NCBI RefSeq assembly: GCF_010119205.1
Contig: NZ_WRXM01000002.1
Span: 426,982-490,981, forward strand
Origin: Haloarcula limicola
Lineage (GTDB): Archaea; Halobacteriota; Halobacteria; Halobacteriales; Haloarculaceae
Length of the DNA: 64,000 nt
Reading direction: 5' to 3'
The notes under the pieces are model-generated. The model was not told where the DNA came from, searched no databases, and saw only the letters and a list, made by a program, of their open reading frames with translations. How positions within the stretch are numbered: the stretch's first letter is position 1; each line of letters begins with the position of its first letter. Below are positions 1 to 64,000 of the stretch, one piece after another. Both the position numbers and the translations under genes were made by a program.

Positions 1-206
1 CGAAGTCCGAGTCGATAGCGCTGGTTCTCCTGAACGACGTATCCCGTCTCGTCGAGCACTTGGAGGTGATAGTGGACCGTACTCTTCGGGAGGTCGAGAG
101 ACGCCGCGAGTTCGGTTACGCCTTGCGGGCCGCGGTCGTCGAGCGCGGAGATTATCTCGAGGAGTTTCCCGGTCGTTCGATTCGACTTGTCCGGTTTCTC
201 GTCCAT
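1..206 (-). CDS. IclR-family transcriptional regulator, N-terminal part (partial)
   Basis: The gene runs off the left edge; only the first 68 codons are present, starting at the ATG whose complement is at 204-206. The translation begins MDEKPDKSNRTTGKLLEII and contains a winged helix-turn-helix: GPQGVTELAASLDLPKSTVHYHLQVL (shown here as GPQGVTELAASLD then LPKSTVHYHLQVL), followed by the wing strands GYVVQENQRYRLG. This is the DNA-binding domain of IclR regulators; the effector-binding GAF-like domain lies outside the window. It is divergent from the SDR dehydrogenase at 589 and so is the natural candidate to control the catabolic locus at 0.6-9.4 kb. That control is inferred from position only. 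IclR regulators commonly sit beside the catabolic genes they govern. Confidence 0.85.
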   Translation of the reverse strand, partial: MDEKPDKSNRTTGKLLEIISALDDRGPQGVTELAASLDLPKSTVHYHLQVLDETGYVVQENQRYRLGL

Positions 207-588
207 ACGCAGTAGTTCATAATAGTACGTAATAAACGTTGTTCGACCCACTTGAACGTCGTTGGACACACCGGCCGCTCTCGAGTAGTCGTCCCGGCTA
301 CGAGCGAGCGCATTCGCCCCTCTACCCGTCATATTATACTCGAACCGGCCGCTGGAGAAAGCAATTGTGGTGTGGTACCGAACACCACTATTTTCCGTTC
401 AAATCATCCGAACGGGTCTCCGTCGTTCTCACGCTAACCGGATCTTGGGAGAGACGCTTCGGGAATCGCGCTCGGTTGGAACTGCGCCGGTAGAGCGGGT
501 CACTGAGCGTTCTCGTCTCGTTCTACTCATTCGAACTCCCCAAGGTATGCATAGAATTATAAGTGAGGGTGTGACATACCGGTGTGTG
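207..588. promoter_or_regulatory. Divergent intergenic region with the SDR gene promoter
   Basis: 382 bases separate the IclR-type regulator from the dehydrogenase. No gene was supported here. A TATA box (AATTATAA) at 555-562 lies about 27-34 nt before the ATG at 589, the spacing expected for a leaderless haloarchaeal transcript. Operators for the adjacent IclR protein would be expected in this interval, but I could not identify a convincing palindrome by eye. Confidence 0.6.
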
Positions 589-1341
589 ATGCTCGATGGA
601 AAAACTGCAGTTGTAACTGGCGGTGCGAGCGGTATCGGCCGGGCGATTGCGAGAACGTACGCAGACCACGGTGCCAACGTCGTGATCGGAGACTGTCGAA
701 GAGAACCCCGGCGGGGCGGGCCACGGACCGAGGACCTGATCAACGACTCGGGCGGGGACGCGATTTTCGAGGACGCGGACGTCACGCAACTCGACGACGT
801 CGTCGACCTCGTGGACACTGCCGCTACCGAGTACGGCTCAGTCGACATCATGGTGAACAACGCCGGTATTCTGAGACAGACGCTCCTCCACGAAACGTCG
901 CCGGAGGACTGGCGCGAACTGATGCGTATCAACGTCGACGGCGTCTATCACGGGACGAAGGCAGCGCTCGACCATATGCTCGAGCAATCGAGTGGGAGTA
1001 TCGTCAACGTCTCTTCGATCAGCGGGCAGATCGGACGAGCGCAAGCGCCGGCGTACTGTACGTCGAAAGGTGCCGTGACGATGATGACTCGCCAGAACGC
1101 CATCGACTACGGTCCCGAGGGCATCCGAGTCAACGCCGTCGGGCCCGGTGGCACGCTGACCGCGATGGTCCACGAGGTCATGAGCGAAGAACGGCAGTCG
1201 TATCTCGAAGACGCGACGCCGCTTCGGCGGCTCGCCGAGCCCGAGGAGATAGCCGACGTCGCGACGTTCCTCGCGTCGGACATGGCGAGTTACGTAAACG
1301 GACACGTACTCATAGCCGACGGCGGTTTCTCTATCGTCTGA
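589..1341 (+). CDS. Short-chain dehydrogenase/reductase (SDR), possible DHPS 2-dehydrogenase
   Basis: A 250-aa classical SDR. The cofactor motif TGGASGIG is at residues 10-17, the NNAG motif at 90-93, and the catalytic residues are Ser142/143, Tyr156 and Lys160 (YCTSK). Asp35 at the end of the second beta strand suggests NAD(H) rather than NADP(H). The ATG at 589 was chosen because a TATA box sits at 555-562 and the protein then begins directly with the Rossmann fold; longer upstream starts add unrelated residues. SDR enzymes are generic, so the substrate cannot be read from sequence alone. Its neighbours (SuyAB-like lyase, HpsN-like dehydrogenase, TRAP transporter) suggest the role played by the SDR enzymes HpsO/HpsP in bacteria, interconverting DHPS enantiomers through the 2-keto form. 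This is inference. Confidence 0.85.
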   Translation: MLDGKTAVVTGGASGIGRAIARTYADHGANVVIGDCRREPRRGGPRTEDLINDSGGDAIFEDADVTQLDDVVDLVDTAATEYGSVDIMVNNAGILRQTLLHETSPEDWRELMRINVDGVYHGTKAALDHMLEQSSGSIVNVSSISGQIGRAQAPAYCTSKGAVTMMTRQNAIDYGPEGIRVNAVGPGGTLTAMVHEVMSEERQSYLEDATPLRRLAEPEEIADVATFLASDMASYVNGHVLIADGGFSIV

Positions 1342-1447
1342 GCCGCGTAGCGGCCGGCAGCGTTCTCTCTCGACGACCACGTCTCGTCCCAGCCGAAGCG
1401 ACGGCGCTGTCGATCGCCCGTCGCCTGTGAGCGGCGAGGACCACCAA

Positions 1448-1459
1448 CTATAAATAATT
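1448..1459 (+). promoter_or_regulatory. TATA box for the small membrane protein/yeiH operon
   Basis: CTATAAATAATT lies 25-36 nt upstream of the ATG at 1484, as expected for a leaderless haloarchaeal mRNA. Confidence 0.65.
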
Positions 1460-1483
1460 GCTCTACGCTTTTCGAATGAACGT

Positions 1484-1636
1484 ATGCTCGAGCAACACGA
1501 CAATTCGTCGAGCGAGCGATGCAACCACCTCCGAGACACGGTAGCTCGTCACTGGGCGTCACTCGACCGGGGGTGGAAAGCGGCGCTCTTCGGTGTCCTC
1601 ATCGTCCTGTTCGAACTCCTCGACGTCGGCCTCTGA
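1484..1636 (+). CDS. Small single-span membrane protein (50 aa)
   Basis: A 50-codon gene starting MLEQHDNSSSERCNHLRD and ending with a hydrophobic segment (WKAALFGVLIVLFELLDVGL) that would span or insert into the membrane. Support comes from the TATA box at 1448-1459 with leaderless spacing, and from the stop codon lying only two bases before the ATG of the YeiH-type exporter at 1639, so the two are almost certainly cotranscribed and probably translationally coupled. I recognise no named family. A peptide partner or assembly factor of the exporter is possible; there is no direct evidence. Confidence 0.6.
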   Translation: MLEQHDNSSSERCNHLRDTVARHWASLDRGWKAALFGVLIVLFELLDVGL

Positions 1637-1638
1637 CG

Positions 1639-2634
1639 ATGACCGCCCTATCACGGCTCCGCTCACTCTCGCCGGGGCTCGTCGTCCTTCTCGGAATCGC
1701 TGTGTGTAGCCGTCTGTTGGGTGATTCCGTCCCGGCACTCAGTCCGCTCATCGTGGCAATCGGTCTCGGAGCGGTCGCCGCTAACACGGTGGGTGTCCCC
1801 GAGTGGGCTCAGCCCGGTCTGAACACACACAGCCTCTTCCTCGAGACGGGAATCGTCCTGCTGGGGGTTCGTCTCACGCTGGGTGAACTCGTCCAAACCG
1901 GTCCACTCGTCCTCGGGCTCGCTACGAGTGTGGTCGTGTTCGGCGTCTTCTACATGGAGTTCGTCATCGGACGGCTCTTCGCAATCGGGCAGCGGACGAC
2001 GTCACTCCTCGCGGCCGGCGCGAGCGTCTGTGGGGTTTCCGCCGTGCTGGCCGTCGCTGGGAGTATCGAGGTAGACGAAACCGACATCACCTACGCCGTC
2101 GCGACGATACTCCTCTTCGATGCCGTGACGCTGGTCCTCTTTCCGGCCGCTGGCCAACTGCTCCAACTTTCGGACAAACAGTTCGGCATCTGGACCGGCC
2201 TCAGCCTGTTCTCGACGGGACCGACGGCGGCCGTCGGTTTTGCCGTCTCCGAGACGGCAGGACAGTGGGCGACCGTGACCAAATTGGTCCGAAACACGTT
2301 CATCGGCGTCGTCGCGGTCGGCTACGCGGTCCGCTACGCCACTGCAGAGACGGACCAGCTGGCAGTTTCACGCATCTGGAACCGGTTTCCGAAGTTTCTG
2401 CTCGGCTTTCTCGTGGTCGTCCTCGTCGCGAACCTCGGAACGTTCTCGTCCGGGGATGTGAGCACGATCGGGGCGGTTCGGTCGTGGTTGTTCCTGCTGG
2501 CCTTTGCGGGGCTGGGTTTCGACATCGGACTCGACGAGATTCGAGAAGCGGGCCTCAAACCGGTACTGCTCGTGTTCGTCCATCTCTTGACGGTCAGTTC
2601 GCTCGCTCTCTTGCTCGTCTTCACGATATTTTGA
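1639..2634 (+). CDS. YeiH/UPF0324-family putative sulfate/sulfite exporter
   Basis: A 331-aa polytopic membrane protein of about ten hydrophobic segments matching the YeiH (putative sulfate exporter) family. Family-like features are the segment ASVCGVSAVLAVAG in mid-protein and the later WATVTKLVRNTFIG stretch. The ATG at 1639 follows the stop of the 50-aa gene by two bases; a longer in-frame opening upstream runs through that small gene and is rejected. The family is annotated as exporting sulfur oxyanions, although few members are characterised. Next to a sulfolactate-lyase-like gene pair it would plausibly remove the sulfite or sulfate released from an organosulfonate, the job done by SuyZ/TauZ-type exporters in bacteria. 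Substrate is inferred. Confidence 0.85.
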   Translation: MTALSRLRSLSPGLVVLLGIAVCSRLLGDSVPALSPLIVAIGLGAVAANTVGVPEWAQPGLNTHSLFLETGIVLLGVRLTLGELVQTGPLVLGLATSVVVFGVFYMEFVIGRLFAIGQRTTSLLAAGASVCGVSAVLAVAGSIEVDETDITYAVATILLFDAVTLVLFPAAGQLLQLSDKQFGIWTGLSLFSTGPTAAVGFAVSETAGQWATVTKLVRNTFIGVVAVGYAVRYATAETDQLAVSRIWNRFPKFLLGFLVVVLVANLGTFSSGDVSTIGAVRSWLFLLAFAGLGFDIGLDEIREAGLKPVLLVFVHLLTVSSLALLLVFTIF

Positions 2635-2646
2635 GTTCACCAACAC

Positions 2647-2655
2647 ATTTATATG
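2647..2655 (+). promoter_or_regulatory. TATA box for the suyA-like gene
   Basis: ATTTATATG ends 25 nt before the ATG at 2680. It also shows that the earlier ATG inside this element (2653) cannot be the start, because it would lie upstream of the transcript start. Confidence 0.65.
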
Positions 2656-2679
2656 TCGCTGGGAAGATTCACAGCCTGT

Positions 2680-3003
2680 ATGCCCGACAGGTATCTGCAA
2701 GTAGTCGAACCAACGGACAACGTCGCGACGGCGCTGCGCGAACTCGAAGCCGGTGAGACCGTTTCGGTCGGCGTCGGCGACGAGGAACGCACCGTCGAGA
2801 TCGCCGAAGACGTAATCTTCGGCCACAAGATTGCTATCGAGGACATCGCGTCCGGCGAGACGATCACGAAGTACGGCAAAAGTATCGGTAACGCGACAGA
2901 GGACATCCCCGCAGGGACGTGGGTGCACGTCCACAACGTCGAATCGAACTACGGTCGTGGTGACCTCGCCGACGACGAGCAAGCGAAGGTAGTGAGTGAG
3001 TAA
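2680..3003 (+). CDS. suyA: UxaA-family small subunit (SAF domain), sulfolactate sulfo-lyase subunit A-like
   Basis: A 107-aa stand-alone SAF domain, the part that forms the N-terminus of one-chain altronate dehydratases. Recognisable blocks are HKIAIEDIASGETITKYG, then IGNATEDIPAGTWVHVHNV near the C-terminus. The start at 2680 is set by the TATA box at 2647-2655. The partner large subunit begins five bases after the stop. A split small/large arrangement of roughly 100 + 390 aa is that of (2R)-sulfolactate sulfo-lyase SuyAB, which cleaves sulfolactate to pyruvate and sulfite, but split altronate dehydratases also occur in archaea. The neighbouring HpsN-like enzyme, YeiH exporter and TRAP system favour the sulfolactate reading. 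The gene symbol is therefore provisional. Confidence 0.7.
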   Translation: MPDRYLQVVEPTDNVATALRELEAGETVSVGVGDEERTVEIAEDVIFGHKIAIEDIASGETITKYGKSIGNATEDIPAGTWVHVHNVESNYGRGDLADDEQAKVVSE

Positions 3004-3007
3004 GACA

Positions 3008-4180
3008 ATGAACGACAACCAATTCCTCGGATACGAACGCGACGACGGCAGCGTCGGCATACGAAATCATACAGTTATCGTCTCGACGGCACCCTACGCC
3101 AACGATACGGTCAAGCGGGCAGCGGACATCGTCGAAGACGCCATTCCGATCACGCATCCGCTCGGGCGCTGTCAGACCAAGCCCGACGTCTTCCAGACCT
3201 ATCGCACCCTGCTGGGGTACGCAACGCATCCCAACACCTACGGCGCGGTGGTCGTCGCCCACGCCGGCGAAATCGTCGACGGCGACGAACTCGCCGAAGA
3301 CATCGCCGAGACCGGCCGACCGAGCGACTCGGTCAACATTCACCGAGAGAAAGGCGTCATGAACGCCCTCAAGCGGACAGTCAACTCCGCCCAGGAGATG
3401 GCCCAGGACGCCAGCGCACAGAAGCGCGTCCCCTCGGACATGTCGAACCTGACCTTCGGTATCAACTGCGCGACTTCGGACACGACGAGCGGGCTCTGCC
3501 AGCACAAGGCGACGGCCAACGCCGTCTGGCGGCTCATCGACGACTACGGCGGGCGGGGCTGCTTCGCCGAGACGCCCGAGTTTTTCGGCGGCGAGAACGA
3601 ACTTTCGGAACGGGCGGTCAACGACGAGGTCAAACAGGAGATCCTCGAACGCGTCGAGCACTGGGACGACCGGCTTCAGGCGACCGGCTACGACGTCCGC
3701 GGCGCACAGCCCACGCCGGACAACATGGACGGCGGGCTGACCACCATCGAGGAGAAGTCGCTCGGTGCGCTGGTAAAATCCGGCGACGGCCCCATTCAGG
3801 ACATCATCGACTACGGCGCGAAGATTCCCCGCGATTCGGGGATGTACATCATGGACACGCCCGGCCACGGCGCGGAATCCGTAACAGGGATCGGCGCGGG
3901 CGGCGCGCACTTCATGGTCATCTCGACGGGACAGGGCCACACGCTCTCGAACGCGGTGATGCCGACGATCAAGATCACCGGGAATCCCGGAAGCGCCGAG
4001 CGCGTCCCCGAGGAGACCGACGTCGACGTCAGCGAGGCACTGGTCGGCGACGAGTCCTTCGACTGGGCGACCGACCAGCTCTGGGACGAGATCGTCGACG
4101 TGGTAAACGGCAAGGTCACCCTGAGTGAGGCGCTGGGCGAGAGTCAGTTCGCCATCCACCGCATCGGTCCCTCGACCTGA
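3008..4180 (+). CDS. suyB: UxaA-family large subunit, sulfolactate sulfo-lyase subunit B-like
   Basis: A 390-aa catalytic part of the UxaA/GarD hydro-lyase family. It opens with the family block DDGSVGIRNHTVIV (residues 12-25), has GRCQTKPD around Cys55, the NCATSDTTSG block with Cys154, and later MDTPGHGAESVTG...AGGAHFMVISTGQGH and PTIKITGNP. ATG 3008 is preferred over an in-frame GTG at 2996 that overlaps the upstream gene. In SuyAB this subunit carries out elimination of sulfite from (R)-sulfolactate; in UxaA it dehydrates altronate with a metal cofactor. The sequence alone does not separate these. Context (exporter, HpsN-like dehydrogenase, TRAP transporter) supports sulfonate chemistry. 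Confidence 0.75.
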   Translation: MNDNQFLGYERDDGSVGIRNHTVIVSTAPYANDTVKRAADIVEDAIPITHPLGRCQTKPDVFQTYRTLLGYATHPNTYGAVVVAHAGEIVDGDELAEDIAETGRPSDSVNIHREKGVMNALKRTVNSAQEMAQDASAQKRVPSDMSNLTFGINCATSDTTSGLCQHKATANAVWRLIDDYGGRGCFAETPEFFGGENELSERAVNDEVKQEILERVEHWDDRLQATGYDVRGAQPTPDNMDGGLTTIEEKSLGALVKSGDGPIQDIIDYGAKIPRDSGMYIMDTPGHGAESVTGIGAGGAHFMVISTGQGHTLSNAVMPTIKITGNPGSAERVPEETDVDVSEALVGDESFDWATDQLWDEIVDVVNGKVTLSEALGESQFAIHRIGPST

Positions 4181-4322
4181 GGAACGCTACTCCGACTCCC
4201 CTGGTTCGGACCGAACCGATTAGCGGTTAGCGGTTCAGGCAGTAATATTTGAGCGGTTGTCTTACGAATGAATATTACTTAAGCAGCAAAAAATTTTAGT
4301 AGTTAGAGATAGACGTTCGGGT
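4181..4322 (+). promoter_or_regulatory. Promoter of the hpsN-like gene
   Basis: An AT-rich 142-base spacer. AAAATTTTAG at 4290-4299 is a TATA-like box 24-33 nt before the ATG at 4323, so the hpsN-like gene has its own leaderless promoter besides possible read-through from the suyAB-like genes. Confidence 0.5.
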
Positions 4323-5603
4323 ATGGGAGCTGAACGCACCTACCTCAAAGAGGCACCCGACCAGTCGACGGAAATCTCGAAAGACGTCCGCGACAGCGTC
4401 TACGAGATTCTCTCTTCGGTTCGCGAGGACCAGGACGAAGCAGTTCGAGAGTTGACCGCGAAGTTCGACGGCGTCGAACTCGAGGAGTTCCGAGTCACGG
4501 ACGAGGAAATCGAGTCGGCGCGCGAGCAGTTGACCGAAGAGGAGAAAGAACGAATCGACTACAGCATCGAACGCATTCGGAACTTCGCCGAGGCGCAAAA
4601 AGACTCGATAGACAGCGACTTCGAAGAAGAATTCGGCGACGGCATTCGGTGCGGCCAGCGGACGCTCCCGGTCGAAGCAGCGGGAACGTACGTCCCCGGC
4701 GGGCACTTCACCCATATCTCGTCGGCACCGATGTCGATAGTCCCCGCCCGCGTCGCGGGCGTCGATAGGGTCGTTACCTGTACGCCGCCGCGCCCGGACG
4801 GTTCGGCGAACGCCTACCAGCTGTACGCGATGGACCAGTCGGGCGCCGACGAGATTTACAAGATCGGCGGCGCACAGGCCATCGGAGCGATGGCCTACGG
4901 CACCGAAACCGTGGAATCAGTCGACGTGATTTCGGGGCCGGGCAACGTTTTCGTCTTCGAGGCCAAGCGACAGGTGTTCGGTGACGTCGACATCGACTTA
5001 CTGCCCGGACCGACGGAGGTGCTCGTCATTGCAGACGAGACGGCCGACCCGGAAATCGTGGCATTGGACCTGCTCTCACAGGCCGAACACACCGAGACGT
5101 CACAACCGGTTCTCGTCTCGACGGATCAGGGTCTCGCCGAACGGACGCTAGAGGAAATCGAGACGTGGCTGCCGAAGTTAGAAACCGAGGAGACAGCGCG
5201 CGTGTGTTGGGAGGAAAACGGCGAAGTCATCGTCGTCCCGGACGAGGACGCCGCCGCAGCGGTGTCCGACGAGTACGCCATCGAACACGTCCAGATCATG
5301 ACCGAAGAGCCCCGCGACATCCTCGAGGACCTCCACCACTACGGAGGGGCCTTCCTGGGACACGACGCGCCCGTGGCGTTCGGCGACAAGGTGACTGGTC
5401 CGGACCATATCCTTCCGACTCATGGGACCGCCCGTTTCAACGGCGGCTGTTGGGTCGGGGCCTACATGAAGACGATTACCCACCAGCAACTCACGCCCGA
5501 GGGGGCAGCACACCTGTCGGAGTACGCTGCGCGTATCTCCGAAATGGAAGGGATGCACGGCCACCAGCTTTCGGCCGAGCATCGGCCGGTCGACCAGAAG
5601 TGA
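4323..5603 (+). CDS. hpsN: Histidinol-dehydrogenase-family enzyme, sulfopropanediol 3-dehydrogenase-like
   Basis: A 426-aa member of the HisD family. All the zinc and catalytic positions known from HisD can be matched: Gln253 and His256 (LLSQAEH), Glu321-His322 (EHVQI), Asp355 and His362 (GDKVTGPDHILPT), Glu409 and His414 (EGMHGH). HisD-family enzymes carry out two successive NAD-dependent oxidations of an alcohol to an acid. HpsN uses this chemistry to turn (R)-DHPS into (R)-sulfolactate, which SuyAB then cleaves. No histidine biosynthesis gene is nearby, whereas a SuyAB-like pair precedes it and a TRAP transporter follows. The block NGGCWVGAYMKTITHQQLT differs from ordinary HisD and resembles HpsN-type proteins as I remember them. 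True histidinol dehydrogenase remains the alternative. Confidence 0.7.
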   Translation: MGAERTYLKEAPDQSTEISKDVRDSVYEILSSVREDQDEAVRELTAKFDGVELEEFRVTDEEIESAREQLTEEEKERIDYSIERIRNFAEAQKDSIDSDFEEEFGDGIRCGQRTLPVEAAGTYVPGGHFTHISSAPMSIVPARVAGVDRVVTCTPPRPDGSANAYQLYAMDQSGADEIYKIGGAQAIGAMAYGTETVESVDVISGPGNVFVFEAKRQVFGDVDIDLLPGPTEVLVIADETADPEIVALDLLSQAEHTETSQPVLVSTDQGLAERTLEEIETWLPKLETEETARVCWEENGEVIVVPDEDAAAAVSDEYAIEHVQIMTEEPRDILEDLHHYGGAFLGHDAPVAFGDKVTGPDHILPTHGTARFNGGCWVGAYMKTITHQQLTPEGAAHLSEYAARISEMEGMHGHQLSAEHRPVDQK

Positions 5604-5941
5604 CTGAACGGAGACACGCCGATGCCAGACGTCCGTAGTCCCAATCGAAACGATTCGCACACCGACCGTGACGACGGCGTGTGGCCGAGCGTTCACTGAC
5701 TTTCGACGCCGACGACAGTTCGGAGCGGCCAGTCGGAGCTTCGACGGACTTACCGCAAGCACACCAGTACGGGCTCGGGTATCGATACGGGAAGCAGCTA
5801 TCGGTGCGCCGGGTACGAGGACTGCCGAGTTCAGGTTTCTACGGGCTTGAGATGCCCCTTCTATTACAGTAGAGGGAGACAACGAGTGGGATCACGTCTA
5901 TGTCCATAAATTATTTATGTTCCCATCTTCACGTATAGGCC
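5604..5941 (+). promoter_or_regulatory. Intergenic region with TRAP operon promoter
   Basis: No gene was supported in these 338 bases. An extended TATA element (ATAAATTATTTATG) at 5906-5919 lies 23-36 nt before the ATG of the TRAP binding protein at 5942 and should give a leaderless dctPQM transcript. Confidence 0.6.
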
Positions 5942-7078
5942 ATGCCGAGAGTCAACAGACGGCAATACATCAAAGGAATCGGTAGCGCGACCAGCATCGT
6001 TGCACTTGCGGGCTGTAGCGGCGACGGTGGCGACGGCGGTGGCAGCGGTAGTGGAAACACCGGCGGGGAACAGACCGGAGGAGCGACTTCGGGTTCGGGA
6101 GGCGAGTCCTACCAGATGGACGTCGCCACGGCCTACAAAATCGGCACGACGGAAGTCTACCCGGTGATGCAACAGGCGTTCAAGAAGAACGTCGAGGAGG
6201 CTTCGAACGGGCAAATTACGGTGAAACTTCATCCGAATGGCGTACTGGGCTCGGGCTCTCAACTCGCCCAGAAGGTTCAGTCGGGAACTGTTCAAGCGGC
6301 ACAGTTCTCGTTCTCGAACTTCTCGCCGTACGCCTCGGCGGTCGACCTGGTAAACCTGCCGTACTTCGCCGGAACGAACCAGCAGTTCGTCAACTTAGTC
6401 ACGAGCGACGCGTGGGAGAGCAACGTTCACAACAAGATACGGTCGAACGGATTCGAGCCGCTGTTCTATCTGGTCATCGACCCGCGAGCGGTCGGCGTCG
6501 GCAAAGGGAAAAATAAGGTGATGGTCCCCTCCGATATGAAGGGGTACAAACACCGAATTCCCGGTTCAGAGATTCTCAAAGAGACGTGGAACATGGCCGG
6601 TGCCAATCCGACTCCGATTCCGTGGGGCGAGACGCCGACTGCCATCGAGGAAGGCGTCGCGGACTCGCTTCACGTCTCCATCGAAGCGTTCGTCGCGTTC
6701 GGATTCAGCGACCTCGTCTCGCACATTACGCGAATCAAGATGGTCGAAGACGCGCAGGTGTACGCGATGAACCGGCAGTGGTACCAGAAGCTTCCGAGCA
6801 ACCTTCAGAAAGCGGTCGACGAGGCCGCAAAGCAGACGTTCCAGGCGAATCTCGAACAGGTGCCGAAGTCCCGGAAGGAATCTATCAGCCAACTCGAAGA
6901 GGCCGGCGTGAAGATTCACGACCCATCGGACAGTCAGATCCAGCAGTGGAAAGACGCAGTCGGCTATCAGCGTAGCGAGTGGGATAGTTGGAAAGAGAAG
7001 CTAGCGGGCGATATGGAGACGTTCAAGGCATTAGAGAAGGCGACGGAGAAACAGAGCGAGTTCGAAGTCCCGAGTTGA
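5942..7078 (+). CDS. dctP: TRAP transporter substrate-binding lipoprotein (DctP family)
   Basis: A 378-aa extracytoplasmic solute receptor. The N-terminus has a twin-arginine motif (RRQYIKGIG, residues 6-14), a short hydrophobic stretch and a lipobox ALAGC with Cys25, then a Gly/Ser-rich tether, so the protein is exported folded and lipid-anchored outside the cell. The mature part follows DctP order: the initial MDVATAYKIGT strand, the segment DLVNLPYFAG, the helix GYKHRIPGSEI and WGETPTAIEEGVADS, which in this family surrounds the carboxylate-binding arginine. DctP receptors normally bind organic acids; the adjacent genes suggest a sulfonate such as DHPS (compare HpsK/HpsL/HpsM), by inference. 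DctQ and DctM follow. Confidence 0.9.
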   Translation: MPRVNRRQYIKGIGSATSIVALAGCSGDGGDGGGSGSGNTGGEQTGGATSGSGGESYQMDVATAYKIGTTEVYPVMQQAFKKNVEEASNGQITVKLHPNGVLGSGSQLAQKVQSGTVQAAQFSFSNFSPYASAVDLVNLPYFAGTNQQFVNLVTSDAWESNVHNKIRSNGFEPLFYLVIDPRAVGVGKGKNKVMVPSDMKGYKHRIPGSEILKETWNMAGANPTPIPWGETPTAIEEGVADSLHVSIEAFVAFGFSDLVSHITRIKMVEDAQVYAMNRQWYQKLPSNLQKAVDEAAKQTFQANLEQVPKSRKESISQLEEAGVKIHDPSDSQIQQWKDAVGYQRSEWDSWKEKLAGDMETFKALEKATEKQSEFEVPS

Positions 7079-7122
7079 ATCTGTGAGAGCGGAATCGCGG
7101 GAGACTACTAAAACACCAGATC

Positions 7123-7689
7123 ATGTCCGAAAGTACGATACAGGCTACGAAGTCAGACGGGGCCACGAATAGAGCGTCGAGGTTCGCACGGGCGTTGAAC
7201 GAGAACCTAGAGCGGTATCTCCTCCTCTCTTTTTACGTATACATCATTGCAATAATCGGTGTCGAGGTCTTTCGGCGATTCGTTCTCAACAACGCCAGTC
7301 TCTGGGGCGAGGAGACAGCGCGGTACATGTTCATCTACCTGACCTGGATCGGTGCCAGTTGGGGAATCAACGAGCGATTACACATCCGCATCGATATCCT
7401 CCACCAGTACGTCTCAGAGCGCGTGACCGGGATGTTGTATATCCTCGGCGACCTCGTCACCCTCGCTTTCGTCGTCGTCGCTATCCGGTGGACGATTCCA
7501 CAGCTACAGACCCAACTCCAGTTCGGGGCGGTATCGGAGGCGCTTCGCGTCGACATGATTTACTTTCAGGTGGCGATACCGCTCGGAATGAGTCTCATCG
7601 CAGTCCGGGTGCTACAAGCGCTGTATCGGGACGTTCAGGACGTCCGTGAGGGCCGTCCGGTGTATAAGGGCGAGGAGCTGTTCTCGTAA
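7123..7689 (+). CDS. dctQ: TRAP transporter small permease (DctQ family)
   Basis: A 188-aa protein with four hydrophobic helices after a hydrophilic N-terminus of about 30 residues. The family hallmark is the polar stretch after the first span, WGEETARYMFIYLTWIGAS, followed by RLHIRIDIL. It starts 44 bases after dctP and ends one base before dctM, consistent with one operon. DctQ joins DctM in the membrane and is required for sodium-coupled uptake of the substrate delivered by DctP. Confidence 0.88.
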   Translation: MSESTIQATKSDGATNRASRFARALNENLERYLLLSFYVYIIAIIGVEVFRRFVLNNASLWGEETARYMFIYLTWIGASWGINERLHIRIDILHQYVSERVTGMLYILGDLVTLAFVVVAIRWTIPQLQTQLQFGAVSEALRVDMIYFQVAIPLGMSLIAVRVLQALYRDVQDVREGRPVYKGEELFS

Positions 7690-7690
7690 C

Positions 7691-8965
7691 ATGGTCTCCG
7701 CTACTATCCTCGGAATTCTGGTTCTGACTGCGGTCTTGATTCTCCTTGGAGTTCCGGTCTTCGCTTCGTTAGGAATCGGTGGGTACCTGCTCCTTCAGGT
7801 AACTAGCGTCCTCCCGACTGTGTTGCTGGGCCAGACACTCTTCACTGGACTGGACGCTTTCGCCCTCATCGCCGTCCCGCTGTTCATCCTGACCGGGGAC
7901 GCAATCGTCGAAACGGGCTTCTCGGAGAAGCTATTGAATTTCACGCAGAGCGTCTTCGGCGGGTTCCGTACCGGAATGGGAACGGCGACGCTGTTCGGCT
8001 GTGGCCTGTTCGCGGCCATCAGCGGCTCCAACGCCTCGGACGCGGCGGCGCTGGGTCGAATCACGTTGGACCGTCTCGAAGAGCGAGGGTACTCCCGCTC
8101 CTATGCCAGTTCGATAGTCGCAAGCGGCGCTTCGACCGGTATTCTCATCCCGCCAAGCATCTCGTACATCATCGTCGGCCTCGTCTTCGGCATCTCCGCG
8201 TCGACGCTCTTCTTGGCGGCGCTGATTCCCGGGGTCGCGATACTGCTCGGGATGGTCGTGATGAACGTCGTAATGAATCGGGTCCAGGGCTACGAATCCG
8301 GAACCGGCCATCCCCAGGTCAGCGATGTGGCCTACAGCGTCTGGGATGCCAAGTACGGGCTCTTGATACCGTTCATCATCCTCGGCGGAATTTACTCCGG
8401 GGTGTTCACGCCGACCGAGGCATCTGCAGTCGCCGTCATCACGGCTATCGCAATCGGAGTCGTGCTGCAGCGACTGTCGCTCCCGCAGTTTCCGGAGATG
8501 TTGGAACGGAGTGCGCTCGTCAACGGCGTCATCGCTCCGATCATCGCGATTGCGCTGCTCTTCAGTCAAGCGCTCTCCGCTCTTGGCATCCCGGAAGCCC
8601 TAGTGAGTGCGATTATCGGAACGACGACGAACTTCTATCTCGTGACCCTGATCATGGTCGTAATCCTCTTCATGGCGGGCGCGATCATGGAGACGACGCC
8701 GAACATCCTCGTCCTCGGTCCAATACTGCTTCCCATCGGCGAGCGTATCGGCATGCACCCCGTGCATTTCAGCGTCTTCTTCATTTCCGCGCTCGCAGTT
8801 GGGTTCATCACGCCGCCGATTGGGCTCAACCTCTACGTGATGTCCGGCGTCAGCGGCGAGTCCATCACGGATATCGCAAAGGACGCAGTACCGTTCATGC
8901 TGGCGATGTTGGCGATCATCCTACTGATCGCATGGTTCCCGATACTCTCCATGTGGGGCATCTGA
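7691..8965 (+). CDS. dctM: TRAP transporter large permease (DctM family)
   Basis: A 424-aa integral membrane protein of about twelve spans. Typical DctM blocks are GLDAFALIAVPLFILTGD, then SGSNASDAAALGRITL, ASGASTGILIPPSISYI, PTEASAVAVI and FITPPIGLNLYVM. The ATG at 7691 directly follows the dctQ stop; the upstream in-frame extension lies inside dctQ and is rejected. DctM forms the elevator-type transport pathway. The three genes make a complete TRAP system placed directly downstream of the HpsN-like enzyme. Confidence 0.92.
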   Translation: MVSATILGILVLTAVLILLGVPVFASLGIGGYLLLQVTSVLPTVLLGQTLFTGLDAFALIAVPLFILTGDAIVETGFSEKLLNFTQSVFGGFRTGMGTATLFGCGLFAAISGSNASDAAALGRITLDRLEERGYSRSYASSIVASGASTGILIPPSISYIIVGLVFGISASTLFLAALIPGVAILLGMVVMNVVMNRVQGYESGTGHPQVSDVAYSVWDAKYGLLIPFIILGGIYSGVFTPTEASAVAVITAIAIGVVLQRLSLPQFPEMLERSALVNGVIAPIIAIALLFSQALSALGIPEALVSAIIGTTTNFYLVTLIMVVILFMAGAIMETTPNILVLGPILLPIGERIGMHPVHFSVFFISALAVGFITPPIGLNLYVMSGVSGESITDIAKDAVPFMLAMLAIILLIAWFPILSMWGI

Positions 8966-9121
8966 TTTCTGCCGTTTCTCCTTTCGGAGGCGGAAAGCCG
9001 CTGGTTCCTGCCAGGGCCATCCTTCGATAAGCCACTGGCTCGAGTACTGAGACGCGAGGTCGGGTAACTATCTTGATTAATTCCCAAGGATTTTTGTGTT
9101 TGCTCTCAGAACGACTAGACG

Positions 9122-9400
9122 ATGGTCACAGCAAGCTCGATCCAACGAACAGCCAGGTACGCGAGCGGCGTGTTAGCGCTCGTCTTCTTCGTGAACCTCC
9201 TACTCGATTCACAGGTGATTCCGTTCGTTCAACAGGGTCCGTTCTTCGGAAACGTCGCACAGTTCCTCACGCTTCTGATAGCGTCCTCACTTCTCGCGCT
9301 AGACTTCATCATCGTGGACTACTTACACGACCACTCGAGCGAAGAGGATCGAGGCGACGATTCCACTTCCGAAACGCGCGCCGAACCCAGCGTCGATTGA
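9122..9400 (+). CDS. Small two-span membrane protein (92 aa)
   Basis: A 92-aa protein with two hydrophobic segments (about residues 13-31 and 42-64) and an acidic tail rich in Glu, Asp and Ser. It lies 156 bases downstream of dctM on the same strand. No named family was recognised. Acidic composition and codon use are typical of the host, so I consider it a real gene. It may belong functionally to the TRAP locus or stand alone; the sequence does not say. Confidence 0.6.
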   Translation: MVTASSIQRTARYASGVLALVFFVNLLLDSQVIPFVQQGPFFGNVAQFLTLLIASSLLALDFIIVDYLHDHSSEEDRGDDSTSETRAEPSVD

Positions 9401-9736
9401 TCCAATACTCGGCCATCTACTGCCGTATCGGAGGATATATACTCCACAATGATGCCAAATTCTGATATACGAGCACAGTTCCGGCGTTATTTCGACGTGT
9501 ATCTGGATTCCAGATTTCTATTCCCATAGGTCAGAATACCACCTGCTGATTTGGATTTGAATAGCGCATTTCAGACGCTCCTCGCGAGTGTATGAGCCGA
9601 TATGAGACAGTTGTAGGCCAGCGAACGGCAACTGCGGCACGCAGTTCTTCGGACGAATACAGGTCGGTTATCGAGAACGGTTTTTTGTATCGCCAGACCC
9701 GTAGACGTATCTAATGGAGACAGTGAGGGAACACCG
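9401..9736. other. Non-coding gap
   Basis: 336 bases between the small membrane gene and trkA. A TATA-like GATATATACT is at 9433-9442, but no open frame of coding character follows it. Nothing else was recognised. Confidence 0.4.
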
Positions 9737-11074
9737 GTGCGGGTGATCATCGTCGGGGCCGGCGAAGTCGGCTCCAACATCGCGGCCAGTCTGGCCGACA
9801 GTCACGACGTCGTCGTCGTCGACGTGGATTCTGAGACGGTCGAGGAACTCACGTATTCGAGCGACGTGCTGGCGATCGAGGGGAACGGAACGTCGCTTTC
9901 GGTCCTCGGAGACGCCGGGATCGGCGAGGCGGACATGCTCATCGCCAGCACCGACGACGACGAGACGAACCTAGCCGTCTGCGGGACGGCGAAGACGACG
10001 GGCGACGTCTTCACCATCGCTCGGGTCCGGAACGCGAACTTCCTCGACACCTGGCGGCAGTCGGCGGGCGCGTTCGGCGTCGACTTCATGGTGTCGACGA
10101 ACCTGCTCACGGCACAGGACATCGTGCGCGTCGTCGGGTTGCCCGCCGCCGTCGACGTCGACCCGTTCGTCGGCGGACTCGTCCAGATGGCCGAGTTCGA
10201 GGTGACCGAGGAGAGCGAGATCGCGGGACGGACCGTCGAAGCCGCGGACACGTTCGAGGGGCTGACGTTCGCCGCGTTGGTCCGAAACGGCGACGTCGTG
10301 ATCGCCCGCGGACAGACGCCGATCGAAGCCGGAAACAAAGCCATCGTCATCGGCGACCCGGAGAGCGTCCAGGCGTTTTCGAGGACGGTCGCGCCGGCGA
10401 CGACGCCGGACGAGGCCCGCGATATCGTGATCGTCGGCGGGAGCGACATCGGCTATCAGACCGCGAGGGTGCTCGAGGACCGCGGCCTCGGCGCTCGCCT
10501 CATCGAACAGGACCCGGAGCGCGGCCGAGAGCTCGCGGAGGCGCTTCCGGGGACGCTCGTGATGGAACACGACGGGACGGACGTGGAGTTCCTCGCCGGG
10601 GAACACGTCGACCGAGCGGACGCCGTGATCGCGGCCACGGAGAGCGACGAGAAGAACCTCCTCATCTCGCTGCTCGCGAAGAACCTCGGCGTCCGGCGAA
10701 CGGTCGCCGTCGTCGAGGAGGGGCAGTACACGAACCTCTTCGAGGCGGTCGGCGTCGACGTCGCGATCAACCCCCGCGAGGCCACGGCGGAGGAGATCGT
10801 CCGGTTCACCCAGGAGGGGAAGATCGAGAACCTCTCGCTCATCGAGGGCCGACAGGCGGAGGTAGTGGAGATCGAGGTCGACGAAGCGAGCGCCCTCGCC
10901 GGGCGACCGATCCGAGAGAGCATGGCTGAACTCCCTTCGGGAGTCGTCATCGGGGCGATCACGCGCGGGCGGGCGTTCGTCGTCCCCCGCGGTGACACGG
11001 TCGTCGAACCCGGCGACCACGTCGTCCTCTTCGTCGCGGCGGACGCCCTCTCGACGGTCATGAGCGCCGTATGA
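9737..11074 (+). CDS. trkA: Trk potassium uptake regulator TrkA (two RCK units)
   Basis: A 445-aa cytosolic protein made of two tandem RCK units. Each has a Rossmann NAD-binding domain (RVIIVGAGEVGSN at the N-terminus, DIVIVGGSDIGYQ near residue 230) followed by a TrkA-C domain. It gates the TrkH channel in response to nucleotides. The start is GTG at 9737, because the protein begins directly with the first nucleotide-binding strand. Its stop overlaps the trkH start by four bases (ATGA), so the two are translationally coupled. Potassium uptake is central to the salt-in strategy of haloarchaea. Confidence 0.93.
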   Translation: MRVIIVGAGEVGSNIAASLADSHDVVVVDVDSETVEELTYSSDVLAIEGNGTSLSVLGDAGIGEADMLIASTDDDETNLAVCGTAKTTGDVFTIARVRNANFLDTWRQSAGAFGVDFMVSTNLLTAQDIVRVVGLPAAVDVDPFVGGLVQMAEFEVTEESEIAGRTVEAADTFEGLTFAALVRNGDVVIARGQTPIEAGNKAIVIGDPESVQAFSRTVAPATTPDEARDIVIVGGSDIGYQTARVLEDRGLGARLIEQDPERGRELAEALPGTLVMEHDGTDVEFLAGEHVDRADAVIAATESDEKNLLISLLAKNLGVRRTVAVVEEGQYTNLFEAVGVDVAINPREATAEEIVRFTQEGKIENLSLIEGRQAEVVEIEVDEASALAGRPIRESMAELPSGVVIGAITRGRAFVVPRGDTVVEPGDHVVLFVAADALSTVMSAV

Positions 11075-12567
11075 GCGTCCGCGTCGACTGGCGGGTCAGC
11101 TGCCGACTGGTCGGGACGATCCTCAAGTGGCTATGGGTTCCGCTCCTCTTGCCGCTCGGACTCGCACTCTACGACGGAACGCGCTTGCTGCCGTTTCTCG
11201 CTCCGATGGTCGGGACGGTCGCGGTCGGGTTCGGGCTCGAACGACTGACCGACGAGCGCGACCTCCGGACGCGGGAGGCGTTTCTGATGGTCGCGCTGTC
11301 GTGGCTGAGCATCGCACTCGTCGGCGCGACTCCCTTCGTGCTCGCCGGCGAAGGCGTCCTCGGGGAGCCGGTGAACGCGCTTTTCGAGAGCATGAGCGGC
11401 GTCACGACCACCGGAGCCACGATCATCGTCGACTTCGAGCGTCACTCCCGCGCCGTGCTCATGTGGCGTGCGGTCCTGCAGTGGATGGGCGGGCTCGGCA
11501 TCCTCGTCCTGGCGACGGCGATCCTCTCTCAGCTCTCGGTCGGGGGCGCACAGCTCATGGAGACCGAGACCCAGACGCAGGACGTCAACAAGCTCACGCC
11601 CAGGATCTCGGAGACCGCCGCGCTCCTCTGGAAGCTCTACATCGGTTTGACCGGGCTCCAGGTGGCGGTACTGTACGGACTGCATCTGCTCGGCCTCGCC
11701 CCCGAGATGACGCTGTACGACGCCGTGGCCCACGCCTTCACGACCATCTCGACGGCCGGCTTCTCGCCGCGCGGGGAGAGCATCGTCGCCTTCTCGCCCG
11801 CCGTCCAGTGGGCGATCGTCCCGTTCATGGCGGTCGGCGCGACGAGCTTCGTCCTCATCTACTTCGCTCTGCAGGGGAACCTCGACCGCGTCCGAGACAG
11901 CGACGAGTTCCGCTTCTACGTGGGGATCCTGGCGTCGTTCTCGCTCGCCGTCGGCGGCGTGTTGCTCGTCGACGGCGGACCGTATACGAATCTGGAGGCG
12001 ATCGCGCGCCACTCGCTTTTTCAGGTCGTCTCCATCGTGACGACCACCGGCTACGCGAGCACGGATTTCAACACATGGTCGTCGGGCGCGAAACACCTCC
12101 TGTTCGTCTGTATGTTCATCGGCGGGATGGCCGGGAGCACGACCTGCTCGATCAAGACGCTGCGCTGGTTGGTCGTCACGAAGGCGTTCCGACGCGACCT
12201 CTTTACGGCCGCCAGCCCGAGCGCGATCCGGCCGGTCCGTCTGAGCGGGTCCGTCGTCGACGAGGAGACGATTCGAGACATCTACGCGTACACGCTCGTG
12301 AGCCTGATCTTCTTCATCGTCGCCACGATCTTCGTCGTCGTCGATGCCTCCCGAGTGGGGCTGGCCGTCACCGAGTTCGAGGCGATGGGGGCAGCGGCGG
12401 CGACCTTCTTCAACGTCGGCCCGGCGTTCGGCATCGCCGGCCCGCTCGAGAGTTACGACCCGTTCCCGCGGTCGACGAAACTGGCCATGACGTTTCTCAT
12501 GTGGATCGGTCGCATCGAGATCATCCCGGTACTGGTGCTGCTGACGCCGTCGTACTGGCGGTCGTGA
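11071..12567 (+). CDS. trkH: Trk potassium transporter subunit TrkH
   Basis: A 498-aa membrane protein with the four-fold pore-loop repeats of the TrkH/KtrB superfamily. The selectivity-loop regions are visible as SMSGVTTTGATI, FTTISTAGFSP, SIVTTTGYASTDF and FFNVGPAFGIAGP, each with the central glycine expected of the K+ filter. The start overlaps the trkA stop by four bases. It forms the membrane channel controlled by TrkA. Confidence 0.93.
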   Translation: MSVRVDWRVSCRLVGTILKWLWVPLLLPLGLALYDGTRLLPFLAPMVGTVAVGFGLERLTDERDLRTREAFLMVALSWLSIALVGATPFVLAGEGVLGEPVNALFESMSGVTTTGATIIVDFERHSRAVLMWRAVLQWMGGLGILVLATAILSQLSVGGAQLMETETQTQDVNKLTPRISETAALLWKLYIGLTGLQVAVLYGLHLLGLAPEMTLYDAVAHAFTTISTAGFSPRGESIVAFSPAVQWAIVPFMAVGATSFVLIYFALQGNLDRVRDSDEFRFYVGILASFSLAVGGVLLVDGGPYTNLEAIARHSLFQVVSIVTTTGYASTDFNTWSSGAKHLLFVCMFIGGMAGSTTCSIKTLRWLVVTKAFRRDLFTAASPSAIRPVRLSGSVVDEETIRDIYAYTLVSLIFFIVATIFVVVDASRVGLAVTEFEAMGAAAATFFNVGPAFGIAGPLESYDPFPRSTKLAMTFLMWIGRIEIIPVLVLLTPSYWRS

Positions 12568-12583
12568 GTCGGCAGAACTGCGG

Positions 12584-12793
12584 CTACCGGTCGCTCGACC
12601 GAACGATGTGTTCGTTCGCCGCCCACTCCTCGACGTGCGCGTTACAGAACGCCACTTCGCGGCGCACGTTCGTGTCGAAACACGGCACGGTCGCGTGCTC
12701 ACAGCAGTGCGGATCGAAACACGGCACCGGTGTCTCACCGTCGCCGAGCATCACTGGGTCCCCACCCGGAACGTCGTCTTTATCGCCGCTCAT
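12584..12793 (-). CDS. Small cysteine-rich (zinc-binding-like) protein
   Basis: A 69-aa protein convergent with trkH. It contains PCFDPHCCEH, then VPCFDT and AFCNAHVEEW, giving five cysteines and two to three histidines in an arrangement that could bind zinc. Such micro-proteins with paired Cys motifs are abundant in haloarchaea and largely uncharacterised. An in-frame GTG at 12814 could add seven residues; the internal ATG at 12793 was chosen because the sequence from there is polar and acidic as usual. No family name can be given. Confidence 0.6.
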   Translation of the reverse strand: MSGDKDDVPGGDPVMLGDGETPVPCFDPHCCEHATVPCFDTNVRREVAFCNAHVEEWAANEHIVRSSDR

Positions 12794-13276
12794 GTTGTAT
12801 ACTTGCTCGTTCACGACTCTGTCGAAGTATTAGTGCATGCCTTCTTTCTGCAAGCCGTTTATATACTCAGAGGGGGAACAGGCAGAGGAACTGTCTATTA
12901 ATTCATATATGTATCCGTTCCGGGTCTCTGTCGTGACGTCAAGGTGACCGATCAGCGGGGCATCCAAAGAATGTGGAAGCGGTACTCGGCTACGCGACCG
13001 ACGAAGGGGCGCGCGAGGAGGGACGTTCATCCAGGGGGACTCGCCTGACTGGGCAGCCGCGAGCGCCGAACTTCGCCGCCGCTTTGATAACGGGGTATAT
13101 CGACTTCCCGACTGAGTTCCGTTATTTGTGCCACCAGACGTTCTTCGCCGACGCCGTTGCACACTACTTGTTCATCGGCGAGATCTCGACCCTGTCCGGG
13201 CACGAACATCGCTGAACAACCTGGTGGTTAGTGATTTAGTAGGCATATAGCAAGCGGGTATGAAAGTTCGTATAGA

Positions 13277-13297
13277 CACACCGGACACCGAGTGAAG
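13277..13297 (-). repeat. Origin recognition box-like repeat A
   Basis: Read on the minus strand it is CTTCACTCGGTGT, one base, then CGGTGTG. This is one of the two best copies of the 21-bp element around the Orc1/Cdc6 gene. Confidence 0.7.
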
Positions 13298-13391
13298 AGC
13301 AGTGCTTCGTCGCACTCTAGCAACCTTCAGCGTATCAGTAACGGCAGAACCTGATAAATCGCTATACGACTATGTTGGCTCACGCTTGTAA

Positions 13392-13412
13392 CTTCACTTG
13401 GTGTAGAGTGTA
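13392..13412 (+). repeat. Origin recognition box-like repeat B
   Basis: Plus orientation, CTTCACTTGGTGT then AGAGTGTA; the first 13 bases differ at one position from copy A and the 3' half is diverged. Confidence 0.55.
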
Positions 13413-13495
13413 CTGATATATGACAATAGCTCGCCAGATACGGCCAAAAAGATAACTGAAGACCGTTCTGGAATAGCGGCCGTACGAGTGGGAGA

Positions 13496-13516
13496 CACAC
13501 CGGGCACCGAGTGAAG
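13496..13516 (-). repeat. Origin recognition box-like repeat C
   Basis: Minus orientation, CTTCACTCGGTGC, one base, then CGGTGTG. It differs from copy A at one position. Confidence 0.7.
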
Positions 13517-13551
13517 TTGGACAGAACGATTAGTGGTACTATCACTTCTCC

Positions 13552-13572
13552 ATTCACTCGGTATGCGGTGTG
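13552..13572 (+). repeat. Origin recognition box-like repeat D
   Basis: Plus orientation, ATTCACTCGGTAT, G, then CGGTGTG. It lies inverted relative to copy C 35 bases away, giving the paired inverted layout common at archaeal origins. Confidence 0.7.
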
Positions 13573-13644
13573 TATTCTTCCAACCCAGCATTTATAAGTG
13601 CTACTTGGAACGTTATATTCGCGGCTCAGAACATCTTTCGGGAG

Positions 13645-13665
13645 CTTCACTCGTTGTAAGGTCGT
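13645..13665 (+). repeat. Origin recognition box-like repeat E (weak)
   Basis: Plus orientation, CTTCACTCGTTGT followed by a diverged 3' half. It ends two bases before the TATA element of the Orc1/Cdc6 gene (13668-13676), so bound initiator could occlude its own promoter. Confidence 0.5.
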
Positions 13666-13667
13666 TA

Positions 13668-13676
13668 GATTTATCC
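13668..13676 (+). promoter_or_regulatory. TATA box of the orc1/cdc6 gene
   Basis: GATTTATCC lies 29-37 nt upstream of the ATG at 13705, abutting repeat E. The juxtaposition suggests autoregulation by the initiator protein. Confidence 0.55.
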
Positions 13677-13704
13677 CTCGAAGAGAACTGATATAGAATA
13701 TCAG

Positions 13705-14913
13705 ATGACAGGGTCTGAAGAAACAGACAACATTTTCGCGACGGGCGATATTTTCGCGAATAGAGAGCTCGTCCGAGTCGGCCATGTACCAGAGCTGGCG
13801 CGTGTCGTCGGTCGAGACGATGAAGTGAACGCGATCGGACAAGCGCTCGGCCCAGCAACAGTCGGTGGTCCACCTGAGACCACAATCGTTTACGGGAAAA
13901 CGGGGACCGGAAAGTCACTCGTTACCCGGTGTGTGTCACGAGAAGCGCACCACGAAGCAGAGGGGAACGACGTTGCGTTTCAATATGCCTACGTGGATTG
14001 TTCTGACTATCAGACGGAAGCAAAGGCAAGCCGGGAGATGGCTCGTGAACTCGCTGCCAATCTGAGCGTCGGCGTTGATGTTCCGCGAGTCGGAATCGCG
14101 GCAGCAGATTACCGAGATATCACATGGGATCTTCTTTCTGAGTACGGCATTGATTCATTCGTGGTCATTCTCGACGAGATAGACAAGTTAGACGACGACG
14201 AACTTCTTCGAAGCCTCTCGCGGGCACGAGAAAGTGGTAAATCGAGTACGCACATCGGCGCGATTTGTATCAGCAATAAAATCGAATTTCGCGAACGACT
14301 GAACGAGCGTATCGATTCCAGTCTACAGGACAACGAACTCGTATTCGATCCGTACGATGCCGAACAGCTGCGAGAGATTCTCCAGAATCGGACGGATGCC
14401 TTCGAAGAGGGCGTGCTCGAACCCGATGTAATCCCCAAAGTCGCTGCCCTGTCTGCGAAAGAACACGGTGATGCACGGAAGGCGATAGATACGCTCTACG
14501 AAGCAGGTCGTCTGGCTGAAAAACAAGGGACAGAGTCGGTCACGATCGCTCACGTCGATGATGCGGTCCAGCGAGCAGAGGTCAACCGATTCGAGAAGCT
14601 AGTGGGCGGGACGACCCCTCACGTCAAGCATATTCTCCACGCCCTTGCCTTACTCACTGCGGACAATCCCGAGCAAGAAGCGTTTCGAACGCACCGTATC
14701 TATACGATCTATACGAAACTCGCTGAACAAGAGGGCGCAGACGCGCTTTCGGAGGATCGGGTCTACCGACTCCTCAAGGAGCAGTCGTTTTTGGGTATCA
14801 CAGAGTCGAATCACACAGGAGGTGGACAAAGCGAGGGGAGCTATCTCGAACATCGCTTACTGCGGAGGCCAGAAATTGTCATCCAAGCATTGAACGAATC
14901 GGAAAAAGAGTAG
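13705..14913 (+). CDS. orc1: Orc1/Cdc6-type replication initiator
   Basis: A 402-aa AAA+ ATPase with C-terminal winged helix. Walker A is GKTGTGKS (residues 64-71), Walker B VVILDEID (Asp157-Glu158), and SNK in CISNKIEF supplies the sensor-1 position. The arginine-rich block GDARKAIDTLYEAG is the sensor-2 region of Orc1/Cdc6 proteins. The winged helix covers roughly residues 300-400. Archaeal Orc1/Cdc6 proteins bind origin boxes and load the MCM helicase. The gene is bracketed by copies of a 21-bp repeat at 13277-13665 and 14932-15051, so this is likely a cognate initiator-origin pair. Haloarchaea carry many orc paralogs, and I cannot assign this one a number. Confidence 0.92.
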   Translation: MTGSEETDNIFATGDIFANRELVRVGHVPELARVVGRDDEVNAIGQALGPATVGGPPETTIVYGKTGTGKSLVTRCVSREAHHEAEGNDVAFQYAYVDCSDYQTEAKASREMARELAANLSVGVDVPRVGIAAADYRDITWDLLSEYGIDSFVVILDEIDKLDDDELLRSLSRARESGKSSTHIGAICISNKIEFRERLNERIDSSLQDNELVFDPYDAEQLREILQNRTDAFEEGVLEPDVIPKVAALSAKEHGDARKAIDTLYEAGRLAEKQGTESVTIAHVDDAVQRAEVNRFEKLVGGTTPHVKHILHALALLTADNPEQEAFRTHRIYTIYTKLAEQEGADALSEDRVYRLLKEQSFLGITESNHTGGGQSEGSYLEHRLLRRPEIVIQALNESEKE

Positions 14914-14931
14914 GCGAGTTTGCGACCGTAT

Positions 14932-14952
14932 CTTCACTCGGTGTGAGGTGTG
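14932..14952 (+). repeat. Origin recognition box-like repeat F
   Basis: Plus orientation, CTTCACTCGGTGT, G, then AGGTGTG, just 18 bases after the orc1/cdc6 stop codon. One of the best-conserved copies. Confidence 0.7.
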
Positions 14953-15030
14953 TTCGTGGCGTGGACGACAGCGGCGCTGGTGACTCGCAGAACTGTAACT
15001 TTCCACCCTGTATAGAGCCCGAGACACTCA

Positions 15031-15051
15031 CTACACTCGGTGCGTGGTGGG
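15031..15051 (+). repeat. Origin recognition box-like repeat G
   Basis: Plus orientation, CTACACTCGGTGC, G, then TGGTGGG. The rightmost copy found in the origin locus. Confidence 0.55.
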
Positions 15052-15082
15052 TTGTAGATGCAGTAAGCCGAGTGTCTCGAAG

Positions 15083-15331
15083 TCACGCGCCTAAGCGACT
15101 CACGAGTTCGACGGTCGAGAACCGAAAGAGTCGAGGACCGAATCGACGAGTGATGCCGAGAGACCGGTATACGCTGTGGGATCCGTGAGCCTCGGAGAGG
15201 TGTTCCGTGACGCGCTCGTCCGCCAGGAGACAGTCTCGGAAGTTCCGCCCCGTCTCGATCGCGTCCATAGCGTTGTCGTGGACGATACCGTGTGCGGTCT
15301 GGCGGCCGACGTGTTCGGCCAGAGTGATCAT
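15083..15331 (-). pseudogene. Remnant of a fumarase/adenylosuccinate-lyase-superfamily enzyme (C-terminal end)
   Basis: An 82-codon fragment whose translation LAEHVGRQTAHGIVHDNAM...FRDCLLADERVTEHLSE matches the C-terminal domain of lyases such as adenylosuccinate lyase or carboxymuconate cycloisomerase (PcaB), where a helix with GRQ-AH and a block LL-D-RV--HLS are conserved. The N-terminal three quarters of such an enzyme (usually about 450 aa) is absent, and after HLSE the expected ending is replaced by diverged arginine-rich sequence. I read it as a decayed gene left between the origin and the KaiC-like gene. Confidence 0.6.
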
Positions 15332-15534
15332 CGAGAATAGGCGGTGACAGGACGAGTACGCCTCGGCCTTTCACGATACCGTAAATCGGTGATATCCCAC
15401 ATGTGAAGCGAACGGAGACAGAGGCCAAACCGGCGTCAGTCGGCTCACTGACGACTGTCTTCGCCCCTCTGTAACCAGCCCGAAGCGAGCTTGCAACCCA
15501 AACTGGCATATACCAGTAACGAGTCTACCGGCTA
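15332..15534. other. Non-coding spacer upstream of the KaiC-like gene
   Basis: With 14914-15082 this completes the roughly 620-base interval between orc1/cdc6 and the KaiC-like gene. Apart from repeats F and G and the lyase remnant, nothing was recognised. Confidence 0.4.
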
Positions 15535-17022
15535 ATGGGTATAGCAGCGCGTGAGCGGTACTCTAGCGGTATCTCGGGTCTCGATTCGTTACTCCGAGGC
15601 GGGTTCGTCGCCGAACGCATCTATCTCGTTCTCGGCGGTCCGGGCACCGGGAAGACGCTCCTCGGGTCGAAATTCCTCAGTACGGGACTGGAGAACGACG
15701 AGAACGTCCTGTTCATCCACGGCGAAGAATCGCGCGACGACCTCCGTCTCAACGCCGAGGAACTGGGCATCGACCTCGACGGCGTCGACTTCCTCGACCT
15801 CGGGCCGGAGTCCGAGTTCTTCAGCCAGGAGCGGACGTACGACCTGGTGAACCCCCAGGACGTCGAGTACCAGAGTTACATCGCCGACATCAGAGAAGCG
15901 GTCGAGGAGGTCGACCCGAACCGCGTTCTCATCGACCCGATCAGCCAGCTCCAGTACGTCGAGACGACCGAGTACCAGTTCCGCAAGCGCATGATCGCGT
16001 TCATGCGGTTTCTCAAGGACCGCGGAACGACGGTACTCGCGACGAAGACGAGCAGCGACCTCGCCGACCAACTGCAGTCGCTGAGCGACGGGATCGTCAC
16101 CCTCGAACGCGGCGACATCGGACGCCGCATCGACGTGGTCAAACACCGCGGCGTCGGTGACCGGTCGGGCACTCACGGCATGGCCATCCGAGCCGACGGT
16201 ATCGAGGTCTTCCCGTCGCTCGTCCCCGAAGAGTACGACGAGGCGTTCGACCCGACCCAGATCCCGTCCGGGATCGACGGCTTCGACGCGCTGTTCGGCG
16301 GCGGCATCGAACGCGGGACGGTCACGATCATCAGCGGGCCGTCGGGCGTTGGCAAGTCGACCACCGCGACCGAGTTCCTCGAGACGGTCGCATCAAGTGG
16401 CGACAACGCCGTCGCGTACCTGTTCGAGGAATCGACGAACATGTTCGTCCATCGCTCCGAGACGTTCGGGATCCCGGTGACCGATCTCTGTGACCGGGGG
16501 ACGCTCACGCTCGAACCGATCGATCCACTCACGCAGTCCGCCGAGGAGTTCGGCCAGCGAGCCCGCGCTCAAGTCGAAGAGGAAGACGTCGAACTCGTCG
16601 TCATCGACGGTATCAGCGGGTACCAATCGGCGCTGTACGGCAGCGACGAACGGCTCGCTCGGAAACTGCACGCTCTGACCAGGTACCTGAAAAACAAGAA
16701 CGTAGCCGTCGTACTGATCGACGAGATCGGACAGGTGACGGGTCTCCAGAGCCCGACCAGTTCGAACATCAGCTACATCGCGGACAACATCATCTTCCTG
16801 AAATACGTCGAGCTGGACGGTCGGCTCAAGCGAGTCGCCGGCGTCGTGAAAAAGCGTATCGGCGGCTTCGAAGACACGCTCCGGGAGTTCACGGTCTCCG
16901 CGGACGGCATCGAAGTCGGCGATCCGATAACCAACGCTCGCGGCATCTTGACCGGCACTCCGGAGTGGGTGCGGCGCGACCGCCCGGTCGACGAGCGGGG
17001 CACCTACCAGCCAGAGGAGTAG
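15535..17022 (+). CDS. KaiC-like double-domain RecA-superfamily ATPase
   Basis: A 495-aa protein with two tandem KaiC domains. The first has Walker A GGPGTGKT (residues 34-41) and the paired glutamates in HGEESRDD. The second has GPSGVGKST from residue 268 and FEESTNMF. Each domain keeps a Walker B-like strand (NRVLIDPISQL and VELVVIDGISGY). KaiC domain proteins act as ATPases, and in some cases autokinases, in clock or signalling assemblies; in haloarchaea their roles are mostly unknown. The histidine kinase gene follows after eight bases, with a GGAG-like ribosome site in the end of this gene, which suggests a KaiC-kinase signalling pair. Confidence 0.88.
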   Translation: MGIAARERYSSGISGLDSLLRGGFVAERIYLVLGGPGTGKTLLGSKFLSTGLENDENVLFIHGEESRDDLRLNAEELGIDLDGVDFLDLGPESEFFSQERTYDLVNPQDVEYQSYIADIREAVEEVDPNRVLIDPISQLQYVETTEYQFRKRMIAFMRFLKDRGTTVLATKTSSDLADQLQSLSDGIVTLERGDIGRRIDVVKHRGVGDRSGTHGMAIRADGIEVFPSLVPEEYDEAFDPTQIPSGIDGFDALFGGGIERGTVTIISGPSGVGKSTTATEFLETVASSGDNAVAYLFEESTNMFVHRSETFGIPVTDLCDRGTLTLEPIDPLTQSAEEFGQRARAQVEEEDVELVVIDGISGYQSALYGSDERLARKLHALTRYLKNKNVAVVLIDEIGQVTGLQSPTSSNISYIADNIIFLKYVELDGRLKRVAGVVKKRIGGFEDTLREFTVSADGIEVGDPITNARGILTGTPEWVRRDRPVDERGTYQPEE

Positions 17023-17030
17023 TCCGCGAG

Positions 17031-18035
17031 ATGAATCAGGTGCAGGTCCTCACCGCGGACGAGGGGAACCGACGGGCCTTAGCGGCAGTCCTCCGGGAGC
17101 GGTACGCGGTCGAAGTCGACCAGACGGTCCGAGCGGTCGACTGTCACATCGTCGACGACCGCACGCTCCCGGAGTATCGTGAGCCGCTGCTGGCGCACAA
17201 ACGCGAGCACCAGCCGCTGTTCTGTCCCGTCGTCCTGATTCGGCGCGAGGACACCGACATCAACATCAAGCTACCCGACCCCGACACGGCGGACGCCCCG
17301 CAGCTCGTCGACGAGATAATGACCGCGCCGGTCGACAAGGCCATCCTGTTTCGGCGGCTCTCGAACCTCCTCGTTCGCCGAGCCAATACGCGAACGCTCA
17401 TGGAGAACGCTAACCGCCTCGACCGCTTCGCCAGCATGCTCGCTCACGAACTCCGCAATCCGGTCACCATCGGCCAGATATACAGCCAGCAGCTATCGAC
17501 GGACGAAAACGCCGAGGCGGTCGAGTACATCGGCGAGGCGTTCGACCACCTCGAAGCCATGATCGATATCCTGTTGGTGCTGGCGCGGGGCCACGAGGCC
17601 GTCTCCGACCCGACGACGATACGGCTGGCGGACACGGCGCGAGCGGCGTGGGACGTCATCGACACCGGGGACGCGACGCTGGTGATCGAAGTCGACGGAG
17701 CGATACAGGCCGACGAGACCTACATCCGCCATTTCTTCCGAAACCTGTTCGAGAACGCGGTCGAGCACGGCGGCTCGGACGTGACCGTCACGGTCGGCGC
17801 GCTGCCGGCGGGCTTCTACGTGGCCGACGACGGCACGGGTATCCCACCCGCCGAGCGCGAGAGCGTCTTTGAGGTCGGCTACACCACGGCGAGCGAGCAC
17901 GGTGGGACCGGCCTGGGACTGGCGTTCGTTCACGAGCTGGCTGACATATACGACTGGGAGTGCACGGTCACGGAGAGCGAGACTGGCGGCGCGCGCTTCG
18001 AAGTCACCGACGTAGACGTGACGCGCAGCGACTGA
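17031..18035 (+). CDS. Sensor histidine kinase (soluble)
   Basis: A 334-aa kinase without membrane spans. Residues 1-115 form a receiver-like or sensor region (VQVLTADEGNRRALAAVLRE) that lacks the clear acidic pocket of a true receiver. The HisKA helix carries the phospho-acceptor His139 in LAHELRNP. The ATPase domain has the N-box NLFENAVEHGG, G1 box DDGTGIPP and G2 box GTGLGLAFV. It is encoded eight bases after the KaiC-like gene, so input from that ATPase is plausible, by analogy with KaiC-SasA in cyanobacteria. No response regulator gene is adjacent. Confidence 0.88.
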   Translation: MNQVQVLTADEGNRRALAAVLRERYAVEVDQTVRAVDCHIVDDRTLPEYREPLLAHKREHQPLFCPVVLIRREDTDINIKLPDPDTADAPQLVDEIMTAPVDKAILFRRLSNLLVRRANTRTLMENANRLDRFASMLAHELRNPVTIGQIYSQQLSTDENAEAVEYIGEAFDHLEAMIDILLVLARGHEAVSDPTTIRLADTARAAWDVIDTGDATLVIEVDGAIQADETYIRHFFRNLFENAVEHGGSDVTVTVGALPAGFYVADDGTGIPPAERESVFEVGYTTASEHGGTGLGLAFVHELADIYDWECTVTESETGGARFEVTDVDVTRSD

Positions 18036-18160
18036 AGCGAACTAACGTTCGGGCGGCCGTATCGAGAGACATACGGGGTGTCCGGACGTACGCAGGACAC
18101 AATGACGTATCAGATGCTCGCGCGCGACCGAGAGGCGACGTACATTCGACGAGGCGTCCG

Positions 18161-18409
18161 ATGAGTCTCCTGACAGCCGCGGTCGTCCTCGTAGTGGGGT
18201 TCGTCTCCGGCGTCGTCGTGAGATGGGTCGCCGGCCTCGCCGCGATAATCGCGCTCCTGTTGGTGATACTCGGAGTAGCAGCGCCGGACATCGGCCTCGT
18301 CAATTACGTTATCGAGCAGTACTACACCGGCAACGAGCTGTTGTTCCTCGCCGGATTGCTGTTCGGCATCGACGCGAAACAGACGAAGAGAGTCGTGGTC
18401 GAGCGCTGA
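18161..18409 (+). CDS. Small two-span membrane protein (82 aa)
   Basis: The ATG at 18161 follows a GAGG ribosome-site-like motif (18151-18154). The protein has a hydrophobic region of about residues 3-44 and a second span around VLFLAGLLFGID (62-70), then a basic tail KQTKRVVVER. It ends one base before the convergent aldo/keto reductase. No named family recognised. Extending the frame upstream to 17960 overlaps the kinase gene and gives arginine-rich sequence, so the shorter start is preferred. Confidence 0.6.
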   Translation: MSLLTAAVVLVVGFVSGVVVRWVAGLAAIIALLLVILGVAAPDIGLVNYVIEQYYTGNELLFLAGLLFGIDAKQTKRVVVER

Positions 18410-18410
18410 G

Positions 18411-19223
18411 CTACAGTCCCAGCGCTCGTCGCAGTCTCGTCGGCAAGCCCTCCTGTCGGTCGAATATCTCCGTCATCTCCTCATCCGTGAGCTCGAAGTC
18501 GAAGACGTCTAGATTGGCCCGCAGATGGGCCGGACTCGACGCCTTCGGAATCGCCGCGACCTGTTCCTGCTGGAGCAGCCATCGAAGGGCGACCTGGGCC
18601 GGCGTCTTCCCGTGACGCTCCGCGATTTCCGCGAGCATCTCGTCGTCCGAGACCTTCCCTTTCGCCAACGGACTGTAGGCGGTCAGGACGACGTCGTTCT
18701 CGATACAGTATTCGAGGACGTCGGCCTGGTCGGTGTATGGGTTGTACTCGATCTGGTTCGTGAGAATCGGCGTCTCGGAGCGTTCGCGCGCCCGTTCGAG
18801 CTGGTCCACCGAGAAGTTGCTCACACCGATATGCGCCACCGCACCGGCGGCCTGGAGTTCGTTCATGGCGTCGATGGTCTCCGCTAACGGGACGCTTCGG
18901 CTCGGCCAGTGTATCAACAGGAGATCGACCGCATCGAGTCCGAGTCGCTCCAGGCTCTGCCGCGCCGACTGCAGCACGTCGTCGTGTGCGAGGTTGGTCC
19001 GCCAGACTTTCGTGGTGAGGAAGATGTCGTCCCGGTCGACGTCGGTGTCGGCGAGCGCCTTCCCGATGGCCGCTTGATTGTCGTAGTACTCCGCGGTGTC
19101 GATGTGACGATACCCCATTTCCAGCGCACGGCTCACTGTTTTCGTACAGGTCTCTCCTCTGAGGCGGTACGTTCCCAGTCCGAGCGCGGGGAGTCGCGTT
19201 TGATCGCTGGTAACGTATTCCAT
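18411..19223 (-). CDS. Aldo/keto reductase
   Basis: A 270-aa (beta/alpha)8 NADPH-dependent oxidoreductase. The catalytic tetrad is complete: Asp42, Tyr47, Lys72 and His105 (IDTAEYY, TTKVW, LLIHWP). It has the family signatures HIGVSNF and LTNQIEYNP, and the C-terminal cofactor block IPKASSPAHL. Proteins of this subgroup resemble 2,5-diketo-gluconate reductase-like enzymes and reduce small aldehydes or ketones. The substrate is unknown and the neighbours give no hint. Confidence 0.92.
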   Translation of the reverse strand: MEYVTSDQTRLPALGLGTYRLRGETCTKTVSRALEMGYRHIDTAEYYDNQAAIGKALADTDVDRDDIFLTTKVWRTNLAHDDVLQSARQSLERLGLDAVDLLLIHWPSRSVPLAETIDAMNELQAAGAVAHIGVSNFSVDQLERARERSETPILTNQIEYNPYTDQADVLEYCIENDVVLTAYSPLAKGKVSDDEMLAEIAERHGKTPAQVALRWLLQQEQVAAIPKASSPAHLRANLDVFDFELTDEEMTEIFDRQEGLPTRLRRALGL

Positions 19224-19390
19224 ATTCGAGACAGGAACGGCGAGGAGAAGAATCTGTGCCGAAGGGACGCGAGTCGAGTCGGCCGACCGATTCCGCGCGT
19301 CCGTTGCTTACATGTTTCGACCGGAACCGCTCTCTACGAGCTCTGTTCTCGTGAGACGACGAGAACGTTCGACAGAGTTCGCGATTCGCC

Positions 19391-19687
19391 TCACTCGGCG
19401 ACGAGCGCGTACAGGACGACGCTGAGACCCGCCACAGTAACGACACCGCGAGCGAGCAGGACGATCCCGTCCCCAGCACCGGCGACGTCGGCGATAGCGA
19501 CCGCTGTGAAGACCCCGGCCGTCAACAGCCCGATACCGACCGCGAGCGCGCGCATTTTCGCCGAACCGTTACGTCTGTAACCGCGGTACGCGAGCGAGGC
19601 GACGAACAGACCGAGGAGAGCGGTCAGTCCGCGCGAGATGACGGCGACGCTGAATAGCGCCATCGGCAGCGGGTCCGCGTTCATCAC
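19391..19687 (-). CDS. Three-span membrane protein, last gene of an HTH operon
   Basis: A 98-aa hydrophobic protein with three predicted spans; between spans it has AYRGYRRNGSAKMRALAVGIGLLT, an arginine-rich loop also found in the neighbour upstream (ARGYRRGPGRRGMLWLAVGLLLLT). The two are therefore paralogs. Its start overlaps the upstream stop by four bases. I believe such pairs belong to a haloarchaeal family sometimes labelled DUF7521, but I cannot verify this. Function unknown; the operon begins with a DNA-binding protein. Confidence 0.7.
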   Translation of the reverse strand: MMNADPLPMALFSVAVISRGLTALLGLFVASLAYRGYRRNGSAKMRALAVGIGLLTAGVFTAVAIADVAGAGDGIVLLARGVVTVAGLSVVLYALVAE

Positions 19688-20013
19688 TGGGTAGTCCCTC
19701 CGTAGATGGCCCAGAGGATCGTTCCCAACCCGAGCAGTTCGCAGCCGCTGACGAGGACCGAACGGCCGAACGTGTCGATACCGGTCGCGGTCGGCAGTCC
19801 GACGCGAAGTAGTTCCGGAATCGTCGTCAGCAGAAGTAGCCCGACCGCGAGCCAGAGCATCCCTCGACGGCCGGGCCCTCGACGGTAGCCGCGAGCGAGA
19901 ACGAGTGCGATAGTCAGCGAGAGCGCGATGGAGAGAGCGGTAACTGCAAGCACAGCGAGTGCAATCGCCGGCTCGCTCCCGGTGGCACGTATCTGTAGTA
20001 GTGTCGGCGACAT
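19684..20013 (-). CDS. Three-span membrane protein, middle gene of an HTH operon
   Basis: A 109-aa hydrophobic protein with three predicted spans and the loop ARGYRRGPGRRGMLWLAVG, shared with the next gene. It begins one base after the stop of the HTH gene and overlaps the next gene by four bases, so the three are cotranscribed and coupled. The HTH plus one or two such membrane proteins is a common haloarchaeal arrangement; the membrane proteins may sense a signal and control the regulator, which is speculation. Confidence 0.7.
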   Translation of the reverse strand: MSPTLLQIRATGSEPAIALAVLAVTALSIALSLTIALVLARGYRRGPGRRGMLWLAVGLLLLTTIPELLRVGLPTATGIDTFGRSVLVSGCELLGLGTILWAIYGGTTQ

Positions 20014-20014
20014 C

Positions 20015-20356
20015 TCAGGACAACCCCTCGAATAGGTCGGTGAACCGATCCGCGGGATCCGTCGACAAACGGGCGACGGATACTTCGCACGTCCCGTCGG
20101 TGAAGGAAACAGTGACGTCCTCGACGGTGGCGGCGTAGCATTTGTAGTGATGCCCGTCGGGATCGAGCTCCCGTTTCGTCGTCACCAGCTCTGCGGCTTC
20201 CAGTCGGTCCAGACGGCGGTAGGCAGTCGAGTCGGACATCTCGCAGGCCGTACAGAGTTCGTCGACTGACATTGGTCCGGTCGTGAGTTCGGCGAGGATA
20301 GCCCGGGCGTACTCGTCGTCGAGTAGCGACAACACGGCCTCGTCATCCTCGACCAT
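20015..20356 (-). CDS. Winged helix-turn-helix (ArsR-like) transcriptional regulator
   Basis: A 113-aa DNA-binding protein. The winged helix is clear: LDDEYARAILAELTTGPMSV, then DELCTACEMSDSTAYRRLDRL, then the wing ELVTTKRELDPDGHHYKCY. The ATG at 20356 is chosen because a TATA element on the minus strand (GGTTTTAATC, 20381-20390) lies 25-34 nt upstream, giving a leaderless transcript; a longer frame to 20398 would start before the transcript. It probably regulates its own operon with the two membrane proteins. Confidence 0.82.
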   Translation of the reverse strand: MVEDDEAVLSLLDDEYARAILAELTTGPMSVDELCTACEMSDSTAYRRLDRLEAAELVTTKRELDPDGHHYKCYAATVEDVTVSFTDGTCEVSVARLSTDPADRFTDLFEGLS

Positions 20357-20380
20357 ACCTACTCCCAGTGAGCGGATACC

Positions 20381-20390
20381 GATTAAAACC
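20381..20390 (-). promoter_or_regulatory. TATA box of the HTH/membrane-protein operon
   Basis: GGTTTTAATC on the minus strand, 25-34 nt before the ATG at 20356. Confidence 0.55.
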
Positions 20391-20458
20391 CCCTTCACGA
20401 CTTCAGGGACAGCAGTTGCGCCTGGGGAGCTACTAGTCCCTCGCTCGTTGGCTCGAGT

Positions 20459-21415
20459 ATGTCACACGAGCAACCATCGGCTCGGTCCGCGCTTCGAAAA
20501 GCGTGGAATCGCCTTATTTGGCCGGTCTGGAACCGCGATGAGCGACGGCTTCGCGCACCACTCCGTGCGGTCCTCCCGATAGTGGTGACGTTCGGTGCGC
20601 TTGCGGCCAGCCAACCGGTCGTCCGAGCGCGCTTCGCGCATCCGGTTCGAGAGACCGTCGAGGTGCTGACACTGCTCGTCGTCTTGGTCGGGGCAGTACT
20701 GCTCAGTTCTCGGCTCCTGGACCGGCGACCGCTCGGCGAGTTCGGGCTCTCGTTAGATCGCGCGTGGTGGCACTCCTTCGCTGCCGGCGGACTGATAGCG
20801 ACCGGTATTAACGCCGGTGCCCTCGCAGTCGCCGTCGGGGCCGGGTGGGCGACGATCGCCGGGTTCACTCAGGGGTCGGGTGACCTCTCTTTCGCGCCCG
20901 CGGTAACGCTCGTGTTCTGTTACGTTGCGACCGCCGCAGCGTGGGAAGAGGTGACGATACGCGGCGCGATGCTCAAGAACGTGGCCGAGGGAGCCGAGGG
21001 ATATCTCCCCCGGTGGGCCGCCGTCGGTCTGGCGGTGTGTCTCAGCACCGCGGTTTTCGCGTTCCTCCACGGCGGGAAGATATCTGCTCCCAGCCAGTAC
21101 GGGTACTACCTCGTCGCCGGTCTCGTTCTCAGCGGTGCCTACGTCGTGACGGGGGACCTCGCGCTATCTATCGGGTTCCACGTCTTCTACAATTTCACAC
21201 AGAGCGTCGTGTTCGGCCTGGGACACTCACAACAAACGCCCGAGCTGCTGGTCGTCGAACTGGCCGGTCCCGAACGCTGGACGGGCGAGGAGGGGCTCGT
21301 CTTCGCCCTCTTCGCCGTCCTCGGTGGCGTCTTCGTGTTGCTGTACGTTCGTCGCCGAGACGGTTCACTTCGAATCGACGACCGCGTGACGCGATGGACG
21401 CCACTCCAGGAGTGA
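20459..21415 (+). CDS. CPBP-family intramembrane metalloprotease
   Basis: A 318-aa polytopic protein of the CAAX protease/bacteriocin-processing (ABI, CPBP) family. The three catalytic motifs are present: EEVTIRG with Glu163-Glu164 and Arg168, FAFLHGG with His204, and HVFYN with His241 and Asn245. Around eight membrane spans are predicted. In archaea these enzymes are thought to cleave membrane substrates, but targets are unknown. It is divergent from the HTH operon. Confidence 0.88.
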   Translation: MSHEQPSARSALRKAWNRLIWPVWNRDERRLRAPLRAVLPIVVTFGALAASQPVVRARFAHPVRETVEVLTLLVVLVGAVLLSSRLLDRRPLGEFGLSLDRAWWHSFAAGGLIATGINAGALAVAVGAGWATIAGFTQGSGDLSFAPAVTLVFCYVATAAAWEEVTIRGAMLKNVAEGAEGYLPRWAAVGLAVCLSTAVFAFLHGGKISAPSQYGYYLVAGLVLSGAYVVTGDLALSIGFHVFYNFTQSVVFGLGHSQQTPELLVVELAGPERWTGEEGLVFALFAVLGGVFVLLYVRRRDGSLRIDDRVTRWTPLQE

Positions 21416-21539
21416 CGACCGAGCGGGGAGTACCGAGAGGCGTGGTCGACGACCTCACCCTACTCGGCTGCTACCGAGGTTCACTCGCCGAGGAGGGGCA
21501 GCCACAGCATCTTTTCGTCCGCGCGGTCTCTCTCCGGTG

Positions 21540-21860
21540 ATGACCGAGTTCGACCCCGAGAAGTTCGAGGACAAGTACGTCCACTACTTCGAGGAGCTGG
21601 AGACCGCGTACTCGAACGCCTATCAGAACCTCCACGGCCGGTACGACTCCGAAGTGCTTCGCGGGATCGACCGGCAGGTCCTCAGCGAGAGCGAACCCGT
21701 CTACGAGGGGGACGGCGAGTTCCGGGTCGTACTGCCCGACGATGCGTCGGAGCGGGCCGAATCGCTGCCCGGCGACCGGGAGACGTTCGATACCGTGCTC
21801 ACCGCTTTTACCGACAACATCGAGGCCGAGCTTCGCCGACTCTTCGGGTTCGATTCGTAG
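21540..21860 (+). CDS. DUF5783 family protein
   Basis: A 106-aa acidic soluble protein starting MTEFDPEKFEDKYVHYF. It matches a widespread haloarchaeal family of unknown function (DUF5783) with the blocks ETAYSNAYQNLHGRYDSEVL and GEFRVVLPDD. The start at 21540 is an ATG directly after an in-frame GTG at 21537. Its strong conservation across haloarchaea suggests a housekeeping role, not known to me. Confidence 0.8.
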   Translation: MTEFDPEKFEDKYVHYFEELETAYSNAYQNLHGRYDSEVLRGIDRQVLSESEPVYEGDGEFRVVLPDDASERAESLPGDRETFDTVLTAFTDNIEAELRRLFGFDS

Positions 21861-22006
21861 TCGGAAAGAGAGTACGCGTCGCGTCCGACGAGAGACCGAG
21901 GCCGAGGTCCCGGAATCGAAGAGAGAACGTTTCGGGGGCTACGAACAGGCGCGGTCGAGTTCGCGTTCGCGGTACAGCGGTTCCCCGAGGCTCAGTCACT
22001 CGCTTC

Positions 22007-24364
22007 TCAGTCCGCTTGCAGCGCACTGAGGATGGCGGTCTCGGCGACATCGGCCACCGTCTCGAAGCCGTACTCGTCGTTGGCGACGATCGCATCGAGA
22101 TAGCGCTCGGTGGGTTCGGGAAGGCGGATAGACTCCGCGGTCTCTATCCCAGTGGTGTCCGATAACTGGTCGGCGAGTGCGGTGGTCACCAGACCGCGGA
22201 CCGAATCGAAGCGGTCGTCGTCGTCGACGGTCGCGGTGAGGACGCTGTCGAGGACGGGGCTGGTCTCGATATCGACGGTCAGCCGGGCGTCCGGGTCACC
22301 GGCTGCCTCCCCGGCCAGCAGCGCGAGGACGTAGTTTTCCACGGCCGTCTCGATCCAGCGCTCGACGGACTCGCCTTCGGCCGCACGGGCGGCCAACGCG
22401 ATGGCCAGCGGGTCCAGATCCAGAGCGAAAGCGTCGTCCGGTTCTCGGTCGGTACCGCTCGCGGAGGTGGGGGCGGTTTCTGTGGTCTCGCTGTCGGTCG
22501 GCCCCCCGTTTGCCTCGTCGTCTCCGGCGTCGCGACTCCCGTCGCCAGCGTCGTCGGACACGTCGGTCGAGCCGTCGGTCGCGCCCTCGCTGGTCGCGTC
22601 TCCGTCGGCTGTTCGTCTCGGAGCTGCCCCGGCGTCGCTCGATTCGTCGATATCCGCGTCGCTCGTCTCGGCTGCCGTCGCCGTATCAGCGCTCTCACTC
22701 TCGGACGCCGCTTCTGCGTCGACGTCCTCGCCGATCTGTTTCGCGATCGCCCGCTCTCGGGACGCGAGTGCCGTCTCGACCTCGGCTTCGGTCAGCTCCC
22801 CGTTCTCCATCGCGGCCTGGATTCGGGGGTCCAGTTCCGCTTTCAGGTCGACGCCGGTCGTTTTCACGAGCCCATTGCCGTCCGTGGCACGTGCAGTCTC
22901 CGTCGAGTCAGACGGGTCGGTCTCGTCGCTATTCATCGATGTGACTGTGGTCTCTCGTGGTGTGTCATCGGTTGTCGATTCGTCGGTCGTCGTCGGCACG
23001 TTTCGATTCGTCGCGTCGACGCGCAGATGTAGCAGGGTCTCTAAGCGCTCGCGGTCGATCCCCTCGGCTTCGAGTTCGACGGTATCGCGTCTCTCGAGCG
23101 AGGGGAGCGCAAACGAATCGAGGAGTTCGTCTCCCGCGAGCTGCTGGACGCTCCGTCCGCGGGATCGCCTCACGGTCGTTCCGGGCATCCACGGCGGCAA
23201 TCGCCAGCGCTCGCCGTCGAACAGCGTGTACTCGTCCGTATCTCCAGCCCCCCACACGACACTCGAGAGGTCGTTGAACGCGTTCTTCGCACCGCCGTGA
23301 CGGTGTGTCACGACCGTCTGTGTGGGATCGACCGCGTCGTGGACGGTTCTGAGCGTCTCCCCCGTCGGATGGTTCGCGAACTCGTAGCTGTGGATCGTAC
23401 ACTGCGCCTGCGAGAGGGGGTCGTGACCCGACCCGACGAGTTGGACCACGCAGGCGTTCGGGTCTTCGCGCAGAACGCCGAACAACCGACCGCTGCTTCG
23501 CTCCGTGGGGATCTCGGGTCCGGCGATCGCGATCGTTCCGGCGTCGAGACACTCGTCCGTGTGGTCGAAGTGGGGAATCGCCTCGACGCCGGCACAGTCG
23601 TAGTCCAAGGCGTCGTACAGTTTCGCGGCCTGCCCGACCAGTCGGATCGGCACCCGCAGGTCGTACTCGTCGACGATGCCGGACAGGAGATACGCGATCT
23701 GCGGGCCGACGATCCCGCTCGCCGCGACGAGCGTTCTGGACCCGCCGTGTGCTCGGTCGAGGGCCTTGCCGAGGGCGTCGGTCAGCGAGCCCTCGAAGCC
23801 GTCGTCGGTAGCACCCGTCAGAAAGAGCACGTCGACGTCGAAGAAGCCGTCGGCGGCGAAACCGGGAAACCCGCCGGCCGATCGCACCGTGAAGTCGCCG
23901 GTGACCAGTAGCTGCTGGGTCCGGTCAGCGTCGCTAGCTCGGAGTAGAAACCCCACAGCGCCGGGGACGTGTCCCGCCGGAACGGGATGCACCGCGAGTT
24001 CGTCGGTGAGCGAGGTCCAGTCGTCCACGGGAGTGATCGCGTCGGTAACCGCCGACGAGATCTCCGCGTACGCTTCGACCGCCGCGACGTCGAAGACGTC
24101 GTCCAAAACCGCCGCCGTCGCCGGCGAGGCGAGGATCGGGACGTCGTCCCGATGGGCGTCACTGAGACTCGAATAGTGATCGAGGTGTGCGTGAGTCAGA
24201 CAGATAGCGACGAGCCGGTCCTCGGGCCTCAGTAGCGCGTCGAGGTCCACGCCGTGGCCCGCGTCGACGAGAACACACGGGTTCGCACCGGATTCCGTCC
24301 CGAACCGAACGAGGAACGACTCGTTCCCGTCGTCGGGATTGGCGTGGTGAAAGGAGAGGCGCAC
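22007..24364 (-). CDS. Large MBL-fold (beta-CASP-like) nuclease-type protein with acidic linker
   Basis: A 785-aa protein in three parts. Residues 1 to about 430 are a metallo-beta-lactamase fold: HAHLDH (His58, His60, Asp62, His63), GDFTVRSAG with a metal-binding Asp, and THRHGGAKNAF late in the domain, an order like that of archaeal RNA-processing beta-CASP enzymes. Residues 430-640 are a Ser/Thr/Asp/Glu-rich low-complexity linker holding one structured island (DLKAELDPRIQAAMENGELT). Residues 640-785 hold two similar alpha-helical blocks that resemble ribbon-helix-helix sequences. The start is GTG at 24364, with a minus-strand TATA at 24381-24391. An RNA-directed hydrolase is likely; the substrate is unknown. 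Confidence 0.8.
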   Translation of the reverse strand: MRLSFHHANPDDGNESFLVRFGTESGANPCVLVDAGHGVDLDALLRPEDRLVAICLTHAHLDHYSSLSDAHRDDVPILASPATAAVLDDVFDVAAVEAYAEISSAVTDAITPVDDWTSLTDELAVHPVPAGHVPGAVGFLLRASDADRTQQLLVTGDFTVRSAGGFPGFAADGFFDVDVLFLTGATDDGFEGSLTDALGKALDRAHGGSRTLVAASGIVGPQIAYLLSGIVDEYDLRVPIRLVGQAAKLYDALDYDCAGVEAIPHFDHTDECLDAGTIAIAGPEIPTERSSGRLFGVLREDPNACVVQLVGSGHDPLSQAQCTIHSYEFANHPTGETLRTVHDAVDPTQTVVTHRHGGAKNAFNDLSSVVWGAGDTDEYTLFDGERWRLPPWMPGTTVRRSRGRSVQQLAGDELLDSFALPSLERRDTVELEAEGIDRERLETLLHLRVDATNRNVPTTTDESTTDDTPRETTVTSMNSDETDPSDSTETARATDGNGLVKTTGVDLKAELDPRIQAAMENGELTEAEVETALASRERAIAKQIGEDVDAEAASESESADTATAAETSDADIDESSDAGAAPRRTADGDATSEGATDGSTDVSDDAGDGSRDAGDDEANGGPTDSETTETAPTSASGTDREPDDAFALDLDPLAIALAARAAEGESVERWIETAVENYVLALLAGEAAGDPDARLTVDIETSPVLDSVLTATVDDDDRFDSVRGLVTTALADQLSDTTGIETAESIRLPEPTERYLDAIVANDEYGFETVADVAETAILSALQAD

Positions 24365-24705
24365 AGTAGACCCAGACGGCGTTATATATTATAGATGTTA
24401 TCTTTCATCAGCACTTTGTACCCTCGCTTCGTTCGCGGCGTCGATACAATTCAGTTCTGAGGGGGGTCAACGTCGGGTCGCGACCCAACTGTCTCGTGAT
24501 CCCGGTGCGGAACCACAGCACCGGTGAACGGGGAGAGAAATACTCGAGAGAGAGACCGTATTCTCGGCGTAATATACGGTTTAGACACACATAATTGGCG
24601 AATAATAGACGCCCGGTTTGGACTGTTTCGAGTCGGTTTACCTGCTATCTAAGCGCTATTTAGCCACCACAATATAAAGAAGTGACATAACGAAAGACGG
24701 ATCAG
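24365..24705. promoter_or_regulatory. Divergent promoter region
   Basis: 341 bases with no gene. GTTATATATTA at 24381-24391 read on the minus strand is the TATA element for the MBL-fold gene. AATATAAAG at 24671-24679 lies 27-35 nt before the ATG at 24706 and serves the lipoprotein gene. Confidence 0.6.
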
Positions 24706-26013
24706 ATGAAGCGAAACACCAATCGCCGGATGTTCCTCACTGCGGCCGCATCGAGTGCTGCCATGCTCGCAGGTTGTGGCGCACTTGGTGATGCCGACCC
24801 ACAGACCGACGACACGCCCACGGGCGACGGGACGGCGACGCCCACTTCGACGCCGGAGAACGGAACGGGGACGCCCGAGGAGACGGGCACCCCCACTCAA
24901 GAGTTCAATTACACGGACCGCGGGACGGTCCTCGACGACTTCGAGGACCTCGAATACTGGGGGACGATTCAGGGCGACGTCTCCGCGGAGACCGAAGACG
25001 TCTTCCGGGGCAGTCAGTCCGTCCGCATCCAGAACCCCTCCGGCGGCGGCGCGGGGATGTACAAGGCCTATCCCGACGGCCTCGACCTCACGAAGAACAA
25101 CCTCTCGATCGCCGTCAAGATGGAGAAACCCAGCCCGGGCAAGCTCGCGATGGAGGTCATCGCCCCCGCCCGGAGCGACCACCTCGTCTGTCGACGCTAC
25201 ATCCCCGACGCGATGGACGGCTGGATGCGCGTCGACCTCGGCTACACCGGCCTCCGCGGCGATCCGATGATGGAGAGCGTTCAGGAGCTCCGCATCGTCG
25301 TCCTCTCTGACGGCGAACCCATCAACTTCGTCGTCGACGACCTCCGAAAGCATCCCAAACCGACCGACAAGGGCCGCGTCGTCCTCTCCTTCAGCGACAG
25401 TCATGCCTCTCAGTACGACGTGGCGTTCCAAGAACTCAAGAAGCGGGACATGTCCGCGATGGTCGCCGCCGTCCCCGACCAGATCAACAGCGACGGCGCG
25501 CTCACAACCGGGCAGCTCCGGGAGATGCAAGATGCTGACTGGGACGTCATCTCCTCGCCACACGTCGGGACGCCCCTGCCGGAGATGTCCGAGGACGAGC
25601 AGCGCCGACTCATCAAGCAGACGAAGGAGTACCTCCGCCTGAAAGGGTTCCGCGAGGGGATGCAGTTCGTGGCCCTCCCGTACGGGAGCTTCGACAGGAC
25701 GACGCTGGACCTCGTCGACGAGTTCCACGAGTACGGCTTCGCCTACGGCGCGTGTCCGAACATCGTCCCGCCGGTCGGGAAGGAGGCCGTCTCGACGGTC
25801 AGCGGCGCGGACCTGAACGGCGCGGCCCGGATGATCAACCTCGCGGCGAAGTACAACCAGCTCACTGTCGTCAACTTCGCCGACATCGGCAAAGATCAGG
25901 ACGTCGACGAGGAGCACTTCAACCACCTGCTTGACATCATCGAGGACTGGCAGCGGCAGGGCAAGCTCGAAGTCGCGACTCCCTCCGACCTCCTCAAGCT
26001 ACAGCAGTCCTGA
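24706..26013 (+). CDS. Polysaccharide-deacetylase-like lipoprotein with degenerate active site
   Basis: A 435-aa exported protein. It has a twin-arginine motif (RRMFLTAA), a lipobox LAGC with Cys24, then a Thr/Pro/Gly-rich tether to about residue 65. Residues 70-215 look like a beta-sandwich carbohydrate-binding domain (LDDFEDLEYWGTIQGDV, SQSVRIQNPS). From residue 225 a NodB-like barrel follows (VVLSFSDSHASQYDVAF). In active deacetylases this strand reads TFDD; here the first Asp is Ser230 and only Asp231 remains, and the following HxxxH motif is reduced to one His (SSPHVGTPLPEM). The protein may bind rather than hydrolyse glycans, or use a variant mechanism. Confidence 0.78.
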   Translation: MKRNTNRRMFLTAAASSAAMLAGCGALGDADPQTDDTPTGDGTATPTSTPENGTGTPEETGTPTQEFNYTDRGTVLDDFEDLEYWGTIQGDVSAETEDVFRGSQSVRIQNPSGGGAGMYKAYPDGLDLTKNNLSIAVKMEKPSPGKLAMEVIAPARSDHLVCRRYIPDAMDGWMRVDLGYTGLRGDPMMESVQELRIVVLSDGEPINFVVDDLRKHPKPTDKGRVVLSFSDSHASQYDVAFQELKKRDMSAMVAAVPDQINSDGALTTGQLREMQDADWDVISSPHVGTPLPEMSEDEQRRLIKQTKEYLRLKGFREGMQFVALPYGSFDRTTLDLVDEFHEYGFAYGACPNIVPPVGKEAVSTVSGADLNGAARMINLAAKYNQLTVVNFADIGKDQDVDEEHFNHLLDIIEDWQRQGKLEVATPSDLLKLQQS

Positions 26014-26065
26014 GACGGCGGTCAGAGACGAGGACAATCCCTCTGCCGGTCGGTCGCGGCCGATA

Positions 26066-27004
26066 TCAATCGACGCTATCGAGACGCGTCCGTAGCGTCT
26101 CGATCGAGCCGGTGACGTCCATCCCCTCTCGTTCGAATCGTCCGAGTCGCGCTACGAGTTCGGAGTCGGTTCCCGGGCCGCGAAGAAACGCCGCCCAACC
26201 GGTAGCGGTCGTCCGCAGTATCCAGTGTGCGACCGGCCACAGCGGCGACCACTCGGTGGTCGACAGCACGACGGCGACTCGCCACGCGTGTGCACGCCCC
26301 GCCGTGAGACCGAACAGCGAGAGCCGCTCGTCCAGTCGTCCGAACCCGGTGTCGATGTCTTCGATTCCCGGCGCGTACATCGCTGCCAGGGCCGACTGCT
26401 GGGCGTCGACGAGACGGGCGAGAATCCCGTCGACCGCGCAGTGGTCGGCGTACTTCGTCGGTCGGTTCGGGTCGATCCCGACGTCTCGGAGCGTCAGCGC
26501 GAGGTCGTAGTTGATGTGCGCGTTGATGCCGAGAAAGGCGTCCTGTATCACGAGGGCGTCACCGCGGTACGCCGTTCCGAAGGCGATACGCCAGGGACCG
26601 GGGACGGCGTCGAGATCGCCGGTTTCGAACGCCAGGAAGGCGCGTCGATAGTAGTTCGCGAACGCGACCGTATAGGCGCGCATCCACGTCGGGTTCTCGA
26701 AGTCGCCTCGGTCGATCCCCGCTCGGATCCGTCGGGTCATGCGGCTGTAGACGGTGAGAAAGACCGACCGCCGGTCGCCGCGGGCGACGAGGAGCGCTTC
26801 GAGGTCGCGAAGGCCTTCGAACGCGTCCTCGACCGACCTGTACGGAGACGCGACAGCCGAGACGAGTTCGTCGTCAGGCGTGCCGGGTGATTCGCACCGG
26901 GCGTAGTCGTAGCGAATCGCGCCCAGCAGCCTCCGAAGCCGCGCGATGGCTGTGTGCTCCGTGAGTCCGCCGAACGGCCGCCGAGCGGTACAGGAAACGC
27001 TCAT
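26066..27004 (-). CDS. DUF5995 family protein
   Basis: A 312-aa soluble protein rich in alpha helices. It matches DUF5995: the region SVFLTVYSRMTRRIRAGIDRG, then FANYYRRAFLAFETGD, then the conserved block LGINAHINYDLALTL. The His and Asn residues of that last block are the family's most conserved and suggest an active or metal site, but no activity is known to me. ATG 27004 is preferred to an upstream start at 27058, which adds a non-acidic extension. Confidence 0.8.
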   Translation of the reverse strand: MSVSCTARRPFGGLTEHTAIARLRRLLGAIRYDYARCESPGTPDDELVSAVASPYRSVEDAFEGLRDLEALLVARGDRRSVFLTVYSRMTRRIRAGIDRGDFENPTWMRAYTVAFANYYRRAFLAFETGDLDAVPGPWRIAFGTAYRGDALVIQDAFLGINAHINYDLALTLRDVGIDPNRPTKYADHCAVDGILARLVDAQQSALAAMYAPGIEDIDTGFGRLDERLSLFGLTAGRAHAWRVAVVLSTTEWSPLWPVAHWILRTTATGWAAFLRGPGTDSELVARLGRFEREGMDVTGSIETLRTRLDSVD

Positions 27005-27164
27005 GATACTCTTTCGACTCACCAGGTAATAGCTACTTCGCGTGAAATCGCCTACCATCTGCTCTCCTTCCGATACTGGAGGCGACGCCGCCCCGAGAGC
27101 TGGGAGTACACCGCCACCGTCGAGGACGGCGTGCCAGCGGTCCGAGCCGTCCAGCGGGCGGCCG

Positions 27165-27458
27165 TCAGCGAACGGTGCGGTATCCGATACCGGCGACGAC
27201 GGCGACGGCGTAGCATCCCAGCAAGAACGGTGCCCAGAACAGCCAGAGGGCGTAGTTCGGGAACAGGTAGCTCCCGACGGAACTGCCGATCATCATCACG
27301 AGGTAGCCCGGATACGCCAACGGCGTCAGTAGTCGGCCGTCTAGACTGCCGACGACGAGCGGGATAGTGAGAAAGGCGAAGACGGCCACGACGACGCGGC
27401 CGGCGAAGACCGTCCGGAGACGCCGGAAGTCGACCCTGTCCGCAGTTGCGTCGCTCAT
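27165..27458 (-). CDS. Three-span membrane protein (97 aa)
   Basis: A 97-aa hydrophobic protein with three predicted spans (about residues 20-37, 47-64 and 71-92). Its ATG overlaps the stop of the upstream deacylase gene by four bases, so the two are translationally coupled. No family recognised. It may anchor or assist the exported deacylase. Confidence 0.65.
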   Translation of the reverse strand: MSDATADRVDFRRLRTVFAGRVVVAVFAFLTIPLVVGSLDGRLLTPLAYPGYLVMMIGSSVGSYLFPNYALWLFWAPFLLGCYAVAVVAGIGYRTVR

Positions 27459-28282
27459 CTGTTCCCGCCACCCGCCGTGATCTCGACCCGCCCGTCACGC
27501 CGCGGGATACCGTGTTTCGCCAACAGCGTCTCGGCGACGAGCGACGTCCACCGCGCCGCAGTCGGCGGGTCGAGGACGAACTTCGTCGACTCGACGATGT
27601 ACCCCGGACGGTCGAGGTCGCCCGCGACCTTGTGGACGAGAAGCGGCGATGACCCGTCGAGGAAGTTCCCCCGCTCGTAGCGGTGGTACGGCATGTACCA
27701 CGGGACGACGGTGTCGTTCGCGGTCTCGATGGCCACCTGCGCGTACGTCGGTGCCGGGTCGACGACCGTCGGGAAGACCGCCTGCCCGACGGCCGACTCG
27801 TGGGTTCGATACACGCCCTTCGAGGAGTGTAGATCGAGGACGACGTCGGGGTCGGCATTCTCGACCAGTCGCCAGATAGCCCGCGCGAGTTTCGTTTCGG
27901 CCGCTTGACCCGTGGGGAACTTCCGATTCAGGTCACCGTCGTCGTTGTGTCGCGTCTCCTGCTCGATGGCCGGTCGGTTCGCCTCCGGGAGAACGACCAG
28001 TTTCCCGGCGTCGAACTCCCACGAGGCGACGTCGCTCGCCGCCCGATACCCGCTCGGCTCGTCGCCGTGCATCCCGCCGACGACGACGGCCGTGGGGCCA
28101 TCGTTCGGTGCATCGATAGTGATCACGTCTGTTGCGTACTTCGTCCCCGCGAGGAGCGTCTCCGTCGTGCGCGTCCCCCCACTCGCCTGTGTCGTCGCCG
28201 TCGTGGCCGTCGCCCCGGCGGTCCCGAGAAGCGTCGACCCGCCGAGGGCCGCCGAGTTCGCGAGGAACGTCCGTCGTCTCAT
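27455..28282 (-). CDS. Exported M14-like zinc deacylase (succinylglutamate desuccinylase/aspartoacylase type)
   Basis: A 275-aa protein with a twin-arginine-like N-terminus (MRRRTFLANS) and a hydrophobic Ala/Gly-rich signal, so it probably acts outside the membrane. The zinc site of the family is visible: GGMHGDEPSG (His72, Glu75) and LDLHSSKG (His152), plus DLNRKFP (Asn119-Arg120), the substrate-carboxylate block. Relatives remove acyl groups from amino acids or trim peptides. The substrate is unknown. It is coupled to a small membrane protein gene downstream. Confidence 0.82.
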   Translation of the reverse strand: MRRRTFLANSAALGGSTLLGTAGATATTATTQASGGTRTTETLLAGTKYATDVITIDAPNDGPTAVVVGGMHGDEPSGYRAASDVASWEFDAGKLVVLPEANRPAIEQETRHNDDGDLNRKFPTGQAAETKLARAIWRLVENADPDVVLDLHSSKGVYRTHESAVGQAVFPTVVDPAPTYAQVAIETANDTVVPWYMPYHRYERGNFLDGSSPLLVHKVAGDLDRPGYIVESTKFVLDPPTAARWTSLVAETLLAKHGIPRRDGRVEITAGGGNR

Positions 28283-28382
28283 TGTGGGCGCTAAATTCCG
28301 CGGGTGGAAACTTATCGGGGGGCTAAGCGCGTTCGCCGTCTCTCGTCGGTACCGGGTTACGGAACGCTATCACAGTTTCTCG

Positions 28383-28994
28383 CTACGTCTCACCGCACTC
28401 CAGGACCACGTCGAAGAGCCGGCGAAGCGCGTCGATCGTCTGTTCGTCGTGGGCCTTCGGGTCCATGTGAAAGTGCGCTACGGCATCGGTATCGGCACAC
28501 CGCTTGATCACTTCCGTCAGGAACCGCTCGGTTTCCCGCAGGCTATTGTACTGGAGAAAGACCGTCACCGACTGGAAACACACGACGATCTGCCGGTCCT
28601 GGAGCGTCGTCTGCCAGTCGTCGAGTTGGTTCGTGATGAGCGTCCCGAGGCTGGTGAGGTCACTCGAGGAGAGAACCCGTCTGATTGCGACGTCGGTGGG
28701 ACTCTCATGGGCGGCCGTATTGTTGAACGGGGCAGTGTTCGGCCGTCTATCGGCACCGACGTGGAGAATCTCGATCGCTGACGGGAGGCGATCGAGGTGC
28801 GTCTCGTAGAGCGCCAATTGCCTACGCGGTGACTGTGTATACGTGATCAGGAGCGTAGCCACTTGCTCGGGTGGTTCGATAGCGTGTAACTGCGCACAGG
28901 CTTCGGAGCCGGCCGCATCGAAGACGGGAGAGAGACAGAGGATACTATCCCCGGGCTGGACGGACGATAGCGCTTGGTCGCTGAATGAGGCCAT
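28383..28994 (-). CDS. RecA/KaiC-related protein lacking a Walker A motif (DUF7504-like)
   Basis: A 203-aa soluble protein resembling a haloarchaeal family of KaiC-derived proteins (I believe DUF7504). It starts with PGDSILCLSPVFDAAG, where KaiC proteins would carry the P-loop; the expected GKT/GKS is missing. The strand DRQIVVCFQSVTVFLQY and later AVAHFHMDPKAHDEQTI follow the KaiC-domain order. It may be a regulatory, non-ATPase paralog. A TATA-like element on the minus strand at 29033-29044 is 39-50 nt upstream of the ATG. Confidence 0.6.
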   Translation of the reverse strand: MASFSDQALSSVQPGDSILCLSPVFDAAGSEACAQLHAIEPPEQVATLLITYTQSPRRQLALYETHLDRLPSAIEILHVGADRRPNTAPFNNTAAHESPTDVAIRRVLSSSDLTSLGTLITNQLDDWQTTLQDRQIVVCFQSVTVFLQYNSLRETERFLTEVIKRCADTDAVAHFHMDPKAHDEQTIDALRRLFDVVLECGET

Positions 28995-29194
28995 TTGAGT
29001 GATGCGTACGAGTCTAGAACGTTTGTCAGTTACTTATTTATACGCCAGCTATGCCCTCGAAGCGCTCGTTCGGTGACTCGCTAGATCCTCCGAACCGCGA
29101 CGTCACGCCACTCGCCGAAGTTTCGGCGAACGTACCCGCGGGCAACGGCCTTTTTCGGCGCAAGTCGGTACGTCTCGGCGTGTCCGATACTTCT

Positions 29195-30196
29195 ATGCAC
29201 GCGGTCACCATCGAAGAGTTCGGCGACCCCGACGTATTTCGAGACAGCGACGTCTCGCGTCCCGAGCCCGGCCCCGAGGAAGTGCTGGTCCGGGTCGAGG
29301 CGTCGAGCGTCAACCCCGTCGAGTACAAGATTCGTCGGGGCGACTTGCCGCCGTTCGCGCCCGACTTCCCCGCGATCCTCGGCTGTGACGTCGCGGGCGT
29401 CGTCGAGACCGTCGGCGACGACGTGAGCGCCTTCGACGCCGGCGACGAGGTGTACGGGATGATCGGAGGCGTCACCGGCGCACAGGGAGCCTACGCGGAG
29501 TACGTGTCCGCACATGCCGACTTACTCGCGCCTGCGCCCGATTCGCTCTCGCTCGCCGAGGCCGCCACGCTGCCGGTCGTCGCGCTCACGGCGTGGGAGA
29601 TGCTCGTCGATAAGGCCGACGCGGGCGAGGACGACTCGACGCTGGTCTACGGCGGGGCCGGCGGCGTCGGCCACGTGGGCGTTCAGCTCGCGGATTGGCT
29701 CGGCGCGGAGGTGTACGCGACGGGGTCGACAGCGGGCAAGCGCGACCTCGCAGCCGACTTGGGCGCGACAGCGACCATCGACTACACCGCCACCGACGTC
29801 GAGGAGTACGTCGACGAGTACACCGACGGAGAGGGATTCGACGTGGTGTTCGACCCCGTGGGCGACGACCACCTCCAGACTGCCTTCGAGGCGGTCGCGC
29901 CCTACCAGCGCGTCGTCACCACCGAGTCGAGTTCCACCCAGAACCTCGGCGCGATGCACCAGAACGCGCTGTCGCTCGGCGTGGTCCTCGCGATCCTCCC
30001 CGTCCTCCAGCAACAGCGCCGCGAGCGCGTCGGTGAGCGCCTCCGACACGTCAACGACGTGATCGCCGAGGGCGGTCTCGAACCCGTCCTCAACGACGAG
30101 CGGTTCCCGCTCACGGCATCGGGCGTCGCCGACGCCCATCAGTACGCGGAGTCCGGCGAGCACCGCGGCAAGATCTCGCTGGTCCGCGAGGAGTGA
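29195..30196 (+). CDS. Zinc-free MDR-family NADPH:quinone/enone oxidoreductase
   Basis: A 333-aa medium-chain dehydrogenase/reductase. The N-terminal GroES-like domain has VRVEASSVNPVEYKIRRG and the GCDVAGVVETVG block. The Rossmann domain has VYGGAGGVGHVGVQLA. The zinc-binding cysteines of alcohol dehydrogenases are absent, which places it with quinone oxidoreductases. The ATG at 29195 begins directly with MHAVTIEEFG, the normal first strand of the family; the extra 48 codons upstream are not family-like and the nearby TATA-like element at 29034 would start a transcript downstream of their first ATG. Confidence 0.88.
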   Translation: MHAVTIEEFGDPDVFRDSDVSRPEPGPEEVLVRVEASSVNPVEYKIRRGDLPPFAPDFPAILGCDVAGVVETVGDDVSAFDAGDEVYGMIGGVTGAQGAYAEYVSAHADLLAPAPDSLSLAEAATLPVVALTAWEMLVDKADAGEDDSTLVYGGAGGVGHVGVQLADWLGAEVYATGSTAGKRDLAADLGATATIDYTATDVEEYVDEYTDGEGFDVVFDPVGDDHLQTAFEAVAPYQRVVTTESSSTQNLGAMHQNALSLGVVLAILPVLQQQRRERVGERLRHVNDVIAEGGLEPVLNDERFPLTASGVADAHQYAESGEHRGKISLVREE

Positions 30197-30716
30197 GGCC
30201 GACGACGAAACGCGCGGTTAGACCGCGAGATCTGTCTCCGTATCGCTCTCTGATCACTAGTGTACATCAGCACCAATTCCGTTGGTCAGTTCCTGCCAGA
30301 GAGACCACAGAGGCAGTGTCTCCGAAGGCTCCTCTCGGAAGACGAGAAAACTGCTGCTAGTGAGCCACTCGTGTCGCGACGCTCAGTCTCGCGCTGTTCG
30401 CTCTTTCGACCAGCTACCAACTCGTGACTGCTCCCGGCCGGCTGACCAGTCGGTTCTTCAAGACGCTTCGACCCGGTAATGGCTTTTTTCGCGAAGAATG
30501 AGGAGCCAATCGCTCGTTGAATCGTGCGCAATCGATTCGGATCGCGCGTGTTCGGCAGCTTGCTGTAATTCCGATAGCGGATACCGACAACGGTATCGAC
30601 CGCAACGCTGTCGATATATCGGCTAACGGAGAGTAGCGACACGCCCTCGACGCTGTGGTTCCCGAAAAACGAGAATCGACATGGGGTGTTATCTCTTCGG
30701 GCGACGAAGAACGTGC
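30197..30716. other. Non-coding gap
   Basis: 520 bases of lower GC. A 146-codon open frame on the minus strand (30286-30726) has a basic, non-haloarchaeal translation. In another minus frame a 39-codon open stretch reads SELQQAAEHARSESIAHDS and could be a relic of a real protein, but it has no start and no recognisable family. Confidence 0.35.
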
Positions 30717-31157
30717 ATGAATACATTCCCCAAATTGATCGTGAGTCTGCTTGCGGGGATACTCGCCTTCGCTGTCGTCGGCGTCAGCGTGACGGAAATC
30801 CTCGCGCCGTACGTTTGGCCTTCCGCAATGCTGGGACTACCGGCCGGTCTCGTCGCCGGAATAGTCGCGCTTCCGCTCACATACCTCTGGCTGACTGCCC
30901 GAACAGAACGCCGAGCGGCCGGACGCGCGTCAGCACGGACACGGCGTCGGCTCCGAACCCTCGTCGGGGCGACCGTCGGCTTCGCCGTCGGCGGCGGTCT
31001 CGCGATGGCCGTCATCTGGACGCAGGCCGTCGGGCTCGCGGCGGCGATAGTGTTCGCCGGATTCCCCGTCGCCCTCATCTCGGCGGCCGTGGCGGGTTAT
31101 CTCGCCTTTCGCTGGAGTCCCGTCGACCGGCAGCCGCCGGGCTCGGCGGTGCAGTAA
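30717..31157 (+). CDS. Four-span membrane protein of unknown function
   Basis: A 146-aa protein with four predicted spans in two pairs (about 4-26, 28-50, 77-98, 103-123), with an arginine-rich loop between the pairs (RTERRAAGRASARTRRRLRT). ATG 30717 gives a normal start next to the first span. Possibly an internally duplicated haloarchaeal membrane family; no name can be assigned with confidence. Confidence 0.65.
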   Translation: MNTFPKLIVSLLAGILAFAVVGVSVTEILAPYVWPSAMLGLPAGLVAGIVALPLTYLWLTARTERRAAGRASARTRRRLRTLVGATVGFAVGGGLAMAVIWTQAVGLAAAIVFAGFPVALISAAVAGYLAFRWSPVDRQPPGSAVQ

Positions 31158-31287
31158 TCGCCTGAATGCGTATAATTTCTCGACAGGAGAGTTCGATATA
31201 TGGCCGTCTTTGTCAAATGCAGCGCCCTATCACCGAGTACGCAGAGGAGTATCGAATACCACGATGCCGAGCGGAGCAGGAGCTGAG
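31158..31287. other. Non-coding spacer
   Basis: Together with 31541-31696 this brackets the doubtful small gene at 31288-31540; the full interval between the two membrane-protein genes is 539 bases. A TATA-like ATATATGG is at about 31196-31203. Nothing else seen. Confidence 0.35.
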
Positions 31288-31540
31288 ATGAGTGCATCCC
31301 GATCACCTATTCCCCGGTCGTACCGCGCAGCGTCACTCGCGACGCTGCTCCGAGCCACCTATCGCAAGCGACGGGGGACAGCCCCAACCGGGAGCAGGCA
31401 GTGAGATATCGGGCGATGAGACGAGATACTCGGATCCAGAAAGCGCGGCAGTAGACGAGACGGCCGAGGAGTGTGACGACTGTCGTCCAGCGTTTCCGTG
31501 CTGGGAGTGTTACAAAACTGGTCGCGCCGATCTCGAATAA
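31288..31540 (+). pseudogene. Possible frameshifted small Cys-rich protein gene
   Basis: From ATG 31288 one frame reads MSASRSPIPRSYRAASLATL and TYRKRRGTAPTGSRQ, then stops at about 31404. A different frame continues with ETRYSDPESAAVDETAEECD and DCRPAFPCWECYKTGRADLE to a stop at 31540. The second part, with its CxxC pair and acidic composition, looks like the C-terminus of a genuine haloarchaeal small zinc protein, and the first like its basic N-terminus. A single frameshift around 31390 would join them. A GTG at 31292 could alternatively start the second frame by itself. Evidence is modest. Confidence 0.35.
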
Positions 31541-31696
31541 TCTGTTTTCGCTCATCGAAGTACCGCACCCCACTAGTGAAAGTGTATTTGCCAAGCTACT
31601 TGCGTGTGCAGGGTGTAGAATTACTATGTGTTTTTTCACAGCTATTGAGTCTCGACTCGTTTTCCCCAGGGAGATAACTGTCGGCTCTGGTGGGTC

Positions 31697-32410
31697 GTGA
31701 ACCCGAGCCGCGTCGACTCCATCGTCGACCTGACCTACGGACTGCTGATCGCAGTCTCGGTCGGTCTGATCGTCGTTGCCGGAAACGCCATCGGACTGGC
31801 ATTCGGGTTCGGGGTGTTACTCTCCTACGTCCTCCACGTCGTCTGGAAGATGGCTCGATTCGACCCGAACTGGATGACGACAGCGGTCAAGGAGACCGTC
31901 GAGGAGACAGTCGACGAGACGGTCGGCGAGACAGTCGAAGAGAAGGTTGGCGAGACTGTCGAGAAGACTGTCGACGAAACCGTTAGTGAGACCGTGGAGA
32001 AGACTGTCGACGAAACCGTTAGCGAGACCGTCGAGGAGACGGTCGGCGAGACGGTGGAGAAGACGGTCGGTGAAACCGTCGAAAAGACAGTCGACGATAC
32101 CGTCGAAGAGAAAGTTGGAGAAACCGTCGAGAAGACGGTTGACGAAACGGTCGGCGAGACGGTAGAAGAGACGGTCGAGAAGACAGTCGAGGAAAAAGTC
32201 GGCGAGACCGTCGAAAAGACGGTCGATGAGACGGTAGAGGAGACGGTCGGAGAGACAGTCGAAGAGACGGTAGAGGAGACGGTCGAGAAGACGGTCGAAG
32301 AGAAAGTCGGAGAAACAGTCGAGAAGACTCTCGAAGAACAGATAGCGGCCGAAGACGCAGCCGACGAAGCGGACGAGGGTACCGAGGACGCAGAGGACGA
32401 GGCTCGATGA
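31697..32410 (+). CDS. Membrane-anchored tetrapeptide-repeat protein upstream of pitA
   Basis: A 237-aa protein starting at GTG 31697. Residues 10-50 hold two adjacent hydrophobic spans. Residues 65-216 consist of 38 uninterrupted tetrapeptides of the form [E/D/G/S/K]-[E/K]-T-V (ETVE, KTVD, EKVG variants), then an acidic tail. The exact four-residue period puts Val at every fourth position, with Glu and Lys alternating between them; a long charged helix or coiled coil with right-handed twist is the likely form. Its stop overlaps the ATG of the phosphate transporter gene by four bases, so the two are coupled. PitA-type transporters often have a PhoU-like (DUF47) partner in this position; this protein is unrelated to that family. 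Function unknown. Confidence 0.8.
   Translation: MNPSRVDSIVDLTYGLLIAVSVGLIVVAGNAIGLAFGFGVLLSYVLHVVWKMARFDPNWMTTAVKETVEETVDETVGETVEEKVGETVEKTVDETVSETVEKTVDETVSETVEETVGETVEKTVGETVEKTVDDTVEEKVGETVEKTVDETVGETVEETVEKTVEEKVGETVEKTVDETVEETVGETVEETVEETVEKTVEEKVGETVEKTLEEQIAAEDAADEADEGTEDAEDEAR
31889..32344 (+). repeat. Tandem 12-bp coding repeat (38 units)
   Basis: The 456 bases encoding residues 65-216 of the preceding protein. Units are variants of GAGACNGTCGAN. Larger blocks recur, notably EEKVGETVEKTVDETV at four places with small changes, which suggests growth by slippage or unequal crossover of multi-unit blocks. Third-position differences between units show the array is not newly formed. Confidence 0.9.
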
Positions 32411-33585
32411 GCAGCCTCCTCCTCATCGCTGGCGTCCTCGTCGCGATGTTCGTCGCCTACAACATCGGTGGGTCGACCACCGGACCGGCATTCGGGCCGG
32501 CCGTCGGTGCCGACGCTATCTCGAAACCCGTCGCCGCGGCGCTGATGGGCGTGTTCTTCTTCATCGGTGCCTGGACGCTCGGCCGGAACGTCGTGACGAA
32601 ACTCGGCAGTGAGCTGGTCGTCGACACCGGGATCTTCACGCTCGAATCGTCCATCGCGGTGCTGTTTTTCATCGGGGTTGCACTGTTGGTCGGGAACGTC
32701 TTCGGCGTGCCGGCCTCGACCTCGATGACTGCCGTGGGGGCCATCGCCGGCCTCGGACTGGCCGGTGGCGTACTGGATTTCGCCGTGATGGGGCAGATCG
32801 TCATCTGGTGGGTCGTCTCGCCCATCATCGGCTTCTGGGTCTCGCTGATTATCGGCCGATACTTCTACGCGCGACTGAACGAGCTGGTCGCGATGGAGCG
32901 CAGTACGGGGCCGCTGCTCGACATCGACCGGTCCGGCCTCGTTCCCATCCTGCGGGCCCACCGGACGACAAACCGCCGGGAGCTGGTCGGGACGATTACC
33001 GTCGTCGCGATTGGCTGTCTGATGGCCTTCGCCTCGGGCACCTCGAACATCGCGAACGCCGTCGCACCGCTGGTCGGCAGCGGCGAACTGGAAATGAACC
33101 CGGCCATCCTCTTTGGTGGGATCGCCGTTACCATCGGCGCGTTCACCATCGCTCGACGGACGCTGGAAACGATGGGCAGCGACATCACTGAGCTTCCCTT
33201 GACTGCGGCCATTGTCGTCGCGTCGGTCTCCTCGACGCTGGTCGTCTTCCTCTCGGCGCTCGGTATCCCCGCGAGCTTCGTCATCATCGCGACGATGTCC
33301 ATTGTCGGGCTGGGCTGGGGCCGGGCGACCCGACCGATGACCGCCCCTGAGGTCGTCGCCGGTGACGGGGGGCCACCGGTCACGGTCAACGCGCTGGCGG
33401 CTGACGAGGAAGGCGAGGAGCTGCCCCCCATCGGGACGGAGGACGCCGAAGACATTCCCAGTCCGGGGGCGCTGTTCAACCCTGTGACGACCGCCCGGGT
33501 CGTCCTGATGCAGAATGTCGTCCCGGCCATCGCGACGGCCGGTGCCTATCTCACGTTTCGATTCGTCCCGGTATTCGGGTTCTGA
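32407..33585 (+). CDS. pitA: Inorganic phosphate transporter, PiT family
   Basis: A 392-aa membrane protein of the PiT (low-affinity phosphate) family. The two inverted half-repeats are visible: FVAYNIGGSTTGPAFGPAVG near the N-terminus and FASGTSNIANAVAPLVGSG in the second half, both family signature positions. An extended cytosolic loop of charged residues (VNALAADEEGEELPPIGTED) lies before the last spans. In the first signature GAND is replaced by YNIG. PiT proteins take up phosphate with Na+ or H+. It overlaps the tetrapeptide-repeat gene by four bases. Confidence 0.88.
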   Translation: MSSLLLIAGVLVAMFVAYNIGGSTTGPAFGPAVGADAISKPVAAALMGVFFFIGAWTLGRNVVTKLGSELVVDTGIFTLESSIAVLFFIGVALLVGNVFGVPASTSMTAVGAIAGLGLAGGVLDFAVMGQIVIWWVVSPIIGFWVSLIIGRYFYARLNELVAMERSTGPLLDIDRSGLVPILRAHRTTNRRELVGTITVVAIGCLMAFASGTSNIANAVAPLVGSGELEMNPAILFGGIAVTIGAFTIARRTLETMGSDITELPLTAAIVVASVSSTLVVFLSALGIPASFVIIATMSIVGLGWGRATRPMTAPEVVAGDGGPPVTVNALAADEEGEELPPIGTEDAEDIPSPGALFNPVTTARVVLMQNVVPAIATAGAYLTFRFVPVFGF

Positions 33586-33798
33586 GGGCAGTCGACCCCA
33601 TCGTCGTGGAGAGTCAGATACACCACTCGTGGTCCGCGGCAGCGGAGTTCCACAGTCGGGATGTGAACGCGAGAGAGATAGCCGAGCGTGCTCCCGAACA
33701 GGTATCGCGGATTTCGAACAACTATTGAGTGTTTTTGTACGGCTGGTGCTTGAGATGCCACCCGGCGGCTTTTCACCTTCCCAGCCCTACGGAGCGCG

Positions 33799-34812
33799 AT
33801 GCCAGACTCATCCGGGTTTGACAGGCGAACGCTGGCGAAGATCGGCGTCGGGTTCCTCGCCGCGGTCATGCTCGTCTACCTCGCCGGATGGGTCGTCGGC
33901 TGGGACCGGATCCTCTCGACGCTCGCCACGGCGGACTACTGGTGGGTGGCGCTCGGCTGCCTCTCGTCGACGGCCTGCCTCGTCGTCTGGGCCAAAGCCT
34001 GGGACGAGGTGCTCGATGTCCTCGACGTCGCCATCCCCTACCGAGCGCTGATCGTCACGTACTTCGCCGCCACGTTCGCCGACTACGTGACGCCGTTCGG
34101 CAAGGTCGGCGGCAACCCCTTCATCGCGTATATGCTCTCGCAGGACGAGCGGATCTCCTACGAGGAGAGCCTGGCGGGCATCGTCACGGCAGACCTGCTC
34201 AATCTCGTGCCGTTCTTCGTCTTCTCCGGCGTCGGGTTGGCCGCGCTGGCCCTCTTCGGGAGCGTGCCGTCGGCCGCCAAACCGCTCGTCGGCGGGCTCT
34301 CGGTCGTCGCCGTCGCCGTCCCTCTCAGCGTCTACGGGACCTACCAGTACCGGGACGCCTTCGAGTCCGTCCTCACGACGGTACTCTCTCCGGTCGCATC
34401 GTGGGTCGACAGGGTCGACGTCGACTCGATCCGACAGCGGCTCGACGAGTTCTACGCGCGGATCGATCGGATCGCCAGCCACCGGGGCGTGCTCGTCTCC
34501 ACGCTCCTGTACTCGTTCGTCGGCTGGCTCTTCTTCGCGCTGCCGCTGTACCTCGCCGGACAGGCGGTCGGCGTCCACATCGACCCGCTCCTCGTGCTCT
34601 TTCTCGTCCCGGTGAGTTCGCTCGCGGGCATCGCTCCGACGCCGGGCGGCGTCGGCGGCATCGTGGTCGTCCTCGCGGCCCTGATGGTCGCGCTGGTCCC
34701 GATGAAACCGTCGACGGCGGCGGCGGTGGCGCTGCTCTACCGGGTCGCGAGCTACTGGTTCGTCATCGCGATCAGCGGAGTCGCCGCCTTTTACGAGATC
34801 TATCGCGCGTGA
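33799..34812 (+). CDS. Flippase-like/UPF0104 membrane protein (lysylphosphatidylglycerol synthase TM region)
   Basis: A 337-aa polytopic protein of about eight spans, with the family blocks TYFAATFADYVTPFGKVGGNP, then SLAGIVTADLLNLVPFF and SLAGIAPTPGGVGGIVVVLA. The conserved PTPGGVGG motif is typical. The family includes AglD of Haloferax, which acts late in protein N-glycosylation, and MprF-like lipid flippases. Which role applies here is uncertain. It stands alone between pitA and a convergent membrane gene. Confidence 0.82.
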   Translation: MPDSSGFDRRTLAKIGVGFLAAVMLVYLAGWVVGWDRILSTLATADYWWVALGCLSSTACLVVWAKAWDEVLDVLDVAIPYRALIVTYFAATFADYVTPFGKVGGNPFIAYMLSQDERISYEESLAGIVTADLLNLVPFFVFSGVGLAALALFGSVPSAAKPLVGGLSVVAVAVPLSVYGTYQYRDAFESVLTTVLSPVASWVDRVDVDSIRQRLDEFYARIDRIASHRGVLVSTLLYSFVGWLFFALPLYLAGQAVGVHIDPLLVLFLVPVSSLAGIAPTPGGVGGIVVVLAALMVALVPMKPSTAAAVALLYRVASYWFVIAISGVAAFYEIYRA

Positions 34813-34842
34813 CACTACCGACGCAGATACTCGTTCGCTGTC

Positions 34843-35589
34843 CTACACGTTCGCTGTCTCTTCGCTTTCTCGAAGTTGCACGAACGCTTCGCTGAGGATC
34901 CCGAGGACGATCAGCGAGAACGGGAGCGTGACGACACCGGCCGTCAGCGTGCCGATCGCCGGGCCGGCGACCGCACTCACGACCGCCGAGGCGAGGACCG
35001 ACAGGATACCGGGGACGATAGCGAGCACGACGAAGATGACGAAAAGGATGACGACCAGCGGAATCCAGTTCCCGCGAGTGAGGGTCCAGCTGTTGCGGAG
35101 GGCAGCGACGAAATTGTCGTCCTTGACGGCGACGTAGTACATCATGAACAGGAAGGCGACGTACGCGATGATTCCCGGGATGACGAACAGAAGAGTGCCC
35201 ACGAACACGAGAAGGCTGTATACGAAACCACCGAGAATCGTGTTCACGAGCGCTAAGACTATGTTCCGGGTGTAGTATTCACTCGGGATAGAACTCGAAT
35301 GGCCGCCCACGAACGTCCGGATAGCCACGATCGACATCACCTGGAGGAGTAATAGCGAGATGACCGACACGCTCGCAGAGGCTGCAAGCGGGAGGTCGAG
35401 GGCGGGAAGCGCCTGCGTCGCATCCGCGGGCAAGTCACCCGAACGCTGCAGCAACGTGAGGAACGCGCTGTAGAACGCCACCTGCCAGATGATTCCGAGA
35501 ACTACATACGCGAGGGTGAGAACCACCCCGTTTCGATTCGCGACTCGATCGAATCCACCAGTGAGCGAGGAACCTATTTGCAGGGACAC
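34843..35589 (-). CDS. DUF7847-like polytopic membrane protein
   Basis: A 248-aa protein with five to six predicted spans and the sequence RNSWTLTRGNWIPLVVILF in its middle, which is typical of a haloarchaeal membrane family (DUF7847 as I recall). GTG 35589 (MSLQIGSSLTGGF) is chosen over an upstream ATG at 35646 because a strong minus-strand TATA (TTTAAATATAT, 35654-35664) would start the transcript near 35630, downstream of that ATG. Function unknown. Confidence 0.7.
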   Translation of the reverse strand: MSLQIGSSLTGGFDRVANRNGVVLTLAYVVLGIIWQVAFYSAFLTLLQRSGDLPADATQALPALDLPLAASASVSVISLLLLQVMSIVAIRTFVGGHSSSIPSEYYTRNIVLALVNTILGGFVYSLLVFVGTLLFVIPGIIAYVAFLFMMYYVAVKDDNFVAALRNSWTLTRGNWIPLVVILFVIFVVLAIVPGILSVLASAVVSAVAGPAIGTLTAGVVTLPFSLIVLGILSEAFVQLRESEETANV

Positions 35590-36204
35590 ACCGGAACGGA
35601 ACCGCGTTCGTGACCTAAGTGCCCCGGCGAACTGCGGGGTCAGCAACTCGGCGATATATTTAAACCACCTCGATCTGAGTTGTAGTCGAAATACCCCTTA
35701 CCGGATACTGTCTCGATGGCTCTATCCGGTCGAAAGCCGTCCGGTCGGGGGTACGTCTGCTATTTATCGGTCATACTCGCTGTAGAACCCGCAAAGAGTA
35801 GTGAAGCGAGAGCGGAATCCCACTAGAAACGGCTCGTGCCCCGATCGATTAGGGGGGAGTGACTGGGAGACGCGCTGAAAGCTCGGTTTCAGGGAGGTGC
35901 TGAACGAGCGAACAGAGACCGCCGTTTAGTGTCATGACCAGTTTGGCTCCGGCGGTTTCGGGTTCATTCGAGATCGCGGCTCGACGCGAGACACCAGCGG
36001 ACTACGGTATCGTTCGAGAGGAAAGTCGAGGCGTCGGCGATATCCGTTGTCTGAGTACGCACACGATACCGCGTTCATATCATCGGGGCAACTCTGGAAG
36101 CAGCGACGACGGTAGGGCACAATAGCAGTGTGGTTCGGCCATCGCTGTCACGATTTCGACAGGAAGCAAGCGTTTTTTACTATCTGACTGTCGAGAATAG
36201 GAGC
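35590..36204. promoter_or_regulatory. Divergent promoter region between DUF7847-like gene and aglF
   Basis: 615 bases without a supported gene. The minus-strand TATA element TTTAAATATAT at 35654-35664 drives the DUF7847-like gene. A T-rich stretch GCGTTTTTTACTATC at 36169-36183 precedes aglF by about 22-36 bases and may contain its TATA/BRE. The remainder has no coding character. Confidence 0.5.
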
Positions 36205-36963
36205 ATGAAAGCTGTCGTGCTCGCCGCCGGTGAGGGTACCCGCCTCCGCCCACTCACCGAGGACAAACCGAAGGGAATGGTCGAAGTCGCCGGGAAACCT
36301 ATCCTGACGCATTGTTTCGAGCAGTTGATCGAACTGGGGGCCGACGAACTGCTCGTCGTCGTCGGCTACAAGAAGCAGGCGATCATCAACCACTACGAGG
36401 ATACCTTCGACGGCGTCCCAATCACCTACGCCCACCAGCGCGAGCAAAAGGGGCTGGCCCACGCCCTCCTGACCGTCGAGGGCCACATCGACGACGACTT
36501 CATGCTGATGCTCGGGGACAACATCTTCAGCGCGAATCTCAGCGACGTCGTCAACCGTCAGCAGGAGGACCGGGCCGACGCCGCGTTCCTCGTCGAGGAA
36601 GTGCCGTGGGACGAGGCGAGTCGCTACGGCGTCTGTGACACCAACAAGTACGGCGAAATCACGGAGGTCGTCGAGAAACCCGACGACCCGCCATCTAATC
36701 TGGTGATGACCGGCTTCTATACGTTCACGCCGGCGATCTTCCACGCCTGTCACCTCGTCCAGCCCTCCGACCGCGGCGAGTACGAGATCAGCGACGCCGT
36801 CGACCTCCTGCTTCACTCGGGTCGAACAATCGACGCCATCCGCATGGACGGCTGGCGCAACGACATCGGCTATCCGGAGGACCGCGACGAGGCCGAGAAA
36901 CGCCTGCAGGGCGAGGTCGACCCCGAACTGGCCGCCGACGCTATCGCTTCCGAGAGCGAATAG
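36205..36963 (+). CDS. aglF: Sugar nucleotidyltransferase (AglF/glucose-1-phosphate uridylyl- or thymidylyltransferase type)
   Basis: A 252-aa nucleotidyltransferase starting MKAVVLAAGEGTRLRPLTED. It contains the G-rich nucleotide-binding loop (residues 8-16), KPKGMVEVAGKP with the substrate lysine, the LMLGDNIF metal-binding Asp block and VVEKPDDPPSN. The length and order match AglF of the Haloferax N-glycosylation pathway, which activates glucose-1-phosphate with UTP; related enzymes use dTTP. ATG 36205 begins directly at the first strand. It marks the left edge of the glycan island and is the last gene with the high GC of the left half. Confidence 0.85.
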   Translation: MKAVVLAAGEGTRLRPLTEDKPKGMVEVAGKPILTHCFEQLIELGADELLVVVGYKKQAIINHYEDTFDGVPITYAHQREQKGLAHALLTVEGHIDDDFMLMLGDNIFSANLSDVVNRQQEDRADAAFLVEEVPWDEASRYGVCDTNKYGEITEVVEKPDDPPSNLVMTGFYTFTPAIFHACHLVQPSDRGEYEISDAVDLLLHSGRTIDAIRMDGWRNDIGYPEDRDEAEKRLQGEVDPELAADAIASESE

Positions 36964-37063
36964 CTGATTTTACGGTTAATTAACTTTCGAACCGCAGTTG
37001 ATTGGGTTCAGTGAGAAGCTTCAGACAATTGCACTACGTATTCGGACGTAGACGATAGCAGGG

Positions 37064-37449
37064 ATGCGAGAGGTACTTGAGGCGATACAATCGAATCCAC
37101 GAGAGCTGACTGGAGAGTCGATAGAAGCACTGGTGAAAGACGTGCCGTCGAGAGAACTTCGGAACGTGATGCTTGACGAAGAAATCTGGACACCACCACC
37201 CATACCGAGTTTAACGCTCCTCGGAATGATGCGAGATTATCGCGATGTGCTTTCCCCAAATCAAGGTTTCCTATTCTCGTTTGTGTGAGAGCCGGAGAGA
37301 AATGGCGGGGTGTTGAGAACGTGAAATACGCGGCGGAGCTCATTCCAGACGCACGGTTCGAATTCTTCGAATAGAGCGGCCACTATACTACCGTTGAGGA
37401 ACCCGGTCGTTTCAATCGAGTCCTGGCCGAATTTCTTGACGCGCTCTGA
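37064..37449 (+). pseudogene. Decayed alpha/beta-hydrolase gene
   Basis: The first frame (from ATG 37064) reads SIEALVKDVPSRELRNVML and LLGMMRDYRDVLSPN, similar to the cap and post-cap region of alpha/beta hydrolases. After about 37262 the hydrolase sequence continues in another frame: RFPILVCVRAGEKWRGVENV and KYAAELIPDARFEFFE. An in-frame stop (TAG, 37372-37374) then interrupts just before SGHYTTVEEPGRFNRVLAEF and LDAL, where the catalytic His (GH) and normal ending are recognisable. The N-terminal half with the nucleophile elbow is missing. So one truncation, one frameshift and one nonsense mutation are visible. Confidence 0.75.
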
Positions 37450-37950
37450 CGAGCTATGATTTCTTAAATGAGTAATCCAGCTCGATATTGGGCGTATAGT
37501 TATTAATATCTTAATATCGGCACAAGAAAGGATATTATTTCCAAAATCCTCCCATCTAGTCCAGTTCGAGAAGAGTATGGCCTATATATTTCCAAATAGG
37601 AGGTAGATAAATATGAAGAGCTGAATAGAGCCTCAGTTAGTGGTGGATGGTCATGAGACGCTGAAAATAATGACATAAACGGTCTATGCTGATCGCTTCT
37701 GGTCTCTGAGGAGGACTGTTACGGCCACCGGGCTCATCAATTGCCGAGAACGAACAGTCAGTTGAGGAGTCCGAACTAGGTAGACGATCCCGATGTACTC
37801 ACGCTAGAGATTAAATGTTAGAGAGTAACCTTGCTATCGCAGCGTAGTTTGATTAGCAATCGCTGGATTCATCCCACTATTAAGTTCAGGGTTTCGCTTT
37901 GTACCCTCTAAACACAAAATATATTGCATCTCTCTGACACCAGTCGTGTA
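37450..37950. other. AT-rich non-coding gap with promoter of the zinc-finger gene
   Basis: 501 bases, distinctly AT-rich, no coding frame. The TATA element AATATATT at 37917-37924 precedes the ATG at 37951 by 27-34 nt. This interval marks the change of base composition at the left side of the glycan island. Confidence 0.5.
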
Positions 37951-38106
37951 ATGGGCAGATATCCACGAACTGCGAGAGGAGCGAAACTGAAGTGTATTAG
38001 CTGCAATGCGCCGGTGACTGAAACCACCGAAGGGCGCTATGTCTGTGTGAGCTGTGGCACCGAACCGATCACGCAGACACAGCAGGTGAAACAAACATCA
38101 GATTGA
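37951..38106 (+). CDS. Small zinc-finger protein (51 aa)
   Basis: A 51-aa protein with two CxxC knuckles, CISC and CVSC, separated by 16 residues (LKCISCNAPVTETTEG, then RYVCVSCGTEP), a zinc-ribbon layout. The ATG at 37951 is supported by the TATA box at 37917-37924. Haloarchaea have dozens of such zinc micro-proteins, some affecting motility or biofilm formation. The specific role here is unknown. Confidence 0.65.
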   Translation: MGRYPRTARGAKLKCISCNAPVTETTEGRYVCVSCGTEPITQTQQVKQTSD

Positions 38107-38443
38107 GAAGGGCTACCGTGACTGATCGGCAATCGCTCACCGGTAGACTTCATTCCCCACTTCATATGTGACGAATGGCTACTCTTCATACCGAGCCCAT
38201 CTGGAAGCTGGATAAACGCTAAAGAAGGGTTCACAGACCGGAATACTACCGTCTAGTGGTGAGAGATTTAAAGCCGTGATGACACCGAGTAATTATCCGT
38301 AATCCAATATAGTACTATTCAAGTCTATTATCGGTTGCTCACATCCGTGTATCTAAATGAGCCAGACATAGCTGCATCGTCATCTGTTATTTACCAAGAA
38401 ATTCCACGGGAGTATATGTAGAATTGTCTCCTATAAGAACGTC
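38107..38443. other. Non-coding gap with promoter of the GH99-like gene
   Basis: 337 AT-rich bases, no gene seen. AGTATATGT at 38411-38419 is a TATA element 25-33 nt before the ATG at 38444. Confidence 0.5.
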
Positions 38444-40210
38444 ATGATGATATCTCGTCGACATTCGCTAGCACTTATTGCAGCGCTGTTTTCAGCACAG
38501 CGTCGGCAGCAGTCGGCACCCGAGACGTCGCTAGATGGCGTTGAATTTTCGGCTGGTGTCTGGCCGGGAAGAACAATTGAGTCGAAGGAAGCAGTGGTCT
38601 CGGGCCGAGTCACAAAACCCGCTGAACTCAGCGAGATCAGAATCCTGCTAGATGAAAGCAGTCAGAGAGTTGTAACTAAATCTGATTTTCCGCGATTTCG
38701 AATTTCGATTCCAGTCTCTGGGGGGGACACGTATCAACTGATTATCGTGGCAGTGAGCTCTGACGGGTCGACCCAAAAGACGACAGTTCAGACGCGTCAC
38801 GTCATTGATTCGCCGCCACCAGAGGAGACAGACCGCTTAGTCGGGACACACTATTATCCATGGTATGGGGAGGACACCATCGGTTGGGATGTGTCTGATT
38901 CCACGCCACTATTGGGGACGTACAGTTCCGATGAATCAGCGGTTATCTCACAACACATTCAGTGGCTAGCTCTGTATGGAATCAACTGGCTCTCAGCGAG
39001 TTGGTGGGGAAAAGACAGTTACTCCGATACGATACTGCGAGACCATATTATCAGTTCGCGGTTCATCGATTCGATTTCGTTCTCGATCTTGTACGAGACG
39101 AAGAGCCTACTTGACGGTGGTAACTTAGATTCGGACGAGAATAGGCAAAAGCTGATAAACGACGTCAGATACCTCTCGGAGACGTACTTCGACCACGAGC
39201 AGTATCTACTTCTCGATGGCCGCCCCGTCCTCTTTCTATATGGTGCAGGCACTCTCTCAGGCGACGTCGCAGCAGCGCTTGAAGCAGTTGAGGACGCAGT
39301 GGGAATCGAGATTTTCTTTATTGGTGATATCGTTGGGTGGCAAACTCCCGTCGAGTCGGGCGATATTCCGTACGACGCGATCTCTCCGTACACGATGTAT
39401 ACCTCGAATCCGCCGGGAAATCTAGCGCCGAAAAAGATGGACCGGTGGTTTAGCGAATACGTCGAGGAATACTATCGCAGATGGAGTCTCATCGCGTCTG
39501 AGACCGATGTGCCGCTGATTCCCTTATCGATGCCTGGGTTCGATGACCGGAGTGTCCGCCCGGAGGTTGAGAATCCCGTGATCGAACGCTCTGTCGGCCG
39601 GTTCGAGGAACTCTCGTCTATCGCTGGGGAATACTCCGACTCATCGCTTGATGCCGTGATGGTCACATCATTTAACGAATGGCCAGAGGCGACCCAAATT
39701 GAACCGACGGACGGCTACCTGGATGACTATTTGAAGGTAGTTCCCGAGACACTTGCAGTCACCCAACCGTCCTTCGATCCGAAGCAATTCGTGCCAATTA
39801 CCATCAAATTCTCCAGTACCGTCTCAGAATCAGAGATCGTGCCCGATGGCAAGAATGACCGAGAACTGGCGTTTCGATGTTTCCGATTACAGCTTATCGA
39901 CGAGGACGAATTATCGCTTGCCCCCTTCGACGTTGGTAAGGTTCGATATGAACCAGCCTTTGTGGAAGGCGTCTATTATCCCGAATGGCGGAATTCGACG
40001 ACATGGCGCTGGTTCGGTGGGCCGATGTCACAGACGCGTTTCTACATTCCAAAGGCGATCGCAGATGTCGCTGCCGAACTGGTCTTGTCTGGGAAAATCG
40101 CGCCGGGGAGAGACAATATCGACGCAATAATCGAATTCAACGGGAAGCAGACGGACCGCCTCACGCTTAATGACTATCGCTCCTACTCCTGTTCGCTCGA
40201 AAGTGACTAA
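38444..40210 (+). CDS. Glycoside hydrolase family 99-like protein
   Basis: A 588-aa protein. The first 30 residues contain SRRHSLALIAALF, a possible twin-arginine or simple signal segment. Residues 45-125 look like a beta-sandwich. From residue 131 the GH99-like barrel starts with GTHYYPWYG (His136 to Gly142), includes GINWLSASWWGKDSYSD and ends with FNEWPEATQIEPTDGY, where Glu412 and Glu415 fall at the catalytic region of GH99/WbsX-type enzymes. The last 150 residues form another beta-rich domain. GH99 enzymes are endo-acting alpha-mannosidases or mannanases, often found in polysaccharide clusters. It may trim or edit the surface glycan. Confidence 0.78.
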   Translation: MMISRRHSLALIAALFSAQRRQQSAPETSLDGVEFSAGVWPGRTIESKEAVVSGRVTKPAELSEIRILLDESSQRVVTKSDFPRFRISIPVSGGDTYQLIIVAVSSDGSTQKTTVQTRHVIDSPPPEETDRLVGTHYYPWYGEDTIGWDVSDSTPLLGTYSSDESAVISQHIQWLALYGINWLSASWWGKDSYSDTILRDHIISSRFIDSISFSILYETKSLLDGGNLDSDENRQKLINDVRYLSETYFDHEQYLLLDGRPVLFLYGAGTLSGDVAAALEAVEDAVGIEIFFIGDIVGWQTPVESGDIPYDAISPYTMYTSNPPGNLAPKKMDRWFSEYVEEYYRRWSLIASETDVPLIPLSMPGFDDRSVRPEVENPVIERSVGRFEELSSIAGEYSDSSLDAVMVTSFNEWPEATQIEPTDGYLDDYLKVVPETLAVTQPSFDPKQFVPITIKFSSTVSESEIVPDGKNDRELAFRCFRLQLIDEDELSLAPFDVGKVRYEPAFVEGVYYPEWRNSTTWRWFGGPMSQTRFYIPKAIADVAAELVLSGKIAPGRDNIDAIIEFNGKQTDRLTLNDYRSYSCSLESD

Positions 40211-40385
40211 CACCGTGATGTGCACCTACAACTTCACTCGTGGATTCTGCGCCTGCTTCACACTATAATACGGAAGCTCACCCTCGGGAGAGGAAAAGGA
40301 GGCCAAAGTCGACGGTAGCAGCGGCGAACAGTGGTTGCAAACTGACCTTACGGCTCAAGTTCTAGAGACTCTTGAGCATCAGCGT

Positions 40386-41426
40386 TCACAAGTCGCCGGC
40401 AGAGACAATATTCGCCATAATTTCGAGGTCAGAACGTCCATCGATGGGGGACGCTGGCGGTTGCTGATTCGCTTCGAGAGCGTCGATGACGGAGGCAACT
40501 TGCCGAGAAAGTCCAGCATCGGGGACACGGTACCCGTGAAGAACTCGTTCTCGGACACGGTTTGTCCCTGATACTACTGTTCCTGCGGTCAGTTGCCAGA
40601 CGGTATTAAGGAGGACCGAAAGGACGCGGGATGCTGAGTGATCTGCTTCTTTCGTCAACTGAACGAGGACATCTCGGAATAGGTCGACACAGAGGAGCCC
40701 CTCCTCGCAGAAAAGCAACAGCCACCACTCTGTGATTGGCGAGTCGAAATCCATGACGAGTTTCCCCGCTGTGTCGGCTTGCCCGGTGAATCTCGCATAG
40801 ATATTGTGCTCTTGTTTTGGCCCATCCCGCGGTTCGGTGCGAACAGACTCGACCGAAAGATCGCCAAGAAATTCCCGCAGCAAATACATCATATGTGGAC
40901 TTTCGTCCCAAAACATCCCACCGGGGAGTTTTTCGAACCAGTCCGGACTGTGTGAATCGTGGTCGAACTGCCGAAACTGGAGCGCGTGCATCTTCATCAC
41001 AGAACCGTAGGCTCCAGCCCGAATCAGCCGTTTCGCGCGCTGTACTGAATCGAGGTATAAGAAATTGTTAACAACTGAGAGGGACTGTCCCGTATCGTTC
41101 GCGGTAGCAATCATGTTATCGGCTTGGTCTACCGTAACTGCAAGCGGCTTCTCTGTGAGTACGTCACATCCGGCAGAGAGAGCATCTACAGCGATATCGT
41201 GATGTGCCCACGGCGGCGTACAGATTACGATTAGGTCGGATATCGAATGTAAGTCCGTAAGCGAATGCACGGGTGTGACACCGTGCGTTTCTACAGCCAT
41301 GCCGAGTGTGTCTGGGTTTCGATCATATACTCCACTCACCGTTACGCCGCTCGTATCTCTATACGTGGGGAGATGACGGTCGAGGGCGATATCTCCAGCG
41401 CCCACAATACCTGCCCGAATCGTCAT
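40386..41426 (-). CDS. Gfo/Idh/MocA-family sugar dehydrogenase
   Basis: A 346-aa NAD(P)-dependent oxidoreductase. The N-terminal Rossmann fold has AGIVGAGDIALDRHLP, followed by VICTPPWAHHDIAVDAL and the catalytic-lysine motif EKPLAV. The C-terminal sheet includes GGMFWDESPHMMYLLREFLG, with the conserved HMMYLLREFLG helix. Such enzymes oxidise or epimerise nucleotide sugars, as WlbA does. The start at ATG 41426 was chosen because the sequence then begins with the first strand; the extra eight upstream residues are basic. It is divergent from the GT4 gene. Confidence 0.85.
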   Translation of the reverse strand: MTIRAGIVGAGDIALDRHLPTYRDTSGVTVSGVYDRNPDTLGMAVETHGVTPVHSLTDLHSISDLIVICTPPWAHHDIAVDALSAGCDVLTEKPLAVTVDQADNMIATANDTGQSLSVVNNFLYLDSVQRAKRLIRAGAYGSVMKMHALQFRQFDHDSHSPDWFEKLPGGMFWDESPHMMYLLREFLGDLSVESVRTEPRDGPKQEHNIYARFTGQADTAGKLVMDFDSPITEWWLLLFCEEGLLCVDLFRDVLVQLTKEADHSASRVLSVLLNTVWQLTAGTVVSGTNRVRERVLHGYRVPDAGLSRQVASVIDALEANQQPPASPIDGRSDLEIMANIVSAGDL

Positions 41427-41659
41427 ACGCAATCTAAGCCTGAATGGCATATTAGAAGACGTGACTTACCAAACCCTCGACTTATAGACTACAGAGATTC
41501 CCTTAGCTGATTTCAAGTAGATCGGGACGATACTTGTTCTGCTGCCTCAGCCATGTTCAAACAGAGAGCCCTAACAGCCAGCTGGACTGGCAATCATATT
41601 AGCTAAATTACTTAGGAGGGTGTGGATTTATACCGACCGGATTTGAATAGTTGGATAGT
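41427..41659. promoter_or_regulatory. Promoter region of the GT4/membrane-protein operon
   Basis: GATTTATACC at 41625-41634 is a TATA box 26-35 nt before ATG 41660. This supports ATG 41660 over the in-frame TTG at 41651. Confidence 0.55.
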
Positions 41660-42859
41660 ATGAATATTGCTCTCCTCTCGAATCTGTATCCTCCCGAGGT
41701 CATTGGTGGTGCTGAACGACACGTTCAGTGCGTGGCCGAGCGACTGGTTGAACGCGATCACCAGGTCTCGGTCATCACAACGGGCACAGACCTGGACGGA
41801 GACCACAATCAGTTCAATCGTGAAAATATAAATGGAGTCAACGTCTACCGATTTGAGCCGTTTACTGTTTATACTCCCTTGGAACATCAAGACGCACCGC
41901 GGTGGCAGAAACCGATACAGCATTTTGCAGATTTGTGGAATCCACACGTATACTGGATGGTCAAAAAATGTTTATCAAGTGTCAGACCAGATATTAGTCA
42001 CATACACAATTTTGGAGGGCTTTCAAATGCCGTCTTTCCGGCAAGTTCGCTATATTCAGATGTGCTCCATACAATACACGACTATTCTCTTGTCAGTCCA
42101 CATGCGAGTATGTTTACTAATGGCAAAATCATTGAGCCCGGACTGGCTAGCAGAGTGTATCAGCGGTTTAACCGACTGACCGTAGAACCGTATCTCGATT
42201 ACGCTACCGCACCCTCTCAATTCATGCTAGATATGCATCGCCAATACGGGCTTCTCGAAAATATCGAGTCGGGACGCTTACGGCTTGGAATCGAACACAC
42301 AAATGAGTATACGAACTGGGAACCGACGGATAATGAGTTCCGTTGTCTCTTTGCGGGACAGCTCACGTATCAAAAAGGTGTGGACGTGCTCATCGACGCT
42401 TTCTCAAATTTCACTGCGCCCACTGCTCCCACTGCTCGTCTCGACATTCTCGGGAAGGGGCCGGAACGGGAGACGCTAGAATCGTCTGTCGATGATACGC
42501 GGATTACGTTCCATGGTTTCGTCTCGGAAGCCGAACTTCATGAGCGGTTCAAAGACGCACATTTGACTATTGTCCCATCAAGATGGTACGACAATTCACC
42601 GATGGTCATCTATGAGAGCTTCATGCACGGAACACCTGTTCTCGGTGCTGAAATCGGTGGTATCCCAGAGCTCATCGAGGAGGGGACCACGGGTTATCTC
42701 TTCGAGCCGGAAGATCCGGAAAAGCTGAGGGTATCACTCAAGAGAGCCGAGCAAGATATCGATGAATCAATTCATAGCAATGTGTGTGCACGGGCGCAGG
42801 AGCTCACACTCACAAAACATGTCGAAGATCTTATTGAGTTATATGAGGGGTTAGTGTAA
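41660..42859 (+). CDS. Glycosyltransferase family 4
   Basis: A 399-aa GT-B fold retaining glycosyltransferase. The N-terminal domain begins MNIALLSNLYPPEVIGGAER, with the GGAER loop typical of GT4. The donor-binding domain has RCLFAGQLTYQKGVDVLIDA, LDILGKGPERETLE and the ExxE-type block IVPSRWYDNSPMVIYESF (here Glu in YESF), followed by GTPVLGAEIGGIPELIEEG. It probably adds a sugar on the cytosolic side of the membrane. The stop codon shares a base with the ATG of the next gene (TAATG), so the two are coupled. Confidence 0.9.
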   Translation: MNIALLSNLYPPEVIGGAERHVQCVAERLVERDHQVSVITTGTDLDGDHNQFNRENINGVNVYRFEPFTVYTPLEHQDAPRWQKPIQHFADLWNPHVYWMVKKCLSSVRPDISHIHNFGGLSNAVFPASSLYSDVLHTIHDYSLVSPHASMFTNGKIIEPGLASRVYQRFNRLTVEPYLDYATAPSQFMLDMHRQYGLLENIESGRLRLGIEHTNEYTNWEPTDNEFRCLFAGQLTYQKGVDVLIDAFSNFTAPTAPTARLDILGKGPERETLESSVDDTRITFHGFVSEAELHERFKDAHLTIVPSRWYDNSPMVIYESFMHGTPVLGAEIGGIPELIEEGTTGYLFEPEDPEKLRVSLKRAEQDIDESIHSNVCARAQELTLTKHVEDLIELYEGLV

Positions 42860-44625
42860 TGTTTGAATTCCGGAGCCGTACCCGTGATCTTAACCTCTGG
42901 TCCCGTATAACAGTCCCGGAGCGGCTTACGATCGACCAGAAAGTCATCTTGTGTTTTTACTGGATCGTCTTCGGTACCACCTGTATTTTGGCGTTCAAGT
43001 TAGGCCCAACTGCCCCACCATTTAGTACATTTGTCTTCCTTGTCGGCATCTATGCGATTCCAATCGTTCTAATTTATCTCAGAACGCCACTGCCAATCGT
43101 GAAGGGGCTACTTCTGACCTCAACAGCTCTCGGGGTCCTAATAATAATTGATCCGTTTGAACCTGAGTTGTATGGCTACGACTCGTTCAATCTGCTCAAC
43201 GACTGGGTCTTTTATCTGAATTACGACATCACGATAGAGACGTTCGTCTCGCTGTCTGAGGAACGTCCTTTCTTTTTCCAGTTCTCGAATATCATCTACC
43301 GACTCTTGGATATCGTGTTAGTCGACCTGCTCCACATTTACGACCGTATCGACCCGCTCACAGTGGCGAAATATATCCCGTTGCTCTCTGTTTTCACGCC
43401 ATATCTGTTCTACGTTGCCCTGTCTAAATTTACGAACGCACGTCGTGCTCTCGTCGTCGCGTTTGGGTTTGCAAGCGTTCGCACGTTCCTCCTTATCGAG
43501 AGTCAATTTATCAATGAAATGTTTGGGCTCTTCCTTTTCGTGTTGCTACTCACGTTGGTACCTCGAATTGAGTCACGGAACGTAAGTGTCGCCGTGTTGG
43601 GAGCACTCGGTGTCGCTCTGGCCGGGACGCACCATTTTGCCGCATCCGTTGCGACAGGGTTCTTTGGCCTCTGGTTAGGCGTCTCGTTGCTCTCTACGTC
43701 AAGTCTGCCCTACCGAGTACCGTATCTGCCACGGTTCTTGCCGAATCCTACTCGAAGACGAGCACCGATTAGAAACCTAGCAATTGCAACAATCGCAATC
43801 GGTGTGGTCAACCTATACTTCTTCTCATATATTCAGACAGGGATGAGTATCGACCTCGTCAATGCGTTCATCAATAGATTATTACTTGATGGGTCGACCG
43901 GGGGGGCTACCGGAAACATCGGGTCAGGTGTCGGTGGTGAAGGGAACACGGTCCGAACGCTTCTGTCTTCCTACGGGGCAATTCTGGTACTGGGGCTGCT
44001 CGCGGCTATCAACGCGGCTACGATACTCACATCGTATGACAACGCCGTCTGGGAAACGGCTTGGGTGGTATACAATGGTATCCTCTCGGTAGCGTACGTC
44101 CTTTTTCTCGTCATCGGCCGTTTGGTCTGGCTGGACCCTAGTCGATTCCTCGTTTTTCTGCTTCCGTTCCTGCTCGGCGTTGCCATCCATGCGCTGGGGG
44201 AGTACCGTTTCCACGTAACTGAGTGGGGCGCGTCAGATATTCAAATCGGCTCTCTCATCGTGATACTGCTGGTCGTTACGCAAACCGCTGCAATTCCGTC
44301 GTACGTGCTAGAGACAGATCCCTCAACGAGCGCAATCGGTGAAAGCCACAACACTGTCCAACACCTCAGCGCGAGCGATTGGCTCCAGACTACCGGAACA
44401 AAGCCCGTTGTCAGTTGGGAAGGAGTCGTGTGGGGGGTCAGGAACGGCCACAAGATACGGTCCTTCGAAGAGTTCGATGGAGACTGTGGTGACGGGCTAT
44501 ATATCGAGTGGCGAGAGGCGGCCGCCCGTTCGCTGGGGCGGTCGCGGGAGGACGTACTCAGCCAGTATTCCGTCATCTACAGTAGCGGTGATGTCTCTCT
44601 AGGATACTGCCGTGGGCCGTCGTGA
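42859..44625 (+). CDS. Polytopic membrane protein, GT-C-like
   Basis: A 588-aa protein with about a dozen hydrophobic spans and a C-terminal soluble tail of about 110 residues. It resembles archaeal GT-C glycosyltransferase-like proteins: an acidic luminal loop after the early spans (DPFEPELYGYDSF) and the charged stretch SLSEERPFFFQFSNIIYRL, where such enzymes bind donor and metal. The C-terminal part (VVSWEGVVWGVRNGHKIRSF) may be an extracellular domain. Donor and acceptor are unknown; an O-antigen-polymerase-like role is an alternative. Coupled to the preceding GT4 gene. Confidence 0.6.
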   Translation: MFEFRSRTRDLNLWSRITVPERLTIDQKVILCFYWIVFGTTCILAFKLGPTAPPFSTFVFLVGIYAIPIVLIYLRTPLPIVKGLLLTSTALGVLIIIDPFEPELYGYDSFNLLNDWVFYLNYDITIETFVSLSEERPFFFQFSNIIYRLLDIVLVDLLHIYDRIDPLTVAKYIPLLSVFTPYLFYVALSKFTNARRALVVAFGFASVRTFLLIESQFINEMFGLFLFVLLLTLVPRIESRNVSVAVLGALGVALAGTHHFAASVATGFFGLWLGVSLLSTSSLPYRVPYLPRFLPNPTRRRAPIRNLAIATIAIGVVNLYFFSYIQTGMSIDLVNAFINRLLLDGSTGGATGNIGSGVGGEGNTVRTLLSSYGAILVLGLLAAINAATILTSYDNAVWETAWVVYNGILSVAYVLFLVIGRLVWLDPSRFLVFLLPFLLGVAIHALGEYRFHVTEWGASDIQIGSLIVILLVVTQTAAIPSYVLETDPSTSAIGESHNTVQHLSASDWLQTTGTKPVVSWEGVVWGVRNGHKIRSFEEFDGDCGDGLYIEWREAAARSLGRSREDVLSQYSVIYSSGDVSLGYCRGPS

Positions 44626-44758
44626 GCGGTGTTCGTTTCACTGACGTAAAATGATAATCCTAGTAGACGGAAAACACGGTTGTGACGGGGAATTTAAGAG
44701 AGCCACCGGTGACTAGGCAGGTACGGGATTGATCGGTACCGACTCTCCCGTTGATTAC

Positions 44759-45700
44759 ATGACTCGAACGCGCCATCGAGATACGCCGACAGTCAGCGTT
44801 ATCCTGCCCACCTACAATAGGCCGGAACTATTGGGTCGCGCAGTCGACAGCGTCCTGAGTCAGACCCATCGTGCTATAGAATGCATCGTCGTCGATTCGG
44901 CATCGATGACGCCGGCCAGCCAAGCCCTCGCGGATGTTGCGGACGAGCGGCTAACCATTATTCGACTCGAGGACGACGATGGTCTGCAGCACGCGAAGAA
45001 CGTCGGTATCGGGAATGCGACCGGTGAGTATCTGGCGTTCTTGGACGACGATGACGTCTGGTTACCGGAAAAGCTCGAACGACAACTTCGCTTCGTGAAC
45101 GCTCGTCAGGTCGACGGGTGCGTCACACTCAAACGGGTGGTCGACGAGGAAGGAACGACGATTCCAGATACCGGATATATGAGTCGCTATCGTGCCCTAA
45201 TGGGTGACTTAAAGACACAGCCGATGTCGACACTGCTCATCAGACGCAAACCGGTAACGGAGATAGACGGCTTCGATGAGTCCTTTCCGTTTCAGCATGA
45301 GGATAGAGAGTTCTGCGTCCGAATTCTCGATCGAGCGTCCATCGGCGTCCTCGAGGCACCACTTATCGAGGTCCATCGGGATGGACGGACGCCATTTCCA
45401 GAGCCAGACGCCCTCATCGAGGGTAAGCGAGCGTTGCTGAATAAACACGAGGAGCTCCTCTCGTCGTTTAGCCTGCTTGACCAGCGTCGAATACTCTCGT
45501 TCAACCGTCTCGAACTGGCCCTGTCGCTGTGCCATCACGGCGAGCCCAAGCGAAGCCTGGCCCTCTTTCGGCGTGCGCTTGTTCCTCCTGTGTTATCCCC
45601 GCAACAGTATCTATTCTATCTCGCGGTGTTCTCAAGGACGCTGTTCTCGAATGGGGTCCGTGGATATGTGCCGTTCGTCGAACAGACTGAAGCGGAGTGA
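44759..45700 (+). CDS. Glycosyltransferase family 2
   Basis: A 313-aa GT-A fold enzyme beginning with TVSVILPTYNRPELLGRAVD. The nucleotide-binding region includes ECIVVDSASM, and the metal motif is FLDDDDVWLPEKL. The acceptor region has GFDESFPFQHEDREFCVRIL, with the ED dyad as catalytic base. ATG 44759 is used; an in-frame TTG at 44729 is also possible, since a TATA element (AATTTAAG, 44691-44698) would place the transcript start near 44722. Inverting transfer from a nucleotide sugar is expected. Confidence 0.88.
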   Translation: MTRTRHRDTPTVSVILPTYNRPELLGRAVDSVLSQTHRAIECIVVDSASMTPASQALADVADERLTIIRLEDDDGLQHAKNVGIGNATGEYLAFLDDDDVWLPEKLERQLRFVNARQVDGCVTLKRVVDEEGTTIPDTGYMSRYRALMGDLKTQPMSTLLIRRKPVTEIDGFDESFPFQHEDREFCVRILDRASIGVLEAPLIEVHRDGRTPFPEPDALIEGKRALLNKHEELLSSFSLLDQRRILSFNRLELALSLCHHGEPKRSLALFRRALVPPVLSPQQYLFYLAVFSRTLFSNGVRGYVPFVEQTEAE

Positions 45701-46432
45701 CATCCTCTCGTACCTAAACGCGTGGGCTCCTACCCGGTATTGATCGAGCAAACCGATCCCAAAGGTTGGGAGTTTAAGATTATCTGGACTGTTAGCCAGT
45801 GACTCTGTCACGAAGCCGTTACTCGCACCTCATGTCGGTCTTCGATTTACCGGATTGTTCGCTTATACTCGGTGTGCGGCGCATCTTTTGTTTCGGCCAT
45901 GGAATGTAGCAAACAGTGGGCCAACTGCCAGTATTCTACGCTCGTAATGTAGCACGACACCAGATGGCAGATAGTTGTTAAAATCCCTAGTGGCTAATGC
46001 CTTTAGTGTTCTTCTCGAATCTCCATACGCTACTCCTCCCAGAAAATCACTCGCCATGCGGGATACGAGAGTCGCGGGCATTACGTGATAACCGGAGGGT
46101 GTGGGTTGCCCGTGAGGCGCTGTCTGTGATCACACGTCGCAATGAATGGGTCGCATGAAGTTCTAAAGTTGATTGGGTTTGATTAGGGAATACATCCAGC
46201 GGGAGGTGCTAGACCGGCGCCGGTTCACGCTTTTCAGGTGGACAGATATAGTTTTCTGTCATGTGCAAGATAGCAATCTGTCGATAACTCTGAGTTGCCG
46301 CTTGCGGTCGCCGTCTACGAGATATCCACAATAGAGACGGAACTATCTAACATACTGTATCTTCGCTGAAAACGAGTGGCAAGTAGTGTTAACACTGACT
46401 TCGTACGCACAGTAACCTGTGATATCGTTGTT
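45701..46432. other. Long non-coding gap
   Basis: 732 bases, AT-rich, with no supported gene. The 72-codon minus frame at 45863-46081 has no haloarchaeal character. A single sequence at 45863-45883 contains ACTCGGTGTGCGG, identical to the core of the origin repeats 30 kb away. Confidence 0.4.
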
Positions 46433-46642
46433 ATGAACGTCTACAGTTACCCACTTGCCGAAGGGGATATCGACAGCGAACCAGCCCTCGATTCAACCAA
46501 CTTCAAAGTCGACGATAACATCGGTGAAGCCGTACACATTCACTACCGGAATGTTCGGCTAGAGTTTTCTGTCGCAGACTTCGTCCAGTTCGCAAATGAA
46601 TGTGAAGACGCGGTGGAGGTGATGCGTGATGGGAATTGTTGA
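46433..46642 (+). CDS. Small acidic protein, first of a paralogous pair (69 aa)
   Basis: A 69-aa acidic protein starting MNVYSYPLAEGDIDSEP. Its second half (EAVHIHYRNVRLEFSVADF, then VQFANECEDAVEVM) aligns with the next small protein (RVHLHVDTVRLDLTRDEL, then THFVDVVSKGKDNLVEI), so they are paralogs with the pattern VH-x-H-x(3-4)-VRL-[ED]-[FL]. It overlaps the next gene by 14 bases. ATG 46433 is used; the frame is open for 19 more codons upstream but these are not acidic. Function unknown; linkage to the nucleotidyltransferase-fold gene suggests a small subunit or carrier. Confidence 0.6.
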   Translation: MNVYSYPLAEGDIDSEPALDSTNFKVDDNIGEAVHIHYRNVRLEFSVADFVQFANECEDAVEVMRDGNC

Positions 46643-46829
46643 AGCGGAACTAGCTACGTTCGAACTATCAGATGGGACGCAGTGCAGAATCGAACTGAAT
46701 CGGAACGACCGAGTCCACTTACACGTTGATACCGTTCGACTGGATCTGACCCGCGACGAACTCACACACTTCGTTGACGTGGTTTCCAAGGGAAAGGACA
46801 ATCTGGTTGAGATCAAGGAGGAGATCTGA
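46629..46829 (+). CDS. Small acidic protein, second of a paralogous pair (66 aa)
   Basis: A 66-aa protein, MGIVEAELATFELSDGTQCR onward, predicted as a beta-rich N-terminus followed by a single helix (TRDELTHFVDVVSKGKD). It shares the VHLHVDTVRLDL motif with the preceding protein. It begins inside the preceding gene and its stop overlaps the ATG of the nucleotidyltransferase-fold gene (TGATG), so three genes form one coupled unit. No family name recognised. Confidence 0.65.
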   Translation: MGIVEAELATFELSDGTQCRIELNRNDRVHLHVDTVRLDLTRDELTHFVDVVSKGKDNLVEIKEEI

Positions 46830-47566
46830 TGAGTTATGCCGATTTGTTTGACCGGTTCAACGAAAGCGGTCTCCGCTACGTCGTCACCCGTAAGTACGAC
46901 TTCTTACCGGAAAACACCGTTCACGAAGGCAACGACGTTGATATCCTCCTCTCTGCGGACGAGTTCGATAATGGGATAGCTATTTGTCGAGACTTGGGAT
47001 TCAGCGATGCGACAGCCCCCCTTTCCGACCGTCTCAGTTTCTATCGAACTGGACTTGAGAAGCCTGCAGAGGTAGTCAACGTTCTATTAGAAGATCCCAG
47101 AAAGATGGTGCAAATGGCGATAACCGGAGTACCGCCTGGCTACGACAATCCACGTCACCGTGATGAACAATTACATCGGGATGGGGAAATCGTCGACTTG
47201 CGTAACAATCTCGCCTACAAGTCGCCGATGAACGAGTTGCGTATACCGGTTGATCCCTCTATCACCGAGGACATGTTCAAACGGCGTCGAAAACAGGACG
47301 GTATCTATGTTCCCGCGCCTTGTGACGAACTCGCACATATTATCCCACATTGTGTCTTCGATAAAGATGGGAACTTCTCTACGTACTACACCGAGAGATG
47401 TAACTCGCTGTTCGAGTTGGTATCTTCGCATGAACAGCAACGTCGTCACTTCGAGGACTTGCTCCGTCGAATTTTCTACGAGGCAGATGAGCGAGTATTT
47501 GAGCTCGTTGCAGACGGACGCTACTCAGATCTCCGAACGGAACTCCTCCGCTTTGCTGAATATTGA
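46829..47566 (+). CDS. Nucleotidyltransferase-fold protein in glycan island
   Basis: A 245-aa protein. The N-terminus, LFDRFNESGLRYVVTRKYDF then EGNDVDILLSADEF, has the layout of the Pol-beta-type nucleotidyltransferase fold, with the two acidic residues Asp36 and Asp38 in GNDVDIL where metal ligands are expected. A possible third carboxylate further on cannot be fixed by eye. The C-terminal half (CDELAHIIPHCVFDKDGNFS, then YTERCNSLFELV) is helical. It could transfer a nucleotide to a sugar, lipid or protein, or be a phosphosugar-modifying enzyme. Translationally coupled to two tiny paralogous proteins. Confidence 0.6.
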   Translation: MSYADLFDRFNESGLRYVVTRKYDFLPENTVHEGNDVDILLSADEFDNGIAICRDLGFSDATAPLSDRLSFYRTGLEKPAEVVNVLLEDPRKMVQMAITGVPPGYDNPRHRDEQLHRDGEIVDLRNNLAYKSPMNELRIPVDPSITEDMFKRRRKQDGIYVPAPCDELAHIIPHCVFDKDGNFSTYYTERCNSLFELVSSHEQQRRHFEDLLRRIFYEADERVFELVADGRYSDLRTELLRFAEY

Positions 47567-48029
47567 GACGGTAGCGTAACGTCACGCGCTTTTCGAATTT
47601 CCGTGCTCTACTCTGACCATCCCTATTTGGTTTCGGCGAGTGGCAGGTATGTAGAATTTGCAGGATTGTACTCGTCGCTATGGTTCGAGGAAATGATTTC
47701 ATTTCAAGACGCTCGCCTCATTGCCGAACCCCTCTCGGCACCTTCTAAATTACACGTCATCTACACGTTATCAGACTGGTGAAGTCTAGGAATGCTAGTC
47801 ACGGAAAATAGCTCGACGAACAGTTCTCGTCTCAGTCAAGACTGTTTATCCACTTGGCGCACCAAGTGTAGCGGTCCCAGTTTCTCAAATATCCACGAAT
47901 ACGCTGGCTGGAAAACCAACAGTACTGCCTCTATTCCGAGCTTATAAAGAATAACCCCCGATATAATTATGTGTCTCAGTAGTCACGATAAGATGATTCG
48001 ATTCACTCGTAGGGAATCGGAGGGATGAA
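47567..48029. other. Non-coding gap
   Basis: 463 bases without a supported gene. Two TATA-like elements, CTTATAAAG at 47941-47949 and ATATAATTAT at 47961-47970, precede the regulator gene at 48030 and imply a leader of about 30-60 nt. Confidence 0.4.
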
Positions 48030-48875
48030 ATGACCACTAAAAATACTGCTCCAAACCCAAAATCAATTCGTCATAAACAAATACTTGATTTGGCCGCTGA
48101 GAAACCGGATATGGCCTGTGAGGAGATCGCGTCCGAAATTCCAAGTGCAACGTCCGAACTTGTCGTTCGGGTTCTCAAAGAGTATGGTGACCCGGCCGCA
48201 GAAGACTCCGGCGAAGACAAAGACGATCACGACTCGGCTGACGAGCCGTCCGGAGATGATAGCTCGGCGAATTCGGCCACCGAGCACGAAGTGCCTAGAT
48301 TTGACGCCCTTTCGGACAAGGAACGCGAGACGTTTCGTGCTATTCACAAGCATCCTGAAGAGAGCCAGCGAGAAATTGCTTCCCGACTCGGAGTCTCTGG
48401 ACCGACGGTCAACTGTCGTGTGAACAGTGTCAAGGGGTTCGATTGGGATACCCGGCAGACATTCACTGCTGCCCTCTTCGAAAACGAATCGGCTGATTCG
48501 GAATTTCGGAACACCGCCTCTTCCGAGCGACAACAAATTCTCGCAGACGGTCCACAGGGAGCGAACGCATCTCCTCGCGACGATTCGGACCAAAATGAGG
48601 ACGACCACGTGGAAACCGGGACGACCTTACCGGCTGACAAAGCGACAGAGGCCGCGACGGCGGCAACGTCAGAACCGGCGGAGACGGACAGCGAGCGTGT
48701 GTTGAACCGTTTGGATAGCATCAACCGCCAGCTCGATACACTCGCATCGAAAAGCACGTCGGACACCGCGTTCGAAGAGCCGGAACTCGTGCACAAGGTT
48801 CTTCACGCATGTTTTCGCGACGAAAATATCACCGAAGAAGAAGAGCTCCATATTCTCGAAGAATTTCTGCACTGA
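48030..48875 (+). CDS. Winged-helix DNA-binding protein with acidic linkers
   Basis: A 281-aa acidic protein with two helix-turn-helix-like segments. The first is at residues 10-52 (HKQILDLAAEKPDMACEEIA, then SEIPSATSELVVRVLKEYG). The second is at 90-140 (LSDKERETFRAIHKHPEESQ, REIASRLGVSGPTVNCRVNS). These are joined by Asp/Ser/Glu-rich linkers. A coiled-coil-like stretch (VLNRLDSINRQLDTLASK) and a helical C-terminus follow. A transcription regulator is the best reading. It sits in the middle of the glycan island and may control it. Confidence 0.75.
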   Translation: MTTKNTAPNPKSIRHKQILDLAAEKPDMACEEIASEIPSATSELVVRVLKEYGDPAAEDSGEDKDDHDSADEPSGDDSSANSATEHEVPRFDALSDKERETFRAIHKHPEESQREIASRLGVSGPTVNCRVNSVKGFDWDTRQTFTAALFENESADSEFRNTASSERQQILADGPQGANASPRDDSDQNEDDHVETGTTLPADKATEAATAATSEPAETDSERVLNRLDSINRQLDTLASKSTSDTAFEEPELVHKVLHACFRDENITEEEELHILEEFLH

Positions 48876-48931
48876 AAGACGCGGAGCGGCGCTCGGATTG
48901 TCGGATTCGGGTTCGTTTCAGACACTAAAAT

Positions 48932-49783
48932 CTATGAAGTCGAAAAATACTGCAATGTGCGACGAATGGTTTCTCTGAGTCCCTGCTCTCTGAATAGTTC
49001 ATAAAACCGACGAACAGAGATTCTGGCCTTTGTTGTGAGTGGTAACGGCGGGTCTACGAAGAGGGTGTTCAGGTAGTTCCGGTGGATTCGGAACCCCTCG
49101 GTCGTGTTGAGTTTCTCTCTGGCGGTGTTTGTATCGATACTGTTTCGCTCCCGGTCGATCAATGGCCCATGGAACACCTTGATCTCGCCGACGACCTTGT
49201 TGTCGAACCGATACATGCAGTTGTACCGGTTTTGGATGGGGCAGAGTCGCACGTCGCTATGATACAACGCAGGTCTAAGCGTCCGCTGGTCCCACTCGTG
49301 TTCAGGAAGGCATCGAGAAGCCCAGTCCGCGAGCATCTCCATCACCGTTTCTGTGTCCCTATAGGCGATTACCCCGCCGTTGAACTCGGGCACGCCCGGC
49401 GGCACCCCATCGACTGTGGTCGAACCCCCAGTCGGAATATGTGCCATCTCCCTAGCCATTCGGATTGCCACGTCGAAATCGTCGAGAATATCGAACAATT
49501 CCCAGACGGGTTGTTCGAGATAGATGTCCGTATCGAGATAGAGGGTTCGTTCGTACGGCGTCCGTTGCATCGCCGCTGCTTTGTCTCGCTTTAGAAAGGG
49601 AGATTCGTCGAGGAGGACGCGGTCGAAGCAATCTTCCGTCGGGTCGTGGTCAGCAACGAGGGTTATCGGACAGTCTGGCATGACCGACTTGGTCCGCTGA
49701 GCCGAGATAATGGCCTCCTGAACGAATTCATCCCCTTTTGCGATATACAGTATCCCGCGCTCCATCGAAGCGGATGACGGCAT
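48932..49783 (-). CDS. GT-A-fold glycosyltransferase (nucleotide-diphospho-sugar transferase)
   Basis: A 283-aa protein. GILYIAKGDEFVQEAIISAQ forms the first strand and helix; the metal-binding motif is LYLDTDIYL (Asp84, Asp86). Later PEFNGGVIAYRDTETV and EWDQRTLRPALYHSDVRL match GT8-like and nucleotide-diphospho-sugar transferase families, where the NGG block and the D-Q pair line the active site. ATG 49783 is used, with an alternative ATG at 49765. The C-terminal 40 residues are basic and amphipathic, a possible membrane contact. Confidence 0.82.
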   Translation of the reverse strand: MPSSASMERGILYIAKGDEFVQEAIISAQRTKSVMPDCPITLVADHDPTEDCFDRVLLDESPFLKRDKAAAMQRTPYERTLYLDTDIYLEQPVWELFDILDDFDVAIRMAREMAHIPTGGSTTVDGVPPGVPEFNGGVIAYRDTETVMEMLADWASRCLPEHEWDQRTLRPALYHSDVRLCPIQNRYNCMYRFDNKVVGEIKVFHGPLIDRERNSIDTNTAREKLNTTEGFRIHRNYLNTLFVDPPLPLTTKARISVRRFYELFREQGLRETIRRTLQYFSTS

Positions 49784-50155
49784 GCGTCATGTGTTCGTGT
49801 CCCTGCTATATTATATGCCCGACGATACTGCGAGGGAACGCCGCTGTTCGAGCGCAGTCCACCGTTTAACTGTTCGTTCAGCCGTCCGTCCCGAAGCAAA
49901 TCCTTTTCCGAAGACTTCAGTATCGAGATCGCGGTTGACTACCGTCCGGAAGGCACGTTCGCTCTTCGGCTGTTCCACCCGAGTGACGCTTATAGCGACC
50001 GGTATCGTTGATCGTTCGAGGATGTAACGGCGGCTTAGCGCACCTATTGTGTGAGTATCTATACATAGATGCTATGTATCAATATACTGAGTGAGATACC
50101 ATCTCAAAAATAGACATATCACGACATCGGCCATCAACCAGACTACAAACTAATC
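49784..50155. other. Non-coding gap, divergent promoters
   Basis: 372 bases between the divergent GT-A and ParB-fold genes; no gene seen. AT-rich elements occur around 50060-50125 but none is a clear TATA box at leaderless spacing. Confidence 0.35.
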
Positions 50156-50983
50156 ATGACTGGGTCTACTCGATTCGCCGAGCAACTTGGTGGATCGGTC
50201 GGAATTGGGCCGCTTAAACACGTTCTCTCGGCGGTGTACAACGGCGTTGCTGACCCGAGCGCCGTCCCGGCGAAGGTCGAACGCTGGGTCGGGAAGCGAC
50301 ATCCACTATTGTTCAGAAAATACCTCCTGCAAAAGAACAGGAGCGTATATGGGTATTGTGAGCCCCCCGACCCACTGCAATTAATAAATGTCGATCCTGA
50401 TAGCGTCTCCCAAGCACTTGCGGTCGAGCACGGCTGTTATTACTGGCAACATCACAAGTGTGGGACGATTCTGGACGGCCCCTGGGATCAAGACACGACG
50501 CCGGTAGACGAGCTGCTGAAAGTTCGGGCATTAAGTAACCACTTCAAACATGACGTCGAGTGGAAAGAGACAGCCTTGTACGCCGAAATTATAGAGTCAC
50601 ACACCCACGAGGAGGCGCTCTCGCAACTGGAGATCTACGACAAACTGTACACCGACCTGCAAGACGGGTACAAGACGTCCTTTGAGTTACCGGAAACGGA
50701 CTTCATGGAGGAAATTTGCGTCTGTATCGGCCGTCATGGCGAGATACTGTTCTCCCACAGCGGAACACATCGACTCGCGTTGGTGAGAGCCCTCGAACTA
50801 GACGAGGTCCCAGTCAGAGTGATGGTTCGCCACGCGAAGTGGCAGGAAATTCGGGAATCTCTCTCGCACCGACTGAACGATGCGAACAAGGAGGTGGCCG
50901 ACTTTGAGGAGTATCTTGACCACCCCGACCTCCACAAGTTTCGCTCTGAGGAGAAATACGTCACCGAGAGCTACAGAGGCTAG
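50156..50983 (+). CDS. ParB-fold protein of glycan island (first paralog)
   Basis: A 275-aa protein with a C-terminal ParB/sulfiredoxin-like domain, EICVCIGRHGEILFSHSG then THRLALVRALELDEVPVRVM, where the GxHRL motif is the nucleotide-binding core of ParB-type folds. Residues 1-150 form a conserved N-terminal region (GTILDGPWDQDTTPVDELL) also found in the gene at the right end of the window. ParB itself hydrolyses CTP, but many ParB-fold proteins in polysaccharide clusters are not partition proteins. There is no DNA-binding helix-turn-helix here, and no parA neighbour, so chromosome partitioning is unlikely. A kinase or nucleotide-using role in glycan synthesis is possible. Confidence 0.7.
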   Translation: MTGSTRFAEQLGGSVGIGPLKHVLSAVYNGVADPSAVPAKVERWVGKRHPLLFRKYLLQKNRSVYGYCEPPDPLQLINVDPDSVSQALAVEHGCYYWQHHKCGTILDGPWDQDTTPVDELLKVRALSNHFKHDVEWKETALYAEIIESHTHEEALSQLEIYDKLYTDLQDGYKTSFELPETDFMEEICVCIGRHGEILFSHSGTHRLALVRALELDEVPVRVMVRHAKWQEIRESLSHRLNDANKEVADFEEYLDHPDLHKFRSEEKYVTESYRG

Positions 50984-51382
50984 CATCCAAACCTAATGAC
51001 AGGGACCGATCGGGACTGGGAATACGTCCTTTTAGCCCCGCTAGAACAGTTAACGCCCACGAAGGGGTATCGCATATCGATCGGGGCCCTGAGTACGCCA
51101 GTGCCAAGTACCACTAAGGACCCGTCTAGCGAACTCTGGCAACTGAACGACAGTCCATAATTACCCCCTTTGCCCGAACGGTCACTCGAACCGATAGCCG
51201 GTGCGCGCCGCCGCTTCCTGCTTCGACACCACTTCACGGGGAAAGAGCGAAGAGTCGGGAGTAGTGCGGGAGACGTATTGCTGTCTTCGTCTGGACAGCT
51301 ACAACCGACTTCACCCTAGGAGTTCACCGTCAACCAATATCGAACCCTCGATTTTATTAGCATAGTAAAACACTATTGACAT
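50984..51382. other. Non-coding gap with promoter of the DUF1616 gene
   Basis: 399 bases. ATTTTATTAG at 51351-51360 is a TATA element 23-32 nt before ATG 51383. A minus-strand frame of 85 codons (50980-51237) is basic and rejected. Nothing else seen. Confidence 0.45.
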
Positions 51383-51922
51383 ATGCTATGCAGATGGGGC
51401 CGCTGGGCAGGGATTTTACGCAGCGATTCGCCGCTACATACGGTGCTGAACGTGCTACTGATAGCCAGCCTCGTCTTCGCTATCGGTAGTGTCGGGTACG
51501 TCTTTCTCTTTCCAATGCAGAGTGAGCCGTTTTCGGAACTCTACCTGCTTACGGAAAACGAAAGCGGGCATCTAGTCGCTGAGGACTATCCTCGTCAGAT
51601 TGAACAAGGGGAAAGCCGCGAACTCGTCGTCGGGATCCGAAATAGAGAACGAGCCCGAACTGAATATACGGTCGTCGTCCAGATGCAAGAGGTGCGCACT
51701 GTCCGTAACCATACAGTTGTCCAAAACGCTACAAAGGTACGCCGATTTCAAACGACACTCGCTCCCAGAGAGCGGTGGCACCGCCCGCATACTATCAGCC
51801 CAACGACGGAAGGACAGTTGCAGTTACAGTATCTCTTATATAAGGGCGCACCGAGGCAACCACTAAATCGGTCTACTGCGTATCGCGAAGTGCATCTCCA
51901 GATGAATGTTACGGAGCGGTAA
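51383..51922 (+). CDS. DUF1616-like membrane-anchored protein
   Basis: A 179-aa protein with a single N-terminal membrane span (about residues 22-45, VLNVLLIASLVFAIGSVGYV) and an extracytoplasmic beta-rich domain: SELYLLTENESGHLVAEDYP, ELVVGIRNRERARTEYTVVV and TTEGQLQLQYLLYKG. This is the pattern of the DUF1616 domain, commonly encoded in archaeal surface-glycan loci, with several N-x-S/T sequons (for example NHT, NAT, NRS, NVT) that could be glycosylated. Function unknown. Confidence 0.75.
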   Translation: MLCRWGRWAGILRSDSPLHTVLNVLLIASLVFAIGSVGYVFLFPMQSEPFSELYLLTENESGHLVAEDYPRQIEQGESRELVVGIRNRERARTEYTVVVQMQEVRTVRNHTVVQNATKVRRFQTTLAPRERWHRPHTISPTTEGQLQLQYLLYKGAPRQPLNRSTAYREVHLQMNVTER

Positions 51923-52006
51923 ACACTTCGAAGGCTACAGAGCGGTAATCAGGTAGACACTCATTGACCCGTATATCTTTACCTCGCCGCCCGCTTGCTA
52001 TACTAT

Positions 52007-52543
52007 ATGTTACCCGTCGGCCATCTCGCGTTCGCGTTGTTACCGGTGGTAGCGTACACCATTATTTGCCGCCGACGTTTACCGAACGGCGAGGCCGTGT
52101 TAGTTCTCTTAGTCTCGACACAACTCCCCGATCTGATTGACAAACCGCTAGCCTGGACGTTTGGAGTGCTTCCGAGTGGGCGAATGCTTGCCCACTCGCT
52201 CGTCGTGAGCATCCCCATTTTGACGCTCGGCGCCGTCTTGGCGCATCAACGCGGGCGAGGTCGCCTCGCGCTTCTATTCGGGATGGGATATCTCTCCCAC
52301 ATTGTCGGTGATTTCTATCAGATTGCCTTTCTCGGTACCGACTACTACTTCTTCCCGAACCTCTTCTGGCCGCTGCTCCGGGCGAACCCCGATAAATCGC
52401 CGTCCTTTGGTGCGCATGCGCCTAGTAGCCTCTCGGAACTCGTCCTTCCGGCGTCGTTCTTACTGATCACACTGGGCTACTCGCTCGTCGATATATATCG
52501 GCGACGACACATGGAACAATCTATAGCGACGCACACTCTGTAA
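52007..52543 (+). CDS. YdjM-like membrane-bound metal-dependent hydrolase
   Basis: A 176-178-aa membrane protein starting MLPVGHLAFALLPVVAYT. The metal-binding residues of the YdjM/LexA-regulated hydrolase family are visible as GHLAF, QLPDLIDKPL, RMLAHSLVV and YLSHIVGDFYQ (His and Asp residues). Membrane spans surround these motifs. A TATA box GTATATCTTT at 51971-51980 supports ATG 52007 over an upstream start at 51995. It probably cleaves a lipid-linked phosphate or ester; the substrate is unknown. Confidence 0.8.
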   Translation: MLPVGHLAFALLPVVAYTIICRRRLPNGEAVLVLLVSTQLPDLIDKPLAWTFGVLPSGRMLAHSLVVSIPILTLGAVLAHQRGRGRLALLFGMGYLSHIVGDFYQIAFLGTDYYFFPNLFWPLLRANPDKSPSFGAHAPSSLSELVLPASFLLITLGYSLVDIYRRRHMEQSIATHTL

Positions 52544-52699
52544 TCTCTCAATAGTCGTGTTTTCCGCTCCCGCTGCTCAATAGCCCCCTCTTACGAGTCA
52601 TCACTTGACCGAAACCGAGACCGTTCCCGAGTGGAGCATGATATAGGATGAGTGAACTTATTGTCTAAGAAGAACAACCGATAGTAGATTCCTCTAACT

Positions 52700-54508
52700 A
52701 TGTCAGCGCCTGAGTCAGAGTCTGTTTCCAGACGCGAGAAAGTCGAGGCACTCCGTAAAGTCGCTGCATACAATCCGAAACTGACCGTGCTGATCGTCGG
52801 ATTCGGCGTCATTGCCGCAGGACTCGAAGCAGTCGGGTTAGGATTCATCCTCCCCGTTATCGAGATCGTACAGGCGAGTGGTGGCTCACCCGCTGAAGCG
52901 GACGGTGTGATGGGGCTCTTCGTTTCGGGGTATCGGGCTCTCAACGTCCCGTTCACTCTGGGAACCGTCATCGTGGGGGTTGCCGTCGTCATGATCGTCC
53001 GATACGTCTCTAGTTTCTTGGGTGCGTGGTTTAAAGAAGCCCTCCGGACGTACTATATTCGCTATCTTCAAACGGAGGCATTTGACCACGCACTCAATGC
53101 ACGCGTGGCATACTTCGACTCGGAGGGCTCAGACGACATTCTGAACGCGATTATTACGCAAACGAACTATGCGGGTCGGGTCATCGCCCGCGGCGTTCGT
53201 CTACTGCAAATGTCGCTCCTCTCACTCGTATATATCGCTGTGGCGTTTGCAATCTCACCCGAACTCACGATATTCACCGTCGTCGTTCTCGGTGGACTTA
53301 CCTATCTACTTCGGAGCGTCATCGAACCAGGATACAAGCTCGGTGAAGCTGTTGCAGACGCCAATCAGCAACGACAGGAGGCCGCACAGGCGGGAACGCA
53401 GGGCATTCGAGAGATTCGTATCTTCGGACTCGCTGACGAATTGCGTAGCGACTTCGCCGATGCCGTCAACAAATATACTGAGTCACAGATTACGTTACGA
53501 CGTAACGAAGCAGCCCTCAATAACTTCTATAACCTTGTCATCGCCGTCGCTGTATTCGTGTTAATCTTCCTTGCATTGCGGTTCGCCAATCTAACGTTGA
53601 GTTCGCTAGGCGTGTTTCTTTTCGCTATGTTTCAGCTCGGACCCAAGGCCAGTACGGTAAATCAGCTCTTCTATCAGGTCGAAAATGACCTCCCGCACCT
53701 CGTTCGAACGCAGGAATTTGTGAGTACACTCGCCCATCACAAGGAGGAGAGCAATGCTACACGGACCCCGCCGGAGACGGTTTCAAAACTCGAGTTCGAC
53801 GACGTCTGGTTCTCCTACGACCAAGACACGGACGTTCTTCGTGGCATCGATTTCACCGCCCAACAAGGTGAATTCGTGGCGTTCGTCGGCCAATCAGGTG
53901 CTGGCAAATCGACGATTGCCGCACTCCTCGCGCGGATGTACGAGCCCGACAGCGGCCACGTTCTAGCGAATGGCGAGCCGATTCAAGAACTGAGTAATCA
54001 GGCGTGGCGTAAGCATCTCGCAGTAGTACGACAGAACCCCTATATTTTCAACGATACGCTAAGATATAATCTTACGCTGGCGAACCGCAATGCCTCTCGA
54101 CAAGCGATGGAACAGGTCTGTGAGATTGCAAAGGTAGATGAATTCTTTGATGACCTTCCGAATGGCTATGACACGGTACTCGGGGACGATGGCGTTCGTC
54201 TCTCCGGCGGCCAAAAGCAACGTGTGGCCCTCGCTCGAGCATTACTCGCAGATGCCGACATCCTCGTCTTGGACGAGGCGACGAGCGACTTAGATACAAA
54301 GTTAGAGAAAGAGGTACAGCAGTCGATTGAGGAGATGCATCGTGACTACATCATTGTCACTATCGCCCACCGACTCTCCACCGTCAAGAACGCGGACCGT
54401 ATATATACGGTTGAAGACGGCGAGATCTCTGAGTTCGGAGAACACGACGAGTTGTTGAGCCAAGGCGGGACATACGCAGAGCTGTACGCCACGCAAGCGA
54501 CTGGATAG
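52700..54508 (+). CDS. ABC-type exporter/flippase (MsbA-like half-transporter)
   Basis: A 602-aa fusion of a six-span type-1 exporter membrane domain (residues 1-340) and a nucleotide-binding domain. Walker A is GQSGAGKS (from residue 397), the signature LSGGQ is at 501-505, followed by ADILVLDEATSDLD (Walker B) and the switch His in VTIAHRLST. Half-transporters of this type dimerise and flip lipids or lipid-linked oligosaccharides (MsbA, PglK). In this island it is the best candidate for moving the lipid-linked glycan across the membrane. Confidence 0.9.
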   Translation: MSAPESESVSRREKVEALRKVAAYNPKLTVLIVGFGVIAAGLEAVGLGFILPVIEIVQASGGSPAEADGVMGLFVSGYRALNVPFTLGTVIVGVAVVMIVRYVSSFLGAWFKEALRTYYIRYLQTEAFDHALNARVAYFDSEGSDDILNAIITQTNYAGRVIARGVRLLQMSLLSLVYIAVAFAISPELTIFTVVVLGGLTYLLRSVIEPGYKLGEAVADANQQRQEAAQAGTQGIREIRIFGLADELRSDFADAVNKYTESQITLRRNEAALNNFYNLVIAVAVFVLIFLALRFANLTLSSLGVFLFAMFQLGPKASTVNQLFYQVENDLPHLVRTQEFVSTLAHHKEESNATRTPPETVSKLEFDDVWFSYDQDTDVLRGIDFTAQQGEFVAFVGQSGAGKSTIAALLARMYEPDSGHVLANGEPIQELSNQAWRKHLAVVRQNPYIFNDTLRYNLTLANRNASRQAMEQVCEIAKVDEFFDDLPNGYDTVLGDDGVRLSGGQKQRVALARALLADADILVLDEATSDLDTKLEKEVQQSIEEMHRDYIIVTIAHRLSTVKNADRIYTVEDGEISEFGEHDELLSQGGTYAELYATQATG

Positions 54509-54574
54509 ACGTTCGCTACAAAATCAGTGCTTGGAAACTGTACTTACGAATGCAGCATCTCTGATGGATTGAAG

Positions 54575-55891
54575 CTATCTAATACCGCTTTGCTGTTGCA
54601 GTGAGTGCAGTATCACAGCCGCGAAACAAAACAGTATTCCAGACAGTCCTAGAAACCCAGAGACGATACCGAGGCCGATCGGGAACGTGTTGGTCGAGGT
54701 GTAGTTCGTAATCGTCCAGTAGGTGAACGCGAGGCCACCGAACCAACAGAGAAACCCGGGTAGTCCGAGTGCCGTAATTGGACGTTCCCTCTCTATCGTT
54801 CGTAAGATATTGCTCACTAACGTGATTCCGTGAGATATCGGGTGGTGACTACTTGTATTCTCATTATCATAGTTCACGTTCGTCCCAACCTCTACGATAT
54901 CGTAGTTGCGCTCGTGAGCATGATGAAGGATATCCGTACTTGCACTCATCTGACTCCCTATCCCTGGATCGTTCGCGAGGTTCTCGAAGGCTCTGGGTGA
55001 GTAGACCCGGAATCCACATTGCGTGTCCTTAACCCAGGACTTGGGTCGTATGGCACCAAAGCTAAGATTGGTCAGGAAATTAATAACGAGGAGTCCCAAC
55101 TTTCGGTAATACGGTGCGTTCGTCTCACCATCCCCAACGAACCGACTCCCAATAACTATCTCGGACTGACTTTTCGCCTGAAATTCGACCAGTTTTGGGA
55201 TGTCTGATGGATCGTGCTGTCCATCTGCATCCAACACCACGAGATGAGAAACGCACGCCCGTTCGGCCTGTTCGAACAATGAATGCAGCGTCGCGCCGTA
55301 GCCGCGGTTTGTTTCGTGTTCGACAACGATTGCACCCGCCTGTTTCGCTTTAACAGCGGTTCTATCCTCACTGCCGTCGTCAACAACAAGCACTTCGTCT
55401 GCGTATTCGAGGCCCTCTTTAACCACATTCCCAATAGTTGCTTCCTCATTGTACGCTGGAATTCCCACTAGTACCCGTTCCCCACGTTCTAACGGGGGTT
55501 TGCTTCGCGAGTCGACGAGAAATGAGTCCGACTCCTGCAGTACGTTCATACTCGCTTCGAGATCTATCCGGGAGGTTGGGTCGTCGTGAAAGACGAGGCC
55601 CGGAAAGCCGGCTTCACGTGCAGTCTCAAGTAAACACTCTTTCATGGACTGCTGGTCGAACAGTGCATTGCAGTCTACGATACGGGCTCCGAGCGCACGC
55701 GCGAAAACTCGCCACTCCTGATTACCACCGTCCGTACCAACGATGATCGCTTGATGACCGTTCCGTCGTGCATTGATGATTTCGGCAGCGATCGATTCAG
55801 CGGCACCTTCTGTAGCTACTATCCCAACTGCAGGGTTATTAGTTGATACCGTCAGATTGCCATCGATATTAATCTCGCCTACTTTTGACAT
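54575..55891 (-). CDS. GT2 polyprenyl-phosphate glycosyltransferase with extra N-terminal domain (AglJ/DPM1-like)
   Basis: A 438-aa protein. Residues 1-125 form an additional Rossmann-like domain (VGIVATEGAAESIAAEIINA, ARIVDCNALFDQQSM) absent from ordinary DPM1-type enzymes. The GT2 domain follows: RVLVGIPAYNEEATIGNVV, VVDDGSEDRT and VVLDADGQHDPSDI with the metal-binding DAD. A block KDTQCGFRVYSPRA matches the dolichol-phosphate glucose/mannose synthase type. Two C-terminal membrane spans (about 370-392 and 400-430) anchor it. It likely charges dolichol phosphate with a sugar. The neighbour on the left is convergent. Confidence 0.82.
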   Translation of the reverse strand: MSKVGEINIDGNLTVSTNNPAVGIVATEGAAESIAAEIINARRNGHQAIIVGTDGGNQEWRVFARALGARIVDCNALFDQQSMKECLLETAREAGFPGLVFHDDPTSRIDLEASMNVLQESDSFLVDSRSKPPLERGERVLVGIPAYNEEATIGNVVKEGLEYADEVLVVDDGSEDRTAVKAKQAGAIVVEHETNRGYGATLHSLFEQAERACVSHLVVLDADGQHDPSDIPKLVEFQAKSQSEIVIGSRFVGDGETNAPYYRKLGLLVINFLTNLSFGAIRPKSWVKDTQCGFRVYSPRAFENLANDPGIGSQMSASTDILHHAHERNYDIVEVGTNVNYDNENTSSHHPISHGITLVSNILRTIERERPITALGLPGFLCWFGGLAFTYWTITNYTSTNTFPIGLGIVSGFLGLSGILFCFAAVILHSLQQQSGIR

Positions 55892-56484
55892 GGAATATAT
55901 AGTTGCCTGCTGTAGTGTGGAATCGTTCGTTCAATCTGCATTATTGACAGACTCCGGCAACAATACATTTGTTGAATATATAACTATTGGGGCGTCCGCC
56001 GTTAGAGATCCGATAGCCATAGTTCGCAGTAATACTCTCTTCTAATCACATTAAGAATCCTATCAGTTCTCACCTCCCAAGCTAGTTCTACTCGAACGAT
56101 TGGTTTGCTTATCGGGAATCGGACCACATCACATTAACTATTCCTCTAAATTACAGAAATAAACCTTCACAGCATCCGCTGGCGTATTATAACGGGAGTA
56201 CATATGTTATTCATATCTCCGGATTTTCTCTCGTTTGATAGTCGCTACCACCAACGAATATAACGGACCGTTTATCACTGAGTCAGTATTTAGAACTTAG
56301 TATGTTCGGGAGTGTTCAATAGCAAACAATAGAACCGTTTTACATTCCCTCTCTATCTTTTTCCTCTGTAAGCTGCTTCTAACCGGCAAAAACGAGAGAG
56401 CTATGTCTTCGCTGTGAGAGTTCCATAAATAAGACGCTGGCAGATTTAAGAGGCGGGGGGTTGACAGTTCTGGTAGGGACTCAG
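55892..56484. promoter_or_regulatory. AT-rich divergent intergenic region
   Basis: 593 bases with no gene. CCATAAATAAG at 56423-56433 is a likely TATA box for the deacetylase operon; a second AT element (GATTTAAG, 56443-56450) lies 35-42 nt before ATG 56485. On the other side, ATATAT at 55894-55900 is too close to the GT2 start (55891) to be its TATA box. Confidence 0.45.
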
Positions 56485-57336
56485 ATGCATCGAACACAGC
56501 AGAACATCATTTCATTCGATCTAGAACACTGGTACATGGCGACGTTACTGCGAGATGAGGTGACCAACCCAACGGCACGACTCGAGGAGTCTGTTGATAT
56601 TGTGTTATCGTTGCTCAGCGAGTACAACACGCGCGCGACGTTCTTTGTCGTCGGGACGATCGCCGAAAAGTACCCGAATCTCATGGAACGAATCGTCGGA
56701 GATGGCCACGAAATTGGGTCACACGGACATACGCATACCCCAATTTTCGAACTAAACAAAGCAGAGTTCGCGGAGGAGTTAACTCGAAGTTCGGATGCGA
56801 TAACGTCTGCTGTCGGGCAACGGCCTCTCGGATTTCGCGCTCCGAACTTTTCGATCACCCGAAAGACATCATGGGCACTCAACGTTCTCACAAGTCAGGG
56901 TTTCAGATACGACTCAAGTGTCTTTCCCGTGCGCACGCCAATGTACGGTGTCACCAATGCACCGGTAGAGCCGTACGTCCCTGGTGAAGACTCGTTCTCG
57001 AAAACAGCCGGTCGGGGTGCTCACGAGTTGGTTGAGTTTCCGCTTGCCGTGTTTCACCCGACGTTTCGTGTGCCCATCGCGGGTGGCTTCTACGCGCGGT
57101 TGCTCCCCTCAAAACTCCTCAGGAAGGGAATCAAAACACTCAACCGCCGGGGGATACCAGCTACGCTGTATTTCCATCCGTGGGAGTTCAACCCCCGTGT
57201 CGTCCGAACTGACATCTCACTACACAAGCAGTTCGTCAGCTTTCACGGTGTTTCGTCGTTACGAGACACTGTCGCACGGATACTGGAATCGTTTGAATTC
57301 GGTCCGTTACGGGAGCTTCTACCTGCCTATGCCTGA
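56485..57336 (+). CDS. Polysaccharide deacetylase, NodB/PEP-CTERM-locus type
   Basis: A 283-aa cytosolic-type deacetylase. Active-site motifs are intact: ISFDLEHWY at the N-terminus (Asp base), the HxxxH metal site in GSHGHTHTPIF and FRAPNFSITR with the conserved RAPNFS block. The C-terminus YFHPWEFNPR has the HPWEF motif typical of deacetylases from exopolysaccharide loci. ATG 56485 was chosen; an in-frame TTG at 56461 is possible. Its stop overlaps the FemAB-like gene by eight bases. It would remove an N-acetyl group from a hexosamine, exposing a free amine. Confidence 0.88.
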   Translation: MHRTQQNIISFDLEHWYMATLLRDEVTNPTARLEESVDIVLSLLSEYNTRATFFVVGTIAEKYPNLMERIVGDGHEIGSHGHTHTPIFELNKAEFAEELTRSSDAITSAVGQRPLGFRAPNFSITRKTSWALNVLTSQGFRYDSSVFPVRTPMYGVTNAPVEPYVPGEDSFSKTAGRGAHELVEFPLAVFHPTFRVPIAGGFYARLLPSKLLRKGIKTLNRRGIPATLYFHPWEFNPRVVRTDISLHKQFVSFHGVSSLRDTVARILESFEFGPLRELLPAYA

Positions 57337-58375
57337 GATCACAGCCACCGTTTCCCGGATATCCGAGAGCGAATTCAACGGTGAGTGGCAATCCTTCGTC
57401 CAGGACCATCCGATTGCGACGCCCTTTCACTCAAGTCGCTGGCTGGACGCCGTTGCATCTACTTTTGGATACGACGAACGTCAGACACTCGTTTATCGCT
57501 CTGATCGGGGCGAACCTATCGCTGCGATACCCGGGTTCCTTACTCCGGAATTCTTGGGTCGCAGTATCGTCAACCCGTTCTGTGAGTATGGCTTTCCGCT
57601 ACTCGCTCCTGATGTAGCGCAAGAACCAGTGTTCGCCAAGATAGATGAGAACGCCGGCCTGTTACACGCACGGATAATCAAAGAAACCGAGTGGAGCGGT
57701 GTCAGTCGATATAACTGTTCGGGCTACGGGGGACTCGATACCGGGATCTCAATTAGGCTGCCGACGACACGGTCCTATGACGATGTCTGGAACCATACGT
57801 TCAAGAAACGGGCACGCAAATCTGTGCGCAGTGCTCAGCGGGACGACCTGACCATCTCAACAGGCAGCGTTGACTCGTATTACCCTCTATATGTCTCGAC
57901 CATGGAACGACTCGGAAGTCCACAGTTCCCGAAGGCTTTCTTTCGGGCACTGAAGCAGAATTTCGGTGCGAAGATGCGTATTCTTTTAGCTCAGAGAGAA
58001 GAGACGCCGGTTGCAGGCATCCTCTGTTTAGAATGGAACGGCGAAAAAATCGTCTGGAGTAACGCGTCTATCCCACGGTTCTGGGATGATAACCCGAACC
58101 ACCTACTCTATGCCACCGCAATCAAGGCGGCCTGCGAGAGCGATGTACAGGTTATTGATTTCGGCCGCTCTCAGACCGAATCGAGCGTCCACCAGTTCAA
58201 GTCCCAGTTCGGCGGGCACAACTATCGACTCACTAGCTTTGTCGACCCGCCCCATCGGACTCCTCGAGCAGACATCGAGGGGTACGGCAGACTGGCACCG
58301 TTAACCAAGCGACTATCGCCCATCGTCACCCAGAGACACATTGGGCCACAATTGAAACGCTTCCTTCATGAATGA
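57329..58375 (+). CDS. FemAB-like (GNAT-fold) acyl/aminoacyltransferase
   Basis: A 348-aa protein of the FemAB/BioF2-like double-GNAT family found in exopolysaccharide loci. The N-terminal domain has PIATPFHSSRWLDAVASTFG and the second GNAT domain has SVDSYYPLYVSTMERLGSPQ, then EETPVAGILCLEWNGEKIVW and FGRSQTESSVHQFKSQFGG near the C-terminus, the typical FGRS block. Bacterial FemABX enzymes transfer amino acids from aminoacyl-tRNA to a cell-wall precursor; relatives in polysaccharide loci are uncharacterised. ATG 57329 (MPEITATVSR) overlaps the deacetylase by eight bases; upstream extension lies in that gene. It overlaps the next gene by eight bases as well. Confidence 0.85.
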   Translation: MPEITATVSRISESEFNGEWQSFVQDHPIATPFHSSRWLDAVASTFGYDERQTLVYRSDRGEPIAAIPGFLTPEFLGRSIVNPFCEYGFPLLAPDVAQEPVFAKIDENAGLLHARIIKETEWSGVSRYNCSGYGGLDTGISIRLPTTRSYDDVWNHTFKKRARKSVRSAQRDDLTISTGSVDSYYPLYVSTMERLGSPQFPKAFFRALKQNFGAKMRILLAQREETPVAGILCLEWNGEKIVWSNASIPRFWDDNPNHLLYATAIKAACESDVQVIDFGRSQTESSVHQFKSQFGGHNYRLTSFVDPPHRTPRADIEGYGRLAPLTKRLSPIVTQRHIGPQLKRFLHE

Positions 58376-59078
58376 ACTCACACTCGCAGTGTTCGTTGTC
58401 ATCATCCTCGGGACGAACGTGTACTGGTGGCGCCGTGAACGCATCACACGGCAAAGTCTCACGCACAGTCGAGAACGTCTCGAAGCAGCTCCAAACGAAC
58501 AAAACGACACCAGAGTACCACAGGGAGATGGAACCAATATACAGCGAAAGCGCGCAGCGGAAGCCGCCGCTGAAATGCTGGAAACAGCGCCGGAAACCCT
58601 CCCCGAAGAGGTCTACCAATTAGAACAAAAAGTTCGGTCGCTTCAAGGTGAACTCACTGATATTCGCACCCAATGGGCAGATTCGTGGTGGAACGCCCGC
58701 TCAGCCCCCTCGGTCGACGAGACGAGCCCCCATCTCTACACCGTAGAACTGCCGGATGGAAAACTAGCCGAGGCTAAGGCATTCGCTAAACGGGCTGTCG
58801 ATGACGAATATGGTATCACGATTGTCTCCGTGAGTGGAGAGGACGTGTTCGCAGTCGGGGTCGGAGACGCGATGGTGCCGCGATTTAATGCGGAGGATAT
58901 CGCCGACCAAATCACGGAGATAGGCGGCGGCGGTGGCGGCGGTGATAACCGCGTCGCCACCGGCGGCGGGGTAGCCGAACTCGAACAGGCAACGAACCAG
59001 ATCGCATCGCGAATACGAAACCGGATACAATCGGAGACAATTTCGAACGAACACAACGAATCGCAGTCCCTTAAGTAG
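58368..59078 (+). CDS. Membrane-anchored DHHA1-domain protein (AlaRS C-terminal-like)
   Basis: A 236-aa protein. Residues 4-21 are an N-terminal membrane span (LTLAVFVVIILGTNVYWW) followed by a charged stretch. A coiled coil covers about 60-105 (EEVYQLEQKVRSLQGELTDI). Residues 115-220 match the DHHA1 domain that forms the C-terminal part of alanyl-tRNA synthetase: strand HLYTVELPDGKLAEAKAFAK, VSGEDVFAVGVGDAMVPRF, and the glycine run Gly186-192 then ATGGG, followed by the final helix VAELEQATNQIASRIR. No catalytic DHH half, editing or synthetase core is present. It overlaps the FemAB-like gene by eight bases. A membrane tRNA-binding adaptor is a possible role. Confidence 0.72.
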   Translation: MNELTLAVFVVIILGTNVYWWRRERITRQSLTHSRERLEAAPNEQNDTRVPQGDGTNIQRKRAAEAAAEMLETAPETLPEEVYQLEQKVRSLQGELTDIRTQWADSWWNARSAPSVDETSPHLYTVELPDGKLAEAKAFAKRAVDDEYGITIVSVSGEDVFAVGVGDAMVPRFNAEDIADQITEIGGGGGGGDNRVATGGGVAELEQATNQIASRIRNRIQSETISNEHNESQSLK

Positions 59079-59140
59079 ATATCTGCCGCTCGCAGTCCGC
59101 GGGTCAGAGTGTCGACCTGAAGCCGCTAGGCTAATTGCGT

Positions 59141-60268
59141 TCACACCACTTCTTGATAGAGATCTTCGATACGGGCTGCGATCTCCTCCCAGTCGAAGCT
59201 CGATTCGACGAGAGCACGATTTCGTCTCCCGACAGCCTGTCGCCGGTCCGGGTTACTGATATAAAATTGGATAGCGTCCGCTACTTCGGTCGCATCTGGT
59301 GGGGTGGTAAGCAACCAACCATTGTTGCCGTGGGTTATGACGTCGGAAAGTGCCCCCGCTGACGTGGAAACAATAGGGAGACTAGCGTTCATCGCCTCTA
59401 GCACGACAGTCGAGAGCCCTTCAGACGTCCCTGTAAATGCGAAAACATCAGAAGAGTGGTACGCACACTGCAGTTCATCAAAATCAACGGTAGACAAGAA
59501 TGTAACACGGTCGTCCGCTCGGTCGGTGAGCGTCTCGAAGAACTCTCCATCACCGGACCCGATGAGAACGAGATCTAAATCTACGTCTGGAAGGTGGGTA
59601 GTTATCGCATCAACGAGGACGTCCGGTTTCTTTACCGGGACCAATCGGCATACAGAGAGGATAGTAGGCGTCGCCGGGTCAAGTCCGTACTTTCGGTTGA
59701 ATGCTTCTACATCCGTCTCGCTTACCCTGTACTGCTTCGGGCGAATTCCGTTCGGGATGACTGAAACCCGACCGGGCGGCACGTTGAACCTATTGAGTAA
59801 ACTCTGCTTTTCCGAGTTACCCAGTACGATTACGGCATCCATACAGTCGAGTACGTATTGGGCAATGGGTTTATATGCCTTATCGAGGAGTCGTGCACGT
59901 ACGCTATGGCGCGGTGGAACAACTCCGTGAATCGTCAGGATCATCGGTGTCTCCCTAGAAATAGCGTGTGCCGCTTCAACTGTGGGTAAAAACCAAGGGC
60001 TGTGAAGGTGATACACATCTGCGGTACTCTGTCGGACGCGACGATACAGTTCGATTGAAACCGGATTGCGGTAAACAGTGGTTGTAGTAGCACAATACTT
60101 CGTGTTCGGGTCTTTCTCTAGTGGCCCCCCTCCGTCGAGACTGAGGTCAGTCGTTATCGTCTCGGTAGTGTGTCCAGCGTCGGACAATGAGTTATTGAGT
60201 CGGTACGCATAATTCTCTATCCCTCCGATCGACGGTCGGTACAGATGTGGAACTTGAATTATCTCCAT
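59141..60268 (-). CDS. Glycosyltransferase family 4
   Basis: A 375-aa GT-B enzyme starting MEIIQVPHLYRPSIGGIENY, with the GGIENY acceptor loop of GT4. The donor site contains ILSVCRLVPVKKPDVLVDAI and the Ex7E motif EGLSTVVLE, followed by LPIVSTSAGALSDVI. It is convergent with the DHHA1-domain gene. Substrates unknown; the fold adds sugars to lipid-linked intermediates in the cytosol. Confidence 0.9.
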   Translation of the reverse strand: MEIIQVPHLYRPSIGGIENYAYRLNNSLSDAGHTTETITTDLSLDGGGPLEKDPNTKYCATTTTVYRNPVSIELYRRVRQSTADVYHLHSPWFLPTVEAAHAISRETPMILTIHGVVPPRHSVRARLLDKAYKPIAQYVLDCMDAVIVLGNSEKQSLLNRFNVPPGRVSVIPNGIRPKQYRVSETDVEAFNRKYGLDPATPTILSVCRLVPVKKPDVLVDAITTHLPDVDLDLVLIGSGDGEFFETLTDRADDRVTFLSTVDFDELQCAYHSSDVFAFTGTSEGLSTVVLEAMNASLPIVSTSAGALSDVITHGNNGWLLTTPPDATEVADAIQFYISNPDRRQAVGRRNRALVESSFDWEEIAARIEDLYQEVV

Positions 60269-60637
60269 CGTCTTTGATTAATTTCTAGCGGATTGTTTCA
60301 TAACTAGCCGATTCACCTGTGCATTCTCCGGTCTGGAGCTGGGTTGATGATCGGTTGGAACTGTCAGGCAGCACGACTTTTTACTTAGAATTTTGCGACC
60401 CTGTATTCGAGACTCTGAGCGAAACCAGACAACTGTCGTCACGCGAACAGCTCTCATCTAGCCTAAAGATAGTCGGCTCAGGTTTAACGATTTGCCTGTC
60501 TGCGGACCTCGTTGTTAGTATGGGTTCACAACGTGGTGGTTCTTGCACGAAGGAGGCCTCCGAACTGCTTGAGGGTGTGCGTTTCATGTAGTTGCATCAA
60601 TAAGTGTTAAGAGAGGGCCGCGGCAAACATCCGCAAT
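60269..60637. other. Non-coding gap
   Basis: 369 bases between two divergent genes. A 90-codon plus frame (60319-60591) has no acidic or family-like sequence and is rejected. CAATAAGTG around 60597 may be the TATA region of the next gene. Confidence 0.35.
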
Positions 60638-61981
60638 ATGGTCGAAAACGTGTTGCTCCTTACTATTGACTCACTCCGGGCGGATTACGTTCCGGATAGG
60701 GAAGATGGCAGCTCCACAATAGCAGCTGTCGCTTCGACTGGGGTCCGATTCAGTTCGGCGTTCGCAACCGGGTCAGGTACTGGGCCGTCCTTCCCCGGGA
60801 TTCTGACCGGGACCTTGCCCCTCTCCTTTGGCGGACTTGGCCCTCTGAACAGAGAGCGACCTCGCATGAGTTCAAACCTTCATAACGCGGGACTCAGTAC
60901 GGGCGGGTTTCAGACCAATCCGTTTCTTTCAGCACATTTCAATTACGACGTGGGGTTCGGCCGATTCGAGGACTACCAGAATCCATTGATGGGACTCGCA
61001 ACGCGGCTCTTTCCACGGGGTATCGAAAGTGATGGGTCGAAGCTTTCCTTTTTCGGTGGGAGTATTGACCTTGCTTCAGCGCTGAAAAGCACCTACGAGT
61101 ATTTCCGTGGCAAGCCGCGACCGTACGTCTCCGCGGAGGTAATCAGTGAGGACACGATCGCATGGTTGCGCGAGACAGATACTCCCTTCTTCTGCTGGAG
61201 CCATTTCATGGATGTCCACCATCCGTGTTTTCCTCCGGAAGAGTACAGACACAAATATGGTATTGAGGACGTGACCCATTCTGAAGTCGCAGAATGGTAC
61301 AACCAATTTTCAACGTCACCGGAGACGTTGTCCCAGGCGGAGGTTGAAACGATGCGAGATCTATATCGAAGCGCCATTGAGTATGTTGACGACCAGATTG
61401 GTACTATCGTTAATCACCTCCGAGAGACAAATCGGTTTGACGAGACGCTGCTCATCATCACCTCCGACCATGGGGAACTATTCGGGGAACACGACCAGTA
61501 TGGGAAACCGGATAGGATGTACGACGAACTTCTCAAAGTCCCCCTCCTCGTAGCGAATGGTCCCAACTGGCTTTCCGATGCGACAGATCAGTTAGTGAGT
61601 CTCCTTGACTTGCCACCACTGATTCACGCAGCACTCGGTGTCGACCCGTGTCCTGCGTATCGGGGACGAGTTCCCGGTCAGGACCCAGCAAGACAGTACA
61701 TCCAAGCAGAGATGGAATATCAAGGCGAACCAATCGTTGGCGTGAGGTCGCGCAACTGGCTATATGAGGCGGACGAGATATCTGGCGAGCACCGAACTTA
61801 CCGTATCGACTCTGAGACACCGAGCCGGATTTCGCCGCATTCGGTTGAGAGCGAAGAGTTGGAGGCTCTGAAAGACGCTGCAGTGAAGCGACTAGCAGAG
61901 CTCGATATCAGTGATCGGCAGTTGCGGGATGAAGTCGACGGTGACATGGAATCTCGTTTGGAAGACTTGGGGTACCTCTGA
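60638..61981 (+). CDS. Alkaline-phosphatase-superfamily (sulfatase-like) enzyme with Thr nucleophile
   Basis: A 447-aa protein of the sulfatase/phosphoglycerol-transferase branch. The first metal Asp is in LLTIDSLRADY (Asp11). At the nucleophile position, where sulfatases have C-x-P-S-R, it reads T-G-P-S-F (Thr48). This argues against an FGly sulfatase and for a phospho-transferring or hydrolysing enzyme like LtaS, which uses Thr. The second metal site is DHGELFGEHDQYGKP, with CWSHFMDVHHPCFPPEEY between. No signal peptide or span is present at the N-terminus, so it appears cytosolic. It may transfer or remove a phosphate-containing group on the glycan. Confidence 0.83.
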   Translation: MVENVLLLTIDSLRADYVPDREDGSSTIAAVASTGVRFSSAFATGSGTGPSFPGILTGTLPLSFGGLGPLNRERPRMSSNLHNAGLSTGGFQTNPFLSAHFNYDVGFGRFEDYQNPLMGLATRLFPRGIESDGSKLSFFGGSIDLASALKSTYEYFRGKPRPYVSAEVISEDTIAWLRETDTPFFCWSHFMDVHHPCFPPEEYRHKYGIEDVTHSEVAEWYNQFSTSPETLSQAEVETMRDLYRSAIEYVDDQIGTIVNHLRETNRFDETLLIITSDHGELFGEHDQYGKPDRMYDELLKVPLLVANGPNWLSDATDQLVSLLDLPPLIHAALGVDPCPAYRGRVPGQDPARQYIQAEMEYQGEPIVGVRSRNWLYEADEISGEHRTYRIDSETPSRISPHSVESEELEALKDAAVKRLAELDISDRQLRDEVDGDMESRLEDLGYL

Positions 61982-62209
61982 GTGGCACACCGAGCGATAT
62001 TCCGGAAATCGCCCCCTCGACGCTGGTTACCGACAGTCACACTTATCCTGCGTTTCCAGCGACACCGAACACTAGCGGCAATTAGCCATCGTCAGCAAAC
62101 TTCGGGCGGCCCTTCCTCACAAACTATCTGCGTGGTGTGCGATAGTTGTTACAGGTCAAGCTTTTTTAGCCTAAGCGGTGTAGCTGCGTTGACGGCCTCA
62201 TTCACGTAG

Positions 62210-63385
62210 ATGCACATCGTTCAGATACACACACGTTACTATCCGCATCTCGACGGTGTGGGATCGACGATCAGAGCAATCTCGCGGGAACTCGTCTCGA
62301 ATGGTCACCGAGTTACGGTCCTCTGTTCGAAGATCACTCCGTCTGAACCACTTGCTGAAACAATCGAAGGCGTCGACGTGCGGCGTGTCCCGACTTCAGG
62401 ACGTATCTCTGATACGGAACTCCCACTCACCCTGCCAAAAGTGCTGGCCGGAGTAGTATCTGAAGCAGACGTGTTGCATACGCATCTCCCGACCCCGTGG
62501 ACTGCGGATGTCAGCGCAGTACTCGGGGCAGTCACGAATACACCAGTGGTTCTAACGTATCATAACGATCTCGTCGGAACGGGTATTCAGGACATTCTAG
62601 CGAAGACGTACAATCGAACGGCGCTGCAAGCGACACTCCGGCTTGTGGACAAAATCCTCATTACCCAACCGGATTATCTCGGTGACTCTGCACACTTAGC
62701 GCCCTTCGAGTCGAAAGTGGAGACAGTGTACAACGGCGTCGACATCGACTTCTTTCAACCAACGGCTGCCAGCTCACTGCCGGAGGGCGACTTTCCAAGT
62801 GGCAGTTCGATGATCTTCTTTCTCGCCTTGCTTGACGAAAATCACACATACAAGGGTCTGGACGTTCTTCTAAAGGCTATCGGAGAGATCGCCCGCCGAG
62901 AAGATAACGTACCACATCTCTTTGTCGGCGGTGACGGCGGACTAAAACCCGAATACGAAGCGATGGCACGCCAGCTCGAGATTACAGATCATGTCACGTT
63001 CCTGGGACGGGTGCCAGAGTCTGACTTACCGACGTACTATTCGCTAGCGGACACCTTTGTCCTTCCATCGCTGTCGTCCGCGCAAGAAGGGTTTGGACTG
63101 GTCTTGCTCGAAGCACTTGCCTGTGGGACTCCTGTGATTGCTACACCAGTTGTCGGCATCGCCGATGACATCCGCGCGGAGCCGATTGGCACGCTCGTTC
63201 CGAAAAACGACCCTGAGAAACTTGCCAGTGCGATACGCAAGATGATTGCCGGTCAGATCTCGGTGGAGTCGGAGCGAATGACTTCGCTCTGTGAAAATAA
63301 ATACTCCTGGTCATCGAGTGTCGCTGAGTTGGAAGATATTTATCAGGCACTCGTCGAGGCGAACGACACAGGGATATTCAGCTAA
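62210..63385 (+). CDS. Glycosyltransferase family 4
   Basis: A 391-aa GT-B fold enzyme starting MHIVQIHTRYYPHLDGVGST. The donor domain has LALLDENHTYKGLDVLLKAI, PHLFVGGDGGLKPEYEAMAR and the Ex7E motif EGFGLVLLE followed by ALACGTPVIATPVVGIADDI. The overall order is typical of GT4 mannosyl- or glucosyltransferases. It lies downstream of the phosphatase-superfamily gene on the same strand, 228 bases away. Confidence 0.9.
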   Translation: MHIVQIHTRYYPHLDGVGSTIRAISRELVSNGHRVTVLCSKITPSEPLAETIEGVDVRRVPTSGRISDTELPLTLPKVLAGVVSEADVLHTHLPTPWTADVSAVLGAVTNTPVVLTYHNDLVGTGIQDILAKTYNRTALQATLRLVDKILITQPDYLGDSAHLAPFESKVETVYNGVDIDFFQPTAASSLPEGDFPSGSSMIFFLALLDENHTYKGLDVLLKAIGEIARREDNVPHLFVGGDGGLKPEYEAMARQLEITDHVTFLGRVPESDLPTYYSLADTFVLPSLSSAQEGFGLVLLEALACGTPVIATPVVGIADDIRAEPIGTLVPKNDPEKLASAIRKMIAGQISVESERMTSLCENKYSWSSSVAELEDIYQALVEANDTGIFS

Positions 63386-63434
63386 AGATTAGCCATTCCA
63401 GGCTTCCAGAGGAATATCACGATTCGGGGATAGC

Positions 63435-64000
63435 TCATGAGATCAAATCTTCTAAGTCGGGGTGGCCAACGAATTTCCGAGCTTGCTCAGACAGATCACT
63501 GAGGGAACGTCTTTGTCGAAATTCATCGCGAATCGCCTGCCACTGCTCGTGACGAACACGAACCAAAACGGGAATTTTAGGAATATTACATAGATATGCG
63601 ATGGCGAGCCGGTGTCGGCCATTCGTGAAGTGTAGAAATGTGCCATCACGACCAATATCGACGGTTATCTCGTCGTGAGTCGAAGGACCGAGACTTTCGG
63701 TACCAATTGCCCCGTCTGGTTCGTTATTCCGTTTATATCCATCAGAATTAATAGACTGTTTAAGGTGGTCGAGATATTTGATTCGCTCTTTTAGTTCCGC
63801 CTCTGACTGACATCCCCAGATTTCTGCCCCCCGTTGAAATCGATCAAGACATGCGTTGTAATACTTCGTTTGCTCAAACGGGATTTTCTCGTCAATCATA
63901 CTCATGATCAGCTTCCATTCCGTATACTCGGTAATTGGGACTCGCTGCCGATCCCAATCACCGGTAAGAATATCTCCAAACTCAGCATATTGATGACACG
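63435..64000 (-). CDS. ParB-fold protein of glycan island (second paralog, partial)
   Basis: The reading frame stays open to the window edge, so the N-terminus lies beyond 64000; an internal ATG at 63905 is not the start, because the sequence upstream of it (YAEFGDILTGDWDRQRVPIT) aligns with YYWQHHKCGTILDGPWDQDT of the protein at 50156. At least 188 residues are visible. The ParB-like core DIGRDGTFLHFTNGRHRLAI then AYLCNIPKIPVLVRVRHEQW parallels IGRHGEILFSHSGTHRLALV of the paralog. It lacks any helix-turn-helix. Two divergent copies 13 kb apart in one glycan island point to a recurring role in this pathway, not partitioning. Confidence 0.75.
   Translation of the reverse strand, partial: CHQYAEFGDILTGDWDRQRVPITEYTEWKLIMSMIDEKIPFEQTKYYNACLDRFQRGAEIWGCQSEAELKERIKYLDHLKQSINSDGYKRNNEPDGAIGTESLGPSTHDEITVDIGRDGTFLHFTNGRHRLAIAYLCNIPKIPVLVRVRHEQWQAIRDEFRQRRSLSDLSEQARKFVGHPDLEDLIS

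Follow-up and report, generated by a model that had tools for sequence, protein, structure and literature searches.

A candidate tRNA-dependent system for aminoacylation of a lipid-linked amino sugar in haloarchaea, with a membrane-anchored C-Ala protein

A three-gene cluster of the haloarchaeon Haloarcula limicola encodes a NodB-type polysaccharide deacetylase, a FemAB-like transferase and a membrane-anchored protein carrying the C-Ala module of alanyl-tRNA synthetase (AlaRS). The best model that we can offer for it, one that we place slightly on the probable side, is deacetylation of an N-acetylhexosamine (HexNAc) followed by transfer of an amino acid from a membrane-held aminoacyl-tRNA. The cluster lies in a 64,000-nucleotide stretch of contig NZ_WRXM01000002.1, here called the window (Table 1). 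The model builds on observed gene structure, protein families, folds, predicted topology and the strict linkage of the FemAB and C-Ala genes, and from these we infer a tRNA donor, an amino acid, an acceptor and the formation of a FemAB/C-Ala complex. The module would modify a glycan at the cytoplasmic face: a polyprenyl-phosphate glycosyltransferase would make a lipid-linked HexNAc, the deacetylase would remove its acetyl group, and the FemAB-like enzyme would join an amino acid taken from aminoacyl-tRNA to the amine so exposed, yielding an N-aminoacyl-hexosamine. The C-Ala protein would grip the tRNA elbow and keep the aminoacyl-tRNA beside the transferase at the membrane, and the modified sugar, once exported, would become part of a surface polysaccharide or glycan.

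Bacteria are known to modify surface polymers in a tRNA-dependent manner, in peptidoglycan bridges and in lipids; to our knowledge nothing of the kind has been described in archaea, and a literature search found nothing linking FemAB with haloarchaea. The initial annotation presented all three genes together as a candidate new system. The pairing of deacetylase and FemAB is already known (families TIGR03006 and TIGR03019), so the new element is the membrane C-Ala partner. We consider it an evenly balanced proposition that the cluster represents an undescribed archaeal system in which a lipid-linked amino sugar is aminoacylated from tRNA and C-Ala serves as membrane tRNA receptor, that it points by association to aminoacyl-tRNA as the donor for TIGR03019, and that it supplies candidate genes for wall chemistry of the N-glycyl-glucosamine type. 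If true, this would be the first glycan aminoacylation system of its kind described in archaea, and a stand-alone membrane-anchored C-Ala acting as tRNA receptor would be a new route for diverting aminoacyl-tRNA from translation. TIGR03019 FemAB proteins are widespread, and we know of none that has been characterised and of no biochemical explanation for their pairing with a deacetylase; the linkage described here is a genomic hint to their donor.

Table 1. Positions of the cluster genes and their features in the window
Feature	Position	Strand	Length or basis
GT2 polyprenyl-phosphate glycosyltransferase, AglJ/PpgS-like	54575-55891	-	NCBIfam matches
NodB-type polysaccharide deacetylase	56485-57336	+	283 aa
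FemAB-like transferase	57329-58375	+	348 aa
Membrane-anchored C-Ala protein	58368-59078	+	236 aa
8-base overlap ATGCCTGA, deacetylase stop / FemAB start	57329-57336	+	from sequence
8-base overlap ATGAATGA, FemAB stop / C-Ala start	58368-58375	+	from sequence
Codons for F290-K291 of the FemAB-like transferase	58196-58201	+	aligned with catalytic F304-K305 of FemX
C-Ala protein, hydrophobic span (residues 1-22), then RRER	58368-58433	+	hydropathy in 20 homologues
C-Ala helical subdomain (residues 55-111)	58530-58700	+	profile alignment to 2zvf; model
DHHA1 globular subdomain with GG motif GGGGGGGDNRVATGGG	58719-58976	+	profile alignment, predicted fold

The three genes follow one another with overlaps of exactly eight bases, as initially annotated, and an in-frame TTG at 56461 offers a possible upstream start for the deacetylase. 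At the FemAB/C-Ala junction the same 8-base overlap is present in 16 of 21 loci, a count that depends on the starts chosen. Because the arrangement is found again in 20 other loci at protein identities of 23–58%, it is not a product of chance. RNA elements and tRNA genes were looked for near the operon, and none was found.

The deacetylase passes the Polysacc_deac_1 model (PF01522) with 90 bits against a gathering cut-off of 23, also matches DUF3473 (PF11959), and aligns with TIGR03006 over positions 3–271 of 272 (E = 4e-64) at 216 bits, below the curated cut-off of 276. Its active site, already described as intact from the single sequence, keeps all catalytic residues, and D12, H80/H84, R118, D143 and H231 are invariant across 14 orthologues. 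No signal peptide was seen in the protein, which we predict to act on a HexNAc and expose its amine.

The transferase matches TIGR03019 over positions 2–327 of 330 (E = 1.4e-36), at 126 bits below the curated cut-off of 260, and the FemAB family of Pfam (PF02388, E = 4e-8) at 32.9 bits against a gathering cut-off of 24, with domain 2 as the best stretch. Its best Pfam domain is Acetyltransf_6 (GNAT), and the FemAB fold is one held in common with acyl-CoA GNATs. Searched as a family with 17 orthologues, its top PDB match by sequence profile is 9wqw, an aminoacyl-tRNA-dependent peptide synthase (1.1e-8), and FemX is matched at 1.6e-6. The predicted structure is of modest confidence (pLDDT 72, with the N-terminal half, containing the first GNAT, low); Foldseek places FemX, the aminoacyl-tRNA-dependent peptide synthases Sba18/Sbb17, FemA, MprF and A-PGS at ranks 1–15, and acetyl-CoA GNATs appear only from rank 16 (E = 6e-8 versus 1e-15). 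FemX itself (E = 1e-15) aligns over the whole length with a TM of about 0.63, which suggests a double-GNAT fold. F290 and K291 are invariant in 17 orthologues; the role of Lys305 of FemX, and of the equivalent Lys329/Phe328 of DhpH-C, is treated in PMC12945691. The same Phe-Lys (FK) motif occurs in paralogues without C-Ala, so by itself it is no proof of tRNA use. Nearest relatives by modelled structure and by sequence, together with the Phe-Lys pair, favour aminoacyl-tRNA over acyl-CoA as donor but do not prove it. The initial annotation had named clustering with acyl-CoA enzymes as the outcome that would speak against tRNA use, and we found the opposite, the closest solved relatives being aminoacyl-tRNA-dependent enzymes. 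We predict a double-GNAT aminoacyl transferase, divergently related to TIGR03019.

The third protein had been read as a membrane span, a coiled coil and a DHHA1 domain. DHHA1 is now firm by family profile and predicted fold, and the module is larger than supposed: judged by profiles and model, a full C-Ala follows a single membrane span. On the single sequence, Pfam DHHA1 scores 17.8 bits, under its cut-off of 25.9, and the archaeal AlaRS model is matched at positions 746–898 of 902 (3e-7). A family profile (A1) built from 20 sequences of membrane C-Ala proteins aligns both the helical and the globular subdomain with 2zvf, the C-Ala of Archaeoglobus AlaRS (E = 3.9e-17), and matches the AlaRS tRNA complex 3wqy (E = 4.7e-16). 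The AlphaFold model (pLDDT 80) retrieves only AlaRS at Foldseek ranks 1–18, with RecJ structures coming after. Searches of the 236-aa protein for a catalytic or editing domain of AlaRS/AlaX and for a DHH catalytic domain found neither; it comprises the span and C-Ala only.

In AlaRS, C-Ala is described as a tRNA-elbow-binding module (PMC10036535, PMC10485164); the globular part and the GG motif make the contact, and in Caenorhabditis elegans the GG motif touches the D-loop (PMC10485164). Five positions of this glycine-rich motif, G188, G191, G192, A197 and G199, are invariant in 20 sequences of the membrane family. The lysine that contacts G18 of tRNA in C. elegans (K934) corresponds to Gly/Ala in the family; sampled haloarchaeal AlaRS and AlaX-L likewise lack it, so a lysine of this type is not universal to C-Ala. 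The DHHA1 part is acidic, with a charge of about −11 that is intermediate between AlaRS (−7) and AlaX-L (−14) of related organisms. In a tree with an arbitrary root and flagged long branches, the membrane proteins form a third C-Ala clade apart from haloarchaeal AlaRS and AlaX-L (support 100/97, 100/98 and 100/94). The positive-inside RRER after the N-terminal span, whose hydropathy is only moderate in a few homologues, predicts a cytoplasmic location for the soluble part, and we predict that the protein serves as a tRNA tether.

Linkage between the two genes was surveyed in 392 haloarchaeal genomes of the order, with FemAB orthologues called at E < 1e-75 using profile A2 and membrane C-Ala called with the single sequence as query at E < 1e-12 (20 genomes) or, for one further genome (G208), through the profile. 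Each gene is present in 21 genomes and both are present in 20 (Fisher p = 2e-31, kinship ignored); in all 20 of these they are adjacent, with C-Ala directly downstream of FemAB. The only FemAB orthologue without C-Ala (G159) sits in a locus cut by a contig end, and the only C-Ala without a FemAB orthologue (locus L062 of G265) has a distant FemAB paralogue as its divergent neighbour, a second association of membrane C-Ala with the FemAB kind. The DHHA1 gene is thus strictly tied to FemAB, where the initial annotation had left room for its being unlinked elsewhere. Co-occurrence of all three genes stood up in part: a close deacetylase adjoins the C-Ala gene in 14 of 20 testable loci and is absent next door in 6. 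The core is FemAB with membrane C-Ala, and the deacetylase is an optional member. Carriers, patchy across about seven families, include Halocatena, Halococcus thailandensis, Halobacterium bonnevillei, Halalkalicoccus paucihalophilus, Salinarchaeum and Actinarchaeum, and a phylum-wide sample of 393 genomes held no membrane C-Ala outside the class Halobacteria, only AlaRS itself. A 1015-aa frame in L060 that resembled a FemAB gene fusion was rejected: its N-terminal ~600 residues, rich in arginine and devoid of any domain, come from a spurious frame.

Other distant FemAB loci (E = 1e-25 to 1e-36, about 18 examined) held no C-Ala gene. At L109, L113 and L120 a distant FemAB without C-Ala has a close relative of the deacetylase directly upstream; no other tRNA-binding partner was seen at these three pairs, which are surrounded by genes for glycosyltransferases, a sulfatase and the like. 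Because many deacetylase–FemAB pairs exist without C-Ala, the C-Ala protein is not essential to the chemistry.

Such pairs also lend themselves to a different reading, in which the deacetylated sugar is re-acylated from acyl-CoA or a carrier protein and C-Ala has a structural or regulatory part. NodB/NodA and HfsH/HfsK of the Caulobacter holdfast likewise place a deacetylase before a (putative) N-acyltransferase acting on an amino sugar, and HfsK, a GNAT-family protein in the same pathway as the deacetylase HfsH, is a proposed N-acyltransferase (PMC5362036); the GNAT character of the top Pfam domain agrees with this. Those systems, for which acyl donors are proposed, have no tRNA-binding partner, unlike the window cluster, and re-acylation leaves the strict link with such a module unexplained. 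The nearest neighbours of the FemAB-like protein by structure and sequence are all aminoacyl-tRNA enzymes. We regard re-acylation as rather unlikely. C-Ala might instead bring AlaRS to the membrane through its helical dimerisation subdomain and channel Ala-tRNA to FemAB with no binding of free tRNA. The helical part that forms the archaeal AlaRS dimer is indeed kept (2zvf is the dimerisation domain), but the membrane proteins have diverged from AlaRS into their own clade, and since the GG-motif face is retained as well, it is simpler to suppose that they bind tRNA directly; recruitment of the synthetase seems distinctly unlikely.

Two further alternatives concern the acceptor and the ligand. 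MprF is structurally related to the FemAB-like protein, the C-Ala protein is membrane-bound and six loci have no adjacent close deacetylase, all of which would suit a membrane lipid or protein as acceptor in place of a sugar; the setting, a polysaccharide/glycosylation cluster in which a deacetylase and a GT2 lie close by, makes this very improbable in our view. The chance that DHHA1 senses a nucleotide or binds DNA in the manner of RecJ or GdpP, regulating glycan synthesis, appears slighter still: the domain is present in DHH phosphoesterases and RecJ follows AlaRS in the Foldseek list, but the DHH catalytic domain is missing and the top matches are specifically to AlaRS C-Ala, helical part included.

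For aminoacylation from membrane-held tRNA, the model preferred here, the nearest known arrangement is the XrtA/PEP-CTERM pair of TIGR03006 and TIGR03019, in which the same two families are adjacent in an exopolysaccharide-type locus. The window proteins match both models almost end to end; they differ in scoring under the curated cut-offs, in the extra membrane C-Ala gene and in the archaeal host. Deacetylase–FemAB pairs without C-Ala are also found in methanogens and other haloarchaea, and some FemABs from other archaeal classes exceed the TIGR03019 cut-off; the window-type haloarchaeal FemABs are a divergent sister group. FemX/FemABX and Sba18/Sbb17 have in common with the transferase a double-GNAT fold, the Phe-Lys pair and an arginine/lysine-rich helix in domain 2, although sequence identity is low (about 16%) and haloarchaea are without peptidoglycan. 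The C-Ala of AlaRS and AlaX-L has the same helical and DHHA1 subdomains and glycine-rich motif as the window protein, which unlike them is stand-alone and membrane-anchored, has no aminoacylation or editing domain and belongs to a separate clade. FemAB homologues at six loci of other archaeal classes (L148–L153) scored E = 8e-53 to 6e-35; a NodB-type deacetylase adjoins the homologue in L150, L152 and L153, and the open FemAB frame at 7212-9272 of L148 is 686 aa long.

The chemistry was implied by the initial annotation to be new, and here it has been anticipated: Halococcus morrhuae is reported to have N-glycyl-glucosaminyl bridges in its wall (Steber and Schleifer 1979, cited in PMC4187196). 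The product that we predict is of this kind: a haloarchaeal surface polysaccharide in which a deacetylated hexosamine carries an amino acid in amide linkage. We found no published account of its biosynthesis, and the 1979 observation becomes testable at the level of genes. The cluster is present in only 4 of 10 Halococcus genomes, among them H. thailandensis (L071), and H. morrhuae is not among the named hits of the carrier scan. As to the amino acid, analogy suggests alanine from the C-Ala module and glycine from the known Halococcus sugar, alanine being a mere guess. Three Halococcus genomes have in common a different FemAB-like gene at an unrelated locus (L137:8750-9760, L138:6209-7219 and L139:9561-10571), which adjoins a convergent glycosyltransferase-fold-like gene. 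We rejected its product as a C-Ala-linked enzyme, the region having no deacetylase or C-Ala match; halococci might alternatively owe aminoacyl sugars to this gene.

Against NCBIfam, the neighbouring GT2 matches the polyprenyl-phospho-GalNAc synthase PpgS (5e-31) and AglJ (1.5e-28), both under cut-off. In 13 other loci a relative directly precedes the deacetylase gene, and in the window the gene is divergent; this polyprenyl-phosphate-HexNAc-synthase-like GT2 belongs to the cluster and probably makes the lipid-linked HexNAc acceptor. In the polyprenyl-P-GalNAc pathway of mycobacterial arabinogalactan, PpgS is likewise a lipid-linked HexNAc synthase, and in the wall its sugar is finally present as a free hexosamine; we know of no FemAB or C-Ala step there, and the window GT2, unlike PpgS proper, is under the family cut-off.

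Elsewhere in the window, the gene at 51383-51922 (+) matches only the C-terminal part of DUF1616 (positions 147–307). Genes similar to it lie near several C-Ala loci, and a full-length DUF1616 relative with the membrane part lies near the paralogous deacetylase–FemAB pair of L113. The proteins of 50156-50983 (+) and 63435-63905 (-), neither of which has a match in Pfam or NCBIfam, have in common a motif of the type THRLA/RHRLA...VRVxVRHxxWQxIR, and a relative of them is present in L034. The gene at 31697-32410 (+) encodes 237 aa: a membrane span and, after it, numerous repeat units of the ETVEKTV/DETV type.
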